In this document: piece by piece, positions 1 to 64,000 of the stretch
Layout of the letters: each line of letters begins with the position of its first letter
Position numbering within the stretch: the stretch's first letter is position 1
Origin: Draconibacterium sediminis
GTDB taxonomy: Bacteria > Bacteroidota > Bacteroidia > Bacteroidales > Prolixibacteraceae
DNA length: 64,000 nt
Reading direction: 5' to 3'
Assembly: GCF_000949475.1 (NCBI RefSeq)
Contig: NZ_JRHC01000005.1
Location: 434,001-498,000, forward strand
The notes under the pieces: generated by a model
Told to the model about the DNA's origin: nothing
The model's input: the letters and a program-made list of their open reading frames with translations, nothing else
Database searches by the model: none
Translations under genes and position numbers: made by a program

Positions 1-18
1 ATAGTTACAACAAGTGAC

Positions 19-26
19 TATTTTTG
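19..26 (+). promoter_or_regulatory. Bacteroidetes-type -7 box before the first gene
   Basis: The octamer TATTTTTG fits the Bacteroidetes -7 consensus TAnnTTTG. It lies 19 bases before the ATG at 46, so the leader would be very short. A strong Shine-Dalgarno-like AAGGAGG follows at 35-41. The -33 element would fall at or before the window edge and cannot be judged. Confidence 0.45.
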
Positions 27-45
27 TTCGAACGAAGGAGGTTAA

Positions 46-798
46 ATGGAGGAAGATAAATTTTATAATAATATTCAGAAAGCATTGGACGATCTGCCCG
101 AAAACTTTAGTATTCTGGAGGAACAGATAGATGTTGGTATTCAGATGAAATACTTTGAATTTGCCCGACTACTGAAGGACAGGGACATATCGGAAGAATG
201 TTTTGAGGCGAGAGAGGAACTTTTTGACAAAGAAGTTGACGAAGAACGTAAAAAGGAAATACTGACAGCCATTGCGGTGTACGATGACGTGAAAGCGTAC
301 CGTACGCTTGAGAAGTTTGTTGAAGAGGCTGAGGGTGACCTGAAACAATGGGGAACGCTGGCTTTGCAGGAAAGCAGAATGCTGATGCATAGCTCCTTAC
401 TTGATGAGCAACAGGTGTTTATATCAACCGGACTGGGTGGAAAAGGCAAAAAATTGCGCTATTTTGTGGTGTTCCTTTCGGTTAATGAGAACGAAATGTT
501 AACAGAAGCGCAACAAAAGCTTCTTAAAGATGAGTTAATATTCGAGCTCAACAAGCAGGAAGGAGTGTTTGAATCGATGGACTTTATGGAAGGTTTTTCA
601 TCGGCTTTGGTAATGTTGCCGATTACTGCCGAAATCAGAGATACATTTCAGAATGTAATTAACGAGTGCAATCAGTACGGTGGCTTTTTACGCGAAGATA
701 TGGTAATTACCAATGTTAAGATTTTGTCGCGTAGCGAGATTATACAATTAATACATCATAAGGAAAATAAGAATAACGATGAGTTGGAAAACGAATAA
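46..798 (+). CDS. conserved hypothetical protein, acidic, 250 aa
   Basis: I do not recognise the family. The protein is soluble, acidic and mostly helical in the first 120 residues, where Glu- and Lys-rich stretches include a segment resembling the paired-helix UVR-type pattern (FEFARLLKDR, about residues 38-47). The second half looks alpha/beta. No signal peptide or membrane span is visible. The ATG at 46 is preceded by AAGGAGG at 35-41, a rare feature in Bacteroidetes, where ribosomes hide the anti-Shine-Dalgarno sequence. Its last 20 bases overlap the start of the next gene, which suggests translational coupling and a shared task with the thiamine-binding-type protein. No function is proposed. 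Confidence 0.8.
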   Translation: MEEDKFYNNIQKALDDLPENFSILEEQIDVGIQMKYFEFARLLKDRDISEECFEAREELFDKEVDEERKKEILTAIAVYDDVKAYRTLEKFVEEAEGDLKQWGTLALQESRMLMHSSLLDEQQVFISTGLGGKGKKLRYFVVFLSVNENEMLTEAQQKLLKDELIFELNKQEGVFESMDFMEGFSSALVMLPITAEIRDTFQNVINECNQYGGFLREDMVITNVKILSRSEIIQLIHHKENKNNDELENE

Positions 799-1081
799 GA
801 TAAATGTGGCTATTCAGGTATTGCCTGAAGCCGACGGAAAAATAAAATACGAATTGGTTGACAAAGCGATTGAAACCATCCAAAAATCGGGATACCGCTA
901 CCAGGTGTGCCCGTTTGAAACTGTAGTTGAATGTGGATTTCATGAATTTCCGGATTTGCTGGAGCGTATTCATGAGGCCTGCGGCGAAGCAGGAACACAA
1001 CGAATGATCACCAATATGAAACTTCAGGTGAATTTTGAAAAAAATGTGGCCATTGAAGATAAAATGGAAAAATACTCGTAA
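779..1081 (+). CDS. MTH1187 family thiamine-binding-type protein
   Basis: The 100-residue protein matches the small MTH1187/YkoF-like family (DUF77), a ferredoxin-like fold; some members bind thiamine or related ligands in the cytoplasm. Supporting features are the N-terminal strand NVAIQVLP, the segment VDKAIETIQKSG, the central FETVVECGF and the helix that ends in a Gly/Arg-rich turn. The length is typical. It starts inside the end of the upstream gene (overlap 779-798), so the two are almost certainly one transcript. The family assignment is by pattern; the ligand in this organism is not shown by the sequence. Confidence 0.75.
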   Translation: MSWKTNKINVAIQVLPEADGKIKYELVDKAIETIQKSGYRYQVCPFETVVECGFHEFPDLLERIHEACGEAGTQRMITNMKLQVNFEKNVAIEDKMEKYS

Positions 1082-1168
1082 TTATTTTGCTGTTAGGCGG
1101 TTGAATACCTCAGCAGAAAAGCAGGCAAAAATGAATTGTAATTAATTTCAATAAAATTTCTGTGCAGA

Positions 1169-1199
1169 TTTGTATTTATACAAATAAGCGCTATATTTG
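1169..1199 (+). promoter_or_regulatory. promoter of tRNA-Arg(ACG)
   Basis: A -33 element TTTG (1169-1172) and a -7 element TATATTTG (1192-1199) are separated by 19 bases, which fits the Bacteroidetes sigma-ABfr consensus. The tRNA begins 27 bases after the -7 box. Confidence 0.6.
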
Positions 1200-1225
1200 C
1201 ACCGCTTTTAAAGCAAACGCGTTCT

Positions 1226-1302
1226 GGACCTGTAGCTTAATTGGATAGAGCACCTGACTACGGATCAGGAGGTTAGGGGTTCGAGTCCCTTCAGGTTCAC
1301 CA
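1226..1302 (+). tRNA. tRNA-Arg (anticodon ACG)
   Basis: A full cloverleaf can be drawn. The acceptor stem GGACCTG pairs with CAGGTTC, with one G-U pair. The D arm is GCTT/GAGC. The anticodon stem CCTGA/TCAGG holds the loop CTACGGA with anticodon ACG, and the T arm contains GGTTCGAGTCC. The 3' CCA is encoded (1300-1302). The ACG anticodon is normally changed to ICG by TadA and reads CGU, CGC and CGA. Confidence 0.97.
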
Positions 1303-1310
1303 GAAAACTA

Positions 1311-1346
1311 AAGAGTTGTAAGATGTATTTCTTGCAACTCTTTTTT
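1311..1346 (+). terminator. rho-independent terminator after tRNA-Arg
   Basis: A 12-bp stem (1311-1322 with 1331-1342, one G-U pair) encloses an 8-base loop and is followed by a T tract. It sits 9 bases after the tRNA. It may also serve the converging S41 peptidase gene, but the T tract favours the plus strand. Confidence 0.8.
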
Positions 1347-1387
1347 GTTTTCGGAGACCCTCAAAAGAATCCTCTTCCGATTTACTT

Positions 1388-2613
1388 TTATCTTATCTTT
1401 TCAATTACCCATTGTAACATATTGTCCTCTCCCCGCGAAAAACTTTTCCATTCGTATTGTAAGGGAATATCGGGTTGCACGCCTTCAGAAAATTCTTCCT
1501 GAATACGAAACAGGCGTTTCGAGTAACAGATGACAAGTTTGGAGTTGGGAAGCTCAAAAGTGTCCATATCCTGAAACCCGGTTGGATTTGAACCTGTAGG
1601 TTCGCCAACAATTTTTGCGTTTAGCAATTCGCGAAATAAGGCTGTGTTACTTGTTGCTGCCGAAAAAGTGACTTTGTCAGCCAAAACATAAACACCCGAT
1701 TTCCAGTCAACCGGATCGGCAAGATTTAAAGCATTGGCCAAAACCAGACCGGCATAAAGATCGCCACCGCCATTATTTCGCAAATCAATAACCAGTTCGT
1801 GGATATTGTTTTGAAAAATATAGCCCACTATTTCTTCACCAATGTGCATCATCTCTTCAAAGGTTGGGTAGCTTTCAAAATGAATGTACAGACCATCGGT
1901 GCCTGAAATTGGAGCGTACCAAAAACCTTCAATTGAAGTTGTATCAGGTTTCTTGATCTTGGGAACTGAGATTGTGAGTTCTGCAAATTCTATAGGTTCG
2001 TTATCTGCAGAAACGCTTAGTGTTTCTGTAAAAACAGTACCGTCGTCGCTTTTAAAATAAACGAGGCTTTGTCTTTTTGTTTGATGAGCTTTAATTCAAA
2101 AAGCACTTCACTAATCGGGAAATACTGTGCAGTTCGGATAATTGCTGAGTGCCGGTTTTCAACAAACTGCGCTACCTCGCTAACTTTTTGTGCTGCAATT
2201 GCAATTGGAGTTTCATCAACAGCAATAAGTTGGGTTCCCAATAGGTGATCGAAACCTTGGACTATTTTTACAATGCGCCAGTCGTTGCCAAATTGCTGGA
2301 TTTCGAAGGGGAAATTATGAGTTTCCACATTGCTTAAGGAAATAGCGGTATGTCCGTCACCAATTTTTTGGGTCAGGCGCATCAGGTCCATTACAAGCTG
2401 AAAATCGGTTTTATTATCTATCGATGACTTAATTAGCTCTAACTCCGAATCAAACTCGGCTTTCGAAATTCTGTTGTAAAGATCAATGTGTTTTTCCTCT
2501 AATCCGGTTTTATAGGCTTTCAGATCCTGCAGCCAAAATTCTTTTTCCGTTTGCTGGGCGAAAACCTTTAAAACGGCAAGGCATAGGATTAATGTAACCA
2601 GTATGTTCTTCAT
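1388..2613 (-). pseudogene. S41 family peptidase with one frameshift
   Basis: This is a C-terminal-processing-type (TSP/S41) secreted peptidase interrupted by a single frameshift. The first part (2613-2017) starts with a signal peptide ending near FAQQ, continues through the N-terminal domain and stops after a short out-of-frame tail. The second part (open from about 2049 down to 1388) carries the S41 core: LVIDLRNNGGGD and a segment with KVTFSAATSNTALFRE, where the catalytic Ser is expected (TFSAA). Reading the genomic DNA with one extra base at 2050-2053 joins the parts into about 408 residues. The break lies exactly on T-TTA-AAA (2050-2056), a classical -1 slippery heptamer, so it may be a mutation, a sequencing error or true slippage. 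Only the first two are common for this family. Confidence 0.8.
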
Positions 2614-2616
2614 TTA

Positions 2617-3252
2617 TTACGTGTTTAACAGCTTGCTGAGTTCTTCAATATTGGTTCCGCTCAGTATTTGCACCGATTGGGTAATTTTTTCAATATCCCA
2701 ATCCCACCACCTGAGTTTTAGCAGCGCTTCAATTTGCTCCTCCGAGAAACGTTTACGAATAGGTTTTGCAGGATTTCCACCAACAATGGAGTAAGGTTCA
2801 ACATCTTTTGTTACGGTTGAATTTGTTGCAATAATTGCCCCGTCGCCAATTTTAACACCAGGCATTATTGTTGCATTACTTCCAATCCAAACATCGTTGC
2901 CAATTTCTGTATCGCCTTTGTGCGGATACGTTTTTCCTTCCATGGCATTTGCCCAGTCTTCTCCGAAAATGGAGAACGGGTAAGTGGAAATAGCGTCGGC
3001 AAGGTGGTTGCCACCATTCATTATAAACCTAACGCCTGATGCAATCATACAAAACTTGCCGATTATGAGCTTGTCGCCCACAAAATCGAAGTGGTATTTC
3101 ACATTTTTTTCGAAGTTATTCACGTCTTCAAAATCGTCGTAGTACGTGTAGTCGCCCACAATGATATTAGGATTTTTGATGATGTTTTTCAGAAAACACA
3201 AGCGGTCGTAGTGGGGGAGCGGGAATGTTTTGTTTTTATCCGGGATATTCAT
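2617..3252 (-). CDS. Vat/CatB-like xenobiotic O-acetyltransferase
   Basis: This is a left-handed beta-helix (hexapeptide repeat) acetyltransferase of the xenobiotic group, which includes streptogramin A and chloramphenicol acetyltransferases using acetyl-CoA. Diagnostic features are the opening region with a conserved Tyr-rich segment (GDYTYYDD), the catalytic-loop motif FIMNGGNH near residue 80 with its His, the repeat series IGNDVWIGSNATIMPGVKIG, and the C-terminal GGNPAKPIRKRF followed by a helix. The length (211 aa) is normal. Its stop lies 3 bases from the start of the S41 gene, so they are cotranscribed. True drug resistance cannot be assumed, because many chromosomal members have unknown substrates. 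Confidence 0.85.
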   Translation of the reverse strand: MNIPDKNKTFPLPHYDRLCFLKNIIKNPNIIVGDYTYYDDFEDVNNFEKNVKYHFDFVGDKLIIGKFCMIASGVRFIMNGGNHLADAISTYPFSIFGEDWANAMEGKTYPHKGDTEIGNDVWIGSNATIMPGVKIGDGAIIATNSTVTKDVEPYSIVGGNPAKPIRKRFSEEQIEALLKLRWWDWDIEKITQSVQILSGTNIEELSKLLNT

Positions 3253-3278
3253 ATTTGTTCGTTTTTAAGATGAGGTAT

Positions 3279-4127
3279 CTATTTGACTGAATCATAAAAG
3301 AAATCAATTAGTTTATGCGTGCCAAATTTGGGAGCAACCATATCGAAGGCCATTGCGGTAAGGAAAAATTCGACAGGACCATAAGTTTTTTGAGGGAAGA
3401 AAGTACGGACAAAACCGATACTTGCTTTTCGCAGGAAATCGGGAAGATGTACAATTTTAATCTTTTTGCCGCTAGCTTGTAAAGCCATCTCTGCAATTTG
3501 GTTGTGCGAAAGGATATCGGGGCCACCAACCTCAATTTCTGTTTTGTCTGTCTCTATGGCATCGAAACAAACTTTAGCGAGGTCGGCACCGTGTATCGGA
3601 TTTAATTTTTTATGGCCGTTTCCAAAAAGGTAAACGCTGCCTTTTTTTGCCATTTCCAGAAAGTCTTTCATATCAGAGAAAAATCCTGTTGGCCGGATAA
3701 CAGTGTAATTAAGCCCCGAATTTTTAAGCTCGTCAACAAATCGTTCCTTTGCTTCGCAAATCTTCAGCTGCTTCATGTTTTGTCCGTTCAATACCGATAC
3801 ATAAATGAATTTCCTAACGCCCGCTTCTACTGCCTCATTTAACAGGTTTTTGTTCGCCTGATAATCAACGTCCATGTAGGTTAGTCCATCTTTCTGGCGG
3901 GTTATTCCAACGGTTGAAATAACCGTGTCGACTCCATTAAGTAGGCCTTTTAATGACTCCGGCCGTGTAAGTTCAGCTTTTACCTTTTGTAAATTCTTGC
4001 TGTCGAAAGCGGCCAGTTTTTCCGTATTCCTTGCCAATGCGATTCCTTCAGCGTTTAATTCGATTAATTGCCCCACCAAATATTTTCCTAAATATCCGGT
4101 AGCGCCGGCTATGGCTATCTTTTTCAC
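3279..4127 (-). CDS. NAD(P)-binding atypical SDR (NmrA-like) protein
   Basis: The N-terminus KKIAIAGATGYLGKYLV is the Rossmann motif GATGxLG of atypical short-chain dehydrogenases. Further family features are the segment STVGITRQKDG and the helix with FIYVSVLN followed by RPTGFFSDM. The YxxxK catalytic pair of classical SDRs is not evident, so an NmrA-like sensor or isomerase/reductase is more likely than a classical dehydrogenase. The start codon is GTG at 4127. It is the middle member of a minus-strand set that also contains the hydrolase at 4146-4946. The substrate is unknown. Confidence 0.8.
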   Translation of the reverse strand: MKKIAIAGATGYLGKYLVGQLIELNAEGIALARNTEKLAAFDSKNLQKVKAELTRPESLKGLLNGVDTVISTVGITRQKDGLTYMDVDYQANKNLLNEAVEAGVRKFIYVSVLNGQNMKQLKICEAKERFVDELKNSGLNYTVIRPTGFFSDMKDFLEMAKKGSVYLFGNGHKKLNPIHGADLAKVCFDAIETDKTEIEVGGPDILSHNQIAEMALQASGKKIKIVHLPDFLRKASIGFVRTFFPQKTYGPVEFFLTAMAFDMVAPKFGTHKLIDFFYDSVK

Positions 4128-4145
4128 TTTTGTTTGAGTTTTAGT

Positions 4146-4946
4146 TTACAGTTCATTCTTGATAATGGTATCACTAATCGTATTTCTGCTTGTACTGCTG
4201 TTGTGTACGTTGTTGGCTGTTCTGGTTGTGCCTCTATATAGCAGAAAAACATCTTTTAAAGATCGGAATAATTTTTTTGCCCTTTTTCTTAACTGGTTTG
4301 CCGGGTAGAAGACATCATCTTCAGCAGCAAAAATGTATAATGGGGTTTGAATCTTTGCCGCTTCAATTTCTGAAATTTCGGGGATTCGGAAAATGTTCGT
4401 TGTCAGTTTTTCTTTTCTGAGTATTCTGAATCTTTTTACTGAAAAAAGCACTTTGAAAAAATACCTGAGCCGACTGGGTTTAACGATTCCTGCCGGAGCA
4501 ACCAAAAAGGTTTTGGCAATTCGTTTTTCGTCGAATGCTAAAGTTTTCAGGGCAATAAAACCACCCCCGCCAAAGGCCAGCAATATTGCGTGCTTAACAC
4601 CTAAGCGCGATAAAATTTCGAACATCCATTTTCCGTACGAGTTGTTTTGTAAGTTAGGCTGAATCTCTGCACTTCGGCCGGCTAAATTCGGCAGATCAAC
4701 AGCATAAATTTTAAAGTCGTTTACCAGTTCTTTTAACGTTTCAAATTCGAGTGGAGCACATGTTTCAGCTCCGTGTATAAATACCAGCGCACGTTTGTTC
4801 TCGGTACCTGTAATTGCAATATTGGTGTCGCCGTAGGTGGTCTCAATAATCATTAGCTCGTAGCGCACCGGCAATTCATCTAACTTTTGCGCGTACCTAT
4901 TTGCAATTTTTTGTATGGCTTCTCCACTTCGAAAATAGGTGCTCAT
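4146..4946 (-). CDS. alpha/beta hydrolase
   Basis: The protein of 266 residues has the alpha/beta hydrolase layout. The strand RALVFIHGAETCAP carries the HG oxyanion element, the region before LLAFGGGGFIALKTL is where the nucleophile elbow is expected, and a late strand ends in FAAEDDVFYPANQ with the acid. The elbow reads A-F-G-G-G instead of G-x-S-x-G, so the usual Ser nucleophile is missing and the protein may not be a classical esterase. The last 30 residues are rich in Asn, Thr and Ser and look unrelated to the fold. The ATG overlaps the stop of the upstream serine hydrolase gene by 4 bases, indicating coupling. Confidence 0.75.
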   Translation of the reverse strand: MSTYFRSGEAIQKIANRYAQKLDELPVRYELMIIETTYGDTNIAITGTENKRALVFIHGAETCAPLEFETLKELVNDFKIYAVDLPNLAGRSAEIQPNLQNNSYGKWMFEILSRLGVKHAILLAFGGGGFIALKTLAFDEKRIAKTFLVAPAGIVKPSRLRYFFKVLFSVKRFRILRKEKLTTNIFRIPEISEIEAAKIQTPLYIFAAEDDVFYPANQLRKRAKKLFRSLKDVFLLYRGTTRTANNVHNSSTSRNTISDTIIKNEL

Positions 4947-6124
4947 TGATTTTCAGTATTCTTTAAAATAAGCGAAAGCACTTTTACCATAAGTACTACC
5001 GATTCTTTTACTTCCACAGTTTGATTTAATGTACCGGCGAGGTATACGTCCAATTCCGGACAATAAAACATAAAGGAACCTGTGCTTCCGGAATGGCCGA
5101 TAATGGTTAAATCCGGAAGTGTTGGAAACAATTTTCGAAAGGCGATTTTGCGCAGGCCAAAACCATATTCCATTCCATGCGTTTCAGGTACCCAGTGTTG
5201 CATTGTTTGTAATGTTTCGGCTGAAATAATTTTACCAGAAAAAAGTGCCTGCTGGAATTTTATCAAATCGCTACCGGTAGAAACCAACCCGCCTCCGGCC
5301 CAATCCGCGCTAAGACTTGCAATTGAGCTCACCTCAAAATCGCCTGCATAAGTTTCAGCCAACTTTAAAGTCTGCTCCAGTGGTGTCGATCGTAAATGCA
5401 TGGAGGTGTGTTCCATTTCCAGCGGCTTAAAAAAGTGCTCCTCAAAATAATTGTGCAAGTTTGTTCCACTCTGTTTCTCTATGATTAAGCCAAGCAAAAC
5501 ATATTCCGTATCGGTGTAATTAAATCCGTTTCCGGGAACAAAAAGTGGCTCCATTTTCTGTTTTGCAAACTCAATGGTTTCCACTGGTTCCCAGAATTTG
5601 TCCGGTTCGCTAAACAGCAACTCCATCACATTGGCACGGCCGTCAATGGTCTTTCCTTCGAAATAATCGGGCAACCCTGACGTGTGTTGTAGTAAATGTG
5701 CAATCGTTATTTCAGCCGAATAATCCACTCCGTTGTATACATGCAGGCCTTGCATAATTGAATCGGGCAAATACCTGCTAATCGGATCGCTGAACTTCAG
5801 CTTATTTTGCTCCACCAATTGTGCGATGGCAGTTGCAGTAAATGTTTTCCCAATACTGGCTGTTAAAAAAGGATTGTCGGAGCTTACTTTTTCGCCACTC
5901 TGAAATGTAGCACCTGTATAGTTCCAGTCGATAGAACGCGAAGGAGAATACACGCTCAGAAATGCATTTCGGATGTTGTTCTTCTTCAGTTGCTTTTGGA
6001 ACAGTTCTTCTGTTTTCTGCTTTATGCCGGTATTGTTGTTGTTCGTGCATTGCAGAAATATTCCCAGCAAAATGAAAAGTACTACTACTCCGAATTTTGA
6101 CTTATTGACTATGGATAAATACAT
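4943..6124 (-). CDS. serine hydrolase, beta-lactamase/D-alanyl carboxypeptidase-like lipoprotein
   Basis: This is a member of the class C beta-lactamase-related serine hydrolase family (PF00144). The catalytic Ser-x-x-Lys is in TASIGKTFTATAI, the Tyr motif is probably FNYTDTEYVLLG, and the third motif is GHSGSTGSFMFY. The chosen start at 6124 gives a lipoprotein signal ending in FLQC, which places the enzyme outside the inner membrane. An upstream in-frame start at 6178 would overlap the neighbouring barrel gene and spoil the signal peptide. The substrate may be a peptidoglycan peptide, an ester or a D-amino-acid peptide. Antibiotic resistance is not implied. Confidence 0.85.
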   Translation of the reverse strand: MYLSIVNKSKFGVVVLFILLGIFLQCTNNNNTGIKQKTEELFQKQLKKNNIRNAFLSVYSPSRSIDWNYTGATFQSGEKVSSDNPFLTASIGKTFTATAIAQLVEQNKLKFSDPISRYLPDSIMQGLHVYNGVDYSAEITIAHLLQHTSGLPDYFEGKTIDGRANVMELLFSEPDKFWEPVETIEFAKQKMEPLFVPGNGFNYTDTEYVLLGLIIEKQSGTNLHNYFEEHFFKPLEMEHTSMHLRSTPLEQTLKLAETYAGDFEVSSIASLSADWAGGGLVSTGSDLIKFQQALFSGKIISAETLQTMQHWVPETHGMEYGFGLRKIAFRKLFPTLPDLTIIGHSGSTGSFMFYCPELDVYLAGTLNQTVEVKESVVLMVKVLSLILKNTENQ

Positions 6125-6137
6125 TGTATGAAAATAA

Positions 6138-6794
6138 TTAAAATGCGTAGCCGATTGAAAATTCGCCCAGAAATCCATTCATAAAGGTATAATCATCGCG
6201 GAATACATCGATGGCATCCAAGGCTGCCTGGCTCGAATTATTCACTTTTAACTCGTCGTAAGCATAACCGTAACCCAAGGCAAAGTTCAGCGAAAGTCCA
6301 CTTTTCCAAATCCAGCGTTTCCCAACATTTAGGCCAAGAGTGCACTCGGGTAGTTTGAAATCAAAATCTCCGGTTTCCAGCGCACCGTCGCCTTTTATTT
6401 TGCGGTAGCGCGCAAAGGCTCCTGCATAAAAGGAGTTTAAACCTCCGCCAATGTGATAACGGTAGTTTAATATCACCGCTTTTCCGCTTGATTCGATTTT
6501 GGCATCGGAATAGGTATCAGGAATCGTTTCCAGGTCGCCACGTAAAACCAGTCCGTGGTTTTCGCCAAAAAGATGCTCAACATTTGCCGAATAAAATCCA
6601 AAAGCAACTCCTCCTGGACAAACATTTATGGCCGTGCGCGCCGGACTAATCCATCTCTCGTTCTCTTTTTTCGTGTTTTCATGGCTTTGGGCACTTGCAT
6701 TTTGCACTAACAGAACGGTTAGTAACATTAAAACCAAATAAGGTAGTCTTCTTGTTTTTCTCATCGTTGTAGCTTTTTTAATTGTTGTTTTCAT
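6138..6794 (-). CDS. outer membrane beta-barrel protein, hypothetical
   Basis: A signal peptide ends at ASAQ near residue 36. The mature part alternates polar and hydrophobic residues in barrel-like strands (for example VILNYRYHIG, FYAGAFARYRKI, LSLNFALGYGYAYDEL) and ends in the aromatic residue typical of Bacteroidetes outer membrane proteins (GYAF). The size of about 182 mature residues suggests an eight-stranded barrel. An internal ATG at 6764 is an alternative start. It lies just downstream of the TolB/TPR/AraC regulator gene and upstream of the serine hydrolase, so it is a likely target of that regulator. No specific function can be given. Confidence 0.75.
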   Translation of the reverse strand: MKTTIKKATTMRKTRRLPYLVLMLLTVLLVQNASAQSHENTKKENERWISPARTAINVCPGGVAFGFYSANVEHLFGENHGLVLRGDLETIPDTYSDAKIESSGKAVILNYRYHIGGGLNSFYAGAFARYRKIKGDGALETGDFDFKLPECTLGLNVGKRWIWKSGLSLNFALGYGYAYDELKVNNSSQAALDAIDVFRDDYTFMNGFLGEFSIGYAF

Positions 6795-6958
6795 TTCGAT
6801 TAAATTTTGTTTTCTGTTGTTTTGAATTGTTTTACGCTACAAAGATGAAGCAGAAAAAAGAGTCAATCGTCCGAAAATGTAATTCCGCACTCATTGGTGA
6901 AAATCCGCACTTTGAAGAGATTTGGAACCTTGAGAAGTTGTGGGGCGAAAAATGGGTT

Positions 6959-8749
6959 TTATCCTTTGCTGTTTTTTAACCAGTTGCCGGGCGTTATGCC
7001 TTCAGCCTTTTTAAAGTAAGCGTTAAATACGGTTTTTGAATTAAAACCGCTTTCGTAAGCCATTCCTAAAATAGTGAGGTGGGCGTTTTTCGAATCAGTT
7101 GCAAGTTGTTTAAAATGGACAAGCCTGAATTGGTTAATAAACTCGTTAAAGTTCATGCCCGTTTTTTCATTGATGAGATACGAGAGTTTGTTTGGATGGA
7201 GATTGAGCATTTCGGCCAGCGTTCGTAAACTAAGCTGTGCATTCAGAAATGGTTGTTCCGTTTCGATAAAATTTACCAGTTTTTCAAGCTGTTTGTCTTG
7301 TTCCGGAAATTCTGATTCTGTATTTTTTTCTTTGGCAGGTACATGTTTAATTTCTTCTTCAAGAACAAAATTTGAAATGTGTAATGTACCGAAAGCATCA
7401 AATTTATGAAGTGTTTCCAGTGATGGGTCTTGCCTGAAATTAATAATTTGACCACGTTTTTGAGTAATATATTTACTCAATAATTCAATGGCTTCCAGCT
7501 GGTGCTCGGTATTGGCCAATATAAAAAGTTCGTAGGGAACCATTTGCCGTTTGTCTTCGGCGGTTGATTCCCAGCTTTTTAAAGTTGCTTCGGGCAGCGT
7601 TTTAAGACCTTTGTTTCGCACATTAAAATAGATCTGTTTTACTTCCGGATTGGGAGTATTGACAATAGCCTGTACAAATTCATCCTCTTTGTTCAACCAG
7701 ATCAGGCATAAAATCCGGAGTTCGCGTGCGAGCACAAAATCGGGATTTATTTGCAATGCCTTTTCGATAAGTTGTAGTGCCGTATCAAAATGGCGCTGGT
7801 AGTAATAAATGTGCGAAAGCGTGTAATAATGGTTAGCCGACAGCGGATCCACTTTCATGGCTTTTTGAATGTATTCTTCGGCTTCTTTAAAGTAACCATG
7901 AGAAAGAAGCAGTTCGGCCATTGCCTCCAGTCCGTCGGTAAATCGCGGATGCAGATTCAGTGTTTCAATCAGTTGTTTGTAGGTGGCTTTAAAATCCCAC
8001 TCCATCCAAAAAGTGCGGCCAATAAACGACTGGCCATATTCGGGGAGTGATTTATCAAGATCGCTGGCAATCATAAAATTTCTGATCGCTATTTCAAAAC
8101 CTTGCTCGGCAGGCATATATCCCCAGGCAGCCAGCAAACCGTAACTTTGCACCAAACCGTAGTAGGCGCGTGCAAATTTTGGATCGAGTTGCACGGCAGC
8201 CTCGTAATATTTTGTTGCTTCGGCTATCGAATCGGCATCCCATTTTAATTGATAGAAATGTCCTTTCAAAAACAGCTCATAGGCTTTCATGTTTGTGGTT
8301 GGCTCGCTCACCAGTTGTTCCTGAATGTTAAAGTGCCCAAAATTTTCGCGAATCTGGTTGGCAATAAGCAAACTTATTTCATCCTGAAGGGCAAAAATAT
8401 CTTCAATTTCGCGATCGAAATTTTTCGACCAGAAATGTGTGCCGTCTGCTGCATTTATCAGCTGAGCTGTAATACGAACCCGGCTTTGAACTTTACGAAC
8501 GCTGCCTTCAAGCACCGATGAAACGTCTAACTGCCGGGCAATTTCGCGCACATCAACATGTTTGCCTTTAAACGCAAACGAAGAGGTTCGCGCAATAACC
8601 TTTAACCCGTCGATTTTGGTTAACGCGTTAATTATTTCCTCGGTAATACCATCGCTGAAATATTCGTTGTCCGGGTCGGAGCTCATGTTCACGAAAGGGA
8701 GAACAACAATGGATTTATCGGTATGTATATGGGACGTTTCTTCACCCAT
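6959..8749 (-). CDS. TolB-like / TPR / AraC-type transcriptional regulator
   Basis: Three parts can be read. Residues about 10-135 form the TolB N-terminal-like (FlgO-like) domain common in front of TPR proteins (VVLPFVNMSSDPDNEYFSDG, then VLEGSVRKV and FWSKNFDREIEDIF). Residues about 160-340 are tetratricopeptide repeats (AYYGLVQSYG, HYYTLSHIYYYQRHFDTAL). The last 100 residues are an AraC/XylS DNA-binding domain (LHPNKLSYLINEKTGMNF and MAYESGFNSKTVFNAYFKKA). No membrane span is seen, so it acts in the cytoplasm, probably as an oligomer that senses a partner through the TPR part. The gene points toward the barrel, serine hydrolase and alpha/beta hydrolase genes, which are its likely targets by position. 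Confidence 0.85.
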   Translation of the reverse strand: MGEETSHIHTDKSIVVLPFVNMSSDPDNEYFSDGITEEIINALTKIDGLKVIARTSSFAFKGKHVDVREIARQLDVSSVLEGSVRKVQSRVRITAQLINAADGTHFWSKNFDREIEDIFALQDEISLLIANQIRENFGHFNIQEQLVSEPTTNMKAYELFLKGHFYQLKWDADSIAEATKYYEAAVQLDPKFARAYYGLVQSYGLLAAWGYMPAEQGFEIAIRNFMIASDLDKSLPEYGQSFIGRTFWMEWDFKATYKQLIETLNLHPRFTDGLEAMAELLLSHGYFKEAEEYIQKAMKVDPLSANHYYTLSHIYYYQRHFDTALQLIEKALQINPDFVLARELRILCLIWLNKEDEFVQAIVNTPNPEVKQIYFNVRNKGLKTLPEATLKSWESTAEDKRQMVPYELFILANTEHQLEAIELLSKYITQKRGQIINFRQDPSLETLHKFDAFGTLHISNFVLEEEIKHVPAKEKNTESEFPEQDKQLEKLVNFIETEQPFLNAQLSLRTLAEMLNLHPNKLSYLINEKTGMNFNEFINQFRLVHFKQLATDSKNAHLTILGMAYESGFNSKTVFNAYFKKAEGITPGNWLKNSKG

Positions 8750-8835
8750 TTGGTTGTTAGCTACTTGTTTTTATGCTGTATCTAACAAAATAAGTGGTTC
8801 TTGGTTGATAAGGCCACAAAAAAATATGTAAATAA

Positions 8836-10254
8836 TTATACTGTTAAAGTTTTCTCCTTTTTAACCGATGCAACAATAACATAAACCAATAGCGAACCTG
8901 CAATTCCAAAAATATTGGCATCCAGTTCAAACGGAAGCTCTATTCCCGACAGGATGAGGAACAACGTTAACGAACCTCCGGTAAGCATGGATAACAGCGC
9001 TGCAACTTTATTCGGATTTCTGGAAAATAAGGCTGCCAGCACCGGAATAATCATTCCCGAAACCATAAACGAGTAGGAGTGGAGCATTAAATCCAGAACG
9101 CTGGTCATTTTTAAGGCCAGTAACAATGCTATTGAGCCAATTATCAAAGTCAGTAACTGCGAAAGAAGCAAACTTCTTCTTCCGTTGTGCAGCCGGAATA
9201 CATCGGTTAACAAGTTGCCTGATGCAGCCATTAAACAGCTGTCGGCAGTTGACATGATGGCCGAAAAGTAAGCCGATAAAACAATACCCAGGAATCCAAC
9301 CGGAAGTATGGTTTTTAGCAATACCGGAAGTCCCATTTCAGCATCGAGGTTGGCAGCGTTGTAGCCCGGTAGTAGTTGGTTTTCCATTGCCACACGTGCA
9401 AACATGCCTAAAACCACACCAATAAATGCCATTAAAGGGTATTCAAACAGCCCGGCAATAAACCAGCCGCGTTGTGCCGATTGTGTATTTTTTGCCGCGT
9501 AAATCCGCTGATAAAGTGTCATTCCGATAAACCAGATCGGAATAATGGTAAACATCCAGTTAACAATTTGCTGCCAGCTTACCGAACGAAGCGATAAAAA
9601 CTAAGCCGGTAATGTTGCCGAAATAGCTTCGTAGCCTCCAATACTGGTATAGGCAAATGGCAGACCAACAAAAATAAGCCCGGCCATAAGAATGATCCAT
9701 TGAACGGTGTCGGTGTAAATAACCGCTTTTAAACCACCCAGCACGGTGTATACAATGGCAATCGTACCCATAATCAGCAGCGCCTTATCAATGCTAAGCC
9801 CGTCGAACGTTGAGGATGCGAGTTTGGCTCCTGCCAGAATTTGCGAACTGGTAAAGCCGAGGTATCCGATGGCCGATATCAGCCCGGCAATGAGGGCTAC
9901 TCGTTTGTCGAAAACGTACTCAAGATACTGAGGAAAAGATAAAAATCCTTTTCGGCGTGCCAACCCCGAAACTTTTGGAATGAGAAGAACACCGCTAAGC
10001 CAGGCTCCCAATAGGCCGGTAAACAAAAGCCAGCTACCAGATAATCCCATGGTAAAACCCAATCCACCCAAACCGATGGAAAAACCTCCGCCTACATCAG
10101 TAGCTACCACCGATAACCCGATGTGAATACTACTGAGTTTACGTCCACCAACAAAATAATCGTCTGTATTTTTATTTTTGCGCAGAAAATAAACGCCTAC
10201 GCCAAGCATCGCCAACAGGTATACGCAAAAAATAGAGAGATCAATCCACCCCAT
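8836..10254 (-). pseudogene. sodium:solute symporter (SSS family) interrupted by an in-frame TAG
   Basis: Two open pieces are separated by one amber codon at 9601-9603. The piece 10254-9604 contains the N-terminal helices, including DDYFVGGRKLSSIHIGLS and the Na+-site region. The piece 9600-8836 continues in the same frame with FLSLRSVSWQQIVNW and then the conserved IPIWFIGMTLYQRIYAAKN. There is no shift and no missing sequence, so one base change restores a normal symporter of about 472 residues. The remaining sequence is not visibly decayed. The gene is coupled to the winged-helix gene (1-base overlap at 10254) in the abl operon, which suggests uptake of a compatible solute or its precursor. 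The stop could be a recent mutation, a sequence error or a suppressed codon. Confidence 0.85.
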
Positions 10255-10478
10255 TATTTAATATCAACATTAAGCTTGAGGTATGAAGATTGGTCAATAC
10301 GTTTCACAAGACCTTTATTAAGTAAGGAAGAAATTAACTCCTGGCCTCTTCTGGCCGACAGTTTAAGGTCTTTAATGATGTCGCCATAAACGTATTTTTC
10401 TTTTTCGTTTAATAATATTAAAATGTCTTTTTCAAATTGATTACTGATTTTCTGAATGTCAATTGTTTCTTTACTCAT
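10254..10478 (-). CDS. small winged-helix DNA-binding-like protein
   Basis: The 74-residue protein has the pattern of a winged helix-turn-helix: a helix ILILLNEKEKY, then DIIKDLKLSARRGQELISSL as the turn and recognition helices, followed by a short wing GLVKRIDQSSYLKL. It resembles the MarR/DprA-C-terminal type of small HTH modules rather than a full regulator. It sits between the four-cysteine protein and the symporter, and its stop overlaps the symporter start by 1 base. A local regulator of the abl operon is plausible by position only. Confidence 0.6.
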   Translation of the reverse strand: MSKETIDIQKISNQFEKDILILLNEKEKYVYGDIIKDLKLSARRGQELISSLLNKGLVKRIDQSSYLKLNVDIK

Positions 10479-10490
10479 ATATTTTTTCGC

Positions 10491-10673
10491 TCATTTTTGG
10501 TTCTGATGTTCCTTTTCCGTCAATTCGTTGAATCTGCTACAGTTTTTCCAGCCTTTCATTCCTCGGTTACAAAACACGTTTCTAAAAAGTAGCAAAGGCA
10601 TATCCTTTGATTTCTCCTCTCCTTTATAAAGAGGGCAGGTTTTTGCAAAATGACATCGGTATCCCAGGTTCAT
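10491..10673 (-). CDS. small four-cysteine protein in the abl operon
   Basis: The 60-residue protein has cysteines at 7, 13, 35 and 45 (C-x5-CP-x-Y, later C-x9-C with RF following). That spacing suggests a bound metal ion or iron-sulfur cluster, but it matches no family I can name with certainty. It starts 1 base after the ablB stop and ends 12 bases before the winged-helix gene, so it belongs to the operon. Coding is supported by the tight packing on both sides and the ordered cysteines. It could support the iron-sulfur enzyme AblA or act as a regulatory partner; both are guesses. Confidence 0.6.
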   Translation of the reverse strand: MNLGYRCHFAKTCPLYKGEEKSKDMPLLLFRNVFCNRGMKGWKNCSRFNELTEKEHQNQK

Positions 10674-10674
10674 A

Positions 10675-11514
10675 TCAGATATGTTTATATAAAATGTTTA
10701 AACTTTCAATCTTTCCGGCAATGTTCGTATTCTTTATTAAAGTTCCCGAATAACAATAATCCATCTTCAGGAAAGTTTTTGTCATTCCTATCGAATTTAA
10801 CCGGGCCATCGTATACAAGGTTGTAATTCCCTGTTCTTTCATCGATTTTTCAAGTGCGTTTAATAACAGCACCGACAGATTTTTACCGCGCTGGTCGGGT
10901 AGGGTGGCAAAGTCGGTCATTTCTGCATTTTTGCCTTCTTTGTCAATCTCGGCCGATGCCAGAGCTACCAGTTTCCCATTCGATTCGGCTCCGAAATATT
11001 GTGTTCCATCCTGAAATGTTTTAAGCACATAACCCGGATTATAGATCGGAAACGGATAAGTTACAAAAACTTCGCGATATATGTCGGTTATTTGCTCATA
11101 GTCTTCTTTTTCCAGCTTGCGCACCGTTACATTCGAATAGTCGGTACCGTTGGGCGTAATCGAATCCTGCACCTTTAGCATTTGGCTAAGGTTGTTCAGT
11201 TTTTCCGTTTCAATATCTAAAAGCCGGTCGGAATTCAGAAACTTCGAAACAAAAAACGCAGCTTCATTGTCGTTGTAAAACGCCGGTATTTGTGCCTCGG
11301 ATAGAAAACCGTTGGATAGAAATACCGGGGCGGCGTGCACCGGTATTTTACAAACTATTTTACTGTACTTGTTTTCTCTTGCCAGCGTATTTATTTCTTC
11401 AACAATTTCCGACGGACAATCCGTGCTACCCAATTTCATCAGGTAGACACGGTCGTTTAACTGCCCGTGTTGAATTATGCTTCCGTTGCCTAATTTTTCA
11501 ATTTTATCCTGCAT
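10675..11514 (-). CDS. ablB: beta-lysine N6-acetyltransferase
   Basis: AblB transfers acetyl from acetyl-CoA to the epsilon amino group of beta-lysine, giving the compatible solute N-epsilon-acetyl-beta-lysine. The C-terminal half is a GNAT domain (region [20 protein letters not shown], then [21 protein letters not shown] with the acetyl-CoA loop, and [16 protein letters not shown]). The N-terminal half is the AblB-specific part. The length of 279 residues is typical. It overlaps ablA by 11 bases, the standard arrangement of this pathway in methanogens and several bacteria. The assignment rests on both the domain and the neighbour. Confidence 0.92.
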
Positions 11515-12820
11515 CTTCTTCCCTCCTTATCATTCGTTCGTTGTCTTCGGGTATCAACGATATCGCATCGTCGGTATCCGATAATAATTTTTCAATTCCA
11601 ATTGCGTCTTCTTCTGCTCCCTCTTCAATTTTTAAGTCGAGGTTACAATTTTCACAGTTTCGGTCGCACAATTTTGCTTCGTACGAGTCGGGTTCTTTAT
11701 AGGTTGTTATTACTCCTTCGTAGTTTCGCAACACTACTTTGTTGGTCGACCATGAAATAATATAATTTGGCATTACCGGAATTTTACCTCCACCGCCGGG
11801 GGCATCAACCACATAAGTTGGGCGGGCAAAACCGCTGGTGTGCCCGATAAGGCTTTCCATAATTTCGATACCCTTACCAATTGGTGTTCTGAAATGGGAC
11901 AATCCTTCAGAAAGATCGCACTGGTAGAGGTAATAAGGTCGTACCCGGTTTTCCACCAACTTGTGGAGCAGCGATTTCATAATCCGTGGACAGTCGTTTA
12001 CATCGGCCAACAGAACCGATTGGTTTCCCAACGGAAATCCGCCGTCGGCCAGTTTTGCCAATGCTTCTTTTGATGAAGCCGTAATTTCTTTCGGATGATT
12101 AAAGTGCGTATTAATCCAAAGTGGCTGGTATTTCTTTAAAATCGAAACCAGTTTATCGGTAATCCGGTAAGGAAGTACCACCGGCATTCGTGTACCAATT
12201 CTTACGATCTCAACATGTGGTATTTTGGTGATTTCCGATAAAAGCCAGTCAATTTTTTCATCAGGCAACATAAAAGGGTCGCCACCCGATAACAGAACAT
12301 CGCGTACGTGCGGGTTGCCGGCAATATAATCGAGCCCCTTTTGCAATTGTTCTTTTGATGGCACATAGTCGATATCGCCAACTTTACGTTTACGCGTACA
12401 GTGGCGGCAATACATGGAGCAAATATTACTTACATGAAATAACACGCGGTCGGGATAACGGTGTGTAATCCCTTCAACCGGGCTGTCGCTGTCTTCCGAC
12501 AGCGGGTCTTCCAGCTCTGATTTTAAAGTAATAAGTTCTTCAACCTGGCCAAACGACTGTTTAAAAACCGGATCGTTTTTGAAATCTTTCTTGTTAATTA
12601 GCGAAAGGTAATAAGGCGTTATCGACAAGGGGAATTTGTCGAATGTTTCTTTTAGATTTTCCCGTTCATTCTCATCAAATTTAACGCCTAATAGTTCTTC
12701 AAACTTTTCCAGTGTTTTTATGGAGTGCCGTAGCTGCCACCTCCAGTCTTTCCACTTCGAAAGTTGCGCTTCTGTCTCAATTTTGTGTGCAATTGTCTGC
12801 TGTCTGTTATTATAAATCAT
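11504..12820 (-). CDS. ablA: lysine 2,3-aminomutase
   Basis: This radical SAM enzyme converts L-lysine to L-beta-lysine, the first step of N-epsilon-acetyl-beta-lysine synthesis. The cluster motif C-x3-C-x2-C is in [13 protein letters not shown] (Cys 134, 138 and 141 from the chosen start). The pyridoxal-phosphate Lys lies in [10 protein letters not shown] further conserved segment is [12 protein letters not shown]. The extra C-terminal cysteines ([12 protein letters not shown]) are the zinc-binding region of KamA proteins. ATG at 12820 is preferred; an in-frame TTG at 12838 adds six residues. ablB follows with an overlap, so the product is an osmolyte precursor rather than a lysine degradation intermediate. 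Expression under salt stress is expected from other species. Confidence 0.95.
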
Positions 12821-12899
12821 ACATATTTTTTTACTCAAAAGTTGTTTTTGAGTATGTTATGAACTAAAGAGATAAATCGATTACTATCAGCGAGTTGTG

Positions 12900-13277
12900 T
12901 TAGTTAGGAACAAACATCAGCCTAATGTTGCGGATGTCGTTCTCAACAATTACTTTCTCTGCTGCACTTAAGTTGGGTTCGGGTACGATGATGTGAAGTT
13001 TTCCGTGTCTTTCCTTTGTGAAATGCGCGAAAAAATTCCATTTTTCTGTATCAATATTATTGGTTAACTGAATTTCGTAAATGTTGGTTTCACCGTTTTT
13101 TTCGGTGGTTATAATATCAGGAATAAAACCATTATCCTCCGTTTGCGTTGTAATAGGAGAAGAAGGAATATAGTTTTTTAGTAACCCGGTTTGTAACGAC
13201 ATCTCGTATGCCTGTTCTTCCAACTGGGGAACAATTGACTTTGCTACCTGCTTTTTTGTTAAAGAAGTTATATTCAT
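12900..13277 (-). CDS. hypothetical protein with a nuclease-fold-like core
   Basis: The 125-residue protein is not assigned to a family. Its centre reads FIPDIITTEKNGETNIYEIQLT, then HIIVPEPN near the end. The order Pro-Asp, a strand, Glu-x-Gln and a later strand followed by a helix resembles the PD-(D/E)xK restriction-like fold, with Gln in place of the usual Lys. It could be an inactive or variant member. It is divergent from the trehalose gene and lies just upstream of ablA on the same strand with a 79-base gap. The fold idea is weak and rests on pattern only. Confidence 0.6.
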   Translation of the reverse strand: MNITSLTKKQVAKSIVPQLEEQAYEMSLQTGLLKNYIPSSPITTQTEDNGFIPDIITTEKNGETNIYEIQLTNNIDTEKWNFFAHFTKERHGKLHIIVPEPNLSAAEKVIVENDIRNIRLMFVPN

Positions 13278-13344
13278 ATTTGAAAATAGTTTCTATGCGA
13301 ACAAAAATACAAAAAAAAGCGGGCATGCAAATTCATGTAGCTTT

Positions 13345-13370
13345 TAAATTCATTGTTAATAATGAATTTA
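13345..13370. promoter_or_regulatory. perfect inverted repeat, possible operator
   Basis: TAAATTCATT (13345-13354) and AATGAATTTA (13361-13370) form a perfect 10-bp dyad with a 6-base centre. It lies between divergent genes and 34 bases before the -7 box of the trehalose synthase gene, a position suited to an activator or repressor. A hairpin in RNA is also possible, but there is no T tract. Confidence 0.45.
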
Positions 13371-13403
13371 CATAAGTGGAATGCAACTTTCTGCAGATAA
13401 TAA

Positions 13404-13411
13404 TATATTTG
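13404..13411 (+). promoter_or_regulatory. -7 box of the trehalose operon
   Basis: TATATTTG matches TAnnTTTG and lies 36 bases before the ATG at 13447. The -33 box is weak, which would fit a regulated promoter. Confidence 0.5.
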
Positions 13412-13446
13412 TAAATTAGAAAAAATTTCTATAGAAACAATACACT

Positions 13447-15651
13447 ATGAGTAGATTAATAATTGCCTCAAACAGGTTACCTGTAATGATAAACAGAAGT
13501 GCAGATGGAATGACTATAACTCCCAGTGCCGGAGGTTTAGCTACAGGTTTGAAATCATATCACAAAGACAGCAACAGCGTTTGGATAGGCTGGCCGGGTG
13601 TGATGCCCGAAACAAAAAAGGAAGAAAAGGAAGTTATCGGTTTGCTGGAAACCGAACAATGCCTGCCTGTGTTTTTAAACGAAGAATTAATTACGAATTA
13701 CTACGATGGGTTTAGCAATGCAACGCTTTGGCCCTTGTTTCACTACTTTGCCGAGTTTACTGAGTTTAACGAATCGTATTGGGAGTCGTACAGCAAAGTG
13801 AACGAAATGTTCGCCGATGCGATTATCGAAAATGCAGAAGAAGGTGACGTGGTTTGGGTACACGATTATCAATTGTTGCTTTTGCCCAACATCCTTCGCG
13901 AAAGACGCCCCGATTTAACCATCGGATTCTTTTTGCATATACCTTTTCCATCATACGAGTTAATACGTATACTTCCATGGCGCGAGCAAATTGTAAATGG
14001 ACTGCTGGGAGCTGATCTGATTGGTTTTCACACCTACGATTATGCCCGACACTTTATTAGTTCGGTGAAACGTTTGTTAGGACACGATGTTGATTTTAAC
14101 CAGATAAAACTGGAAAACCGTCAGGTGATGATCGATGTATTTCCGATGGGTATTGATTACGAGAAGTTCGAATCGCATGCGCTTGAGATACAAAGCAAAC
14201 CTATTCAGGATCGTTCGAAAGAACACCAGGACATTGACCGGTTCCTGTTAAGTATGCCAAACCGTAAATTGATTCTTTCTATCGACCGTTTGGATTATAC
14301 CAAAGGTATTCCGCAGCGTTTAAATGCTTTCCGCGAGTTTTTAATGAAACATCCTGATTATCGCGAAAGAGTTTCGTTGATTATGCTTACCGTTCCGTCG
14401 CGAACGGATGTGGAGCAGTACCAAAATCTGAAAAACGAGATTGATGTGTTGGTGGGGAATATTAACGGTGAATTTGGAACGCTGAACTGGAACCCTGTAA
14501 TTTATTTCTATCGCTCGGTTCCGTTCAATAACCTGATTGAGTTATACAGCTCGGCCGATGTGGCTTTACTAACACCGCTCAGAGACGGTATGAACCTGGT
14601 GGCCAAAGAGTATATTGCGTCAAAAGTCAACAAAAAAGGTGTTCTTATTTTGAGTGAAATGGCTGGTGCATCGAAAGAGCTTGGAGAAGCCATTTCGGTG
14701 AACCCGAATAATATTCCCGATACGGCCGATGCAATTTACAGGGCACTTACCAAACCCGACAAAGAAATGGAGAAAGCCATAACGGCCATGCAACAGCGAA
14801 TAAAACGTTACGATATTCATAAGTGGGCTTCGGAGTTTATGAAAGCATTAAATAAAACGATTGAAAAACGCTCGGAGCATCATGCACGAAAAATTACAGC
14901 CCAGTTAAAGAATAAGATCTTCACGGATTACAATGATAAGCAGTCGAAAGTTTTGTTCCTGGATTACGATGGAACTTTGCAACGTTTTTTTGCAAATCCG
15001 CAAGCGGCTAAACCCGATGAGGACTTGTATAAGTTGCTCGATAAACTGGCAGCTGAAAAGAATACAACGCTGACATTGGTAAGCGGGCGCGACAGAGAGA
15101 CTTTTGACCGCTGGTTTGGAAAAAGAAAATACAATTTAATTGCCGAGCACGGAGCCTGGTTAAAAGAAAAAGGCAAAGGTTGGGTTGAACGTAAACCTGT
15201 TCATACCGAGTGGAAAGAGAGTATTTTGCCGGTGCTTGAATCGTATGTCGATCGTACTCCGGGAAGTTTAATCGAAGAGAAAACCTACTCGCTGGTTTGG
15301 CACTACCGTAAAGCAGATATTGAATTAGGCGTGTTGCGTGCGCTCGAATTGGTGCACGATATTTCAAACCTGATCTTTAACCAGGATTTGGAAATACTGG
15401 AAGGGAAAAAGGTAGTAGAGGTAAAAGTTTCGGGAATAAATAAGGGAACGGCTGCAACCGACTTTTTACATGCTAATCCTGCTGATTTTGTGTTGGCAAT
15501 GGGCGACGACTGGACCGATGAATTCTTGTTCAAAGAGTTACCCGAAGAGGCACATACCATTAAAGTAGGTACTGAAAATTCGGCCGCAAAATATTTCGTA
15601 AACAACTACAAGGAGGTACGAAGTTTTTTGAATGAGCTTGTAAAATCATAG
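13447..15651 (+). CDS. bifunctional trehalose-6-phosphate synthase/phosphatase
   Basis: The protein makes trehalose from UDP-glucose and glucose-6-phosphate and removes the phosphate, both in one chain. Residues about 1-470 are a GT20 synthase (SNRLPVM at 8-14, the GGLATGL loop near 30, VWVHDYQLLLLP, FFLHIPFPS, LDYTKGIPQRL, and LRDGMNLVAKEY near 380). Residues about 500-734 are a HAD-type trehalose phosphatase (LFLDYDGTL with the nucleophile Asp, LVSGRDRETF, and MGDDWTDEFLF as the last metal-binding motif). The fusion order OtsA-OtsB is that of eukaryotic TPS and many Bacteroidetes. It starts a two-gene operon with the GH15 gene and stands beside the ablAB osmolyte genes. Confidence 0.95.
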   Translation: MSRLIIASNRLPVMINRSADGMTITPSAGGLATGLKSYHKDSNSVWIGWPGVMPETKKEEKEVIGLLETEQCLPVFLNEELITNYYDGFSNATLWPLFHYFAEFTEFNESYWESYSKVNEMFADAIIENAEEGDVVWVHDYQLLLLPNILRERRPDLTIGFFLHIPFPSYELIRILPWREQIVNGLLGADLIGFHTYDYARHFISSVKRLLGHDVDFNQIKLENRQVMIDVFPMGIDYEKFESHALEIQSKPIQDRSKEHQDIDRFLLSMPNRKLILSIDRLDYTKGIPQRLNAFREFLMKHPDYRERVSLIMLTVPSRTDVEQYQNLKNEIDVLVGNINGEFGTLNWNPVIYFYRSVPFNNLIELYSSADVALLTPLRDGMNLVAKEYIASKVNKKGVLILSEMAGASKELGEAISVNPNNIPDTADAIYRALTKPDKEMEKAITAMQQRIKRYDIHKWASEFMKALNKTIEKRSEHHARKITAQLKNKIFTDYNDKQSKVLFLDYDGTLQRFFANPQAAKPDEDLYKLLDKLAAEKNTTLTLVSGRDRETFDRWFGKRKYNLIAEHGAWLKEKGKGWVERKPVHTEWKESILPVLESYVDRTPGSLIEEKTYSLVWHYRKADIELGVLRALELVHDISNLIFNQDLEILEGKKVVEVKVSGINKGTAATDFLHANPADFVLAMGDDWTDEFLFKELPEEAHTIKVGTENSAAKYFVNNYKEVRSFLNELVKS

Positions 15652-15715
15652 TTAAAAGTAGCTTCGTTTATAAGCTTTCTGTTAATACTAATTCAAAAAT
15701 CATTAGGTTGCGGCC

Positions 15716-17521
15716 ATGGATAATTTGAACTACTCGATAATCGGAAATTGCAAAAGTGCTGCATTAATTTCCGACAAGGGATCGATTGACTGGTGTTGTT
15801 TGCCCGATTTTAATTCGTCGTCGGTGTTTGCAAAAATACTCGACGAAAAGAAAGGTGGGAGCATGGAGTTCCTGGTAGACGATAGTTATGAGATTAAACA
15901 AACATACATAAGAACAACAAATATTGTTTCTACATTTTTTCAGAATGAAGATTCGTGTTTTGAGGTTGTTGATTTTATGCCTCGTTACAAAACAAGCGAG
16001 TTCGGGCATTTTACCCCTCCGGATATTATTCGGTATATAAAGTACAAATGGGGGGAACCTAAATTTAGGGTTCGATACAATCCAAAAGTGGAGTACGCCC
16101 GTTTTAATACAACAACGATAGCCGAGGAGGAGTACATCAAGTGTTACACCACCGAAGGAGATTACGACTCGTTGTACCTGTATACCGACCTCGATAAAGA
16201 AGATATTTTGCAGGAAAACGAAATTACCTTAACTGATAATGCGTTTATCCTTATTTCTTACGATCAGAAACTGCTGAATCAAACACTGGAACGGCAATAC
16301 CTTAAACTTCAGAAAACAAAAGTGTACTGGCTGGAATGGGCCAACAAACTAACGTCGTTTAAAAAATACAACAACGAAATTGTTAGAAGCGCGCTTGTTC
16401 TGAAGCTGCTGAGTTACGATAAATCGGGAGCCGTTTTGGCGGCTGCCACAACATCGTTGCCCGAAACAATTGGCGAGGAGCGAAACTGGGATTATCGTTT
16501 TTGCTGGATCCGCGATGCCTCGATGGTAATAAAGGTAATGTCGAGTTTGGGGCATCTGAATACCGTGAAGCGTTTTATGAAGTTCATTATCGATATTATT
16601 CCCGATAAGGATGAGAAGATACAGATCATGTACGGCATAAATCGCGAGAAAGTACTCGAGGAAGAGACTTTGGATCATTTAAGCGGTTATAAAAATTCGT
16701 ACCCGGTTCGTATTGGGAATGCGGCTTACATTCAAAAACAGAATGACATTTACGGAATTCTGATGGATGTTATTTTTCAGCAGTTTACCGAATTTAAGAT
16801 TTCGCTTGAAGACAGTGAGTCGCTCTGGACAATCGTGCGTAGCATCGTAAAAACGGTAGCCAATAACTGGACCAAACCGGATAAAGGAATTTGGGAGATT
16901 CGAACCGATGACCGCCACTTTACCTTCTCGAAGGTACTTTGTTGGGTAGCAATCGACAGGGCAGTAAAAATTGCCCGGTTTATTCACAAAGAAAGATATG
17001 TGGCGGAATGGCAACCACTCGCCGATACCATAAAAGAAGATATTTTCACCAATGCGTGGAACGAAGAAGTTGGCGCATTTACACAGTCGTACGGATCGAA
17101 AGATCTCGATGCTGCCACGCTGCTGATGCAGTCGTACGGTTTTATCGATGGAAAAGACGAACGTTTTGTAAAAACGGTGCTGGCCACCGAAAGGGAGCTT
17201 TGCGAAGATGGATTGATGTACCGGTATAAAAACGAGGATGATTTTGGTTTGCCAAGTTCGTCGTTTACTATTTGTACCTTCTGGCTCATTAATTCGTTGT
17301 ATGCAATTGGTCAGCGAAAAAGAGCAAAGAAATTATTCGATAAACTGCTAACGTACAGCAATCACGTGGGGCTTTTTAGCGAGGATATCGATTTTAAAAC
17401 CAAACGTTTGCTGGGGAACTTTCCTCAGGCCTACTCGCATTTGGCTTTAATCGAAACGGCTATAAACTTCTCGAAAGGGCAGACCACTGAGGATGAGCAG
17501 ATTCTGGACGCGATTCACTGA
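15716..17521 (+). CDS. glycoside hydrolase family 15 protein (glucoamylase/trehalase type)
   Basis: The 601-residue protein fits the GH15 family: an N-terminal beta-sandwich (IGNCKSAALISDKGSIDWCC) and an alpha/alpha-barrel with the catalytic segment RNWDYRFCWIRDAS, plus a late region ending in FPQAYSHLALIETA, where the second acid region and the family end are seen. No signal peptide is present, so it acts in the cytoplasm. Known cytosolic GH15 enzymes split alpha-glucans, and some split trehalose. Placement 64 bases after the trehalose synthase/phosphatase gene makes trehalose turnover an attractive but unproven role. Its TGA stop contributes the first base of a 21-nt repeat array. Confidence 0.9.
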   Translation: MDNLNYSIIGNCKSAALISDKGSIDWCCLPDFNSSSVFAKILDEKKGGSMEFLVDDSYEIKQTYIRTTNIVSTFFQNEDSCFEVVDFMPRYKTSEFGHFTPPDIIRYIKYKWGEPKFRVRYNPKVEYARFNTTTIAEEEYIKCYTTEGDYDSLYLYTDLDKEDILQENEITLTDNAFILISYDQKLLNQTLERQYLKLQKTKVYWLEWANKLTSFKKYNNEIVRSALVLKLLSYDKSGAVLAAATTSLPETIGEERNWDYRFCWIRDASMVIKVMSSLGHLNTVKRFMKFIIDIIPDKDEKIQIMYGINREKVLEEETLDHLSGYKNSYPVRIGNAAYIQKQNDIYGILMDVIFQQFTEFKISLEDSESLWTIVRSIVKTVANNWTKPDKGIWEIRTDDRHFTFSKVLCWVAIDRAVKIARFIHKERYVAEWQPLADTIKEDIFTNAWNEEVGAFTQSYGSKDLDAATLLMQSYGFIDGKDERFVKTVLATERELCEDGLMYRYKNEDDFGLPSSSFTICTFWLINSLYAIGQRKRAKKLFDKLLTYSNHVGLFSEDIDFKTKRLLGNFPQAYSHLALIETAINFSKGQTTEDEQILDAIH

Positions 17522-17772
17522 TTGTTTGACTTGAAATTGCCATTGCTTAAGTTGAAATCGTGATTGCTTCACTTGCAACGGTCGTTGCTTTAGTTGAAAC
17601 TGTCATTGTTTCAGCTAAAGCTGACATTGCTTCAGTTTAAGTGCTTGTTGCTTTGGTCGCAGCGCTCGTTGCTTTAGTTAAAGTGCTTGTTGCTTTAGTT
17701 GAAGCGTTTATTGTTTGAGGTGAAGCTCTTATTGCTTCAGTTGAAATACTTATTGTTTGATTAAACGTTAGA
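17521..17772. repeat. array of twelve 21-nt units
   Basis: Units begin at 17521 and then every 21 bases to 17752 with no insertion or deletion. The consensus is RTTGYTTYAGTTGAA followed by six variable bases. The conserved part is an imperfect dyad (GCTTCA-GT-TGAAGC in the best copies), so each unit could be a binding site or a small RNA hairpin. In the frame of the GH15 gene the units read as Leu-rich heptads but contain TGA and TAG codons, so they are not coding. The array fills the gap between the converging GH15 and MarR genes. It is not CRISPR-like, because conserved and variable parts are too short. Confidence 0.9.
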
Positions 17773-17825
17773 AAACGCTATACCCGGCGATGGGAAATAA
17801 TTGCCACGAAAATTGCCGGTTTGCT

Positions 17826-18308
17826 TTATAATTGCTCATCCAGGTCGGAATCCATAGTAATTAACGGCGAAGCGTCAATTTTTTCGATATCAAGTATTTT
17901 TACCAGTGTATTCAGGCCGGCTTCAACAACTCCGAATTCCTCTTCGCTAAGTTGCAGAAGTTTTTCCGATAATTGTTCGTGCAACAGTGATGGCATAGTG
18001 CTCAGCAGTTGATCGCCCGATGAGGTAAGAGCTATATTCACAACACGTTTATCACCCGATTTGGGAAGACGGGCCAGGTAGCCTTTTTTCTCAAGACGGT
18101 TTATAATACCGCTAACCGTACTCGGATTCAGGTTTAGGAATTTTCGCAGTTCGCCCTGCGTTGTTTGATAGTTAGGCGACTCGTGCAGAAAGTTTAAACA
18201 AAGAACCTGTGGAATACTTACGCCGTGTTCTTTCTGAATTTTCTTTGACTCGATGTCTACCGAGCGCACGATTTTGCGAATTTTAATTAGAATATCTCGT
18301 GTTTCCAT
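17826..18308 (-). CDS. MarR family transcriptional regulator
   Basis: The 160-residue protein has the MarR dimer-helix and winged-helix plan. The recognition region reads LRKFLNLNPSTVSGIINRLEKKG, followed by the wing LPKSGDKRVVNIALTSSG. The C-terminal helices are typical. It faces dinB in a divergent arrangement with 137 bases between the starts and converges on the GH15 gene, so its targets may be itself, dinB or the trehalose operon. The ligand is unknown. Confidence 0.9.
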   Translation of the reverse strand: METRDILIKIRKIVRSVDIESKKIQKEHGVSIPQVLCLNFLHESPNYQTTQGELRKFLNLNPSTVSGIINRLEKKGYLARLPKSGDKRVVNIALTSSGDQLLSTMPSLLHEQLSEKLLQLSEEEFGVVEAGLNTLVKILDIEKIDASPLITMDSDLDEQL

Positions 18309-18416
18309 TCCTTCCCGATCAAAAATTTTTGCTAATATATTAAGAAAAAATTAGAGCCGCTATTTCGTGGAACAACGATTGAAGGAATAAAGATTCAATT
18401 AATTCAGCGACTTCGT

Positions 18417-18424
18417 TATTTTCG
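18417..18424 (+). promoter_or_regulatory. -7-like box before dinB
   Basis: TATTTTCG departs by one base from TAnnTTTG and lies 21 bases before the dinB ATG. It is a probable promoter element in the dinB/MarR divergent region. Confidence 0.35.
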
Positions 18425-18445
18425 CATCATATCAGGAAAGACAAA

Positions 18446-19528
18446 ATGCCGACCGAAAAAAAACGTAAAATAATACATGTTGATATGGATGCATTTTTTG
18501 CGTCGGTAGAGCAGTTGGATCATCCCGAACTGAGAGGAAAGCCCATTGCTGTTGGAGGCACCAGCGACCGGGGAGTTGTTGCAGCGGCCAGTTACGAAGC
18601 CCGAAAGTACGGCGTTCGTTCGGCTATGTCGTCGAAGGTGGCCAAACGAAAATGTCCGAACCTGATTTTTGTAAAACATCGTTTTGAGCGTTACAAAGAA
18701 ATTTCGGCGCAAATACGGAGCATTTTTCTGGAGTATACCGATTTGGTTGAGCCGCTGTCGCTCGATGAGGCCTATCTCGATGTTACCTATGCCAAAAAAG
18801 GTCAGCCTTCTGCTACCTTGATTGCCAAAGAAATTCGCCAGCGTATTTTCGAAGAAACCGGGTTAACCGCATCGGCCGGCGTTTCGTACAACAAATTTCT
18901 GGCTAAGGTCGCTTCCGATGTCAATAAACCCAACGGAATGTTTGTGGTGACTCCCGATAAGGCGCAGGATTTTATCGATCAATTGGAGATCCGGAAGTTT
19001 TTTGGAATAGGAAAAGTAACGGCCAAAAAGTTAAACGATATTGGTGTGTGGTATGGGGGCGATCTGAAAATGATCGACAGGCTTGAACTCACCCGGATGT
19101 TTGGCAAAGCAGGCAATTACTACTACGATATTTGCCGGGGTATTGATAACCGCGAGGTGCAGCCATCGCGCGAAAGAAAGTCGGTTGGCGCTGAAAATAC
19201 CTTCTCACAGGATCTGTTTTTAGAGGATGAACTAAAAAAAGAATTATTGGTAATTGCAGAGAAGGTTTGGGAGCGGGCCGACCGATCGGGGGTAAAAGCC
19301 AAAACGGTGACCTTAAAGTTTAAATATGCCGATTTTGAGCAACACACCCGAAGTAAAACCATTGAGCCCTACATCAACACAAAAGAACGATTTATTACCG
19401 AAAGCCTGAAATTGATGAAATCGGAAGGTGGGTTTGTAAAAGGAATCCGCCTACTGGGGCTTACACTCTCCAATTTTCTGCACGAGCAAGAGGGTGAAAT
19501 TGGTGTTCAGCTGGTGATTGAGTTCTGA
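18446..19528 (+). CDS. dinB: DNA polymerase IV (Y family)
   Basis: This translesion polymerase of 360 residues shows all Y-family motifs: HVDMDAFFASVEQ with the first metal Asp, the SYEARKYGVRSAM loop, LSLDEAYLDVT with the catalytic Asp-Glu pair, SAGVSYNKFLAKVASDVNKP, and the helix-hairpin-helix FFGIGKVTAKKLNDIG. The C-terminal little-finger domain follows (ERKSVGAENTF and later KTVTLKFKY). The length is normal and no beta-clamp motif at the very end stands out. In many bacteria it belongs to the SOS response, but no LexA box was recognised here. Confidence 0.95.
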   Translation: MPTEKKRKIIHVDMDAFFASVEQLDHPELRGKPIAVGGTSDRGVVAAASYEARKYGVRSAMSSKVAKRKCPNLIFVKHRFERYKEISAQIRSIFLEYTDLVEPLSLDEAYLDVTYAKKGQPSATLIAKEIRQRIFEETGLTASAGVSYNKFLAKVASDVNKPNGMFVVTPDKAQDFIDQLEIRKFFGIGKVTAKKLNDIGVWYGGDLKMIDRLELTRMFGKAGNYYYDICRGIDNREVQPSRERKSVGAENTFSQDLFLEDELKKELLVIAEKVWERADRSGVKAKTVTLKFKYADFEQHTRSKTIEPYINTKERFITESLKLMKSEGGFVKGIRLLGLTLSNFLHEQEGEIGVQLVIEF

Positions 19529-19585
19529 TAAGGCCGAAAGAGCATAAAAATCACGAGCCTCAGTTTTGTTAGTTTGTTTATGAAC

Positions 19586-19615
19586 GAAAAAAGGCCGGAA
19601 TAGCTACCAGCCTTT
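19586..19615 (-). terminator. terminator of the lipoprotein gene at 19646
   Basis: A 9-bp stem with one mismatch (19590-19598 with 19607-19615) is followed on the minus strand by six T. It lies 30 bases after the stop of the lipoprotein gene, between converging genes. Confidence 0.55.
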
Positions 19616-19645
19616 AATCCCTTTATTTTATCAGAAGATCATCGT

Positions 19646-20596
19646 TTATAGAACTCCTATCAATTCTAAAAATTCGTTTAGGTCCCAGTAATCTTTAACC
19701 CAAACTATTTTACCATTTTCAATTTCCATAACAGATACTCCCGGTAATTCAAAATATACATTGGTAGCAGGAATGCCCATTTGTGGCCAGCCAACTGTAT
19801 TTGTGCCTTTCCACATCCATTCAACAGCCGCAAACTGTTCATTCGCAACAATTGAAATGGTTTCAAAACGTGAGTCTGGTGCTCCGGAATAGGTACCGAT
19901 GGCATATAAAACAACTGCGGTTTTATCGGTGAAATTATTACCTCCTGCTTCGGTATAAATAAATTCATCGGCTAAGAGTGAAGTGAGCAGGTCAGTGTCG
20001 TGAGTATCCCACGCATCAGTAAATGCCTGGGCAATCGACTCATTTTGTTCCACCAAGGAATTCTCATCACCGTGGCTGGAACCAACATTTGATATGATAC
20101 CTTCAGTGTGCATGTACATCGTCGTTATATTTGACGGATCATCGGCGCAACCGGTAAAATCCATACTTCCTTGTGCCTGACTAAACCTGCCGGTACCACC
20201 ATTAATTTTTATCTCCCCACTAATTTTGTTCTCGAGGATGTTAAACGACCCGTTTAAGGTATACTTTAGAAAATCACCATTGGCCGCGCAAACAGATCCA
20301 AACATTTCCCATACTATTGTCCAGCTCTGTTCATCCATTTCCACCGAAATAGTGTACCATGTGCTATTATCAGAAATCAGTTTTCCCAAATGCGACAAAT
20401 TTCCTGACAAGGTTCCAAAAACAGGAATGCCATTTAATGTCTCAGTTACGTGCGATTGAATCTCGCCCTTTATCGGAGTCATTTTCATTTCAGCCGATTT
20501 AGGCTCTACATCTCTCTCTGGTAACAATGGGTCACTCATATCACAAGCTGTCAGCAGCAGACTTATGCTCCATAATAAAAAGATTAATCGTTTCAT
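19646..20596 (-). CDS. two-domain lipoprotein with a C-terminal SnoaL/NTF2-like domain
   Basis: The ATG at 20596 gives a lipoprotein signal ending LLLTAC with an Asp after Cys+1 side (CDMSD). Residues about 35-165 form a beta-rich domain with GTGRFSQAQGSMDFTG, a phrase typical of allene-oxide-cyclase/DUF3224-like barrels. Residues about 190-315 form an NTF2/SnoaL-like domain (IAQAFTDAWDTHDTDLLTSL and later VYFELPGVSVMEIENGKIVW). Such NTF2 domains often bind or turn over small molecules. I know no standard name for this fusion. The gene follows the hybrid kinase on the same strand with 122 bases between and could be one of its targets. An in-frame TTG at 20605 is a less likely start. Confidence 0.75.
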   Translation of the reverse strand: MKRLIFLLWSISLLLTACDMSDPLLPERDVEPKSAEMKMTPIKGEIQSHVTETLNGIPVFGTLSGNLSHLGKLISDNSTWYTISVEMDEQSWTIVWEMFGSVCAANGDFLKYTLNGSFNILENKISGEIKINGGTGRFSQAQGSMDFTGCADDPSNITTMYMHTEGIISNVGSSHGDENSLVEQNESIAQAFTDAWDTHDTDLLTSLLADEFIYTEAGGNNFTDKTAVVLYAIGTYSGAPDSRFETISIVANEQFAAVEWMWKGTNTVGWPQMGIPATNVYFELPGVSVMEIENGKIVWVKDYWDLNEFLELIGVL

Positions 20597-20718
20597 TTTT
20601 TCCAATTTTAAAGGTTTCTAATACTATTGTGTGCGGCTACGAACCTCGTATCAAAATTACAGTAATGCCAAAGGCTGTGCTTTGGTAATTGTCTCAGATT
20701 ATTTGGGTTTTGTCTCAA

Positions 20719-22908
20719 TTATGATCTTTGCTGTTGAATGAGCGTGTTGGGTGCAATTCCAAACTCTTCATGAAAGCAGGTGCTGAAGTGCGACAGATTC
20801 TTGAATCCGGATTCAAAAGCCGCTTCGGTAACGTTTTTTCCTTTGTTTTCCAATAAATCTTTTGCTCTGTAAAGTCTGCACAATCGAAGATAACGGCCAA
20901 TAGAGTTATTAGTAAGAGCACTGAATTTTCGATAAAGCTGGGCTCTACTCATATTCATTAAAGAACAAATTTCATTGATCCCGAAATCTTCGTTAACCAT
21001 CTCTTTTTCAATCAGTGCGTTAATCTTTTTTAAGAATAGTAATTCGGAATTGTAACTTGTATTTTCTTGTTGAATGCTTAAAGGAATTCCTCCTAAGTGT
21101 TTTTGCATTTTCCTCCTCAGCTCGAGCAGATTATTTAGTTTTAACAGGAGTTCTTTTTCGTTGAAAGGTTTAATCAGATAGTGATCGGCACCATATTCAA
21201 ACCCGGTCATTTTTGATTCAAAATCGCCTCGGGCAGTTAAAATCACGACCGGAATATGATCGGTCCGAAAATCTGACTTCAGTTGTTCGAGCATCTCAAA
21301 ACCGTCCATTTCAGGCATCATTATATCTGAAAGGATAAGGTCAGGAATGATCTCTTTTGCTTTTTCAAGCGCCGCTTTGCCGTTCGGTGCCAGTTTGATA
21401 TTGTAATCAGTGTTTAAAATCGACTGAAGATATTCTACAACATCACCATTATCTTCAACAATTAGCAATAATGGTTTTTTTTCGGGCTCATTAGCAGTTT
21501 TATTCCAATTATTTTTTTTAAAAGAAGGTGATTTGGAAATTTGTGTGTGGATCATTGTTGAGCTTATCACAGAGATACCGTTATCAGCAACTTTTTCTGC
21601 TGTTTTTGTTATTGGCAGGGTAACCTTGAATGATGAGCCTTTTCCAACTTTACTTTTCACGGTAATATCTCCATTCATAAGCTTAATCATTTCATAAGCT
21701 ACTGACAGACCTAATCCGGTGCCCGAAGTTTGGTTGTTGTTATCGGGAGCCTGGTAGAATCGCTCAAAAATTTTACTAACTGATGCTTTGGGGATACCAC
21801 GACCGTTATCAGAAATCAAAATACAAACTGTTTCTTTATTTTGAGAAAGTTCAGTTTTTACATCAACGCTTACCACTCCTCCCGGAAAAGAAAATTTAAT
21901 TGCATTTGATATTAAGTTGGAAATTGCATGCATTATTTTATCGGGATCGTAATCGGTGAAGATTGGTTCCTTGTTCTGATTTGTCATTAGTTTTACTTCC
22001 GCATTTTCTGCGAGCGATTGGAAAGATCCGGCGATAATCTTAACAAACTGGCAGATGTCTCCATGGATCAAATTCAGTTGCATTTCATTTGCTTCAATTT
22101 TGGCGATGTCCAACATTTGATTCACCAACCGAAGCAAAATCTGGCTTTGTGCCTTAATTTTTTCAGGACCATCTTTCATCCATCGATCGTTGTGTTTTCC
22201 CATTTGTTCAGCAACACCATGAATGACTGTAAGCGGTGTTCTGAATTCGTGTGAAACATTGGTAAATAGTTTGGTTTTTGCTTCATCGATTTTACGCAAC
22301 TTATCAGTTTCCGATTTTTCATAGCGGCTTTTATCTTTCATGAAAAGTAGGACGATAAACAGTATGCATGCATTGATCCAAAATGTTAGTCCGACAAAAG
22401 ATAATGTGTTTATTTGCGGTGTAATATATTCCGGAGTTGTTAATGATGACTGAAATACACCTACTATTAAAATTGTGAAACAGTACCAGATAAACATACC
22501 TATAGTCCAACGAATATTGCCTGCAAGTATCGATCCCATGGCACAATTCATTCCAATAAAAACATATCCCAGAGAAGTTGTAAGCCCACCGGATTGAAGC
22601 ATGGCAAACATTGCACCTGTTGTAAAAACGGTGAAAAGAACGTTGATAACCAAATCGAATCGTTTGATTTGACGATACAATGGGAAGCCAATGCCGTAAC
22701 CCAGCAGAAATAGAAATCCAAACCACGATAGTGCCCATAATTTCCATATAAATAGAGTTACATATATCGAGAGAAGGACAAAAATAAAGGTAACAACCAT
22801 CCAAATCCAGGCCCACCGCTTTCTGAGTTGTTTTTCGCGATCAAGCCTGGGGTCTTCCAGATAACGATCAATCCATTCGATAATTTTTGTGCTGGCGATG
22901 TATTTCAT
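20719..22908 (-). CDS. hybrid two-component system: membrane histidine kinase, receiver and AraC domain
   Basis: The chain of 729 residues carries all steps from sensing to DNA binding. Residues about 32-190 form five or six membrane spans with almost no periplasmic loop, so the signal is in or near the membrane. The dimerization helix has the phospho-acceptor His 220 in FTNVSHEFRTPL. The ATPase domain shows NLISNAIKFS, SDNGRGIP and GTGLGLSVAYEM. The receiver has Asp 528 in LILSDIMMPEMDG and Lys in VVILTARGD region onward. Residues about 625-729 are an AraC-type HTH (INEICSLMNMSRAQLYRKF and AAFESGFKNLSHFSTCF). This is the Bacteroidetes hybrid design, but without the usual large periplasmic Y_Y_Y propeller sensor, so a polysaccharide signal is unlikely. 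Confidence 0.93.
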   Translation of the reverse strand: MKYIASTKIIEWIDRYLEDPRLDREKQLRKRWAWIWMVVTFIFVLLSIYVTLFIWKLWALSWFGFLFLLGYGIGFPLYRQIKRFDLVINVLFTVFTTGAMFAMLQSGGLTTSLGYVFIGMNCAMGSILAGNIRWTIGMFIWYCFTILIVGVFQSSLTTPEYITPQINTLSFVGLTFWINACILFIVLLFMKDKSRYEKSETDKLRKIDEAKTKLFTNVSHEFRTPLTVIHGVAEQMGKHNDRWMKDGPEKIKAQSQILLRLVNQMLDIAKIEANEMQLNLIHGDICQFVKIIAGSFQSLAENAEVKLMTNQNKEPIFTDYDPDKIMHAISNLISNAIKFSFPGGVVSVDVKTELSQNKETVCILISDNGRGIPKASVSKIFERFYQAPDNNNQTSGTGLGLSVAYEMIKLMNGDITVKSKVGKGSSFKVTLPITKTAEKVADNGISVISSTMIHTQISKSPSFKKNNWNKTANEPEKKPLLLIVEDNGDVVEYLQSILNTDYNIKLAPNGKAALEKAKEIIPDLILSDIMMPEMDGFEMLEQLKSDFRTDHIPVVILTARGDFESKMTGFEYGADHYLIKPFNEKELLLKLNNLLELRRKMQKHLGGIPLSIQQENTSYNSELLFLKKINALIEKEMVNEDFGINEICSLMNMSRAQLYRKFSALTNNSIGRYLRLCRLYRAKDLLENKGKNVTEAAFESGFKNLSHFSTCFHEEFGIAPNTLIQQQRS

Positions 22909-23226
22909 TAATTTGATTTCTGGTTTTGATTGTGTATGGCCATTTAAATTGGTAAACGACTAGTGAAATAAATACGTGATACAAATTCGTGAAGTTTCGC
23001 CAGAAGTTTAAAACTGTATTTTGAAAATGTATTTTATTCAAAATCTAAATGAAGGAAAGATATTAATGCTGCAGTATTGTCCATATTTCTTCTGTGGTTG
23101 AAACTAAAAAACGCCGAAAAATTTCGATATAAATACAAACACATGTATCTTCATCCCGATTATTAACTGCCTTAGGTCGAATAGGAGACTACTTCTAACC
23201 TCGGTCTTCGGACTTCCACCTTCATT
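22909..23226. other. 318-base divergent intergenic region with a heptamer-phased leader
   Basis: The gap separates the hybrid kinase gene and the esterase gene, which diverge. It must hold both promoters, but no clear TAnnTTTG box was found. Immediately before the esterase ATG, five 7-base words follow each other without gaps at 23189-23223, each ending in CTTC or CCTC (CTACTTC, TAACCTC, GGTCTTC, GGACTTC, CACCTTC). Nothing else was recognised. Confidence 0.5.
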
Positions 23227-24231
23227 ATGAAACGAATAAAACGCTTTTTACTGATAGTGATTCTTTTGGCGATAATTGGCTACCTTCTGGGGCCAAAACC
23301 TCCTAAACCTGAGTTGAATAAAGACCTGCCATCGCTATCGGCAAGTATTTCAAACATCGAGACATTTGTGCAACGAAAGGAAGCATCTTTTTCCATAAAA
23401 CCTGATAACGAAAGCCGCATTATCTGGGCAAACGATTCGTTAAAAGAACGCACTGATTATTGCGTGTTGTACCTGCATGGATTCTCCGCATCGTGGTTTG
23501 AAGGGCACCCTGCACACGAGCGTTTTGCTCAACATTTTGGCTATAACTTATACATTCCGCGTTTACACGATCACGGATTGGTTACCGAGGATCCTTTAAT
23601 TGATATGACTCCCGATGGATTATACGCTTCGGCAAAAGAAGCATTAATGGTTGCCCGCAGTTTGGGAAGAAAAGTGATCATCATGAGCACTTCAACAGGA
23701 GGAACGCTGGGATTAAAACTGGCGGCAGATTTCCCGGAGTATGTTGACGGACTGATCATGTATTCGCCTAATATTAAGGTGAAAAACGGCTCAATGGCTT
23801 TACTGTCAAAACCATGGGGATTACAAATCGGGCGAAAGGTAATTGGTGGGAAGTACCGTGTTTCTGACGATGATCCGGAGTCGGAAGATTGTAAATACTG
23901 GAACTGCAAATACCGTGTGGAAGCACTGGTTTATTTGCAACAATTGTTGGATGCTACCATGACAGAAGAAACGTTTGGCCGTGTAACAGTGCCAGTGTTT
24001 CTTGGATATTACTATAAGGATGAAGAGAATCAGGATCAAACAGTGAGTGTTGATGCAATGCTTGATATGTTTGATGAACTTGGAACCTTACCCAATCAAA
24101 AGGTGAAAAAAGCCTTTCCTGAGGCCGGTGACCACGTTATTGCGTGCGACCTAACATCCGGTAGCGTGGAAGAGGTAATTGCCGAAACCTTTCGTTTTGG
24201 TGAAGGGGTTTTGGGATTGGAACGCAGATAA
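23227..24231 (+). CDS. alpha/beta hydrolase (esterase/lipase type)
   Basis: A single N-terminal hydrophobic segment (residues about 5-19) anchors or exports the protein. The fold shows the oxyanion strand CVLYLHGFSASW, the nucleophile elbow IIMSTSTGGTLGL (Ser within STSTGG), an acid in the region FLGYYYKDEENQDQ and the His in AGDHVIACD. These make a complete Ser-Asp-His triad. The substrate is probably a carboxyl ester or thioester; monoglyceride-lipase-like members look similar. The last codons ERR and the TAA stop are supplied by the dispersed repeat that begins at 24220, an odd case of a repeat providing a gene end. Confidence 0.85.
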   Translation: MKRIKRFLLIVILLAIIGYLLGPKPPKPELNKDLPSLSASISNIETFVQRKEASFSIKPDNESRIIWANDSLKERTDYCVLYLHGFSASWFEGHPAHERFAQHFGYNLYIPRLHDHGLVTEDPLIDMTPDGLYASAKEALMVARSLGRKVIIMSTSTGGTLGLKLAADFPEYVDGLIMYSPNIKVKNGSMALLSKPWGLQIGRKVIGGKYRVSDDDPESEDCKYWNCKYRVEALVYLQQLLDATMTEETFGRVTVPVFLGYYYKDEENQDQTVSVDAMLDMFDELGTLPNQKVKKAFPEAGDHVIACDLTSGSVEEVIAETFRFGEGVLGLERR

Positions 24232-24301
24232 CGCTGTTTATTTGGATTCTCACTGATAATAAAATCTGTGACTATCTGCACAATCAGTGTAATCAGCGTT
24301 C
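24220..24301. repeat. dispersed imperfect palindrome, CGCAGATAACGC family, copy 1
   Basis: The element runs from GAACGCAGATAACGC to ATCAGCGTTC and has inverted ends (GAACGC-AGATAAC against GAACGC-TGATTAC). Inside are related words such as AATCTGTGACTATCTGC. It fills the gap between converging genes and overlaps the last 12 bases of the esterase gene. A second copy of the same word family is at 41238-41310. Confidence 0.7.
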
Positions 24302-24305
24302 GGTA

Positions 24306-25037
24306 TTACTGAATTTGAGCAGCTGCCTCTTCGTCTAAAAACCAGGTTAAGATTCCGTTTGTAGGAGAAATATAGTAGGCCGGTAGCAATTGGGCTGCAT
24401 CATTATCATTCATAATCTCTGCAACCCGCAAGGCTTTATTCGAGCCTGTTACCAGGAAAAATATCTGGTTGGCATTATTCAGCACATTTCCTGTAATGGT
24501 AATACGTTTTTGCCCGGTAAGCGGATGAACGGCAACTGCGCAGCTTTGCTCGTCTTCAAAAAGTTCCAGCTGGTCGGGAAAGATTGATGCCGTGTGTCCG
24601 TCGTCACCAAGCCCCAGAATGATCAGGTCGAAAACAGGATCTTTACCCCTCGAATTCAGGCTTTGTTCCATCTCTTGCGAGTAGCGCAGAGCTTCCTGCT
24701 CAGGATCATCCTCGCCTTTTATGCGGTGGATATTTTCTTCGGGAATAGTAATGTTTGAAAGCAGGTAGTCAACCGTCATTTTATAGTTGCTTTGTTCATC
24801 GGTCGGGGGCACACAGCGTTCGTCGCCCCACCATAAATGAATGCGTTCCCATGGAATTCGGTCGGCGTATTTTTTACTGATCTTTTTAAAAAGTCCTTTT
24901 GGAGAATTTCCGCCAGACAGCGCAATATCGAACACTTCCTGATTCGAATTTTGTACCATCTTGATCAGTGCTTTCGCGATGGCCTTGTAAACATCTTTCG
25001 GTTTCGAATAGATTTTTACTTCAGTAAAGGTTTCCAT
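24306..25037 (-). CDS. pgl: 6-phosphogluconolactonase
   Basis: The enzyme hydrolyses 6-phosphogluconolactone to 6-phosphogluconate in the oxidative pentose phosphate pathway. Family features are DIALSGGNSPKGLFKKI near residue 40, WERIHLWWGDERCVPP near 75, FDLIILGLGDDGHTASIFP near 140, and RITITGNVLNNA. The 243-residue length is that of the SugarP isomerase-type PGL family. It follows zwf by 44 bases in the same direction. The 6-phosphogluconate dehydrogenase gene usually found alongside is not in this window. Confidence 0.95.
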   Translation of the reverse strand: METFTEVKIYSKPKDVYKAIAKALIKMVQNSNQEVFDIALSGGNSPKGLFKKISKKYADRIPWERIHLWWGDERCVPPTDEQSNYKMTVDYLLSNITIPEENIHRIKGEDDPEQEALRYSQEMEQSLNSRGKDPVFDLIILGLGDDGHTASIFPDQLELFEDEQSCAVAVHPLTGQKRITITGNVLNNANQIFFLVTGSNKALRVAEIMNDNDAAQLLPAYYISPTNGILTWFLDEEAAAQIQ

Positions 25038-25081
25038 TTCAGATAGTTTATGCTGTTAGATAATACAATGCAATATGCAGA

Positions 25082-26575
25082 TTAAAGTTCACAATACAAG
25101 CCGTCGTTATGTAAATTCTTACAGGGGTAGCGCCAATCTCCGTTAACGATAAGTTTGGCGGATTCTTCCGGCCCCCAACTTCCGGCCGGGTAACCATAAA
25201 TTGGAATTTCAGGATTGGTTTCCCAGGCGTTAATTATAGGCTGAACAAACTCCCAGGCAGCTTCTACAGCGTCGCCGCGCGAATACAGTGTTGCATCGCC
25301 CTGCATACAATCCAGCAAAAGGCGTTCGTATGCTGCCGGAACTTTTTTGTCGGCCAGATCCGAGTAATGGAAATCCATGTTTACCGTTTGCACCTTAAAT
25401 CCGGCTCCCGGAGTTTTCATGCCAAATTTCAGCAGAATTCCCTCGTCGGGCTGAATTCGGATGATCAGCTGGTTATTGCTGTCGGAACTGGCATTGCCAA
25501 ACAAATGATGGGGTACTTTACGGAAGTGGATAACAATTTCAGTTACGCGGGTTGGTAGTTTTTTCCCGGTGCGAATATAAAATGGTACGCCTGCCCAGCG
25601 CCAGTTATCGATAAAGAATTTAAGGGAAACAAACGTTTCGGTGCGCGAAAGCTTGTCCACGCCAGGCTCCTCGCGGTAACCGGCAACTTTTTTGCCGCCA
25701 ATTGTTGAGGCGGTATATTGGCCGCGAATAACATAACGCGATACTTCATTTTCTTTAATCGGTCGTAACGACTGAAAAACTTTTAGCGTTTCGTTTCTTA
25801 TGGCATCGGCTTCTACCACAACAGGCGGTTCCATGGCCACAAAACCCGCAACCTGCAGCAGGTGGTTTTGCAACATATCGCGTAAGGCTCCTGAGCTCTC
25901 GTAGTATCCGCCACGGCCTTCCACTCCCAGACTTTCGGCTGAGGTGATTTCCACGCGCTCGATATAACGCCGGTTCCACAGTGGCTCAAAAATTCCGTTC
26001 GAAAAGCGCGTTACCAGCATGTTTTGTACGGTTTCTTTGCCCAGGTAGTGGTCGATACGGTAGATCTGTTCTTCCTCGAAATAGTTCAGTAGTTGTTTGT
26101 TTAATTCTTTTGCCGATTTTAAATCCGTTCCAAAAGGTTTTTCAACGATCAGTCGCCTAAAATTATTCTCCGATTTTGAAAGACCATTCTGGCAAAGCAT
26201 TTTCGGAATTACCGGGTACAACGATGGGGGAGTTGATAAATAGAATACGTAATTCTGCTCAATCTCCAGCGCGCCGGAAATTTCATCAAGCCGCTCTTTT
26301 AACGGAATAAAATCGTCGGCTTCGTTATTCTGAACAGATTGATAGAACAAAAGCTTTTTAAATTCTTCGCGTTTTTCATCGTTGGGAATAAATTCATCGG
26401 CCCGGCTTCTGAATTCATCATCGGAAAGTGCTGAACGGGAAGCACCAAGAACCGCAAACTTATTGGGCAAAAGGTTTTGTTTGTAAAGTTCGAATAGTGC
26501 AGGTATCAATTTACGTTTGGTGAGGTCGCCCGATGCCCCGAATATGATGAGAATTTGATCTTCGACTTTCTTCAT
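25082..26575 (-). CDS. zwf: glucose-6-phosphate 1-dehydrogenase
   Basis: This NADP-dependent enzyme makes 6-phosphogluconolactone from glucose-6-phosphate. The nucleotide-binding motif IIFGASGDLTKRKLIPAL is at residues 9-26, the substrate and catalytic motif YRIDHYLGKETVQNM is near 170 with its essential His, and FIRTGKKLP-type sequence (PFYIRTGKKLPTRV) is near 330. The length of 497 residues is normal. It lies 9 bases after the phosphopantetheinyl transferase gene and is followed by pgl, giving a pentose phosphate pair at the end of a long minus-strand run. Confidence 0.97.
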   Translation of the reverse strand: MKKVEDQILIIFGASGDLTKRKLIPALFELYKQNLLPNKFAVLGASRSALSDDEFRSRADEFIPNDEKREEFKKLLFYQSVQNNEADDFIPLKERLDEISGALEIEQNYVFYLSTPPSLYPVIPKMLCQNGLSKSENNFRRLIVEKPFGTDLKSAKELNKQLLNYFEEEQIYRIDHYLGKETVQNMLVTRFSNGIFEPLWNRRYIERVEITSAESLGVEGRGGYYESSGALRDMLQNHLLQVAGFVAMEPPVVVEADAIRNETLKVFQSLRPIKENEVSRYVIRGQYTASTIGGKKVAGYREEPGVDKLSRTETFVSLKFFIDNWRWAGVPFYIRTGKKLPTRVTEIVIHFRKVPHHLFGNASSDSNNQLIIRIQPDEGILLKFGMKTPGAGFKVQTVNMDFHYSDLADKKVPAAYERLLLDCMQGDATLYSRGDAVEAAWEFVQPIINAWETNPEIPIYGYPAGSWGPEESAKLIVNGDWRYPCKNLHNDGLYCEL

Positions 26576-26584
26576 GGTTAAATT

Positions 26585-27220
26585 TTAGTGTTGAACGCAA
26601 TAAACCAGAATATTGTTTTTGATAATGCGAAAAAATAAATCGTAACTCACTTCCTTTTCTGGATGCTTTAAAGCGCCGGTGAAACAGGAATGCGCATTAT
26701 AATCGAACGGAGTAATTGCAATTTGCTCGTTAAACTGAACTCCATGGATTCCAGAACATTTAAAAATAGCTTCTTTTGCTGCCCAAAGCAATATTTTTAC
26801 GAACTGCGGATCTTTGCTACTTTCAATAAATTCAATTTCTGCAGTGCTGGCAAATCGGGTAACAACTTTATCGATATTCCGCTGCAATTGTTCAACGTCG
26901 ATTCCAATATTTTTTTCGGATAAAATAATGGCTGCCAGATCAGCAGAGTGTGTGATGCTGATATTTAAATCGGAATTTATCAGTGACGGTTTGCCAAATT
27001 CATCGCGGTAAATAATTGGGGTATTTTCGGGTATCAGATTCTGAAGAAGCAGACGTGTAGCCAGAAATTCTTTTTGTCGCTTTTCGGCTTTAAAAGTTGC
27101 CAAACGCGCAGTATCATCGGAATTTAATGTACATGATTTTAATAAATCAGCAACTGTTTCTTTCAGCTCCCATACACCGATTGTACCGTTTTGGTTGGCT
27201 ATTTTTTCAATTAGCGGCAT
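26585..27220 (-). CDS. 4'-phosphopantetheinyl transferase (Sfp type)
   Basis: The protein moves the phosphopantetheine arm from coenzyme A to an acyl or peptidyl carrier protein. The two family motifs are present: NIGIDVEQLQRN with the Mg-binding Asp, and LLWAAKEAIFKCSG with the Trp-Ala-x-Lys-Glu. An upstream piece, STNISITHSADL-like (LNISITHSADLAAI), is also typical. The length of 211 residues fits Sfp/Sad proteins. Its ATG overlaps the gldD stop by one base. This gene after gldD/gldE is a recurring Bacteroidetes arrangement. Confidence 0.92.
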   Translation of the reverse strand: MPLIEKIANQNGTIGVWELKETVADLLKSCTLNSDDTARLATFKAEKRQKEFLATRLLLQNLIPENTPIIYRDEFGKPSLINSDLNISITHSADLAAIILSEKNIGIDVEQLQRNIDKVVTRFASTAEIEFIESSKDPQFVKILLWAAKEAIFKCSGIHGVQFNEQIAITPFDYNAHSCFTGALKHPEKEVSYDLFFRIIKNNILVYCVQH

Positions 27221-27801
27221 TATTTCCAGCTTGTGGTTTCAATCATATGAATCACGTCGGGTTCGATAAAGTTGATTACCGGACTCAGCGAATCAATGTC
27301 GGGAACTTCGCGAATATAGAACGCGCCGCGTAAAAAATGTCGGGTGCTGTCGGTTAAAAAAAACTGCATGGGCGACGCGGCATTTCCTTCAATGGAATAA
27401 ATGGTTCCGTAAACCTTTTGGGTAGGATTCATAAACAAACGCTCGTCAATGGCGTCGGCTTTTATTGAATGTTTATAGGCCAGCGTACGTGTTTCTTCCA
27501 TTAACTCGGCCAAAAGTTTGTAGTCGTCTTTTGGGCTGTTCAGCTCGTAATACGAAATGTGTATTTCCACTTTGTTTTCGGGCACCGCAACATTTATCCA
27601 GTAAGGTTCGTTGCGGTTTCTGGAGTCTTTTTCAATCCTTGCATATTCCGGTATTTCAAAATCGTACGGAAATGTCCGGTTCAGATCTTTGTAGCTTTTT
27701 TCAGGAAAATCAATGCGGTAATATCCCCGCGGTTTAGGCGTGTAATCTTCTTTACAAGCCACCAAAAACAACAATAAAAATAGTGTATATGCGAATCTCA
27801 T
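27220..27801 (-). CDS. gldD: gliding motility lipoprotein GldD
   Basis: The N-terminus is a lipoprotein signal (LFLLLFLVACKED). The mature protein carries the GldD hallmark PRGYYRIDFPEKSY directly after the anchor and the later segment ARIEKD followed by PYWINVAVPENKVEIHISYY. GldD is needed for gliding and is linked to the type 9 secretion pathway in Flavobacterium; in non-gliding Bacteroidetes it is kept for reasons not well understood. The pairing with gldE upstream supports the name. Length 193 aa is normal. Confidence 0.93.
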   Translation of the reverse strand: MRFAYTLFLLLFLVACKEDYTPKPRGYYRIDFPEKSYKDLNRTFPYDFEIPEYARIEKDSRNRNEPYWINVAVPENKVEIHISYYELNSPKDDYKLLAELMEETRTLAYKHSIKADAIDERLFMNPTQKVYGTIYSIEGNAASPMQFFLTDSTRHFLRGAFYIREVPDIDSLSPVINFIEPDVIHMIETTSWK

Positions 27802-27826
27802 CTTCCCAAAAATTTAGTCACGTTTA

Positions 27827-29149
27827 CTACTTGTTAATAACTACCTTGATTTGTTTAATCCGGCGGTTATCAACCTCTTCAATGGTAAACGTGAACGTTT
27901 TGCATTTTACCTGCTCTTTTAACGAAGGGATCTCGCCTTTTATTTCAAGAATAAGGCCGGCAAGCGTATCGGCATCACCTTTTACTTCGTCAAAAATGGT
28001 ATCGTCGCAATTTACAACCCGGTAAAAATCACCCAGTAAAATCTTGGCGTCGAACAGGTAAGAGTTTTCCGAAAGCTGGGTGAAGAAACTTTCTTCGTCA
28101 TCAAACTCATCGGCAATATCGCCAACAATCTCCTCCAGAATATCTTCGAGCGACACAATACCTGAAGTTCCTCCGTACTCGTCAACCACAATGGCAATGT
28201 GCACTTTGGTTTTCTGAAATTCTTCCAAAAGTGAACTGATTTTTTTGGTATCGGGCACATAAAACGGTGGACGGATTAATGTCTGCCATTTAAACGTTTT
28301 GTTTTTATGGCTGTGTTGAAGTATATCTTTAATATAAAGTAACCCGCTGATTTCGTCGAACGAATCGATGTAAACCGGAATTCGCGAGTAGCCCGAGTCG
28401 TTTATAATTTCAAGAACCTCCTCGAAATTTGCTTTTATATCGATGGAAACCACGTCAACACGTGGAGTCATAATTTCCTCCACACTTTTGTTGCCGAATT
28501 TTACAATTCCTTCCAGTATATCTTTTTCGTCTGAAAGTTCCTGGTCGGATGTCAATTCAAGTGCCTGCGAAATCTCATCCATCGAGATGTTCTTTTTGTG
28601 TTTTTGCAGGCGGCGGTTTACAAATCCGGTAGAGTAGATCAATATCGCATTTATGGGGCGAAATAACTTTTCGAGCGTTTGCAAGGGCAATGCCATAAAG
28701 CGCGCAAAACGCAAAGCAAAGTGTGTTGCATAAACTTTCGGAAAGATTTCGCCAAAAAGCAAGAGGAAAAACGTAATGAGCACCACCTGGAAAACAAATT
28801 GCAGTGTTGGTGCATTAACAAACGATACTAAATTGTTTGAAATAAAGGCCGTTAATATTACAATGCCAATGTTTACAAAGTTGTTTGTTACCAGTATGGT
28901 AGCCAGAAGTTTTTCCGGGCTTTCGAGGTTGTGCAATACGCGCTCGTTGTTTTTGCCTTTGTGTCTTAGTTTGTGTTTATCGCTGGCCGACAATGAAAAG
29001 TAAGCCACCTCGGATCCACTTATCAGTGCCGAAGTAAATAGTAGAAACAATACGATAATAATTGAAACTATTATTCCGGGACTGATAGGGTGTAATTGAA
29101 TTTGCCAGGAGCCGATAGCGGCTAAACTTAAAAGCGGTTCTGTTTCCAA
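27827..29149 (-). CDS. gldE: GldE, CNNM/CorC-type membrane protein with CBS domains
   Basis: Residues about 25-210 are the DUF21/CNNM membrane domain with four hydrophobic spans (IIVSIIIVLFLLFTSALISG first). Two CBS domains follow (IMTPRVDVVSIDIKANFEEV and VDEYGGTSGIVSLEDILEEI), then the CorC_HlyC C-terminal domain. The family is related to Mg transporters and hemolysin-like proteins, while GldE in Flavobacterium supports GldD function. The only start consistent with the whole membrane domain is TTG at 29149. It stands between ssb (15-base gap) and gldD (25-base gap). Confidence 0.93.
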   Translation of the reverse strand: METEPLLSLAAIGSWQIQLHPISPGIIVSIIIVLFLLFTSALISGSEVAYFSLSASDKHKLRHKGKNNERVLHNLESPEKLLATILVTNNFVNIGIVILTAFISNNLVSFVNAPTLQFVFQVVLITFFLLLFGEIFPKVYATHFALRFARFMALPLQTLEKLFRPINAILIYSTGFVNRRLQKHKKNISMDEISQALELTSDQELSDEKDILEGIVKFGNKSVEEIMTPRVDVVSIDIKANFEEVLEIINDSGYSRIPVYIDSFDEISGLLYIKDILQHSHKNKTFKWQTLIRPPFYVPDTKKISSLLEEFQKTKVHIAIVVDEYGGTSGIVSLEDILEEIVGDIADEFDDEESFFTQLSENSYLFDAKILLGDFYRVVNCDDTIFDEVKGDADTLAGLILEIKGEIPSLKEQVKCKTFTFTIEEVDNRRIKQIKVVINK

Positions 29150-29164
29150 ATTTAAAAGTTTTGG

Positions 29165-29614
29165 TTAGAATGGAAGATCCTCGTCTCCCTCCGGTTCTTC
29201 AATGTCGGGTTGCGAAACCTGCGGAGTGGATGCTGAACCGGAGTTTTGCATTGCACCGCCCTGGTCTGGCGAACCCATGTTGTCAGCGCGGTTACCAAGC
29301 ATTGTCATCTGGTCGCCATAAATCTCTGTAACGTAACGTTTGTTCCCGTCTTTGTCGTCGTACGAGCGGGTTCTTATTCGTCCCTCAATATACAGCTGAC
29401 GGCCTTTGGTAACATATTTTTCAGCCACTTCGGCCAGGCCTCTCCACAATACAATATTGTGCCACTCGGTTGTAGTAACACGCTCACCACTTTTCGAGTT
29501 ATAACTTTCTGATGTTGCCAAAGGGAAATTAGCTACTGCAACACCCGAATCAAGGTGACGAACTTCAGGATCTTTACCAACGTTTCCGATAAGAATTACT
29601 TTATTTACTGACAT
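29165..29614 (-). CDS. ssb: single-stranded DNA-binding protein
   Basis: The OB fold spans residues 1-110 (NKVILIGNVGKDPEVRHL, WHNIVLWRGLAEVAEKYV, GRQLYIEGRIRTRSYDDKDG). A flexible Gly/Gln/Ser-rich linker follows, and the chain ends in the acidic tip DEDLPF that recruits replication and repair proteins. The length of 149 aa is typical. It lies between mutY and gldE, a conserved Bacteroidetes order. Confidence 0.97.
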   Translation of the reverse strand: MSVNKVILIGNVGKDPEVRHLDSGVAVANFPLATSESYNSKSGERVTTTEWHNIVLWRGLAEVAEKYVTKGRQLYIEGRIRTRSYDDKDGNKRYVTEIYGDQMTMLGNRADNMGSPDQGGAMQNSGSASTPQVSQPDIEEPEGDEDLPF

Positions 29615-29682
29615 AATCTAAAATTTATATGGTTAACATTTTCAGGTTGTTACTACGCTGCAATTATAAACCGGTTTTTTAA

Positions 29683-30732
29683 TTATATTCCCAATCCGGC
29701 CTCGTGTAAAAACTGTTCAACCAGTCGGGATACAGCAAATTTAGAAATATCTTTTTTATTTACCCGAATTAGAGGCGACGGATTATTAAAATTGCCCTGA
29801 ACTTCAAGATATATCAATTTTGCATGAATAATCTGGTGGCTCAAAACATGCTTTTTTTGCCCGCTTATATATTTAATATTTAGTTGCGACGATTTAACCG
29901 GAAGATCTGCTTTTAACAGCTCCGAATCTGAAAGTGCTTTTTCGTACTCCATCAGCGGCAATTGATACAGGTTTTGCCAGATATCGCTGCCCGATCTTTT
30001 ATCCAGCAAAATTGAATCGCCCATATCATAGATATAATAATAAAAATAGCGGTGCCGCTGTTTCGTCTTTTTTTCTTTTACCGGAAGTTGGTTAACAAGG
30101 CCATTCTTCAACGCGAAACAGGAATCAGAAAGCGGGCAGGTTTCGCATTTTGGCGATTTCGGAACACACTGCAAAGCGCCGAATTCCATAAGCGCCTGGT
30201 TGTGCATGCCCGGATTTTGCCCGCGAATCAATTCTTCAGCCAGCTGTTGAAACTCTTTTTTGCCTGCCGACGAGTCAATCGGTGTCTCAATTCCGTAATA
30301 TCTCGACAGTACCCTATATATATTACCATCAACCGCAGGGAATGGAAGGTCGAACGCAATGGAAGCAATAGCTGCTGCTGTATATGGCCCAACTCCTTTT
30401 AATGCTAAAATGTTTTTGTAATCGTTTGGGAAAGTTCCGTTGTACTGCAATGCAATAATTTTTGCCGAAGCATGCAGGTTGCGGGCTCGCGAATAGTAAC
30501 CCAGTCCCTGCCAGAGTTTTAGCACCTCGTCTTCGTGGGCACTGGCCAGGTCATTTACCGTTGGATAAGCTTCTGCAAAGCGGTAAAAGTAGTTTTTGCC
30601 TTGCTCAACCCTTGTTTGCTGAAGTATAATTTCCGAGAGCCAAATCTTGTACGGATCACGGTCTTTTCGCCACGGTAAATCACGCTTATTTATATGGTAC
30701 CAATTGTAAATGTTGGTATGAAAATTGTCCAT
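29683..30732 (-). CDS. mutY: A/G-specific adenine glycosylase
   Basis: MutY removes adenine opposite 8-oxoguanine. The helix-hairpin-helix with Gly-rich turn is LKGVGPYTAAAIASIAF, followed by the catalytic Asp in VDGNIYRVLSRYYG. The 4Fe-4S motif C-x6-C-x2-C-x5-C is CVPKSPKCETCPLSDSC. The C-terminal part is the NUDIX-like 8-oxoguanine recognition domain. Length 349 aa is normal. It heads the minus-strand run and is divergent from the HU gene. Confidence 0.96.
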   Translation of the reverse strand: MDNFHTNIYNWYHINKRDLPWRKDRDPYKIWLSEIILQQTRVEQGKNYFYRFAEAYPTVNDLASAHEDEVLKLWQGLGYYSRARNLHASAKIIALQYNGTFPNDYKNILALKGVGPYTAAAIASIAFDLPFPAVDGNIYRVLSRYYGIETPIDSSAGKKEFQQLAEELIRGQNPGMHNQALMEFGALQCVPKSPKCETCPLSDSCFALKNGLVNQLPVKEKKTKQRHRYFYYYIYDMGDSILLDKRSGSDIWQNLYQLPLMEYEKALSDSELLKADLPVKSSQLNIKYISGQKKHVLSHQIIHAKLIYLEVQGNFNNPSPLIRVNKKDISKFAVSRLVEQFLHEAGLGI

Positions 30733-30811
30733 TCTATGCTAACTGGTTAAAAATCTTACAGAAAAACAAAAATAATTTATTTGAAATGCTTTCCGGTTTT
30801 ATAATATTTTT

Positions 30812-30819
30812 TATTTTTG
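30812..30819 (+). promoter_or_regulatory. -7 box of the HU gene
   Basis: TATTTTTG fits TAnnTTTG and is followed by CATCC near the expected start site, 50 bases before the HU ATG. Confidence 0.6.
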
Positions 30820-30869
30820 CATCCTCGAATAAAAACGATTAATATATTGAAAATTAAATATTTTAAGAG

Positions 30870-31157
30870 ATGACTAAGGCAGATATTGTAAATGAAATTT
30901 CGAAAGAAACGGGAATTGAAAAGGTAACTGTTCAGAAAACAGTGGAAGCTTTTATGGAAACTGTAAAAGATTCACTGGTTGATGGCAAAAATGTTTATTT
31001 AAGAGGTTTTGGTAGTTTTGTTGTTAAGAAAAGAGCAGAAAAAACTGCCCGTAATATTTCTAAAAACACAACCATTATCATTCCTGCTCACAATATTCCT
31101 TCGTTTAAACCAGCGAAAACATTTGTATCAGAAGTTAAAAATCAAGTAAAATCATAG
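30870..31157 (+). CDS. HU family DNA-binding protein
   Basis: The 95-residue protein has the HU/IHF plan: helical N-terminus (TKADIVNEISKETGIEK), dimer core, the motif LRGFGSFVVKKRAEKTARN and the beta arm ending IIIPAHNIPSFKPAKTF. The Pro at the arm tip region is replaced by Ala-His-Asn, a common HU-beta-like variation in Bacteroidetes. It bends and packs DNA. The next gene is a COX24-type basic protein 4 bases away, and RNase G follows. Confidence 0.95.
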   Translation: MTKADIVNEISKETGIEKVTVQKTVEAFMETVKDSLVDGKNVYLRGFGSFVVKKRAEKTARNISKNTTIIIPAHNIPSFKPAKTFVSEVKNQVKS

Positions 31158-31161
31158 AGTT

Positions 31162-31254
31162 ATGCCAAGCGGTAAAAAGAGAAAAAGACACAAGATGGCC
31201 ACTCATAAGCGCAAAAAAAGATTGCGTAAAAACAGGCACAAAAAGAAAAAATAA
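31162..31254 (+). CDS. AURKAIP1/COX24-type very basic 30-aa protein
   Basis: This open frame of 30 residues contains 18 Lys and Arg. It begins MPSGKKRKRHKMATHKRKKR and is almost unchanged among Bacteroidetes as far as I know. It belongs to the COX24/AURKAIP1 domain group, which includes the mitochondrial ribosomal protein mS38 and resembles the short mycobacterial bS22. A ribosomal or rRNA-binding role is therefore likely. It starts 4 bases after the HU stop, so it is cotranscribed. It is followed by a hairpin and then the RNase G gene, an arrangement typical of the phylum. Confidence 0.9.
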   Translation: MPSGKKRKRHKMATHKRKKRLRKNRHKKKK

Positions 31255-31288
31255 GATTTTAGTGAATTAATTTCTTATAGTTAGTGAT

Positions 31289-31320
31289 TAAACCTAAAGC
31301 ATGCTAATGCTTTAGGTTTA
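31289..31320. terminator. strong symmetric hairpin after the COX24-type gene
   Basis: A perfect 14-bp stem (31289-31302 with 31307-31320) with a GCTA loop lies 34 bases after the small gene. No T tract follows, so it is not a classical intrinsic terminator. It may stabilise the upstream mRNA end or attenuate transcription into the RNase G gene. Confidence 0.55.
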
Positions 31321-31371
31321 GTCTGTTATAACGATTAGTATTAACCAATAGAAGTAGATGATTAAAAGGTT

Positions 31372-32922
31372 GTGAGTAGCGATTTAATAATTGATGTAAC
31401 TCCATCCGAAATTGTTATTGCCTTACAGGAAAAGAAGAAGCTTGCAGAACTATCAAGAGAGAGAAGCGGGGCAAAATTCGCTGTCGGAGACATATACCTC
31501 GGCAAAGTGAAAAAAATTATGCCCAGTTTAAATGCTGCTTTTATCGATGTAGGCTACAGTAAAGATGCTTTTTTACATTACCTCGACATGGGGCCACAAT
31601 TCGCCACGCTGAATAAATTCCTGCGAATTGCCTCATCACGAAAAAACAAAATTTCTTCAATCTCAAGGATTCACTCCGAACCCGACATTAATAAAGAAGG
31701 TAAAGTAAACGAGCTGCTAAAAGTTGGTCAGAAAATTTTGGTTCAGGTTGCAAAAGAACCAATTAATACAAAAGGCCCGCGGTTAACATCCGAAATCTCC
31801 ATTGCAGGGAGGAATTTAGTTTTAATGCCATTTAGCGACAAAATATCAGTGTCGCAAAAAATCAGGTCAACCGAAGAAAAAAACAGGTTGAAAAAACTGA
31901 TCCAGAGTATTAAACCCCGCAAATATGGAGTAATAATCCGCACTGTAGCAGAAGGAAAAAAAGTAGCAGAACTCGACAAAGAGCTTCGACGTTTGGTTGA
32001 AAAGTGGGAAACCACCTTTCAAAAGCTGAACAGAGCACAGGCTCCATCGCTGATAATCGGCGAGATTGACAGAACAACAGCCCTGTTGCGCGATATTTAT
32101 CATCCCGACTTCAACAGCATTATTGTAAACGACCAATCGGTAGCGTCAGAAATTGCCGATTACATAGGTAGCATTCAGGCCGACAAAAGAAAGATAGTTA
32201 AATACTACAAAGGACGTCAGCCAATTTTCGAACACTACGGCATCGATAAACAAATTAAAGCCTCGTTCGGAAAAACCGTATCATTTAAAGATGGTGCCTA
32301 TTTAATCGTAGAACACACCGAAGCGTTTCATGTTATTGATGTAAACAGCGGGAATCGCGCAAGGGCCGGGAACGACCAGGAAAAAAATGCCCTGGAAGTA
32401 AACCTGGCAGCCTGCGACGAAATAGCAAGACAATTACGGTTGCGAGACATGGGAGGAATCATTGTAATTGATTTCATCGACATGCATGTCGCGGCCAATC
32501 GCCAGAAAGTGAACGATCACATGAAGGAGGTTATGGCCGACGACCGGACCAAGCACAACATTCTTCCACTAAGTAAGTTTTGCCTGATGCAAATTACCAG
32601 GCAAAGAGTTCGTCCGGAAGAAAAAGTTGAGACTGCCGAAAGCTGTCCAACTTGTAAAGGAAGTGGAAAAGTTGTGCCTACTGTGTTATTTGCCGACGAT
32701 ATCGACGGTAAAGTAAACTACGCGCTAAAGGAACTGAACAAGAAGAAACTAAATCTGAAAGTTCATCCTTATACAGCTGCTTATCTTACAAAAGGCTGGA
32801 AAAGCCGCCAAAATAAGTGGTTTTTCAAGTACCTGAAATGGGTAAGCGTTGAAGCTGTAAATTCATATTCCTATCTGGAATATCATTTTTTTGATGAGAA
32901 TGAAGAAGAAATTATTTTATAA
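31372..32922 (+). CDS. rng: ribonuclease G / RNase E family endoribonuclease
   Basis: The protein cleaves single-stranded RNA and helps mature rRNA. An S1 RNA-binding domain lies near residues 35-125 (GDIYLGKVKKIMPSLNAAFIDVG is split by the usual RNase G insertion), the 5' sensor and RNase H-like parts follow, and the catalytic Asp pair is in the region HVIDVNSG and GIIVIDFIDM. The zinc-link CPTCKGSG is near residue 425. The length of 516 residues fits RNase G with no RNase E scaffold. The start is GTG at 31372. It ends at a strong terminator, so the transcript closes there. Confidence 0.95.
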   Translation: MSSDLIIDVTPSEIVIALQEKKKLAELSRERSGAKFAVGDIYLGKVKKIMPSLNAAFIDVGYSKDAFLHYLDMGPQFATLNKFLRIASSRKNKISSISRIHSEPDINKEGKVNELLKVGQKILVQVAKEPINTKGPRLTSEISIAGRNLVLMPFSDKISVSQKIRSTEEKNRLKKLIQSIKPRKYGVIIRTVAEGKKVAELDKELRRLVEKWETTFQKLNRAQAPSLIIGEIDRTTALLRDIYHPDFNSIIVNDQSVASEIADYIGSIQADKRKIVKYYKGRQPIFEHYGIDKQIKASFGKTVSFKDGAYLIVEHTEAFHVIDVNSGNRARAGNDQEKNALEVNLAACDEIARQLRLRDMGGIIVIDFIDMHVAANRQKVNDHMKEVMADDRTKHNILPLSKFCLMQITRQRVRPEEKVETAESCPTCKGSGKVVPTVLFADDIDGKVNYALKELNKKKLNLKVHPYTAAYLTKGWKSRQNKWFFKYLKWVSVEAVNSYSYLEYHFFDENEEEIIL

Positions 32923-32926
32923 AAGG

Positions 32927-32957
32927 AAAGCCGTTCATTATTGAGCGGCTTTTTTTA
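32927..32957 (+). terminator. rho-independent terminator after RNase G
   Basis: An 11-bp stem (32927-32937 with 32942-32952, one G-U) with a short loop is followed by T7. Confidence 0.85.
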
Positions 32958-32983
32958 TTTTCGCAGTAAGCAAAGTAATTCTG

Positions 32984-34069
32984 ATGGCGTTAAAAAAACT
33001 GGTCTATATCATTCTTTTTCTTTTTATTGCAAGTTCCTCGAGTGCACTCGAAATAAAAGGTACGATCGATTTATCGGAGCAGTGGCAACCCAAGGTTTTT
33101 CTGGCTTTGCTAAATTCACCCAACGATATTTTTGTAGCCTCGCCCGATTTTATTATAGCCGAAACTTTTATAAATCCCGATGGTAGTTTCGAAATCAATA
33201 CGCAGTCGGTACCCGACGACGAACGTTTTTACCGCCTCTATCTGGTGCAGGGCGATAATGCCTCGGTAGAGTTTAGTTCAACCCAAAACAAAAACTATTT
33301 TCATTTGCTGCTAAACCGGCAATCGGAAATTGTGCTGAATGCCACAACCCGGAATAATTCGCTGCAAGTAACAGCCTTAAATGGGAGCGATGATACAAAA
33401 GCAATTTTTGATTTTGACGAAAAGTTTCAGGAACAAAGCAGCGAGTTGAGTGGTCAGTTGCCAAAAGCACAAAGTACCTTCCTGTCGCAGGAGTTGGAAA
33501 CCTTTATCCATTCGGTTGTAGCCGATGCCAATAATCCTTATGTTGGCATTTATGCGCTGTATCATATCGAAGATAAAGAGACCGATTTTTTGCGGAACAG
33601 CGATTTCTATTTTAACTTTCAAAAACGGCTGGAAGATGAACTTCCGGTAACACCATACACCGAAGCGTATTCCGAATTGTTGGATGAATTGATTGGCTTT
33701 CGTGAGTTCGTTTGTGAAATGCCGGGTGTGCAACCCAAATGGAAAGACTGGTTAATGCTGATTGAAGCGATAATTATTCTGATTCTTATAATCGTTTTGA
33801 TTGCAGCGTACCGGCAATTAAAGAAAATGAGAAACCGGGAAAACGATCCGGCCAACAATCAGAAACCGCTTTATGAAGCCCTAACCCTAAAGCAACAGGA
33901 AATATTGGGGCTTTTAGCTGACGGAAAGACCAATAAAGAAATTGCCCAGGAACTTTTCGTAGAATTGAGTACCGTAAAAACCCATATTAACAATATATAC
34001 AGGCAGTTGGGCGTGTCAACGCGTAAAGAAGCTGTCGACTTTCACAACTCTGTTAAAAGCCACGATTAG
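32984..34069 (+). CDS. membrane-anchored LuxR-type regulator with a periplasmic domain
   Basis: A signal segment (LVYIILFLFIASSSSA) leads to a secreted domain of about 230 residues. One membrane span follows at about 251-272 (LIEAIIILILIIVLIAAY), then a cytoplasmic LuxR/GerE HTH at about 295-361 (LTLKQQEILGLLADGKTNKEIAQ and VKTHINNIYRQLGVSTRKEA). The protein therefore joins an outside sensor to a DNA-binding domain in one chain, without kinase or receiver. The sensor is rich in beta structure (IKGTIDLSEQWQPKVFLALL) and resembles a domain found in other Bacteroidetes LuxR proteins, but I cannot name its ligand. It precedes dsbD by about 180 bases, so envelope or redox stress is a possible signal. 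Confidence 0.85.
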   Translation: MALKKLVYIILFLFIASSSSALEIKGTIDLSEQWQPKVFLALLNSPNDIFVASPDFIIAETFINPDGSFEINTQSVPDDERFYRLYLVQGDNASVEFSSTQNKNYFHLLLNRQSEIVLNATTRNNSLQVTALNGSDDTKAIFDFDEKFQEQSSELSGQLPKAQSTFLSQELETFIHSVVADANNPYVGIYALYHIEDKETDFLRNSDFYFNFQKRLEDELPVTPYTEAYSELLDELIGFREFVCEMPGVQPKWKDWLMLIEAIIILILIIVLIAAYRQLKKMRNRENDPANNQKPLYEALTLKQQEILGLLADGKTNKEIAQELFVELSTVKTHINNIYRQLGVSTRKEAVDFHNSVKSHD

Positions 34070-34146
34070 GGGGTCTAGACCCTATTTCAAACCCAGTCTA
34101 TACTTCTTTTGTTAAACAGCATAAGGCGTTTTGTTGTTTTCTATCA

Positions 34147-34154
34147 TAAATTTG
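34147..34154 (+). promoter_or_regulatory. -7 box before dsbD
   Basis: TAAATTTG fits TAnnTTTG and lies 98 bases before the chosen dsbD start. The -33 element is not clear. Confidence 0.45.
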
Positions 34155-34251
34155 TGCTATTCGTTAAAACACCATTGGTGTGATGAGCGATCAAAGTACA
34201 GAACACAATTTAGAAGGAATATCAAAGTTTATTTATAAAACTACAAAAAGA

Positions 34252-36180
34252 ATGAAACGCATACTGTTTACGGTCTTTTTACTTACAACAGCTTTACTGG
34301 GCTTTTCACAAATTGTTGAGCCGGTAAAATGGAATTTTTCTCAAAACAAAATTTCTGACAACGAGTTTGAGTTGGTTTTCACCGCCACAATGGAAGATGG
34401 TTGGCACATGTATTCAACCGATTTGCCGGAGGGCGGTCCGATAAAAACCAGCTTTTATTTCGAGAATGTAGAAAATGCTGAATTAGTAGGAGAACCAACT
34501 CCGGATAAAGCCGTTACGGAAGAATTCGACAACTCCTTTCAGATGGATTTGCGTTGGTTTGAAGAGGAAGTAACTTTTACGCAGAAAGTAAAAGTATCAG
34601 GAATCGGAACTGTTGCAGGTTACGTGGAGTATATGAGTTGTAACGACGAAACCTGTACGCCACCGATGGAAGCAGAATTTTCGTTTGAATTAACCGGAGG
34701 AGCACAACAAACTGCAGCTGCCGAAACAACGGACGACAGCAGTAACAGAAACTACTGGAGTATTTTCTTCCTGGCATTTTTAGGCGGTTTTGCCGCTTTG
34801 TTAACGCCCTGTGTTTTCCCGATGATACCGATGACGGTAAGCTTTTTTACCAAACAAAGTAAAACCAAAGCCAAAGGAATCCGAAACGGAATTTGGTACG
34901 GAATATCAATCATACTTATTTATGTAATTCTCGGAACAGTGGTAACTGCCGTGTTTGGTGCCGAGAGTCTGAACAGCCTTTCAACAAACCCGTGGTTTAA
35001 CCTGTTTTTTGCCCTGTTGCTTTTTGTTTTTGCCTTCTCGTTTATGGGAGCTTTCGAAATTGTATTGCCCAGCAGCTGGGTAAATGCAGTGGATAAAAAA
35101 GCCGACAAAGGTGGTTTGCTGGGCATTTTCTTCATGGCCTTTGCTTTGGCACTGGTTTCCTTCTCATGCACCGGACCGATTGTTGGGGCACTGATTGTTG
35201 AAGCTGCACGAAGCGGTGGTATGGCACCGGTGGTTGGAATGTTAGGATTCTCGCTGGCACTGGCAATTCCTTTTGCCTTGTTTGCCGCTTTCCCTGGGTG
35301 GTTGAACTCGCTGCCAAAATCAGGTGGCTGGTTAAATTCAGTGAAAGTAGTGTTGGGTTTCCTTGAGTTCGCTTTTGCATTCAAATTCCTGTCGATTGCC
35401 GATATGGTTCTTGACCTGCACATTCTGGAGCGCGAAGTTTACATCGCCATCTGGATTGCCATTTTCTTAGGATTGGCGCTGTACCTGTGGGGAAAAATAA
35501 AACTGCCGCACGATTCGCCAACTACAAATTTGCCGGTATCGCGCTTTGTGTTGGGAACCATGGTATTTGCTTTTGTAATTTATATGATTCCCGGATTGTG
35601 GGGGGCACCCGTAAAACTGATCAGTGGTTTCCCGCCGCCGGTTGATTATGCCGAATCGCCACTGGGAGTAGGACGTACGCAGCCTGCCGGAGCAGTTGCT
35701 ACCGGTCATTCATCGGGAACAATGGCATCGGGAATGCACATTGGCCCGCACGGAATCCCGTTATTCGACGATTACGATAAAGCGTTAGCGCACGCCCGCG
35801 AAACCGGAAAACCGTTGTTGATCGATTTTACCGGAAAAGGTTGTACCAATTGCCGGAAAATGGAGGACAACGTTTGGGTAAAACAGGAAGTAAAAAACCT
35901 GTTCCTGGAAGATTATGTGGTTGTTTCGCTGTATGTTGATTTGAAAACAAAATTACCGGAAGAGGAACAATATGTTTCGGAAACAACCGGACGAAAAGTG
36001 AGATCGGTTGGAAATAAATGGACCGATTTCCAGATATCGAGATTTAACAGAAATACACAGCCTTATTACGTGGTATTGGATGAAAACGAAAATCAGATAG
36101 GAGAGGGATACAGTTATGATCCGGATCCGGATGATTTTATTGAGTGGCTAAACGAAGGATTAACAAAATTCAAAAAATAA
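34252..36180 (+). CDS. dsbD: thiol:disulfide interchange protein DsbD
   Basis: DsbD carries electrons from cytoplasmic thioredoxin to periplasmic proteins. After a signal peptide (MKRILFTVFLLTTALLGFSQ) the N-terminal alpha domain occupies about residues 22-150 with its redox pair in MSCNDETCTPP. Eight membrane spans (about 165-460) include the redox Cys in LLTPCVFPMIPMT and SFSCTGPIVGAL. A C-terminal thioredoxin-like domain has GKGCTNCRKMEDNVW. The upstream GTG at 34180 would place the signal peptide internally, so ATG 34252 is chosen. A stand-alone copy of the alpha domain follows 5 bases later. Confidence 0.93.
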   Translation: MKRILFTVFLLTTALLGFSQIVEPVKWNFSQNKISDNEFELVFTATMEDGWHMYSTDLPEGGPIKTSFYFENVENAELVGEPTPDKAVTEEFDNSFQMDLRWFEEEVTFTQKVKVSGIGTVAGYVEYMSCNDETCTPPMEAEFSFELTGGAQQTAAAETTDDSSNRNYWSIFFLAFLGGFAALLTPCVFPMIPMTVSFFTKQSKTKAKGIRNGIWYGISIILIYVILGTVVTAVFGAESLNSLSTNPWFNLFFALLLFVFAFSFMGAFEIVLPSSWVNAVDKKADKGGLLGIFFMAFALALVSFSCTGPIVGALIVEAARSGGMAPVVGMLGFSLALAIPFALFAAFPGWLNSLPKSGGWLNSVKVVLGFLEFAFAFKFLSIADMVLDLHILEREVYIAIWIAIFLGLALYLWGKIKLPHDSPTTNLPVSRFVLGTMVFAFVIYMIPGLWGAPVKLISGFPPPVDYAESPLGVGRTQPAGAVATGHSSGTMASGMHIGPHGIPLFDDYDKALAHARETGKPLLIDFTGKGCTNCRKMEDNVWVKQEVKNLFLEDYVVVSLYVDLKTKLPEEEQYVSETTGRKVRSVGNKWTDFQISRFNRNTQPYYVVLDENENQIGEGYSYDPDPDDFIEWLNEGLTKFKK

Positions 36181-36185
36181 AACAG

Positions 36186-36638
36186 ATGAAGAAGCTAATT
36201 TTTGCACTGGGATTTATTGCCATTACAGCCTTTGCTCAGGCGCAAATGATTGTGCCTGTGAAGTGGGACGTAGAAATTAAGCCATTAAAAGGTGGTAATC
36301 AGTATGAGATTGTTGCTACGGCAAAAATCGATATGGGTTTTAAACTATACGGGGTAAACATGGAAGATGGCGGACCGGTAAAAACCTCGTTTAATTTCGA
36401 GACGCTGGAGAACTGTAAAGAGTTTGGAAAAGCCGTTGAGGTTACACCGTCGCATACCATGCACGACAAGATTTTTGATATGGAGGTAACTTATTTTAAA
36501 GACAAGGCTGTTCTTTCGCACAAAGTGTGGGTAACAGAAAAGCCTGCTAAAGTTGCCGGTTATATCCAATGGATGAGTTGCAACGACGAAATGTGCACTC
36601 CTCCAACCGATGAAGAATTTGAGTTTGTGATCGAGTAA
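36186..36638 (+). CDS. stand-alone DsbD N-terminal (alpha) domain protein
   Basis: The protein is a paralogue of the first domain of the DsbD just upstream. It has a signal peptide ending AQAQ, the paired motifs PVKWDVEIK and DGGPVKTSFNFE, and the same redox motif WMSCNDEMCTPP with both Cys. The length is about 150 residues with no membrane spans. It is cotranscribed (5-base gap). It probably accepts electrons from the membrane part of DsbD or passes them to a dedicated partner in the periplasm. The upstream GTG at 36144 is less likely as a start because it would bury the signal peptide. Confidence 0.88.
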   Translation: MKKLIFALGFIAITAFAQAQMIVPVKWDVEIKPLKGGNQYEIVATAKIDMGFKLYGVNMEDGGPVKTSFNFETLENCKEFGKAVEVTPSHTMHDKIFDMEVTYFKDKAVLSHKVWVTEKPAKVAGYIQWMSCNDEMCTPPTDEEFEFVIE

Positions 36639-36679
36639 AATCGCTCGCTATTCAGATAGTTGAAAGTAAAAACTGCACT

Positions 36680-36710
36680 AAAGCCGGGAACGTAAGTTTC
36701 CGGCTTTTTT
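36680..36710 (+). terminator. terminator after the DsbD-alpha gene
   Basis: A 12-bp stem (36680-36691 with 36696-36707, one G-U) with a GTAA loop is followed by T, giving a clear intrinsic terminator 41 bases after the stop. Confidence 0.85.
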
Positions 36711-36743
36711 GTGCCTGGATAAAGGAAAAAACCTTTATGATTA

Positions 36744-36834
36744 AGGGCTAAAGCCCGGAGTGTTTGGCGGTTGACTAACCCTGGTATTAATGCCGGGCTT
36801 AAGTATAATGGCACTACTCTTGGGCTTTAGCCCT
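36744..36834. repeat. paired inverted elements AGGGCTAAAGCCC / GGGCTTTAGCCCT
   Basis: The same 13-base word occurs at 36744-36756 and, inverted, at 36822-36834. The left copy can also fold on itself. Between them lie further GCCCGG and GCCGGGC words. Elements of this type are common in Bacteroidetes gaps, and the function is not known to me. Confidence 0.7.
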
Positions 36835-36856
36835 CAAAATTTAAAGAAAGAACCAG

Positions 36857-37061
36857 CCGGGCAAGCATTAAACTAAAGTTTACGAGCCAAATTCTTCCCG
36901 GCCGGCGTTTATACAAAAGTTTACGCTTCAAAAACTTTCCGGCCTGCGTTTAAAAGTAAGTTTAAAGGCTAAAAACTTGCTGCGCAAGGTTTGAACTAAA
37001 GTTTAACGCATGAAATCTTGCCGGCCGGCATTTAAGCACACTTTTAAGCCTCGGAAATGTT
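36857..37061. repeat. array of five 41-nt units
   Basis: Units begin at 36857, 36898, 36939, 36980 and 37021 with exact 41-base spacing. Each starts with a GC-rich word (best form CCGGCCGGCG), continues with TTTA, then AAAGTTTA-C in the middle, and ends with a variable A/T-rich part. The copies are diverged in sequence but not in length. The array lies in the gap between converging genes (DsbD-alpha and the M16 protease). There is no open frame across it. Confidence 0.8.
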
Positions 37062-37552
37062 TTTTGCTTTAAACTTTTCGAAGATATATTTGGCAATTTT
37101 TACTTGAATATTTATCTAACCTCTCTCCTGTCTCTCCCTTCTGTGAAGCTACCCTTTATACACAAATATTTTACGCTTAATTTTCAAGAAAGGACCTCTA
37201 TATGAGGGCATGACACGTTTCATTTTCAATCTGTTTTTGCATTTGCGCCTTTTTTAATGCTTATCATTAACCCCGGACGACACTTTCCGCCATCCGGCGG
37301 TTCGTTTGCCCGGGGCTGAATTATTACGGACTTTCAGCCCTGTAATATTCAATCGGTTGTTGTTTTAAAAAAGAAAAAGCACTGAAAGTGCATTTTGCTT
37401 TAGCCCGGGGCAGAGTAATTCAGCGAATTACGTCGCCCTGGGGCAGGATAATTTGATTTCAATCGTCCGGCGAAGAAAAAATGAACGAAGCCAGGCGGTT
37501 CTTCCGGACGAAATTCAAACGGCAACACTCATAAAAATGAGGACTTTTCAAT
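37062..37552. repeat. composite inverted-repeat region
   Basis: From about 37267 to 37476 several GC-rich words recur in both directions: CCCCGGACGA near the start, CCGCCATCCGGCGG, CCCGGGGCTGAA, the pair GGACTTTCAGCCC, the palindrome GCACTGAAAGTGC, TAGCCCGGGGCAG and CGTCCGGCG near the end. It could form a large branched structure in DNA or RNA. The part 37062-37266 is A/T-rich with no recognised feature. Nothing here is coding. Confidence 0.6.
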
Positions 37553-37588
37553 AAAAAAGTCCATGATTCAAAAACCATGGACTTTCTT
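37553..37588 (-). terminator. terminator of the M16 protease gene
   Basis: A 10-bp perfect stem (37556-37565 with 37576-37585) is flanked by T tracts on both strands. It sits 20 bases after the protease stop on the minus strand. Confidence 0.8.
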
Positions 37589-37608
37589 TTATCGTTGAAA
37601 TGACTTTT

Positions 37609-40422
37609 TTATTCTGCCTTTTTCGGTAGGAATACCACATCTACAACATCCGCATCGGTATAAAATTCTTTTGTGAATTTCTGAATTTGTTCAGTTGTTA
37701 GGCCATCCAGAATTTCATCGAAGTTTTCTTCTGCATCAGGATTAAAGCCGTGGTAGTATTTGTTATAAAGCGCATTCATCCAGTAATTGTTATGCTCTTT
37801 GGCTTGTGCCCGCTCTTTTTTCAGGTTCAGAATAACCTTGTCCAGGTCTTCCTGAGTAGGGCCGTCAGCAACGATCTTTTCTATTTCGCGGAAGATGATC
37901 GATTTCAGATGATCAGCTTTTTCAGGATCGGTATCAAAATTGATTTGTAAAGTTTTCCGCTCGTACGGGTATTGATTCGATGATGAACCAACGCCAACAC
38001 CATAAGTTCCGCCTTCTTTTTCGCGCACTTCTTCGGTGTAACGCAATTGCAGAATTGCTTTTAAAACATTCAGCTCAACATTACTTACGGGTGAATAGCC
38101 CAACTCTTTACGGATAAGAATATAAACCGTTCCTTTTTCAGTTTGTAAGGGTACTTCAATTTTCTTTTCGGTGATGCCATCCGGCATTCTAACTTTGTGG
38201 TCAACCCACTTTTCTTCGCCCGGAAGGTCTTTTAAGGATCCAATGTATTTAACGGCCATTTCCTTTGCCACTTCTTCGTCGATGTTTCCAACAATAAAAA
38301 AGGTGAAGTCTCCGACGTCTTTAAAACGGTCCTGGTACAGCTCTTCCATTTGAGCGAAAGTGATCTCGTCAAACATTGTTGCCGACATCAGTTTTGTACG
38401 CTCGTTATATCCGGTTGCGATTAATGACATCGAATCGCTCATAATCTTCTGCGGATTATTGGCCATGTTTTGCAAGTAGGCTACGTAGCGGCTTTTTAAC
38501 GCTTCGTAAGCTTCTTCATCAAAACGAGGATTATTGAATTGCAGGTAAAGCAACTGCATCATTGTTTCAAAATCCTTTGGAGTACTGCCGCCATTAAATC
38601 CTTCGGTAACATCGCCCAAACTGGTTGCCACAGAGGCGGTTTTTCCGGTTAATACTTTGCGTAAAGCAATGGCGTCGAAATCGCCAACACCAAACGATCC
38701 GATGAACTGAGGAAGCATTGTGGCAGCCTGAAGATCGTCGGTACCCAGCAATGAGTTTCCTCCCGGACTGTAAGCACGCAGTGATACTTCATCTTTTTCG
38801 TAGTCGGCATGTTTAAACACCACGGTGGCATTATTGCTCAGTTTCCATTCTACAGCGTCAAGGTCTTCCAGCTTTTTTGTTGAAACAACTTCAGCACCCC
38901 GTAATTCACCTTCAACCAACGATGCGGCTTCAGCTGTATCTTCATACGGATCGATAGTCGAATTTTCAACCTCGGCCAAAATCGCAAAAGCTTCGTCCTG
39001 GGTAAGGTGTTTTACGTCGCTGTTTGGCCCCGTGATTACGATTACACGGTTTTTGTCAACGAACATATCAGTAGCCATTTTATTTACATCGGCCAGCGTG
39101 ATGGTTTCCAGAATTGCCTGACCAAATTGCCAGTCGAATTCGGCGTCGGTAAGCGGTTCGCCTTCCAGAAAGTAGTTTTGAATGCCGCTTACATATTGAT
39201 CGTTACTGATTTTGTCGCGTTGTTTGTAGGCACTTTCCATCGAGGTAAGCAGGTTTACTTTGGCACGGTTCAGTTCGCCCTCGGTAAATCCATGACGGAC
39301 GATACGTTGCGCTTCGGTGTAAATCGCTTTCAGTCCTTCATCTTCTTTATTGGGGTTTGCTGTGGCCGAAATAAATGCTGCATCGTAGCCTCTCACAAAA
39401 CCTCCAACCTGAACACCTCCTGAAATAAAAGGAGGATTTCCTTTTTGAAGCAGCTCCGAAATTCGTTCGCCGCTCATTTGATTCAGAAGAGTGACAATAT
39501 AATCTTCGCGCAGGTAACCAATGTTTTTGTCTTCGCGCGGAGTGGCTTTGTGTTTAATATAGATTGAAATACTTGAGTTTGTAGCTTCTTCGTCGGTTGC
39601 CAAAACAAACTTTGTTTCATCGTGCTCCGGAATTTCAAATTGCGGGCGTGGTTGTGGATTTTCAACAGCCGGTATTTTCGAGAACAGCTCTTTTACTTTT
39701 GCTTCAACCTGGTCAACGTCGATATCGCCAACAATGGCAATCGCCTGCAAATCGGTACGGTACCAGTCGTGGTAGAAACTGCGTAAAGTTTCGGGCTCGA
39801 AATTTTTAATAATGTCGAGGTCGCCAATTATATCGCGCTCGGCCCATTTCGAACCTTCAAAAACCACAGGAAACCACTGGCTGCGCATTCTAAAACTTGC
39901 ATTACGTCGTGTTCTCCACTCTTCGGAAATAACACCGCGTTCCAAATCAATTTCTTCTTCGGTTAGCAACAGGTAATTCGACCAGTCGTTAAGTACCAAA
40001 AGGCACGAATCAATAAGTCCTTCGCGGGTAGCAGGTACATCGCTCAGGTTGTATACCGTTTCGTTAAAAGCGGTGTATGCGTTGATGTTTCGGCCAAAAG
40101 CCACGCCGTTTTTTTCGAGGTAATCCAGAAAGCCTTTTCCCGGATAGTGCTCGGTGCCGTTAAAGGCCATGTGCTCGAGAAAGTGCGCCAGACCATTTTG
40201 GTTATCGTTTTCAAGCAGGGCACCAACATTTTGTATCATGTAAAAACTTACCCGCTCTTTGGGCTCCTCGTTATGACGGATAAAATAAGTCATTCCGTTA
40301 TCCAGTTTTCCTGTTCTGATGGCGGGATCAACCGGAACTGCTTGTTTGAGCATGTCTTGTGCCGACACAAAAAACGGGGCGATTACTAAAAATGCCAGCA
40401 TCGATAAAACAAATTTCTTCAT
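37609..40422 (-). CDS. M16 family zinc metallopeptidase, two-lobed
   Basis: The chain of 937 residues is an insulinase-type (pitrilysin) protease of the envelope. A signal peptide ends near VSAQ. The inverted zinc motif H-x2-E-H is at 80-84 (AHFLEHMAF), and the distal Glu is about 75 residues later in LERGVISEEWRTRR. The second half (about 510-930) repeats the fold without the zinc motif, as in other single-chain M16 proteins, and ends with AKEHNNYWMNALYNKY and FLPKKAE. It probably degrades peptides in the periplasm. It ends at its own terminator in the repeat-filled gap. Confidence 0.94.
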   Translation of the reverse strand: MKKFVLSMLAFLVIAPFFVSAQDMLKQAVPVDPAIRTGKLDNGMTYFIRHNEEPKERVSFYMIQNVGALLENDNQNGLAHFLEHMAFNGTEHYPGKGFLDYLEKNGVAFGRNINAYTAFNETVYNLSDVPATREGLIDSCLLVLNDWSNYLLLTEEEIDLERGVISEEWRTRRNASFRMRSQWFPVVFEGSKWAERDIIGDLDIIKNFEPETLRSFYHDWYRTDLQAIAIVGDIDVDQVEAKVKELFSKIPAVENPQPRPQFEIPEHDETKFVLATDEEATNSSISIYIKHKATPREDKNIGYLREDYIVTLLNQMSGERISELLQKGNPPFISGGVQVGGFVRGYDAAFISATANPNKEDEGLKAIYTEAQRIVRHGFTEGELNRAKVNLLTSMESAYKQRDKISNDQYVSGIQNYFLEGEPLTDAEFDWQFGQAILETITLADVNKMATDMFVDKNRVIVITGPNSDVKHLTQDEAFAILAEVENSTIDPYEDTAEAASLVEGELRGAEVVSTKKLEDLDAVEWKLSNNATVVFKHADYEKDEVSLRAYSPGGNSLLGTDDLQAATMLPQFIGSFGVGDFDAIALRKVLTGKTASVATSLGDVTEGFNGGSTPKDFETMMQLLYLQFNNPRFDEEAYEALKSRYVAYLQNMANNPQKIMSDSMSLIATGYNERTKLMSATMFDEITFAQMEELYQDRFKDVGDFTFFIVGNIDEEVAKEMAVKYIGSLKDLPGEEKWVDHKVRMPDGITEKKIEVPLQTEKGTVYILIRKELGYSPVSNVELNVLKAILQLRYTEEVREKEGGTYGVGVGSSSNQYPYERKTLQINFDTDPEKADHLKSIIFREIEKIVADGPTQEDLDKVILNLKKERAQAKEHNNYWMNALYNKYYHGFNPDAEENFDEILDGLTTEQIQKFTKEFYTDADVVDVVFLPKKAE

Positions 40423-40610
40423 ATTTTCTTTTTTGTAGTTCGTTGTTGAACTGTGTTTGATTTTAAGTATTACTCTGTGAGTATAGTATTAACATCTGAA
40501 ATTACAGAAAGGATGAAAATAGTAATTATTTTTTTTGTTTTTGTAATTTTAGAGGATATAACCGGCGACACCGATGAATGGAACGAACGCCGAATTTAAA
40601 CAAGAGCGAA

Positions 40611-41234
40611 ATGGGAAACGAGAAACTTATATTTTGGAACGTTGACACGCAGGTGGATTTTGTGGAACCCGAAGGTAAATTATATGTAAAAGGGGCCGAA
40701 AAGATAAAACCGCTGTGGCAACAAATCACTGATTTTGCAAAGGAGAAAAATATACGGGTAGTGAATACGGCCGATTACCATTATCCGGAATCGGAAGAAC
40801 TTTCTGATGAACCGGACTTTGTAAATACCTTCCCTCAGCATTGTATGGCCAACACTCCGGGAGCGGAATACGTTACCGAAACGCAACCTGAAAATGCAGT
40901 GGAGTTTGACTGGGATAAAGACTATGATACTTTTGATGCGGTTAGATCAGCACGAAATATACTTATCCGGAAAGATGCTTTTGATGTGTTTGCCGGAAAT
41001 CCTTATACTGACAATATTCTTCAAATTCTGTCACCTGAAACTGTTGTGGTTTATGGTGTAACCACCAATGTTTGTGTAAACGATGCAGTTGTTGGCCTGT
41101 CGAAAAGGGTGAAGCGTGTTATTGTTTTGCAGGACGCGATAAAAGAACTACCCAACATTCCTTTGCCTTTTGAGGCGTGGGAAAAGCTGGGCGTTGAAAT
41201 GATGGCCTTTGAAGATTTGGAAAGTGTGATTTAA
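40611..41234 (+). CDS. isochorismatase/nicotinamidase-type cysteine hydrolase
   Basis: The triad of the family is visible: Asp in FWNVDTQVDF near residue 12, Lys in ILIRKDAFDVF and Cys in GVTTNVCVNDAV. The metal-site and cis-peptide regions also fit (TADYHYPESEE with FPQHCMANTPGAE). Nicotinamidases contain this pattern and turn nicotinamide into nicotinate for NAD salvage, so that activity is possible, but isochorismatase-like hydrolases share it. ATG at 40611 puts the first strand near the start; ATG 40578 would add eleven residues of low similarity. The gene stands alone, divergent from the M16 protease. Confidence 0.85.
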   Translation: MGNEKLIFWNVDTQVDFVEPEGKLYVKGAEKIKPLWQQITDFAKEKNIRVVNTADYHYPESEELSDEPDFVNTFPQHCMANTPGAEYVTETQPENAVEFDWDKDYDTFDAVRSARNILIRKDAFDVFAGNPYTDNILQILSPETVVVYGVTTNVCVNDAVVGLSKRVKRVIVLQDAIKELPNIPLPFEAWEKLGVEMMAFEDLESVI

Positions 41235-41237
41235 AAC

Positions 41238-41310
41238 GAACGCAGATAACGCGGATTTAGCCGATGGCACTGATGTTTTCGATCTGCGAAAATCTGTGAT
41301 ATCTGCGTGC
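41238..41310. repeat. dispersed imperfect palindrome, CGCAGATAACGC family, copy 2
   Basis: The element begins GAACGCAGATAACGCGG 3 bases after the isochorismatase-like stop and ends ATATCTGCGTGC. Internal words CGATCTGCG and AATCTGTGAT match those of copy 1 at 24220-24301. Both copies start with the same 15 bases and fill a gap between converging genes. Confidence 0.75.
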
Positions 41311-41383
41311 AAAATTAGATTGTGAGCTTTTAAGCGCTAAGCGGTTCAAAACCCATAGCAAGAAGTGTTTTTCGAAATGGCAT

Positions 41384-41418
41384 AAAAAAAGAGCCGCTTT
41401 TTGAAAAAACGGCTCTTT
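41384..41418 (-). terminator. terminator of the aminotransferase gene
   Basis: A 9-bp stem AAAGAGCCG/CGGCTCTTT (41388-41396 with 41410-41418) with T residues on the minus strand lies 31 bases after the stop at 41449. Confidence 0.8.
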
Positions 41419-41448
41419 AACAGTCAATTAAAACTGCGTACAATATTT

Positions 41449-42741
41449 TTATTTCTTACAGTCTTTACAAGCGTGGTAAATACCGTCGAACATTTCTTTT
41501 ACGTCAGAAGCGGCTACTGCCGAGAAGGCAACACGTAATACGTTACCCAAGGCAATTAATCCGATTCCGTATTTTTTAATCAGCAACTGGCGAACTTCTT
41601 CTCCAACCAAACCTTCTGCCAACTGAACACACATAAAGTAGCCCGAGTTGTATGGAATAGCTTCAAAACACTCTTTGTATTTTTCGTCGGTTAAAGCTTC
41701 TTTTACCGCATCGTAACGTTTTTGCATGATGTGGTATTTTGCTTCTTTTTGTTGTGCGTATTCTTCGCTTTCGAAAGCTGAAAGCAGTAACGATTGTGAG
41801 ATATTGGCTGCATTCGAAATGTTTCCACGAATGGCACCTGCAGTTTTTGCTTCCAGCGCACTGTATAATTCAGCGTCGCCACCTTTAATTCCGTAGGTGA
41901 TAAATCCAACACGGAAACCCCAAACGTAATCTTCTTTTGTAGCGCCATCAACTTTTACAGCCAACACATTTTCGTGTAACTGGCTCAATGGTGCGAAAAT
42001 ACTTTCGGTAGCAATTCCTTCTTCGTAAACCAGTCCGAAGTAAGCATCGTCGGTAATGGTAACGATTTTGTTACCCGCTTCAGCAGCTTTTTTTATGATG
42101 TCCACAATGGCATCCTGCTCTTCAACAGTTGGTGTATAACCCGATGGGTTATTCGGGAAATTCAGAATAACGATTTTTTTACCGATTCCGCCTTCGTTTA
42201 ATTTGGCCTCAAACGATTCAAGGTCAAAACCTCCATCTTTAAAAAGGTTGAATTTGCCCAACGAACAACCGTAAGCATTGGTAAGGGTTAGATTATAGTT
42301 ACCCCAGAAAAGATCGGGAACAATAATTTCATCTTCTGCATCGGCAAACATATAACCTGCCATGCTGATACCATGCGTAAGAGCATTGGTAACTACCGGT
42401 AAACTCAGTTCAACTCCATCGAGTGACGGGTTTTTCTCGTAGATCATGCTCTTCCATTTTGCCCTGATATCAGGACGACCAAAACTTGGGGCATAAGGAA
42501 ATACCAGCGATGGATCCATATTGATCTTTGAAGCCACAGCTTCCAGTCGCATAGGTGTTCCGTCGTCCTCAATTGCGGCTCCAATGGTTGCATTAATCTT
42601 TGTTCCTTTAGCTTCAGCGGTTTGTCCCAGAATTCCTTTTTTAGGGAAGAAAATATTCTTGCCTCTTTCAGAAAGCAGTTCAAAAACGGGTGTGCTTTTT
42701 GCTTGAATTACGCTGTTAAGTTCAGCAGCCTGTGGATTCAT
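41449..42741 (-). CDS. class I/II PLP-dependent aminotransferase
   Basis: The enzyme has the fold-type I pattern: the N-terminal segment with TPVFELLSERG and FFPKKGIL, the substrate-binding PYAPSFGRPDIR, the PLP Asp/Tyr motif LNFPNNPSGYTPT, ITDDAYFGL, and the Schiff-base Lys in VDGATKEDYVWGFRVGF. It is about 430 residues with no signal peptide, so it acts in the cytoplasm. The substrate is not clear from sequence; members of this Bacteroidetes group resemble LL-diaminopimelate- or aromatic/aspartate-type aminotransferases. ATG 42741 is used; the longer TTG form (42777) adds poorly conserved residues. Confidence 0.88.
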   Translation of the reverse strand: MNPQAAELNSVIQAKSTPVFELLSERGKNIFFPKKGILGQTAEAKGTKINATIGAAIEDDGTPMRLEAVASKINMDPSLVFPYAPSFGRPDIRAKWKSMIYEKNPSLDGVELSLPVVTNALTHGISMAGYMFADAEDEIIVPDLFWGNYNLTLTNAYGCSLGKFNLFKDGGFDLESFEAKLNEGGIGKKIVILNFPNNPSGYTPTVEEQDAIVDIIKKAAEAGNKIVTITDDAYFGLVYEEGIATESIFAPLSQLHENVLAVKVDGATKEDYVWGFRVGFITYGIKGGDAELYSALEAKTAGAIRGNISNAANISQSLLLSAFESEEYAQQKEAKYHIMQKRYDAVKEALTDEKYKECFEAIPYNSGYFMCVQLAEGLVGEEVRQLLIKKYGIGLIALGNVLRVAFSAVAASDVKEMFDGIYHACKDCKK

Positions 42742-42904
42742 AATCAATAATATTTGTCTGTTATAATTTTGGTGCAAGATAGGAAAACCCTTAATGAAAA
42801 GCGAAGTTTTTTTAACAAGTCAAATTCATTTTTGATAAATAGCTAACATATTGAAAGTACAGGCTTGAGGAATGTTTGGGATATGCCGAAAAAGTAGCTT
42901 CAAT

Positions 42905-43324
42905 CTAAACCGACCGCACGGCTCCAACTACGATAAAAAAGCCAAGTAAAGCCACCAAACCGGCAAGTACCGTGAATAAACGATATTGTTTTTTATTCAG
43001 CCAGTCGAGTACCATAGCTACCAGTGCCAATACCGCTGAACCAATAAAACTGAGGTATGCCGGCAAAAGCTGTGCTTCAATGGGCGCTTCATTAATAATT
43101 TCGTCGTTTAATTCTTCGTGCATTATCTCTTCGGGAGTTAAAAACTGTCCGGGTGCAAGGTAGTCGCCCAGAAAAACATATACCGAAAACAAGCCCAAAG
43201 CGATAAACGCTGCAAGGCCAACTAAACGGAACGCTTTTTTGTTTTCAACCCAACCGTAAATTATGCCAAACAATGCGGCGAAAATGATCCACTGAGGAAA
43301 GGTGTAAAGAAATACTTCTGTCAT
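42905..43324 (-). CDS. integral membrane protein, hypothetical
   Basis: The 139-residue protein has four hydrophobic spans (about 9-25, 33-55, 88-108 and 117-137) and one acidic periplasmic or cytoplasmic loop (EEIMHEELNDEIINE) between spans two and three. I recognise no family. It stands alone and diverges from the HAD phosphatase gene. Nothing else suggests its role. Confidence 0.7.
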   Translation of the reverse strand: MTEVFLYTFPQWIIFAALFGIIYGWVENKKAFRLVGLAAFIALGLFSVYVFLGDYLAPGQFLTPEEIMHEELNDEIINEAPIEAQLLPAYLSFIGSAVLALVAMVLDWLNKKQYRLFTVLAGLVALLGFFIVVGAVRSV

Positions 43325-43380
43325 TGATTATTAAATTACCGGAAACAAAGTTTAAAATTTTTCTTAAATGTAAAAAGCCT

Positions 43381-43413
43381 TTTGTGCTTACAAGTTGTAA
43401 AACCTTATTTTCG
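43381..43413 (+). promoter_or_regulatory. promoter of the HAD phosphatase gene
   Basis: TTTG (43381-43384) and TATTTTCG (43406-43413) are 21 bases apart, close to the Bacteroidetes consensus with one change in the -7 box. Confidence 0.5.
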
Positions 43414-43433
43414 CCTGAAATAATTGAAAAACA

Positions 43434-44033
43434 ATGCAAAAATTAGAAATAGATCCGAAAGCCAAAGGTTTAATATTCGATTTAGACGGCACACTGGCCG
43501 ATACCATGCCTGTGCACTTTGTTGCTTACCAGAAGATCCTTAAAAAGTATGGTATTGATTATTCTGCAAAAATGTTTTTGGCACTGGCAGGTGTTCCGGT
43601 GGTGGAAACCATTGTTAAAATTAACGAGGTTTATGGGGCGTCGCTGAATCCTGAGGAAGTGGGGAATGAAAAGGAGGCAGAATACGAACGTATGATGGAC
43701 AAAATTAAACCAATTGATCCGGTAATCGATCTGGTAAAACAATACCACGGGAAGTTGCCAATTGCTGTTGGAACCGGCGGTTATACCCGTCTCTCCTGGA
43801 AAACGCTTGAGATTATTGGCTTAAAAGATTACATTGAAATACTGGTTTCTGCCAACGATGTGCAAAACCCAAAACCGCACCCTGAGACATTTTTACGTTG
43901 TGCCGAACAGATGGGCGTAAAACCCGAAGACTGCCAGGTTTTTGAGGACGGAGAGCCGGGAATGAAAGCCGCGCGTGCCGCCGGAATGATGGCCACACTG
44001 GTAACCGATTATTACGATGTTTTTAAAGCATAA
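43434..44033 (+). CDS. HAD superfamily phosphatase, beta-phosphoglucomutase-like
   Basis: The HAD motifs are complete: FDLDGTLADTMPVH with nucleophile and acid Asp, TGGYTRLSW as motif II (Thr), the Lys region in PKPHPETFLR, and FEDGEPGMKAARAAGM as motif III. The cap (VHFVAYQKILKKYG onward) is the helical C1 type of phosphoglucomutase- and phosphoglycolate-like enzymes. Length 199 aa is normal. A sugar phosphate is the likely substrate. It stands upstream of uvrB with 127 bases between. Confidence 0.88.
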   Translation: MQKLEIDPKAKGLIFDLDGTLADTMPVHFVAYQKILKKYGIDYSAKMFLALAGVPVVETIVKINEVYGASLNPEEVGNEKEAEYERMMDKIKPIDPVIDLVKQYHGKLPIAVGTGGYTRLSWKTLEIIGLKDYIEILVSANDVQNPKPHPETFLRCAEQMGVKPEDCQVFEDGEPGMKAARAAGMMATLVTDYYDVFKA

Positions 44034-44160
44034 CATATCGGGATTAATCTGAGGTAGTTAACCTTCAGCCAGATTAATTGTGTGCAAAAAATCGGGAGAA
44101 AGAATATGCAGGTCGTTTATTTACGACTAAATTTGAAGGGAATAATACTTAAAAAGTCGA

Positions 44161-46191
44161 ATGGATTTTAATGTAGTATCAGATTATAAACCTACCGGAG
44201 ATCAGCCCGAGGCGATAAAACAACTTGTTGAAGGAATAGAGAACGGAGAGCGTTTTCAAACCCTGCTTGGGGTAACCGGCTCGGGAAAGACCTTTACAAT
44301 GGCCAATGTTATAAAAGAGGTGCAGCGCCCCACGTTGTTGCTGAGCCATAATAAAACGCTGGCCGCTCAGTTGTACAGCGAGATGAAACAGTTTTTCCCA
44401 AATAACGCTGTGGAGTATTTTGTTTCGTATTACGACTATTACCAGCCCGAAGCTTATTTGCCAACCACCGATACTTACATTGAAAAAGACCTTTCGATTA
44501 ATGAGGATATTGAAAAATTACGACTGAGTGCAACTTCAGCTTTGCTGTCAGGAAGGCGCGATGTAGTAGTGGTTTCGTCGGTTTCGTGTTTATACGGAAT
44601 TGGAAATCCGGAGGATTTTCATGCTAACGTAACAAAGGTAAAAGTTGGCGACGAAGTTTCGCGAAATGCCTTGTTGTACAATTTTGTTGAAGCGTTGTAT
44701 AGCCGGAGCGAAGTGGAATTTAAACGGGGAAATTTCAGGGTAAAAGGTGATACCGTTGATATTTTTCCTGCTTATGCCGATGTGGCTTACCGCATAACTT
44801 TCTGGGGCGATGAGATTGAAGAACTGGCAAGTTTTGATCCTGAAGACGGACTAACAATCGAAACGCTGGATGAGATTGTAATTTACCCGGCCAATATTTT
44901 TGTTACCACAAAAGACCGCATGAAATCGGCCATTCATCAAATTCAGGATGATTTGGTAAAGCAGGTAGCGTTTTTTAAAGAAATAGGAAAACCGCTGGAA
45001 GCCAAACGTATTTTAGAGCGTACCGAATATGACATGGAAATGATGCGTGAACTGGGTTATTGCCCCGGAGTGGAAAACTATTCACGTTATTTCGACGGGC
45101 GAGCACCGGGAACCAGACCGTTCTGTTTGATGGATTATTTCCCCGATGATTTTCTGGTGGTAATTGACGAAAGCCACGTTACCATTCCGCAAATACGCGC
45201 CATGTATGGAGGCGATAATTCACGGAAAACAAACCTTGTGGAATACGGATTTCGTTTGCCCGCTGCCATTGATAACCGCCCGCTGAAATTTGAAGAGTTT
45301 GAAACCCTGGTCAATCAGGTGGTATATGTAAGTGCTACGCCTGCCGACTATGAGCTGGCCAAATGCGAAGGTGTTGTGGTTGAGCAGATCATTCGCCCTA
45401 CCGGTTTATTGGATCCGATAATCGATGTGCGGCCAAGTACCAATCAGATTGATGATTTGCTGCACGAAATTCATCTCCGTATCGATAAAAACGAGCGCGT
45501 ACTGGTTACCACCCTTACCAAAAGGATGGCGGAAGAACTTTCGAAATACCTGGTGAATATGGGCGTAAAAACCCGATACATTCACTCCGATGTGGATACC
45601 ATGGAACGCATTGAAATAATGGAGCAACTGCGAAAAGGGGAGTTTGATGTGCTGGTAGGAATTAACCTGCTGCGGGAAGGACTGGACTTGCCGGAAGTGT
45701 CGTTGGTTGCCATTTTGGATGCGGATAAGGAAGGCTTTTTACGCTCCGAACGATCGCTGACACAGACCGCAGGACGTGCAGCGCGTAACCTGAACGGCAT
45801 GGTAATTATGTATGCTGACAAGATTACTGCTTCCATGCAAAAGACCATCGACTCGACCAACTACCGCCGCGAAAAACAGTTGAAGTACAACGAAGAAAAC
45901 AATATTGTACCGAAAGCAATTGTAAAACCAACACGCGAAATTATTGGTTACCAATACCGGAGCGACAAAACTCAGGAATACGAAGGCGGAATGGGACAGC
46001 CTGATATTGCTGCCGACCCTGTTGTTCAGTATATGAGTGTTGAAGGGCTGGAAAAAGCGGTTGAGAAAACGAAAAAGCAAATGCAGGCATCAGCTAAGGA
46101 TCTTGATTTTATTGAAGCAGCCCGTTTGCGCGACGAGATGTTTGCTTTACAGGCCTTGATTCAGGAGCGTAAGCAGGGAAAGAAAAAATAG
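44161..46191 (+). CDS. uvrB: excinuclease ABC subunit B
   Basis: UvrB loads onto DNA lesions with UvrA and then positions UvrC. The Walker A motif GVTGSGKTFT is at 37-46, the beta-hairpin with YYDYYQPEAYLP near 92-103, the helicase motif VIDESHVT near 337, and the helicase end ILDADKEGFLRSERSLTQTAGRAARN near 520-545. The last 35 residues hold the UVR motif that meets UvrC (LEKAVEKTKKQMQASAKDLDF). At 676 aa the length is normal. Confidence 0.98.
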   Translation: MDFNVVSDYKPTGDQPEAIKQLVEGIENGERFQTLLGVTGSGKTFTMANVIKEVQRPTLLLSHNKTLAAQLYSEMKQFFPNNAVEYFVSYYDYYQPEAYLPTTDTYIEKDLSINEDIEKLRLSATSALLSGRRDVVVVSSVSCLYGIGNPEDFHANVTKVKVGDEVSRNALLYNFVEALYSRSEVEFKRGNFRVKGDTVDIFPAYADVAYRITFWGDEIEELASFDPEDGLTIETLDEIVIYPANIFVTTKDRMKSAIHQIQDDLVKQVAFFKEIGKPLEAKRILERTEYDMEMMRELGYCPGVENYSRYFDGRAPGTRPFCLMDYFPDDFLVVIDESHVTIPQIRAMYGGDNSRKTNLVEYGFRLPAAIDNRPLKFEEFETLVNQVVYVSATPADYELAKCEGVVVEQIIRPTGLLDPIIDVRPSTNQIDDLLHEIHLRIDKNERVLVTTLTKRMAEELSKYLVNMGVKTRYIHSDVDTMERIEIMEQLRKGEFDVLVGINLLREGLDLPEVSLVAILDADKEGFLRSERSLTQTAGRAARNLNGMVIMYADKITASMQKTIDSTNYRREKQLKYNEENNIVPKAIVKPTREIIGYQYRSDKTQEYEGGMGQPDIAADPVVQYMSVEGLEKAVEKTKKQMQASAKDLDFIEAARLRDEMFALQALIQERKQGKKK

Positions 46192-46289
46192 ACAGGTTTG
46201 GCTGACGGCAATAATGTGCGGTTAAGCTAATTTAACGCGACGAAAAAGTGATCCGGGGCCGCATAAATAGTCTGTTCTTTAAAAAAGTG

Positions 46290-46297
46290 TATTTTTG
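46290..46297 (+). promoter_or_regulatory. -7 box of the Yip1-family/smpB pair
   Basis: TATTTTTG fits TAnnTTTG and is followed by CCGC near the probable start site, 18 bases before the ATG at 46315. Confidence 0.55.
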
Positions 46298-46314
46298 CCG
46301 CAAAATTGTGATAA

Positions 46315-46878
46315 ATGGAGTTTTCATTTTCAAAATTGATAAGTGACGTTAAGCTGATCCTTGTAAATCCGAATGGGTTTTGGGTGGAGCAAAAAGAAAC
46401 GGCCGACAGTAAACAACTTTGGCTGACTTACCTGTTGCCAATAGCATTGGCAGGGGCAGTTTCTGTTTTTATTGGCGAGTTTTTCAAACGCACCGACTTT
46501 TTTATTCAGTTCCCCTTGTTAAAGGCAGCGCGCGAAATTTTACTTTTTGTTTTGCAATACTTTATCAGTGTGTTTTTTACCAAAGAGCTGATGAAGACTT
46601 TCGGAGGAGAAAAGAATATAGATCTGGCACGTAAACTGGTTGTCTATTCCATGACACCGATGCTTTTGGTTTCGGTAATTACCGGTCTGTTCCCGTTTTT
46701 ATACGTGGTTGATATTTTTGGAATTTACAGCTTTTACCTGTTTTGGATTGGAGCAAAAGAGTTGCTAACTTTCCCTGAAAATAAGGAACAGAGCTACATA
46801 ATAATCACAATTGTGGTTAACTTCTTTATATTTAGTTTTTTAAGCGTTTTCTTGTCGAAAGTGCTACTGATTTTTTAA
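46315..46878 (+). CDS. Yip1 family membrane protein
   Basis: The 187-residue protein has the Yip1-domain plan: a cytoplasmic start with LISDVKLILVNPNGFWVEQ and then five hydrophobic spans (about 40-57, 65-90, 105-135, 135-150 and 160-186), with the phrase ARKLVVYSMTPMLLVSVITGLFP typical of bacterial members. The function is unknown. It is followed 16 bases later by smpB and probably shares its transcript. Confidence 0.82.
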   Translation: MEFSFSKLISDVKLILVNPNGFWVEQKETADSKQLWLTYLLPIALAGAVSVFIGEFFKRTDFFIQFPLLKAAREILLFVLQYFISVFFTKELMKTFGGEKNIDLARKLVVYSMTPMLLVSVITGLFPFLYVVDIFGIYSFYLFWIGAKELLTFPENKEQSYIIITIVVNFFIFSFLSVFLSKVLLIF

Positions 46879-46894
46879 TTTAATCACCGGAAAT

Positions 46895-47356
46895 ATGTCA
46901 CATAAGCCACAACAAAATATTAGCATAAAGAACCGTAAAGCCTCGTTTAATTATGAGCTTATCGAGCGTTTTGTGGCCGGACTTAAGTTGGTTGGAACCG
47001 AGATTAAATCTATCCGCAACGGGAAAGTTAATCTCACCGATGCCTACTGTACGCTTATCCGGGGCGAAATGTATGTGATTAATCTGCATATTGCCGAATA
47101 CGAGCTGGGTACCGTCAATAATCATATTGCCAAACGCGACAGAAAGTTATTGCTGAATAAAAAGGAAATTGAGAAGCTCGATAAAAAGGTAAAAGAATCG
47201 GGACTTACCATTGTGCCTACAAAACTGTTTGTTAACGACCGTGGCCTGGCAAAACTCGAAATTGCACTGGCTCGTGGTAAAAAAACATACGATAAGCGTG
47301 AAACATTAAAAAGCAAAGATGCCAAACGCGATATCGATCGGGCAATGAAGTTTTAG
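46895..47356 (+). CDS. smpB: SsrA-binding protein
   Basis: SmpB binds tmRNA and frees stalled ribosomes. The protein of 153 aa shows the OB-like core (NRKASFNYELIERFVAGLKL, GTEIKSIRNGKVNLTDAYC, IAKRDRKLLLNKKEIEKL), GLAKLEIALARGKKTYDKRE near the end and the basic tail KRDIDRAMKF. No tmRNA gene was seen in the neighbouring gap. Confidence 0.97.
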   Translation: MSHKPQQNISIKNRKASFNYELIERFVAGLKLVGTEIKSIRNGKVNLTDAYCTLIRGEMYVINLHIAEYELGTVNNHIAKRDRKLLLNKKEIEKLDKKVKESGLTIVPTKLFVNDRGLAKLEIALARGKKTYDKRETLKSKDAKRDIDRAMKF

Positions 47357-47432
47357 CAGGCTCAAGGCAAAAGCAGAAAGTTGAGCGTAGCGAAATCCCG
47401 ACCGTAGCGTCGGTAGCAAAAGTTGAGAAGAG

Positions 47433-47766
47433 CAGCTGCAAGTTACAAGTATCTAGCTGCGAGACGTGAGTTACGAGTATCTTCAAGTATCCGAAATTCA
47501 AGATCAAGCATCCAGCACACTGTACACTTTCAATTCAACAATTTATCAGTTTGTCAATCTTTTATCAAGAGAAGTAAACCACAGAGATTCGCAGAGAAGT
47601 CACGGAGTTGCATCGAGAATCGAGAATCCAGGATCAAGTATTCAGCTGCGAGCCACTAGCCACTAGCTACGAGTGTGTGAAATCAAGTATCGTTGACTAT
47701 CCAGCATCCAGTATCCAGAATCACTCCTTCAATCCCTCAGTTACTCAATCCCTCAGTAACTCATTC
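47433..47766. repeat. seven-nucleotide-phased degenerate word region
   Basis: The gap of 410 bases between converging smpB and the exonuclease gene is made of short words in 7-base phase. At 47433-47481 seven words follow without gaps (CAGCTGC, AAGTTAC, AAGTATC, TAGCTGC, GAGACGT, GAGTTAC, GAGTATC). At 47643-47691 there is a second string (CAGCTGC, GAGCCAC, TAGCCAC, TAGCTAC, GAGTGTG ...), and at 47702-47722 CAGCATC, CAGTATC, CAGAATC. The area 47575-47612 holds a CACAGAG-type word group. The part 47357-47432 has no recognised feature. No gene is seen. Confidence 0.75.
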
Positions 47767-48489
47767 CTAAACACTTTCCAAATTCTCAAAAGGAATAATC
47801 ATATCGCCTTTGTATTTTAGCAACAGGTTGGCAACGGCCATGGTGTCTTTTTCGCAGTATTTTACAATGCGGTCAATATCTTTTTCTTCCCAATAAACTT
47901 TAGCAACCTGACTACCGTCGATGTCGTCTTTTGGTGTTGGAATATTAAAAAGCTCGCACAGCAGCGATAAAGAGGTGTAATGTTTATAGTCGCCAAATTT
48001 CCAGAGTTGCAGGGTGTCGATCAAAATATCTTTTACCTCCCAGGGTTTGGCACCGGCAATGTCGAGCACTTTCGGAAGGGTTAAATTGTTTACCAAAGCT
48101 CTTCGCGAAATGTAGGGGAAATCGAATTCCTGGCCGTTGTGCGCACAAAGTCGGCGTTTTCCGGCGCGTGCAAAACTATCCAGCGCATTAAAGAAATTCT
48201 GGATCAGCTTTTTCTCGTCCTCATCATAAAACGATTTCACACGAAAATAAGGTTCACCTTTTTTCTGAACAACGTAACCGGCCGAAATACAGGCAATTTT
48301 ACCAAACTCGGCATAAATTCCGGCACGCTCATATAACTCGTGCGGTAGTTTGCCATCGTTGATCTGGAACTGCATTTTGCGCTCCCAAAGTTGTTGCCAT
48401 TTTTCGTTTAGCACGGTATATTCCGGTGCCAGCGGTACAGTCTCAATGTCGAGAAAAAGAATTTCTTCGATGTTTAAGTTTTTAAGCAT
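47767..48489 (-). CDS. predicted 3'-5' exonuclease (DEDDy, PolB-like)
   Basis: The exonuclease motifs are complete: FLDIETVPLAP (ExoI with Asp and Glu), LCAHNGQEFDFPYISRR (ExoII) and VKYCEKDTMAVANLLL (ExoIII with Tyr-x3-Asp). The family is the RNase H-like PolB-associated 3'-5' exonuclease group found alone in many Bacteroidetes, often linked to DNA repair. Length 240 aa fits. The ATG overlaps or abuts the udk stop (48489), so the two genes are coupled. Confidence 0.88.
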   Translation of the reverse strand: MLKNLNIEEILFLDIETVPLAPEYTVLNEKWQQLWERKMQFQINDGKLPHELYERAGIYAEFGKIACISAGYVVQKKGEPYFRVKSFYDEDEKKLIQNFFNALDSFARAGKRRLCAHNGQEFDFPYISRRALVNNLTLPKVLDIAGAKPWEVKDILIDTLQLWKFGDYKHYTSLSLLCELFNIPTPKDDIDGSQVAKVYWEEKDIDRIVKYCEKDTMAVANLLLKYKGDMIIPFENLESV

Positions 48490-49103
48490 CAGCTTTTGTT
48501 TAAAGTTTGTAGTATGTGGTTGGTTAAAATCTGTATGGCAATTTTGTTTTTGCCTCCCTGTGGTACAATAATATCGGCGTAACGTTTTGTTGGTTCGATA
48601 AACTGAATATGACTTGGGCGAACCGTTTTTTTGTAGCGTTTAAGCACCTGTTCCACGTCTCTGCCGCGCTCTTGTATATCTCGTTGTATTACGCGTGCCA
48701 GCCGAACATCCGAGTCACAATCAACATAAACCTTTATATCCATTAAATCGCGTAATGCAGCATTTGTAAGACACAAAATTCCTTCAATTATCAGTACTTG
48801 TTTTGGTTTAACAATATTTGTTTCTGCCTGCCTGGTGCAGCTGATAAATGAATACACCGGCTCTTCAATAGATAACCCTTGTTTTAGTTTTTTTACATGG
48901 TCAATCATTAAATCAAACTCAATGGAATCGGGGTGGTCGAAGTTTTTCTGCCTGCGTTCTTCCAGCGAAAGATCGCTGTTGTCGTAGTAATACGAGTCGT
49001 GCGAAAGTATAGCTACTTCGTTATCGCAGAACTTCTCGCTAATTTTTTTTACAACCGTGGTTTTACCCGATCCGGTGCCGCCTGCAATGCCAATTACCAG
49101 CAT
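48489..49103 (-). CDS. udk: uridine kinase
   Basis: The enzyme phosphorylates uridine and cytidine in pyrimidine salvage. The P-loop is VIGIAGGTGSGKTTVV near the N-terminus, the substrate-binding loop LSHDSYYYDNSDLSLEER near 35, the segment FDHPDSIEFDLMIDHV near 55, and the Arg-rich lid LARVIQRDIQERGRDV near 135. About 204 residues is typical. The ATG at 49103 gives the usual start; a TTG at 49112 would add three residues. Confidence 0.94.
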   Translation of the reverse strand: MLVIGIAGGTGSGKTTVVKKISEKFCDNEVAILSHDSYYYDNSDLSLEERRQKNFDHPDSIEFDLMIDHVKKLKQGLSIEEPVYSFISCTRQAETNIVKPKQVLIIEGILCLTNAALRDLMDIKVYVDCDSDVRLARVIQRDIQERGRDVEQVLKRYKKTVRPSHIQFIEPTKRYADIIVPQGGKNKIAIQILTNHILQTLNKS

Positions 49104-49208
49104 ACTGTCCAATTTAATTGTTAAATGATAATTGAAGATTAAAATTAAACGCTAAGAAAACACTATTTTCGCAGCCATAAAAGTACAAGTTACAAAAAAT
49201 AGACAGCA

Positions 49209-49508
49209 ATGATTAATCACGTCGTTCTTTTTAAATTGAAGGATTATCCGGCCGAAGAAAAAACGGAAGTAATTGCCGAACTAAAAGCAATGCTATTGGG
49301 TTTAAAAGATAAAATTGCCGAATTAAAGCATATTGAAGTAGGTGAAAATTACGAGTTAGACTCGAAAAGTTACGATTTGGCCTTGATTTCGCATTTCGAA
49401 AGTGTTGAAGACCTGGATGTATATCGTGTGCATCCCGAGCATTTAAAAGTGGTAAAACGTGTAGGCGAAACCACAGAGGCACGTGCTGCTGTTGACTTCA
49501 ACTTTTAA
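49209..49508 (+). CDS. Dabb family (stress-responsive alpha/beta barrel) protein
   Basis: The 99-residue protein shows the dimeric alpha/beta barrel pattern: INHVVLFKLKDYPAEEKTEV, then a helix and IEVGENYELDSKSYDLALIS, with the His near VHPEHLKVVKRV. Members have stress-related or enzymatic roles. It lies before the mannose-6-phosphate isomerase gene with a 36-base gap. No specific function can be given. Confidence 0.85.
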   Translation: MINHVVLFKLKDYPAEEKTEVIAELKAMLLGLKDKIAELKHIEVGENYELDSKSYDLALISHFESVEDLDVYRVHPEHLKVVKRVGETTEARAAVDFNF

Positions 49509-49544
49509 TTTATTATAGTATTTAAAAGATAATCCGTACGAATT

Positions 49545-50528
49545 ATGAGTAATCTGTATCCGATAAAATTCAACCCGATCTTTCATGAAAAAATCTGGGG
49601 TGGAAACCGAATGAAAACCATCCTGAATAAAGATTTTGGCGACATGCCCAACTGTGGCGAAAGCTGGGAGCTCTCGGGGGTTGATGGAAACATTTCGGTG
49701 GTAAGCAATGGCTTTTTGGCCGGCAACGACCTGAACGAGTTGATTGAAATATACATGGGCGATTTGGTAGGCGACAAGGTTTATGAAAAGTTTGGAAATG
49801 AATTTCCGCTACTTATAAAATTTATCGATGCACAGGACGATCTGTCTATTCAGGTTCACCCCGATGATAAACTGTCGAAAGAAAGACACAATGCCTTCGG
49901 AAAAACTGAAATGTGGTATGTGGCCGGTACAGAAAAAGGCGCACTTATCAACTCCGGATTTAACCAGGTAGTTGATCGCGAAAAGTACCTTGAATATTTC
50001 AACTCGGGTAAATTAACCGATTTACTGCATTACGATGAGGCACAGGTTGGCGATGTTTTCTTTATTCCGGCAGGCCGTGTTCATGCTATTGGAAAAGGCT
50101 GTTTGGTGGCCGAAATTCAGCAAACATCGGATGTTACTTACCGTATTTTCGATTACAACCGTAAAGACGACAACGGAAACGAGCGCGAATTACATACTGA
50201 TCTGGCATTGGATGCCATCGATTTTTCGTATTCGAGCCAGTATAAAACAGATTACAAGACAGAGAAGAACAAAGCGGTAGAAATTGTAAGCTGCCCGTAT
50301 TTCACTACCAATATTATCGAATTTGATAAAGAGCAGGATAAAGATTACAACCAGCTTGATTCGTTTGTTATTTACATGACTATGGAAGGTGATTTTGAAA
50401 TCGTTACGGAAGAAGGATCAGAAACAGTATCGATGGGAGAGACCGTTCTTTTGCCGGCCAGCCTTGAGTCGGTGCAACTGAAACCCAAAAGCGAATCAGT
50501 AAAAATCCTCGAGGTTTATATCAAATAG
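49545..50528 (+). CDS. manA: type I phosphomannose isomerase family protein
   Basis: The protein interconverts fructose-6-phosphate and mannose-6-phosphate. The zinc-site pattern is present: [20 protein letters not shown] (Gln-x-His), GKTEMWYV (Glu) and, after the loop, [15 protein letters not shown] (His). The start [16 protein letters not shown] is the family opening. At 327 residues it is the short Bacteroidetes/Firmicutes form with a cupin end. It feeds mannose-containing glycans or GDP-mannose. Confidence 0.93.
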
Positions 50529-50574
50529 CAGAATATTTCTTACCTTAAGAAATCATTCTAAAAACGCACCTTTT

Positions 50575-51171
50575 ATGGAGATAAAAGAAGCTCAGTTTGT
50601 GATGAGCAATACTGCAGTCGACAAATGTCCGGCACCCGATCGGCCGGAGTATGCTTTTATAGGCCGGTCGAATGTGGGCAAGTCATCGCTGATAAATATG
50701 CTTACGAATAAAAGATCGTTGGCAAAAATTTCGGGCAAACCCGGAAAAACCCGCCTGATCAATCATTTCCTTATCAACAAAGAATGGTACCTGGTTGATT
50801 TGCCCGGTTACGGTTACGCGCAAGTGCCAAAAGCCGAGCGCTTGAAATGGGAGAAAATGCTCAAAAATTATATCCTGAAAAGGGAAAACCTGTATTGCCT
50901 GTTTGTTTTGATCGACTCGCGCCACGAGGCACAAAAAGTTGATCTTGAATTTATGGAATGGCTGGGCATTAGCGAAATTCCTTTCAATATAGTTTTTACC
51001 AAAACCGATAAGTTGAAGCCTAAGGAGCTGGAAGACAATTTGAAAGCATACGAAGAAAAGATGTTTCAAATTTGGGAAACAATGCCCGGGTATTTTGTTT
51101 CTTCGGCTGAAAAGGGCATTGGAAAAGACGAAATTCTGCGAATGATAGACGAGGTGAATAAAGCCCACTAG
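50575..51171 (+). CDS. engB: ribosome biogenesis GTPase YihA/YsxC
   Basis: This GTPase helps assemble the large ribosomal subunit. G1 is [17 protein letters not shown]2 lies in the region [14 protein letters not shown]3 is [15 protein letters not shown]4 is [12 protein letters not shown] and G5 is the SSAEKG segment near the end. The length of 198 aa is normal. It follows manA by 46 bases. Confidence 0.96.
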
Positions 51172-51224
51172 ACTTTCGTTGAACTAAATGAGCTAACAAT
51201 TATTTTAGAAACATGTAAAGTTGT

Positions 51225-51232
51225 TAACTTTG
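51225..51232 (+). promoter_or_regulatory. -7 box before prs
   Basis: TAACTTTG fits TAnnTTTG. It leaves a leader of about 130 bases before prs that contains a 33-codon open frame (51261-51362) ending 4 bases before the prs ATG. Confidence 0.5.
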
Positions 51233-51366
51233 CAAAATCTTTACTATTAAAGAAATCAAGATGGCGAAACATAGAGTATTGCTGAATTTTACTTCTGAAA
51301 TGTGGTCTTACCGGCTCGCCATATCTACTCCAACACAATTTGTTGAAACAAAAAATCATTAAATAA

Positions 51367-52308
51367 ATGGAGATGAAAACTCACCCACTTAAAATTTTTA
51401 CCGGACGAGCAACCCGGCATTTAACTGAAAAAATTTGCGATAGTCTGGACGTTGATCTGGGACATTCGTCGTGCCCGGTTTTTGCCGACGGCGAATTTGA
51501 ACCCTGTTACGAAGAGACGATTCGTGGCTCGCATATTTTTATCGTGCAGTCGACACCACCAACTGCCGATAACCTGTTGGAGCTTTTGTTAATGGTTGAT
51601 GCCGCAAAACGTGCAAGCGCCTACAAAGTAATTGCCGTAATACCATATTTTGGTTATGCGCGTCAGGACCGTAAAGACAAACCAAGGGTTTCTATCGGTG
51701 CGAAACTGGTTGCCGACCTGCTTACCGTTTCCGGAATCGACAGGCTGATTACTATGGATTTGCATGCCGACCAGATTCAGGGATTTTTTGATGTACCGGT
51801 AGATCATTTATACGCATCAACGCTTTTTGTTCCGTTTATCGAAAAAATGGGACTGGATAATGTCGTTATCGCGTCGCCGGATGTGGGTGGTACAAAGCGT
51901 GCCAATACCTATGCAAAAATGTTAAACACCGGTATCGTTATTTGTCACAAAACACGTGCACGTCCTAACGAGGTGGGTAACATGACCGTTATTGGTGATG
52001 TTGAAAACAAAGACGTAATTATTGTTGACGACATGATTGATACTGCAGGAACAATTACCAAAGCTGCCAACCTGATGAAGAAAAAAGGTGCAAGAAGTGT
52101 TCGAGCTTTTGCGGCACACGGAGTATTGTCGGGACCGGCCCTGGAAAGAATTGAAAAATCGGAGTTGGAAGAAGTATATTTTACCGATTCGATTAAACCA
52201 AAAACAGGCTGCGATAAAATTAAATATATCACAACTGCCGAGGCTTTTGGTGAAGCCATTCGCAGGGTTTATAAAAATCAGTCAATAAGTTCGTTATATT
52301 ATAAATAA
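51367..52308 (+). CDS. prs: ribose-phosphate pyrophosphokinase
   Basis: The enzyme makes phosphoribosyl pyrophosphate from ribose-5-phosphate and ATP. Family motifs are FADGEFEPCYEETIRG near 40, the region VIPYFGYARQDRKDKPRVSIG near 95, the catalytic loop, MDLHADQIQGFFDVPVDHL near 130-150, and the PRPP-binding loop DVIIVDDMIDTAGTITKA near 215. The protein is 313 residues. ATG 51373 two codons later is an equal alternative start. Confidence 0.97.
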   Translation: MEMKTHPLKIFTGRATRHLTEKICDSLDVDLGHSSCPVFADGEFEPCYEETIRGSHIFIVQSTPPTADNLLELLLMVDAAKRASAYKVIAVIPYFGYARQDRKDKPRVSIGAKLVADLLTVSGIDRLITMDLHADQIQGFFDVPVDHLYASTLFVPFIEKMGLDNVVIASPDVGGTKRANTYAKMLNTGIVICHKTRARPNEVGNMTVIGDVENKDVIIVDDMIDTAGTITKAANLMKKKGARSVRAFAAHGVLSGPALERIEKSELEEVYFTDSIKPKTGCDKIKYITTAEAFGEAIRRVYKNQSISSLYYK

Positions 52309-52312
52309 TTTC

Positions 52313-52320
52313 TATTTTTG
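52313..52320 (+). promoter_or_regulatory. -7 box of rplY
   Basis: TATTTTTG fits TAnnTTTG and is followed by CACC. It starts a leader of about 100 bases before rplY. Confidence 0.6.
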
Positions 52321-52326
52321 CACCGC

Positions 52327-52425
52327 TTTTTCCATAAGCAGACGCATTAATGATGTGCATGCTGTTTGCCCGACCCACAGGAAGGGAGGACTGAGTACCA
52401 TATTTATTAACGTAAATTATTTAAA
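52327..52425 (+). other. rplY leader region, possible autoregulatory site
   Basis: The leader contains paired words (GCAGACGCAT near 52341 and ATGTGCATGCTGTTTGC near 52354-52370) that could form a stem, followed by the purine-rich AGGAAGGGAGGACTGAG at 52379-52395. A ribosomal-protein leader that binds L25 or a partner is possible. I cannot match it to a named RNA. Confidence 0.35.
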
Positions 52426-53061
52426 ATGAAATCAGTAGTAATTAAAGGAGAATTAAGAAGTTCTCTTGGAAAGAAAGACGCAAAAAAACTTCGCGTTGAA
52501 GAGAAAGCTCCTGCAGTATTGTACGGTGGCGAGCAGCCAATTCACTTCGCAGTTTCTTTTGCCGAGTTAAGACAATTAGTTTATACACCAAGCGTATACC
52601 TTATCGACCTAGACATTGATGGTACTGTATATAAAGCAATTATGCAAGACATTCAGTGGCACCCGGTTGAGGAGTTGGTACTTCACGTTGATTTCCTTGA
52701 AATCAAAGATGATAAACCAGTAAAAATCAACATTCCTGTAAAAATTGAAGGTTTTGCTAAAGGTTTAAGAAAAGGTGGTAAATTAAACAGCACACTTCGT
52801 CGTTTGAGCGTAAGAGCTTTGGCTGCGAACTTACCTGATACAATCAATATTGATGTAACAAAACTTGATATCGGCCAAAGTATTAAAGTGGCTGACCTGA
52901 ATATTCCGGGAATCGAGCTGTTAGATCCTAAATCGAACGTAATCGTTGGTGTTGGTATTACAAGAGCTGCAAGATCGGCTGCCGGTGCAATGGTTGACGA
53001 CGATGAGGAAGAAGAAGCAGCAGCAGAAGGTGCTGAAACTTCAGAAGCATCTGAAGAATAA
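52426..53061 (+). CDS. rplY: 50S ribosomal protein L25/general stress protein Ctc
   Basis: The protein binds 5S rRNA in the large subunit. Residues 1-95 form the L25 domain (RSSLGKKDAKKLRVEEKAPA, and MQDIQWHPVEELVLHVDFLE). Residues 96-185 are the TL5/Ctc C-terminal domain (KINIPVKIEGFAKGLRKGG and LPDTINIDVTKLDIG). The last 25 residues are an acidic tail of Asp, Glu and Ala. Length 211 aa fits the long Ctc type. pth follows, a common arrangement. Confidence 0.97.
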   Translation: MKSVVIKGELRSSLGKKDAKKLRVEEKAPAVLYGGEQPIHFAVSFAELRQLVYTPSVYLIDLDIDGTVYKAIMQDIQWHPVEELVLHVDFLEIKDDKPVKINIPVKIEGFAKGLRKGGKLNSTLRRLSVRALAANLPDTINIDVTKLDIGQSIKVADLNIPGIELLDPKSNVIVGVGITRAARSAAGAMVDDDEEEEAAAEGAETSEASEE

Positions 53062-53127
53062 ATTATATTCATGTGAAATGCGTCTTGTTTAGTCAAGGCG
53101 ATTCATCTGAAATAAAACGAAAAACAG

Positions 53128-53691
53128 ATGAAATACTTAATTGCCGGACTCGGTAATATAGGACCAGAATATAAAAATACTCGCCATAATATTGGCTTTC
53201 AAATATTGGACGCACTCGCTGAGGCGTCCAATATTAGTTTTAACGATAATCGTTACGGTTTTGTGGCTGAATATAAGTTCAAAGGCCGAACGTTTATTTT
53301 GTTAAAGCCAACCACTTACATGAACCTGAGTGGGCGGGCAGTAAATTACTGGTTACAAAAAGAGAAGATCGATATAAAAAACATGCTGGTGCTGGTTGAC
53401 GACCTGGCATTGCCATTTGGTACCCTAAGAGTACGCGCTAAAGGCGGGGCTGGAGGGCACAACGGGCTCGAAAACATTAACCAGGTGCTGGGACGAAACG
53501 ATTATGCCCGTTTGCGTTTTGGCATTGGCGACGATTTCCATAAAGGGCACCAGGTAAACTATGTGTTGGGCGAGTGGTCGAAAGAAGAGCAAAAAGAATT
53601 GCCGTTTAAAATAGACGATTCAATTGAAATAATAAAAAGCTTTGGAACACTTGGTGTCGAGCGCACAATGAATTTCCATAACAAGCGATAA
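53128..53691 (+). CDS. pth: peptidyl-tRNA hydrolase
   Basis: The enzyme recycles peptidyl-tRNA. The sequence shows LIAGLGNIGPEYKNTRHNIGF with the catalytic His near 20, KPTTYMNLSGRAV, the active-site Asp in LVLVDDLALPFG, and GGAGGHNGLENINQ followed by RLRFGIG. Length 187 aa is normal. Its stop abuts the next gene (53692), so both are cotranscribed. Confidence 0.97.
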   Translation: MKYLIAGLGNIGPEYKNTRHNIGFQILDALAEASNISFNDNRYGFVAEYKFKGRTFILLKPTTYMNLSGRAVNYWLQKEKIDIKNMLVLVDDLALPFGTLRVRAKGGAGGHNGLENINQVLGRNDYARLRFGIGDDFHKGHQVNYVLGEWSKEEQKELPFKIDDSIEIIKSFGTLGVERTMNFHNKR

Positions 53692-54069
53692 ATGGCTGAA
53701 GGAGTTCGCATAGATAAATGGTTGTGGGCCGTGCGGATTTTTAAAACCCGCAGTCAGGCTACCGAAGCCTGTAAAAAAGGCCATGTAACAATTGGTGATT
53801 CAGTAATAAAAGCCTCGCGCGAAGTACATGTAGGAGAGATCGTAAAGGTGCGGAAATCGCCAATTACCAAAAGTTTTAAAGTGCTGGCGCTTACCGGAAA
53901 AAGAATGGGAGCCAAACTGGTTACTGATTTTGCTGAGGATGTAACGCCACCCGAGGAAATCGAATTGCTCGAGATGCAAAAAAACATGCGCTGGAGTGTT
54001 CGCGAAAAAGGCACCGGACGACCAACCAAAAAAGACCGCCGTGATTTGGATGACTTTTTTGAGTGGTAA
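53692..54069 (+). CDS. S4 domain RNA-binding protein, Hsp15-like
   Basis: The S4 domain occupies the start (VRIDKWLWAVRIFKTRSQATEA and GHVTIGDSVIKASREV), followed by a basic segment and the ending RPTKKDRRDLDDFFEW. The plan is that of heat shock protein 15 (HslR), which binds free 50S subunits carrying nascent chains. At 125 aa it fits. It starts directly after the pth stop, so both serve ribosome recycling. Confidence 0.92.
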   Translation: MAEGVRIDKWLWAVRIFKTRSQATEACKKGHVTIGDSVIKASREVHVGEIVKVRKSPITKSFKVLALTGKRMGAKLVTDFAEDVTPPEEIELLEMQKNMRWSVREKGTGRPTKKDRRDLDDFFEW

Positions 54070-54091
54070 GGGATTGAAGGGATGAAGGATT

Positions 54092-54133
54092 GATTCTGGA
54101 TACTGGATACTCGTAACTCGCGGCTCGCAGCTC
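54092..54133. repeat. six gapless seven-base words, pattern GNNNCTS
   Basis: GATTCTG, GATACTG, GATACTC, GTAACTC, GCGGCTC and GCAGCTC follow without gaps. Read on the other strand they are the same word family (GAGCTGC, GAGTTAC, GAGTATC, CAGTATC, CAGAATC) seen at 47433-47722. The string lies just before the DUF4924 gene. Confidence 0.8.
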
Positions 54134-54152
54134 GAAACAAAAAACAAAAATT

Positions 54153-54692
54153 ATGCTTGTAGCAAAACAAAAACGAAAAGAGAATATTGCCGAATACATC
54201 TTGTATTTGTATCAAATTGAAGACATGATCAGGGCTTTTAAACTGGACATGGAGCTTATCGAGGAACGTTTGGTAGCCAATTACAAAGCCGATGATAAAA
54301 CCAAAGCTGCCATAACTGATTGGTATGCCAATTTGGTGCTGATGATGGATAAAGAACAAATCAGGGAGAAAGGGCATTTTCAGTTTCTTGACAACCTGGT
54401 TTCGGATGTAAACGATTTTCATTTAAAGCTGATGGAAACCTCGAAAGACGGTATGTACGTGCAAACCTACAAAACTGTTGCGGGGCTGGTATCGGAGTTG
54501 AAAGAGAAAAACCCGGAAGCCAAAAATGATGTAGACCTGGGAATTACCGCTGTTTACGGTTTTCTGCTGCTTAAAATGCAACAAAAAGATATTTCGATTG
54601 ATACCCTGGAGGCCATAAAACGTATTAGCAAATGGTTGGGCGATTTATCGAAACTATACCGCGATTTCGAAAACGGTGATTTTGATTTCTAA
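54153..54692 (+). CDS. DUF4924 family protein
   Basis: The 179-residue all-helical protein belongs to the Bacteroidetes family DUF4924: opening LVAKQKRKENIAEYILYLYQIEDMIRA, central DWYANLVLMMDKEQ, and GITAVYGFLLLKMQ near the end. The function is unknown. It has no signal or membrane segment. It follows the Hsp15-like gene in the same direction, with the heptamer word string between them, and converges on the DCC gene across the mirrored array. Confidence 0.85.
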   Translation: MLVAKQKRKENIAEYILYLYQIEDMIRAFKLDMELIEERLVANYKADDKTKAAITDWYANLVLMMDKEQIREKGHFQFLDNLVSDVNDFHLKLMETSKDGMYVQTYKTVAGLVSELKEKNPEAKNDVDLGITAVYGFLLLKMQQKDISIDTLEAIKRISKWLGDLSKLYRDFENGDFDF

Positions 54693-54771
54693 ATAATCTT
54701 TACTTCAATTCCCCGAAACACAGTAACCAATCCCTTTCTATTTTCAGATACTCCTGCTATAAAAATAGTGC

Positions 54772-54998
54772 TGCGAGCAGGTAAAAATGCCTTGCGAGTA
54801 ATTAATAAAGGCGTGCGAGCATTAGATAATGGAATGCGAGCAACAAAAAAACACATGCGAGCTACTAATAAACAGGTGCGAGCTATACTCGCATGGCAAT
54901 AATTCTTACTCGCACATCTATATTTATAGCTCGCACTATATTAAAAATAGCTCGCACGTAAATATTAGTAGCTCGCACTACGATATTATATACTCGCA
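54772..54998. repeat. mirrored array: six TGCGAG then six CTCGCA boxes, all 21 nt apart
   Basis: TGCGAG starts at 54772, 54793, 54814, 54835, 54856 and 54877. CTCGCA starts at 54888, 54909, 54930, 54951, 54972 and 54993. Every step within a half is 21 bases, and each box mirrors its partner about one axis at 54885 (centre TGCGAG-CTATA-CTCGCA). Between boxes lies variable A/T-rich DNA, often with TAATA. The gap between converging genes has no gene; an open frame across it is a by-product of the repeat. Confidence 0.95.
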
Positions 54999-55032
54999 GG
55001 GTAATATTAAATGCAGGGAAGGGGTTTATCCA

Positions 55033-55404
55033 TTAAAAAGTACGGCAACTGGTTCTTTTGCCAAACCATTTGTAGCGATTATTGGCCACAAAACGATACA
55101 AACTATCGCGCCAGCTTTTAGGTAGTAGCTTAAACGCAGTTAGCCAATTCCACGGAGCTTTTAGGTGTTTACAGATTTCAAGTACTGCATCCGATTCAGA
55201 AAATATCTTATCGTTTTGAATAAGCACTACGGCGTTAATTTCAAGCGGCAAATCAAACTCCTTTAAAATTTGTTGCCCTTCTTCCGATTGTAGCGCCAGA
55301 AGCTTAAAATCGTTCTCCTGCGCTTTTTCTATAATGAAATCCACGGCGGAATTACAGAGCTTACAAATCCCGTCAAAAAGAATTATTTTTTGATCTTGCT
55401 TCAC
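55033..55404 (-). CDS. DCC family thiol-disulfide oxidoreductase (DUF393)
   Basis: The redox signature D-G-x-C-x2-C is in ILFDGICKLCNSAVDFI, followed by FKLLALQSEEGQQIL, the family strand VVLIQNDKIFSESDAVLEI and the end with RDSLYRFVANNRYKWFGK. The protein is thioredoxin-like and probably cytoplasmic. No ATG precedes the active site, so GTG 55404 is the best start; TTG at 55446 would add 14 residues. Partners are unknown. Confidence 0.88.
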   Translation of the reverse strand: MKQDQKIILFDGICKLCNSAVDFIIEKAQENDFKLLALQSEEGQQILKEFDLPLEINAVVLIQNDKIFSESDAVLEICKHLKAPWNWLTAFKLLPKSWRDSLYRFVANNRYKWFGKRTSCRTF

Positions 55405-55523
55405 TTGAGTTGAACAAACAAGTTGCCCGAGAGTTTGAAAAAGCAAGGTTCCTGCTTTTCCAAAGCATGTTTAGAAGTGCATAAGGCGAGTGACGATACA
55501 TTGAAATAAGGAGTCAGGTATTT

Positions 55524-56960
55524 CTAAAATAATTCCGGGAAATAAGGATGCAAATCCAGTGGATCATCCATCATTTCCATCTGTTTTTTAAGTTTTACAA
55601 TGAGTTCTTCTTTAACTTCTTTGAAGGCGGCATTCTCAGCCAGGTCATTCATTTCCAGCGGATCGTTGTTCAGGTCAAAAAGCAGTATTTTTTTTGCTTT
55701 CGGGTAAACAATTAGTTTGTAATCATCGCTGCGAACCATACGCTGCAATTCTGTGTAGGCTCCGTATATTTCCGGATATGAACTTTGATTGGCACTTTTA
55801 TCGATCAGCGGAATTAAACTGTTAAACTCCACGTACCCGGGTTTGTCAACACCGACCAAATCAAGCGAGGTAGCCATTATATCCTGGAGATAGACCTGCA
55901 TGTCGCGTTTTTCGTTTTCAGGAATATCCGGCCCCACAACAATTAACGGAACACGCATGCTGTGGTCGTACATATTTTGTTTTCCAATCAGCCCGTGGTG
56001 CCCAACTGAAAGTCCATGGTCAGCACTAAAAAGTATGTAGGTGTTTTTGTCCAGACCGGTTTCCTTCAGGTGAGTGATAATACGGCCTATCTGTTCATCC
56101 ATGTGGGTAATAATTGCATAGTACTCCTGGCGATGAACCTTGATGGAATATTCGGTGCGGGGAAAAGGTGCCAATCGCTCATCGCGCAGGTCGGGGCCAC
56201 AACCGATACTGTCTTTGTAAGGGTACAGCTCCAGGTAATTTTCAGGCACTGAAACATTTTCCAACGGATACATATCCACAAATCGTTTTGGCGACTGGCG
56301 CGGATCGTGCGGTGCATTAAAAGCCAGGTACATAAAAAACGGATTTTCGCTTTGTTTGGCCATGTTCAGGTAATCGATGGCGTTGTCGGCCACTACTTCG
56401 CTCCAGTGTTTACCTCCGCTCCAATATCCGCCATATTTTTTGTGCCAGGGTAACCAGGTAGTATCTTCCGGCATTTGAGGCCTGTTGTAAGCTTCGGGTA
56501 CCGATGGCGGCATTCCGGGGCGCACATGACGCACATGCTGAAAAATACTGTCGGCTGCCATTTTTACGTGCCACTTTCCGGTCATATAAGTGTCGTAACC
56601 CGCATTCTGCATTAAAAGACTCCAGAACTGGTTGTTGGCTTTCATTTCGGGGTAATCTTTTTCCGACTCTTTGGCGCGCCATATAAATCGTCCTGTGTTC
56701 AGCATACAACGGCTGGCCACACAAATGGCTCCGTTCCAGCCTCCCATGTTATAGGCATGGGTAAAAGTTACACCCGAATGGGCAAGTTTATCAAGGTTGG
56801 GAGAAATCACTTCGGGAATGCCCAGTACAGAAATGCCTTCGTAAGTTTGGTCGTCGGCAAAAATAAACAGGATATTGGGCTTTTTATTCTCTTGTTGAGT
56901 CTCGATACAGGAGACAAATAAAAACAAAACTGCAGTAACAGCAAGAATTAGGTTTTTCAT
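55524..56960 (-). CDS. sulfatase (S1 family, formylglycine type), lipoprotein
   Basis: The enzyme hydrolyses a sulfate ester, probably on an algal or host polysaccharide. The maturation motif C-x-A-S-R is in AICVASRCMLNTGRF with Cys 80 expected to become formylglycine. The metal ligands ADDQ are near 35, and the later region FSADHGLSVGHHGLIGK holds further ligands. A lipoprotein signal ends FVSC at 18. Length 478 aa is typical of S1 sulfatases that act alone. No SusC/SusD pair or sulfatase-maturing enzyme is in the window. Confidence 0.93.
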   Translation of the reverse strand: MKNLILAVTAVLFLFVSCIETQQENKKPNILFIFADDQTYEGISVLGIPEVISPNLDKLAHSGVTFTHAYNMGGWNGAICVASRCMLNTGRFIWRAKESEKDYPEMKANNQFWSLLMQNAGYDTYMTGKWHVKMAADSIFQHVRHVRPGMPPSVPEAYNRPQMPEDTTWLPWHKKYGGYWSGGKHWSEVVADNAIDYLNMAKQSENPFFMYLAFNAPHDPRQSPKRFVDMYPLENVSVPENYLELYPYKDSIGCGPDLRDERLAPFPRTEYSIKVHRQEYYAIITHMDEQIGRIITHLKETGLDKNTYILFSADHGLSVGHHGLIGKQNMYDHSMRVPLIVVGPDIPENEKRDMQVYLQDIMATSLDLVGVDKPGYVEFNSLIPLIDKSANQSSYPEIYGAYTELQRMVRSDDYKLIVYPKAKKILLFDLNNDPLEMNDLAENAAFKEVKEELIVKLKKQMEMMDDPLDLHPYFPELF

Positions 56961-57089
56961 TGTTGATTAGTTTGCTGCTATAAATTTAAAAATATTTGGG
57001 AATCTACGGAGATCAGAAGAAGGGTATTCAGGTTAAGTGATTAGTGACCCAGCCCCATCAGCCAGGTTCGGTCACTCGCGATTAACATT

Positions 57090-58175
57090 TTATTTATTTG
57101 TAGAAAAATCTTTTATCAATCCCAGGGCTAACCAGTTGGCCACAGCCTGGCGGTTGTCGGGTATAACCAAACGTTTTACATCGCGCTCATGGTTCATATT
57201 GCCCAGTTCAATAAAAATGGCAGTTGGCCAGGTATTTTTAACCACATACAAAGGTCGGGTTGATACTGTGCCGGTGTAACCTCGATTGGGCTGAACTTCG
57301 TGGTATTTCTTTTCAATCGTGTCACGAAGAATTTTACATGCTTTTTCACCGGTTTCACTGCGTTTGTCGTGATAGAAAAAGATATCGATATTTTCGCTTC
57401 GTCCCCTGGAATCAATATGTACCGCAATCATCCTTTGAAAAGAACCTTTGTGTTTTTTATAAAGCTGATTAACCGCATCAGTACGTTGACGCAATCGACG
57501 GGTATGATTTAGAGGGATAGTGAGATTGGGATAACAAACTTCATCCTTGTCAGCTTTCAGAGTAACAGCATCTCGAATTCCGTCGTTTTTATCGCGGGTA
57601 ATCATATAAACTGTTGCGCCTTCTTCTATAAGACGGCGAGCCAGTCGCAAAGTAACATCATAAGCATATTCATCTTCACATACCAGATTCCCATTGTATT
57701 TTCCAACAGCGCCGGGGTCAGGGCCTCCATGGCCTCCAACCAGGTAATAAACTGCCCCTTTTAAATTGTTACTTAAGATCTCAATATCGGCATATTCGCT
57801 GCCAAAAATATCGTAATGCACCATTTTTCCGGTTCCTTTTGATGGAGTGGAACTTGATGCAGGCGTTGCCTGCAGTTTTGCTGTGTCAGGAAGTTTGTAT
57901 TTTACTCCGGCAAGCAGGGTATTATTTCGCCCCAGATTGCTTTTGTTTAAAGTAATAAAGTCATCCATATACTCGGCTGATGATAAGCCGTGCCTGGTTA
58001 GCAAACGGTAAATTCCATCGCCTTTTAGTGCAACAACTTCCTTGCTTTGCGAAAGGCTGTTAAAGGGAAGCAGAATTATCGCCAAAAATAACACGAAAGT
58101 TATTTTGGTAACTGATTTTATATGTAAGTTTAACCCGAACATGTTCACTACTATTTTGTTTCCTTTGAACAACAT
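57090..58175 (-). CDS. N-acetylmuramoyl-L-alanine amidase
   Basis: The C-terminal domain is the zinc Amidase_3 fold: VGGHGGPDPGAVGK near 150 (His ligand), ARRLIEEGATVYMITRD, the region IAVHIDSRGR with the second His near 260, and IELGNMNHERDV with the catalytic Glu. The segment between the signal region (residues about 25-42) and the catalytic domain is rich in Ser, Thr and Pro and begins with a LysM-like piece (YRLLTRHGLSSAEYMDDF). It acts in the periplasm. ATG 58142 is an alternative start. It diverges from the nucleotidase gene. Confidence 0.9.
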   Translation of the reverse strand: MLFKGNKIVVNMFGLNLHIKSVTKITFVLFLAIILLPFNSLSQSKEVVALKGDGIYRLLTRHGLSSAEYMDDFITLNKSNLGRNNTLLAGVKYKLPDTAKLQATPASSSTPSKGTGKMVHYDIFGSEYADIEILSNNLKGAVYYLVGGHGGPDPGAVGKYNGNLVCEDEYAYDVTLRLARRLIEEGATVYMITRDKNDGIRDAVTLKADKDEVCYPNLTIPLNHTRRLRQRTDAVNQLYKKHKGSFQRMIAVHIDSRGRSENIDIFFYHDKRSETGEKACKILRDTIEKKYHEVQPNRGYTGTVSTRPLYVVKNTWPTAIFIELGNMNHERDVKRLVIPDNRQAVANWLALGLIKDFSTNK

Positions 58176-58217
58176 TAATGCTAAAATAGAATTAACGGAA
58201 AAAAATCTGATTTATTT

Positions 58218-58976
58218 ATGCGACAAACTATCAGCTACCTGTTGTTAATAACTTGCCTGTTATTCACTTTTTCGTGTACAACACAGTTTGTTCAAAAAAG
58301 TTATGAAATCGAGAATGTTTCTGTCTCAGAAGAGGTTGGAACAATGGATAGTACTATTGTAGAGCTTTATACTCCATATAAAAATATACTTGAAAAAGAT
58401 ATGAACCGGGTGCTGGCCATCTCTGAAAATGAACTGGTTAAAGACAAACCCGAAAGTTTACTGACCAACTTTTTGGCCGACTTATTGCTCGAACAGGGCG
58501 CAGTTGTAGCCAATAGCCAGCAACTGAATTTAAAGCCAGCTGTTTCGTTTTTTAACTACGGTGGTATCCGGTCAGCACTTCCAAAAGGGGAAATTACCGT
58601 TGGAAATATTTTTGAGTTAATGCCTTTCGAAAATGAACTGGTTTTGCTGGAATTAAAAGGCGACAAAATGCAGGCCTTTCTCGATTATATTGCCGATCAT
58701 GGAGGAGGTAGTGTTGGCGGCGTACAAATGGTTATTGCCGGTGATAAAGCTACAGAGGTGAAAATAGGTGGCGAGGAGATTAATGCTGATAAAAGTTACT
58801 GGTTGGTAACCAACGATTATGTGGCAGCCGGTGGCGACGGACTTGAAATGTTAGCCGAAAATGAGCAGTTTGTAAACACCGGTGAAAAAATACGTGACGT
58901 AATAATTGATTACCTGGAAGAACTGGCTGATAACAATCAGCAGGTTAACCCAAAACTGGATGGGAGGATTAGATAA
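58218..58976 (+). CDS. 5'-nucleotidase C-terminal domain lipoprotein
   Basis: This is only the substrate-binding C-terminal domain of the UshA/5'-nucleotidase family. A lipoprotein signal ends LFTFSC. The body shows NFLADLLLEQGAVVAN, FFNYGGIRSALPKGEITVGNIFELMPFENELV and VTNDYVAAGGDGLEM, all family hallmarks. The partner metallophosphatase domain is encoded by the next gene with a 1-base overlap, so the two-domain enzyme is split and reversed in order. Confidence 0.9.
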   Translation: MRQTISYLLLITCLLFTFSCTTQFVQKSYEIENVSVSEEVGTMDSTIVELYTPYKNILEKDMNRVLAISENELVKDKPESLLTNFLADLLLEQGAVVANSQQLNLKPAVSFFNYGGIRSALPKGEITVGNIFELMPFENELVLLELKGDKMQAFLDYIADHGGGSVGGVQMVIAGDKATEVKIGGEEINADKSYWLVTNDYVAAGGDGLEMLAENEQFVNTGEKIRDVIIDYLEELADNNQQVNPKLDGRIR

Positions 58977-59884
58977 TGGATAGAAGACGATTTATAAGAA
59001 GCGTTGCCGCCGGAACAGCCGGAATTACTTTAGGAACGGTACCTTACGAATTATTTGCTCACGAAGATTTCATTACGATTTCGATATTGCATACCAACGA
59101 TATTCATTGTCATATCGAGCCATTTACCGGCACAAACGAACGTTATGCCAACAAAGGTGGTTTGGCACGTATTGCCAAACTGGCCACTTTGCAGCGACAA
59201 AAAAATCCGAATACTTTGTTGCTCGACGCGGGTGATATGTTCCAGGGAACGCCCTACTTTAACTACTTTAAAGGTGAGTTGATGTTAAAGGTAATGAGCG
59301 AGGCCGGTTACGATGCCAGTACCATTGGTAACCACGAATTTGATAATGGTTTGCAGGGGATTAAAAATCCGCTGCCCAATGCCGAGTTCCCGATCATTTC
59401 TTCGAATTACGATTTCTCTGATACCATTTTATCAGGAAGTTTCCCGGAGTATAAAATTTTTAAGCGCGACGGAGTAAAAATCGGAATTTATGGAGTGGGC
59501 ATCGAACTGGAGAATCTTGTTGGAAAGAAGAATTACGGCGATACAGTTTATAATGATCCGCTGGTTGTTGCACAGAAAATGGAAAGTTTCCTTAAAAATG
59601 ACAAGAAGTGTGATTTGGTAATTTGTCTGTCGCATTTAGGGTTACGTTACCGCGATAAGAAGGTAAGCGACTTGGACCTTGCGGCCGAAACTTCATTCAC
59701 CGATTTAATTATTGGCGGACACACGCATTCGTATCTTGAAAAACCGCTGGAAGAAAAGAACAAACTCGGGCAACCTGTAATTGTAAATCAAGCCTGGTGG
59801 GGTGGTCTTGTGGTTGGAAAGGTTGATTTTGTTTTCGAAAAATCAAAGAGGAATAAAAAAGCAGTTTATTCCGATCTGCTATAA
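58976..59884 (+). CDS. metallophosphatase (5'-nucleotidase N-terminal domain), Tat-type start
   Basis: The protein is the catalytic half of the 5'-nucleotidase family: ILHTNDIHCHIEPF (metal ligands), DAGDMFQGTPYFNYF, TIGNHEFDNGL and IIGGHTHSYLEKP. The N-terminus MDRRRFIRSVAAGTAGITLG has a twin Arg motif, so it may leave the cytoplasm folded by the Tat path, while the partner domain is a lipoprotein. At 302 residues it has no C-terminal nucleotidase domain. Confidence 0.92.
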   Translation: MDRRRFIRSVAAGTAGITLGTVPYELFAHEDFITISILHTNDIHCHIEPFTGTNERYANKGGLARIAKLATLQRQKNPNTLLLDAGDMFQGTPYFNYFKGELMLKVMSEAGYDASTIGNHEFDNGLQGIKNPLPNAEFPIISSNYDFSDTILSGSFPEYKIFKRDGVKIGIYGVGIELENLVGKKNYGDTVYNDPLVVAQKMESFLKNDKKCDLVICLSHLGLRYRDKKVSDLDLAAETSFTDLIIGGHTHSYLEKPLEEKNKLGQPVIVNQAWWGGLVVGKVDFVFEKSKRNKKAVYSDLL

Positions 59885-59897
59885 TTATCAACTGCCT

Positions 59898-61484
59898 ATG
59901 ACACGTTTTCACAGGCTATTACTTTCAGCTGGTACCGGTGTATTGTTAAGTCTGCCCTGGCTCGGATTTCCTGGGTGGGTGCTTTTTATTGCGCTTATCC
60001 CGCTGCTTTATCTCGAGAATTTCTTTTTAAAGTACAAAGAAGGATTTCCTCCGGTTTCGCTGTGGGGACATGTTTTTCTTGCCGCGCTCATTTGGAATGT
60101 TTTGGCTTCGTGGTGGATGATGAAAGTTTCGCTGGCGGGAGTGGGGGCTGCCATGATCTTTAATGCTTTTTTGATGTCGCTGGTTTGGTGGGGGGCTCAT
60201 TCCATCCGAAGAGAAATGTCGTCTCCGCTTGGCTATATTTCGCTGGTAGTTTTCTGGATTTCGCTGGAGTTTTTGCAGTTTCAATGGGACATTGAATGGC
60301 CCTGCCTGCAGCTGGGGAGTGTGTTAGCGAATAATGTGAAAATCATTCAGTGGTACGAATACACCGGAACTTTTGGCGGGTCGTTATGGATACTTCTATT
60401 GAATCTCTTTCTTTTTCAGTTTTTGAGGAACGTTCAGCTAAAAAGCCCACTGAAAAAAACGATTACCAGTTCAACCGTTTTACTGGTTTTGTTGGTCGTT
60501 CCCTTAATCATTTCTTTTCGGATGTATTCCTCTTACATTGAGGCAGAAAATCCAATAAACATTGCAATAGTCCAGCCCAACGTCGATCCGTATAACGAGA
60601 GGTTCGATATGGAAGCAGAAACACAAAAACTGGATGATTTTCTTCGTTTGGCAGCCAAAGTAACCAGCTACAGTACCGATTTTATTGTTGGCCCTGAAAC
60701 CTTATTTGAACATCAAACACTTTGGAATGAAGCTACTTTTGAATCGAATGCTTTTTTGATTCGTCTCGATAGTTTTCTTCAACGGTATGAGAAGGCGGAT
60801 ATGGTTTTTGGTGTGTCATCATTTAAAGTGTACGAAAACGAGGACGATATTACCTATTCGGCACAGCACAACAACGGTATAACTTACGACCGGTATAATA
60901 CTGCGATGCTTTTCACCACAGCCGGAGAGCTGCAGACCTACCATAAATCGAAATTGGTTGCGGGCGTAGAGAAGGTTCCTTTTCAAAAGTATTTCTCCTT
61001 TTTGAAGAACAATTATATTGATCTGGGAGGTGCTTCCGGCTCGCTGGGGAGACAAAAAGAAGCTTCAAACCTGGTAAGCAAAAAAGCGGTGATAGCCCCG
61101 GTAATTTGTTTCGAATCGGTTTTTGGAGATTATGTGACTGATTACATAAAAAAAGGAGCCGAAGTAATTTTTGTAATCACCAATGACGGCTGGTGGAAAA
61201 ACTCACGTGGTTATAAACAGCACCTGTTGTTTTCGCAATTGCGGGCAGTGGAAACGCGGCGAAGTATTGCACGGTCGGCAAATACCGGAACCTCGTGTTT
61301 TATCAATCAGCGTGGCGATGTTTTGCAGGCAACAAACTGGTGGAAGGAAGCCGCTATTGCCGGATCGGTTAACAAAAACGAAACACTTACTTTCTATGTA
61401 AAACATGGCGATTTTATCGCCCGTACTTCGGTGTTTATTAGTGTATTAATGGTATTGCTGGTGTTTGTGAGAAAGTTCGCGTAA
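59898..61484 (+). CDS. lnt: apolipoprotein N-acyltransferase
   Basis: Lnt adds the third acyl chain to lipoproteins in the inner membrane. Six or so hydrophobic spans occupy about residues 5-215, followed by the periplasmic nitrilase domain: Glu in FIVGPETLFEH, Lys in YHKSKLVAGVEKVPF and Cys in PVICFESVFGDY, plus FVITNDGWWKNSRGYKQH. A final span ends the protein. The chosen ATG at 59898, 13 bases after the phosphatase stop, avoids overlap; an open frame from 59802 would overlap that gene. About 528 aa is normal. Confidence 0.95.
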   Translation: MTRFHRLLLSAGTGVLLSLPWLGFPGWVLFIALIPLLYLENFFLKYKEGFPPVSLWGHVFLAALIWNVLASWWMMKVSLAGVGAAMIFNAFLMSLVWWGAHSIRREMSSPLGYISLVVFWISLEFLQFQWDIEWPCLQLGSVLANNVKIIQWYEYTGTFGGSLWILLLNLFLFQFLRNVQLKSPLKKTITSSTVLLVLLVVPLIISFRMYSSYIEAENPINIAIVQPNVDPYNERFDMEAETQKLDDFLRLAAKVTSYSTDFIVGPETLFEHQTLWNEATFESNAFLIRLDSFLQRYEKADMVFGVSSFKVYENEDDITYSAQHNNGITYDRYNTAMLFTTAGELQTYHKSKLVAGVEKVPFQKYFSFLKNNYIDLGGASGSLGRQKEASNLVSKKAVIAPVICFESVFGDYVTDYIKKGAEVIFVITNDGWWKNSRGYKQHLLFSQLRAVETRRSIARSANTGTSCFINQRGDVLQATNWWKEAAIAGSVNKNETLTFYVKHGDFIARTSVFISVLMVLLVFVRKFA

Positions 61485-62292
61485 GGACAAAAAAATTCCG
61501 CACTAATCCATTGTGAAAACCCCTGTATAACAGGATTTGAGCGCCCGGTTGATCAAACTTCCACCGGTCCGAAGACTCATCCCGATAAATCGGGACTACA
61601 AGGCCTGCTTTTACAACCATAAAGAGCTTACTCGGTTTAATTTTTTCTGTTGAGTTTACCAATTTATAGATCAATGCGGAAAATATTTTTTCTCTCTCAA
61701 TGAACTCGTTTTGTATAACTCAAATGTAGGTGTAAGCTTTGGTATATGCAAATTTTGGAGGTTAATTTTAATGAACGAAAAGGTAATGTATTGTTGGTTA
61801 GTTTATTAAATAGTAACGATTTTTATGAAATTTTCATCGTATTATATGTGTTGCTTTACCAGTTAGATATTTATGATATGTAATTGGTATTTCGGGCCGC
61901 CTTTGATAAGAAAATATAGAAAATAACACTTTATTTCGTTAGAAAATGGCGTTTTTGAACTATCATTTTTGCTAATGGAGCGGATCTTTCGAACGGCTAA
62001 AAGAACTCTGTCTCGGTGGAGAAAAAACAGGATAATGACAATTCGAAATCTCGGAATATCTTTATTTGTTGTACACCGTTGGGGCTATAGGATTTGGTTC
62101 AATTCATTCAATTCGGAATCTCATAAAAGTTCCGAAGACAATATTATCTTTTAAAATCTCTGAATCAGATTGGTTGAATACAAATACTATCCTACAATTT
62201 TTCCAATGGATACCAGGGACTATGGAGAACGTTCAAGAGCTTACAAACGAATGATAAATGGTGAATTTGATTTGAATTCCGGTGAGCGCATT
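61485..62292. other. gene-poor A/T-rich region
   Basis: After lnt about 800 bases hold no convincing gene. Visible items are a small palindrome CCCGAT-AA-ATCGGG at 61581-61594 near words shared with the 23.2 kb leader (CTTCCACC, TCCGAAG), and several short open frames from 61969 on that run into one another in different frames. They may be remains of an old gene. Confidence 0.5.
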
Positions 62293-62314
62293 CCCCGATG
62301 GCTTTGCCTCGGGG
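62293..62314. repeat. REP-like hairpin 1
   Basis: CCCCGA and TCGGGG enclose GGC-TTT-GCC with one bulged T. Such CCCCG...CGGGG hairpins are common in Bacteroidetes gaps. Confidence 0.65.
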
Positions 62315-62357
62315 TAAGCGAACAAAACAATAAAAAAGTCCTTAACGGAATAGGATT

Positions 62358-62379
62358 CCTCGTCAGCTCTGCTGCGAGG
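62358..62379. repeat. REP-like hairpin 2, same architecture
   Basis: CCTCG and CGAGG enclose CAGC-TCT-GCTG, again with one bulged T at the same place as in the hairpin at 62293-62314. The two are 43 bases apart. Confidence 0.65.
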
Positions 62380-62462
62380 AGTTTCAATTTTGGAGACTGG
62401 GATATTCATAGCCCAAATGAAAAGGCCATCTTCTCGATTAACCAGACTTCAAAATATCCGGG

Positions 62463-62795
62463 GTGAATTCTGACGAAATAGAAATTATTGAATCGGGTAG
62501 TGAAGCATCGTTGATTTGGACTTTCCCAAATGGGGACAATACGCAGTATGAGGTTACATTTAAGTCAAAGGCCACCTGTAATGCAAAACAACAGGTATCC
62601 TTCGAGCCCATCGGTAAAAAGGGGGGGAGTTCAGAAATTGAATTCGTTGTGAAAAGGCAAACCGAAAAGTATAGTTTTCAAACCAAAAAGATAATGCAGC
62701 CAGGAAGATTTCGATTGGTATTTGATTTAAGCCAGGTTCCTGTGAACGAAAAAATATGGTTGGATAAAATTCAGCTGACAGCTGTTGATCACTAA
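62463..62795 (+). pseudogene. remnant of a secreted beta-sandwich domain (possible carbohydrate-binding end)
   Basis: The frame encodes about 110 residues with a beta-sandwich look (YEVTFKSKATCNAKQQVSF and RFRLVFDLSQVPVNEKIWLDKIQLT). The ending WLDKIQL is typical of carbohydrate-binding-like modules at the end of secreted enzymes. No start codon fits a complete gene, and the DNA before it is in other frames and carries the two hairpins, so this is probably the tail of a decayed gene. The family is not certain. Confidence 0.45.
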
Positions 62796-62867
62796 AATCT
62801 GAGATCTGTTTTTATTTTGAGGTTTATTATGGTTTAACTGTAATGTAAAACAGCAATCAATAAACAA

Positions 62868-62900
62868 AAAGCTCTGTAATTATTTCGATTACAGAGCTTT
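62868..62900 (-). terminator. terminator after tRNA-Arg(CCG)
   Basis: A perfect 13-bp stem (62868-62880 with 62888-62900) has T residues on the minus strand after it, 8 bases beyond the tRNA. Confidence 0.85.
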
Positions 62901-62907
62901 TTTGTTT

Positions 62908-62982
62908 TGGTGATCCCACCGGGATTCGAACCCAGATCGCAAGAACCGGAATCTTGTATTCTATCCATTGAACTATGGGACC
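62908..62982 (-). tRNA. tRNA-Arg (anticodon CCG)
   Basis: On the minus strand GGTCCCA pairs with TGGGATC in the acceptor stem, with one G-U. The anticodon stem CAAGA/TCTTG holds TTCCGGT with anticodon CCG. The T arm contains GGTTCGAATCC, and the 3' CCA is encoded (62908-62910). It reads the CGG codon. Confidence 0.96.
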
Positions 62983-63037
62983 AGTATTGGCTGCAAAAGT
63001 AACAAAATTCCCGAATGTGCACCGTCCATTTGCAAGT

Positions 63038-63155
63038 TATACCAATTGTATTTCAAAGTGAGCCTTTAAATTACAATGGTTAATGCCGATAGAAAATTGG
63101 AGAGGCTTTGGGAGTGAGCGAACCAAAGGCTCTGTTTAATTTCAAATCGGTATTA
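63038..63155. repeat. MITE-like element with imperfect terminal inverted repeats
   Basis: The left end TATACCAATTGTATTTCAAAG and the right end (other strand) TAATACCGATTTGAAATTAAA are similar over about 30 bases. Each leads into a GAGCCTTT word. An inner hairpin AGAGGCTTTGG/CCAAAGGCTCT (63101-63111 with 63123-63133, one mismatch) lies inside. There is no coding capacity. Confidence 0.5.
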
Positions 63156-63237
63156 GCTTACCAATAAATGTTGATAAAATCGCCCTCTTCAATCATCGCA
63201 CATTTTTTTATATCGCTACATTTGTCGGCATAAAGCT

Positions 63238-64000
63238 ATGACTATGGAGGAGAGAACAGGACTGGCCATAAAGAAGTTTAACGATTACGTTGACTCTTTT
63301 ACAGGACTTAGCGAAGATCAGCTTACGAATTTCGAGATAAAGAAAAACCATTCACTACGAGTTGCTGATCTTGCTTTACTACTGGCTAAAAATATGGAGC
63401 TCAACGAAACGGAAGCTCAACTGGCCTATTTAATCGGATTGTTTCACGACATCGGAAGGTTTAGGCAGCTCAAAGAATACAACACTTTTAATGATGCCAA
63501 ATCAGTTGATCATGCCGAACTGGGAATTGAGGTTTTACGGCAAGGCGACTTTTTTAATGATTTGGATGAGGGGCAGGTAGAACTGATGTTACTGGCAATT
63601 AAGCAACACAATAAGCTGGGCCTTACAAAAGATTTATCGGATAAAGAAAGGCTTTTTGCCAAACTCATCCGCGATGCCGATAAGTTGGATATCCTTCGTG
63701 TAATAACCGATTATTATTCCAATCCAAAGGCAACGCCAAATCATACTTTAACCTGGGAAATGCCTAAAGGAGGTACGGTATCGAAAGATGTGTCGAAACA
63801 AATATTAAACGGAGCCCCGGTGGCTAAAGAAAGCATTAACAACGAACTTGATATTAAAGTTATGCAGCTTTCGTGGGTGTACGATTTAAACTACAGGCCG
63901 TCGTTCGAGTTAATGATGGAAAAGCGTTACCTCGAGAAAATTTATAACTCGATGCCCAAAAACGATATGGTAATTGAAATCTACCGAAAAGTAAAAGTAT
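63238..64000 (+). CDS. HD domain phosphohydrolase, cut by the window end
   Basis: The frame starts at ATG 63238 and is open to the last base, at least 254 residues. The HD motif residues are His 38 (KKNHSLRVADLALLL), His 70 and Asp 71 (LIGLFHDIGRFRQ), and a later Asp near RDADKLDIL. The fold is that of metal-dependent phosphohydrolases, including nucleotidases and cyclic-nucleotide phosphodiesterases. The substrate is not clear. It is not part of a visible operon in this window. Confidence 0.85.
   Translation, partial: MTMEERTGLAIKKFNDYVDSFTGLSEDQLTNFEIKKNHSLRVADLALLLAKNMELNETEAQLAYLIGLFHDIGRFRQLKEYNTFNDAKSVDHAELGIEVLRQGDFFNDLDEGQVELMLLAIKQHNKLGLTKDLSDKERLFAKLIRDADKLDILRVITDYYSNPKATPNHTLTWEMPKGGTVSKDVSKQILNGAPVAKESINNELDIKVMQLSWVYDLNYRPSFELMMEKRYLEKIYNSMPKNDMVIEIYRKVKV

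Follow-up and report, generated by a model that had tools for sequence, protein, structure and literature searches.

We have found that an array of short boxes in the genome of Draconibacterium sediminis belongs to a class of arrays repeated every two turns of the double helix, many of which adjoin the genes of one uncharacterised protein family. The array lies in a stretch of 64,000 nucleotides (the window, positions 434,001–498,000 of contig NZ_JRHC01000005.1). Comparison with related genomes indicates that it is a real DNA element under constraint. The phased arrays and the protein family appear to belong together as parts of a single system, which occurs in several bacteroidotal lineages. 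We consider it probable that the array is a DNA platform which would be read by a dedicated protein of 236 amino acids from this PQLLE-like family, the copy in the window being a stand-alone site.

The array in the window

The array is found in a gap between two converging genes. The features of this region, and a second array in the same window, are as follows:

54153–54692, plus strand: DUF4924 gene, converging left neighbour
54751–54771, plus strand: left capping unit, CTCCTG and an A/T segment, a divergent seventh site
54772–54882, plus strand: left half of the array, with a TGCGAG box every 21 bp, six in all (box search and shuffles)
54883–54887, no strand: array centre CTATA, 5 nt between the halves
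54888–54998, minus strand: right half of the array, with a CTCGCA box every 21 bp, six in all
54999–55019, minus strand: right capping unit, TCCCTG and an A/T segment
55033–55446, minus strand: DCC1-like thiol-disulfide oxidoreductase gene, converging right neighbour
17521–17758, plus strand: second array, 12 ATTGCTT-type boxes in direct orientation, spaced by exactly 21 bp

The TGCGAG boxes start at positions 54772, 54793, 54814, 54835, 54856 and 54877, the CTCGCA boxes at 54888, 54909, 54930, 54951, 54972 and 54993. All 12 boxes between 54772 and 54998 are perfect, their steps are exactly 21 bp and the two halves mirror each other about position 54885: the coordinates given in a preliminary description of this DNA were reproduced. 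In the window 12 places match a pattern of two boxes 21 bp apart when at most one mismatch is allowed, and 10 of these are exact matches within the array. In 100 shuffled versions of the window the mean was 0.11 matches and the largest number was 2.

The preliminary description did not include the capping units: one divergent unit ends each half. They mirror each other in many arrays, as the terminal inverted repeats of a MITE might, but they look like divergent units of the array. In the 24 arrays with this word described below, CCTG is found within the first seven bases of the terminal unit in 27 of 48 arms (counted by hand).

The filler between boxes had been described as variable. Variable it is, but it is not free, since each box is accompanied by an A/T segment about one helical turn away. 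In 165 units position 15 of the unit is A in 95% of cases and positions 12–14 have over 90% A/T; these positions lie about 10.5 bp from the centre of the box. The profile is taken from 33 of the 48 arms; the other 15, in which a box is weak, were set aside.

The second array of the window is also new with respect to the preliminary description. Its first base falls at the stop codon of a GH15-like gene, and a converging MarR-like gene follows it; its word differs from TGCGAG and its geometry is alike.

Arrays with the same word in the genus Draconibacterium

We have found 24 mirrored TGCGAG arrays in 11 of the 37 Draconibacterium genomes, and none in the 103 other genomes of the Prolixibacteraceae which were searched. 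The preliminary description had made its case depend on comparable arrays in related genomes: they exist, and both their step and their centre are conserved. The centre has 5 nt in all 24 arrays, a length required by the search pattern; places with three boxes, searched with no such requirement, all fall inside these same arrays.

The mirror design recurs at separate chromosomal sites: eight arrays are found at site A, to which the array of the window belongs, seven at site B, eight at site C and a single one at a fourth site. No genome has more than three arrays with this word. The number of units varies from one array to another, and decayed remnants with two boxes occur: the genome of the window has arrays at sites A and C, and its site B has collapsed to a remnant of two boxes. 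The presence of orthologous sites with related fillers indicates that TGCGAG arrays are mostly inherited, not freshly moved.

Site A was viewed in 21 genomes. The array is present in one of them, that of the window, and a decayed remnant is found in G029. In eight genomes the DCC coding sequence comes directly after the stop codon of the DUF4924 gene (judged by eye), and the other 11 have different arrangements in which no array was seen. The seven further site-A arrays come from loci outside this view. In each of the seven site-B loci (L150, L153, L160, L162, L167, L168 and L171; the gene families were tested on L153 only) the array has a MutS-like gene on one side and the topoisomerase IV gene pair on the other. 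The three arrays of one complete genome are placed in one replichore, at neither the origin nor the terminus, as judged from sampled GC skew.

A link with converging genes had also been proposed, and it holds in part: according to our own reading of the ORF lists 16 of the 24 arrays lie between converging genes, eight between co-directional genes and none between divergent ones, but these arrays represent about four independent sites.

Conservation of the boxes

In orthologous arrays the boxes change two to five times more slowly than the fillers. The differences in boxes and fillers are 0.069 and 0.317 at site A (6 of 8 arrays), 0.161 and 0.394 at site B (6 of 7) and 0.097 and 0.418 at site C (5 of 8). 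The comparison includes 17 of the 24 arrays: six with indels or with weak or short arms were left out, as well as the single array of the fourth site. Selection on the boxes, which had been deduced from one array, is borne out by these figures. The constraint applies to stand-alone arrays as well, since sites A and B have no adjoining partner gene of the kind described in the next section.

A protein family associated with the arrays

At site C all eight arrays begin at the stop codon of a gene which codes for a protein of 236 amino acids (235 in one case), or within a few bases of it. The neighbours of this gene differ from one species to another. Its protein has no match among Pfam families and is predicted to be all-helical. 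The DUF4924 gene which precedes the array of the window does not belong to this family. Relatives of the protein are found in 22 of the 37 Draconibacterium genomes, with up to nine matches per genome. In wider samples the family profile matches 18 of 393 genomes of the order (12 genera, our own genome included) and only our own genome among 395 sampled across the phylum.

The set of family genes comprises 49 from the genus and 26 from the order, after dropping a locus which lacked a start and a 29-aa fragment. As downstream array we take at least five matching 7-mers at steps of 20–22 bp, within 420 bp past the stop codon. Such arrays are present in 62 of the 75 genes, 45 of 49 in the genus and 17 of 26 in the order; the remaining four and nine genes have no array with at least five boxes. 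Control spacings of 16–18 or 25–27 bp gave no array downstream of any of the 75 genes, and shuffled downstream sequences gave none either (0/75). An upstream array is found in one of 70 family genes. Ordinary ORFs of at least 150 aa have a downstream array in 6 of 519 cases in genome G000, in 6 of 191 in G005 and in none of 233 in G046, a Prolixibacteraceae genome with no family gene by profile. The 62 gene-linked arrays are divided equally: 31 are mirrored and 31 have direct boxes only.

No convincing DNA-binding family was found for these proteins in Pfam (41 members scanned), NCBIfam, PADLOC or PHROGs. There are weak matches to a ComEA-like DNA-binding model (1 of 41 members, E = 0.0046) and to a PHROG of unknown function (8 of 41 members, best E = 1.9e-4). 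The Pfam scans of the 41 members show no transposase, Rep, ParB, ParR or TubR families. An HUH-like triplet is found in 1 of 76 family proteins, and the family alignment (A1) has no invariant or nearly invariant histidine. A tblastn search of a collection of 72,556 plasmid records, with one family member as query, gave no match. The proteins are acidic on average, with a net charge of −9.4 in 49 of them; only their last 50 residues are basic (+4.7). The NCBIfam model PQLLE (NF052641) matches 31 of the 41 members, all of them below its cut-off (best 37.1 bits, as against 80): by sequence the family is a distant relative of PQLLE, not a member of it.

Box words and protein sequences

Family genes have different box words: TGCGAG, TGCAGGA, AACAGGA, TGTAGGA, TTGGCAA, GATGGGG, GGGAGAAC, GGTGATAAC, ACGAGCAA and others. 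In the 62 arrays, in spite of their many words, the mean A/T content peaks 12–16 bases past the start of the word.

The distance between words is correlated with the distance between proteins, with r = 0.54 for the tail and 0.53 for the core; the partial correlations are 0.31 for the tail given the core and 0.27 for the core given the tail. With 44 less related proteins the values are 0.41 for the tail and 0.42 for the core (partials 0.25 and 0.27). None of 2000 permutations reached these correlations, which take no account of shared descent. Thus in the whole family core and tail are equally good predictors of the word. In a subgroup of nine proteins, with cores less than 30% different from that of L264, the word is correlated with the tail (r = 0.66, taking the last 25 alignment positions) and not with the core (r = 0.01). 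Tails of type KNKHRSSG go with the word GGGAGAAC, KNKHKK with GGTGATAAC and RNK(T/N)Y with TGTAGGA. The word GGTGATAAC goes as well with protein L253, whose core is more distant and whose tail is KNKHKRRK. Three other proteins (L244, L259 and L267) resemble this subgroup in the alignment and have no array past the threshold, so that they are uninformative. Joint gene conversion of the adjoining tail and array could also tie the word to the tail.

Stand-alone arrays

Arrays with the word of a family gene are also found away from it. In the genome of the window GGGAGAAC is present in a gene-linked array on C14 and in two stand-alone arrays on C1, which lie near hydF and a macro-domain gene. Copies with this word have a leader of some 50 bp in common (judged by eye). 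Of the 15 genomes viewed at the hydF site, six have an array there, and several of those with an empty site show a clean junction; the macro site is filled in 5 of 18. Eight genomes have a GGGAGAAC array at one of these sites; among the genes examined, which do not include a few partial or broken copies, a family gene of the GGGAGAAC type is present in only two of them, G000 and G034, and absent in six.

Stand-alone TGCGAG arrays are found in seven of the eight genomes with a TGCGAG-type protein and in three of the 29 which lack it (Fisher 8.5e-5, uncorrected for descent or genome completeness). The three exceptions, G004, G007 and G013, count against a strict dependence of the array on the gene. 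The gene tree, with support values of 54–91 around G012, is compatible both with loss and with late gain. Empty sites exist, and no clear target-site duplication was seen by eye at the array sites.

A putative reader protein

The fact that many arrays adjoin the genes of one family, with a word that changes from gene to gene, suggests a dedicated reader protein. The platform would consist of 12 core sites and two divergent end sites, each with a six-base box followed by an A/T-rich segment one turn away, arranged in two inward-pointing halves. With a repeat every two helical turns all sites would face one side of the helix. The reader would be the 236-aa all-helical protein whose gene on C13 is followed, right at the stop codon, by an array of the same word; the choice of word would probably depend in part on the basic C-terminal tail. 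The copy in the window would be a stand-alone site for the protein encoded on C13, placed where two genes converge. In the most likely picture this protein would coat or bridge its one to three arrays and give a sequence-addressed nucleoprotein node, which might benefit the cell; insulation would be another possible role. A platform for a DNA-binding protein had been one of several suggestions of the preliminary description; the protein-linked arrays make it the best reading. Against a partner of this kind stand the arrays with other words which have no adjoining family gene, as well as those beside genes of the DUF6261 and AraC-like kinds. The acidic average charge of the proteins, their lack of a convincing DNA-binding family match, the 13 family genes with no array and the genomes which have arrays but no gene of the corresponding type also count against it.

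Should the protein indeed read the array, the family would provide orthogonal DNA-address modules of natural origin, whose cores are similar and whose tails differ, and would offer a new handle on chromosome organisation or parasitism in Bacteroidota. A broader proposal, which we make tentatively as a minority possibility, is a chromosome-addressing system of Bacteroidota: helical proteins would gather their private arrays, each by a word of six to eight bases, into one node. Words would switch with the protein tail, and several mutually blind systems would share a genome, like orthogonal centromeres.

The arrays might instead be mobile, which we consider unlikely. Gene and array would then form a domesticated or selfish element and the stand-alone arrays would be its non-autonomous copies, as REPINs are to RAYT, with boxes kept as sites for the mobilising protein. 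The hydF and macro sites, where some close species have an array and others have none, agree with it, and so do the eight genomes in which DCC directly follows DUF4924, the leader common to copies of one word and the changing neighbours of the site-C gene. However TGCGAG arrays are few in each genome and stay at orthologous sites with related fillers, the proteins show neither a transposase motif nor a conserved histidine, target-site duplications are not clear, and the gene tree can be explained by loss or late gain. Slippage could also give tandem repeats which drift as passive minisatellites with no function. The unrelated words found elsewhere in the genus, the varying unit numbers and the two-box remnants would fit, but not the slow change of the boxes, the mirror design at separate sites or the linkage to a protein family in 45 of 49 genes of the genus: it is the least probable of all the explanations.

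Two other readings are both very unlikely. One is an intrinsic element of DNA shape or topology, either a phased bend or a gyrase or replication feature, which would need no dedicated protein. It would explain the two-turn phasing with A/T-rich fillers, and the position of site B upstream of the topoisomerase IV gene pair; but it would neither need sequence-specific boxes nor make them follow a protein family, and the three arrays of the complete genome are at neither origin nor terminus. A phased bend had been proposed in the preliminary description; bending by A-tracts has weak support at best, as they are barely in excess: they are present in 65% of the fillers and in 57% after shuffling. 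The other, a shade less likely, is an RNA hairpin or a double terminator made by transcripts which enter the gap. The predicted fold of either strand of the window array is much stronger than that of shuffled sequence (z = −7.3 and −8.0), the minus strand has one terminator-like match at the array centre (expected number 0.6), and family arrays follow a gene end. But where every box of both arms could be recognised, in 13 arrays, mirrored fillers resemble each other no more than non-mirrored ones do (0.442 and 0.456, permutation p = 0.86), and a compensating change on the other arm accompanies only 3 of 41 changed box positions. These two results speak against the hairpin, and neither it nor the double terminator, both suggested previously, is supported. 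The strong predicted fold is best taken as a by-product of the mirror design. The best Rfam match of the array has 26 bits, as against a gathering score of 107, and with no sign of covarying pairs the array was rejected as a structured RNA. Half of the gene-linked arrays have no inverse half, and a perfect-stem terminator already stands ahead of the array in 7 of the 62 loci.

Comparison with known repeats

Plasmid iterons and partition centromeres (Rep-iteron, ParR-parC) are helically phased repeats, bound by a protein which is encoded alongside. The arrays are also helically phased and lie beside a gene, whose protein would bind them. They differ by being chromosomal and by having different words for proteins with similar cores. 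This assignment was rejected: none of the corresponding protein families appears in the 41 members scanned, and the one member used as query has no match in the plasmid records.

RAYTs are HUH-type tyrosine transposases which act on hairpins, according to the parts of the reports available to us (PMC3116915, PMC8266576). The same parts describe a gene placed beside its own repeat cluster, with further extragenic copies elsewhere, and several repeat classes per genome with one gene each; gene and repeats are thought to co-evolve (PMC3116915, PMC8266576). Here too repeats flank a gene and have copies elsewhere: site C with sites A and B, the gene-linked GGGAGAAC array with its two stand-alone ones. 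Unlike RAYTs, the protein is predicted all-helical and lacks HUH, and the repeats are short boxes phased at two turns with no selected hairpin pairing. Membership was rejected on the rarity of the HUH triplet, the absence of transposase families and the few compensated box changes.

The BrickBuilt MITE of Porphyromonas gingivalis is intergenic, with a 23-nt unit, no spacer and ends like those of the IS5 family (PMC4596501). It shares with our arrays the intergenic position, a unit near two turns and a host among Bacteroidetes; in contrast with the gene-linked arrays, the part of this report available to us describes no partner gene (PMC4596501). The arrays do not belong to it: their unit is 21 nt with a variable filler, and GAGACC-type ends are absent from the array sequence. 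TAACTGA heptamers are contiguous 7-nt direct repeats, found in their main genome mostly before start codons (PMC4679880). They are also short words in intergenic DNA and occur in a few Bacteroidetes; unlike the arrays they have no 21-bp phasing described in the part of the source at hand (PMC4679880).

In the literature searched we found no description of box arrays spaced by two turns, and this helix-spaced class in Bacteroidota is apparently undescribed. It shares features with REPIN/RAYT and with iterons, but the family fails their protein tests. No known kind which we tested fits both the protein and the array. A two-part system would also account for an intergenic repeat with no description found.

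Other phased arrays and repeats

The PQLLE model has matches in 15 of the 395 genomes of the phylum. They form a set of 30 loci, one of which is the site-C gene itself and was left out. Of the remaining 29, 13 have an array of at least five boxes within 450 bp, which is upstream in ten cases and downstream in three; most of the matches in the whole set are below the cut-off, four loci have in-frame stops (two among the 13), some of the upstream chains are over 300 bp away, and the counts are given with no baseline from those genomes. Above the cut-off the proportion is 6 of 9. Control tests at these loci gave no array (0/60). The true PQLLE member of our own genome, L363, has no array of at least five boxes. 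The PQLLE family is named in no paper of the literature searched. Among its weak matches in other Bacteroidota, L390 and L391 have downstream arrays of 14 and 8 boxes and L374 an upstream array of 10.

Two other kinds of gene are flanked by arrays. In a sample of D. orientale two of three DUF6261 genes have an upstream array of six boxes, and the third has four boxes. Arrays with a period of 42 bp are found just upstream of DUF6261 genes of this species in L209 (9126–9342) and L210 (3851–4067). DUF6261 and the 236-aa family have no detectable homology. An AraC-like gene has an upstream array in both of its copies; this gene codes for 152 aa and has phased arrays on both sides in two species (L212, 1587–1803; L418, 15144–15318).

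Scans of unselected stretches gave five arrays in 800 kb of G000, nine in 300 kb of G005, two in the window and none in 400 kb of G046. Control periods in the same scans gave one match, in G046. Among the neighbouring genes listed for these arrays we recognised no member of the 236-aa family.

The window also has other repeats. In another gap between converging genes, at positions 36868–36978, there is a repeat with a period of 41 bp, about four helical turns, with 2.7 copies. Runs of ACTCG / TACGAG-type repeats with short steps, at 54104–54130 and about 47437–47673, belong to a different class, which recurs elsewhere in the genome of the window.
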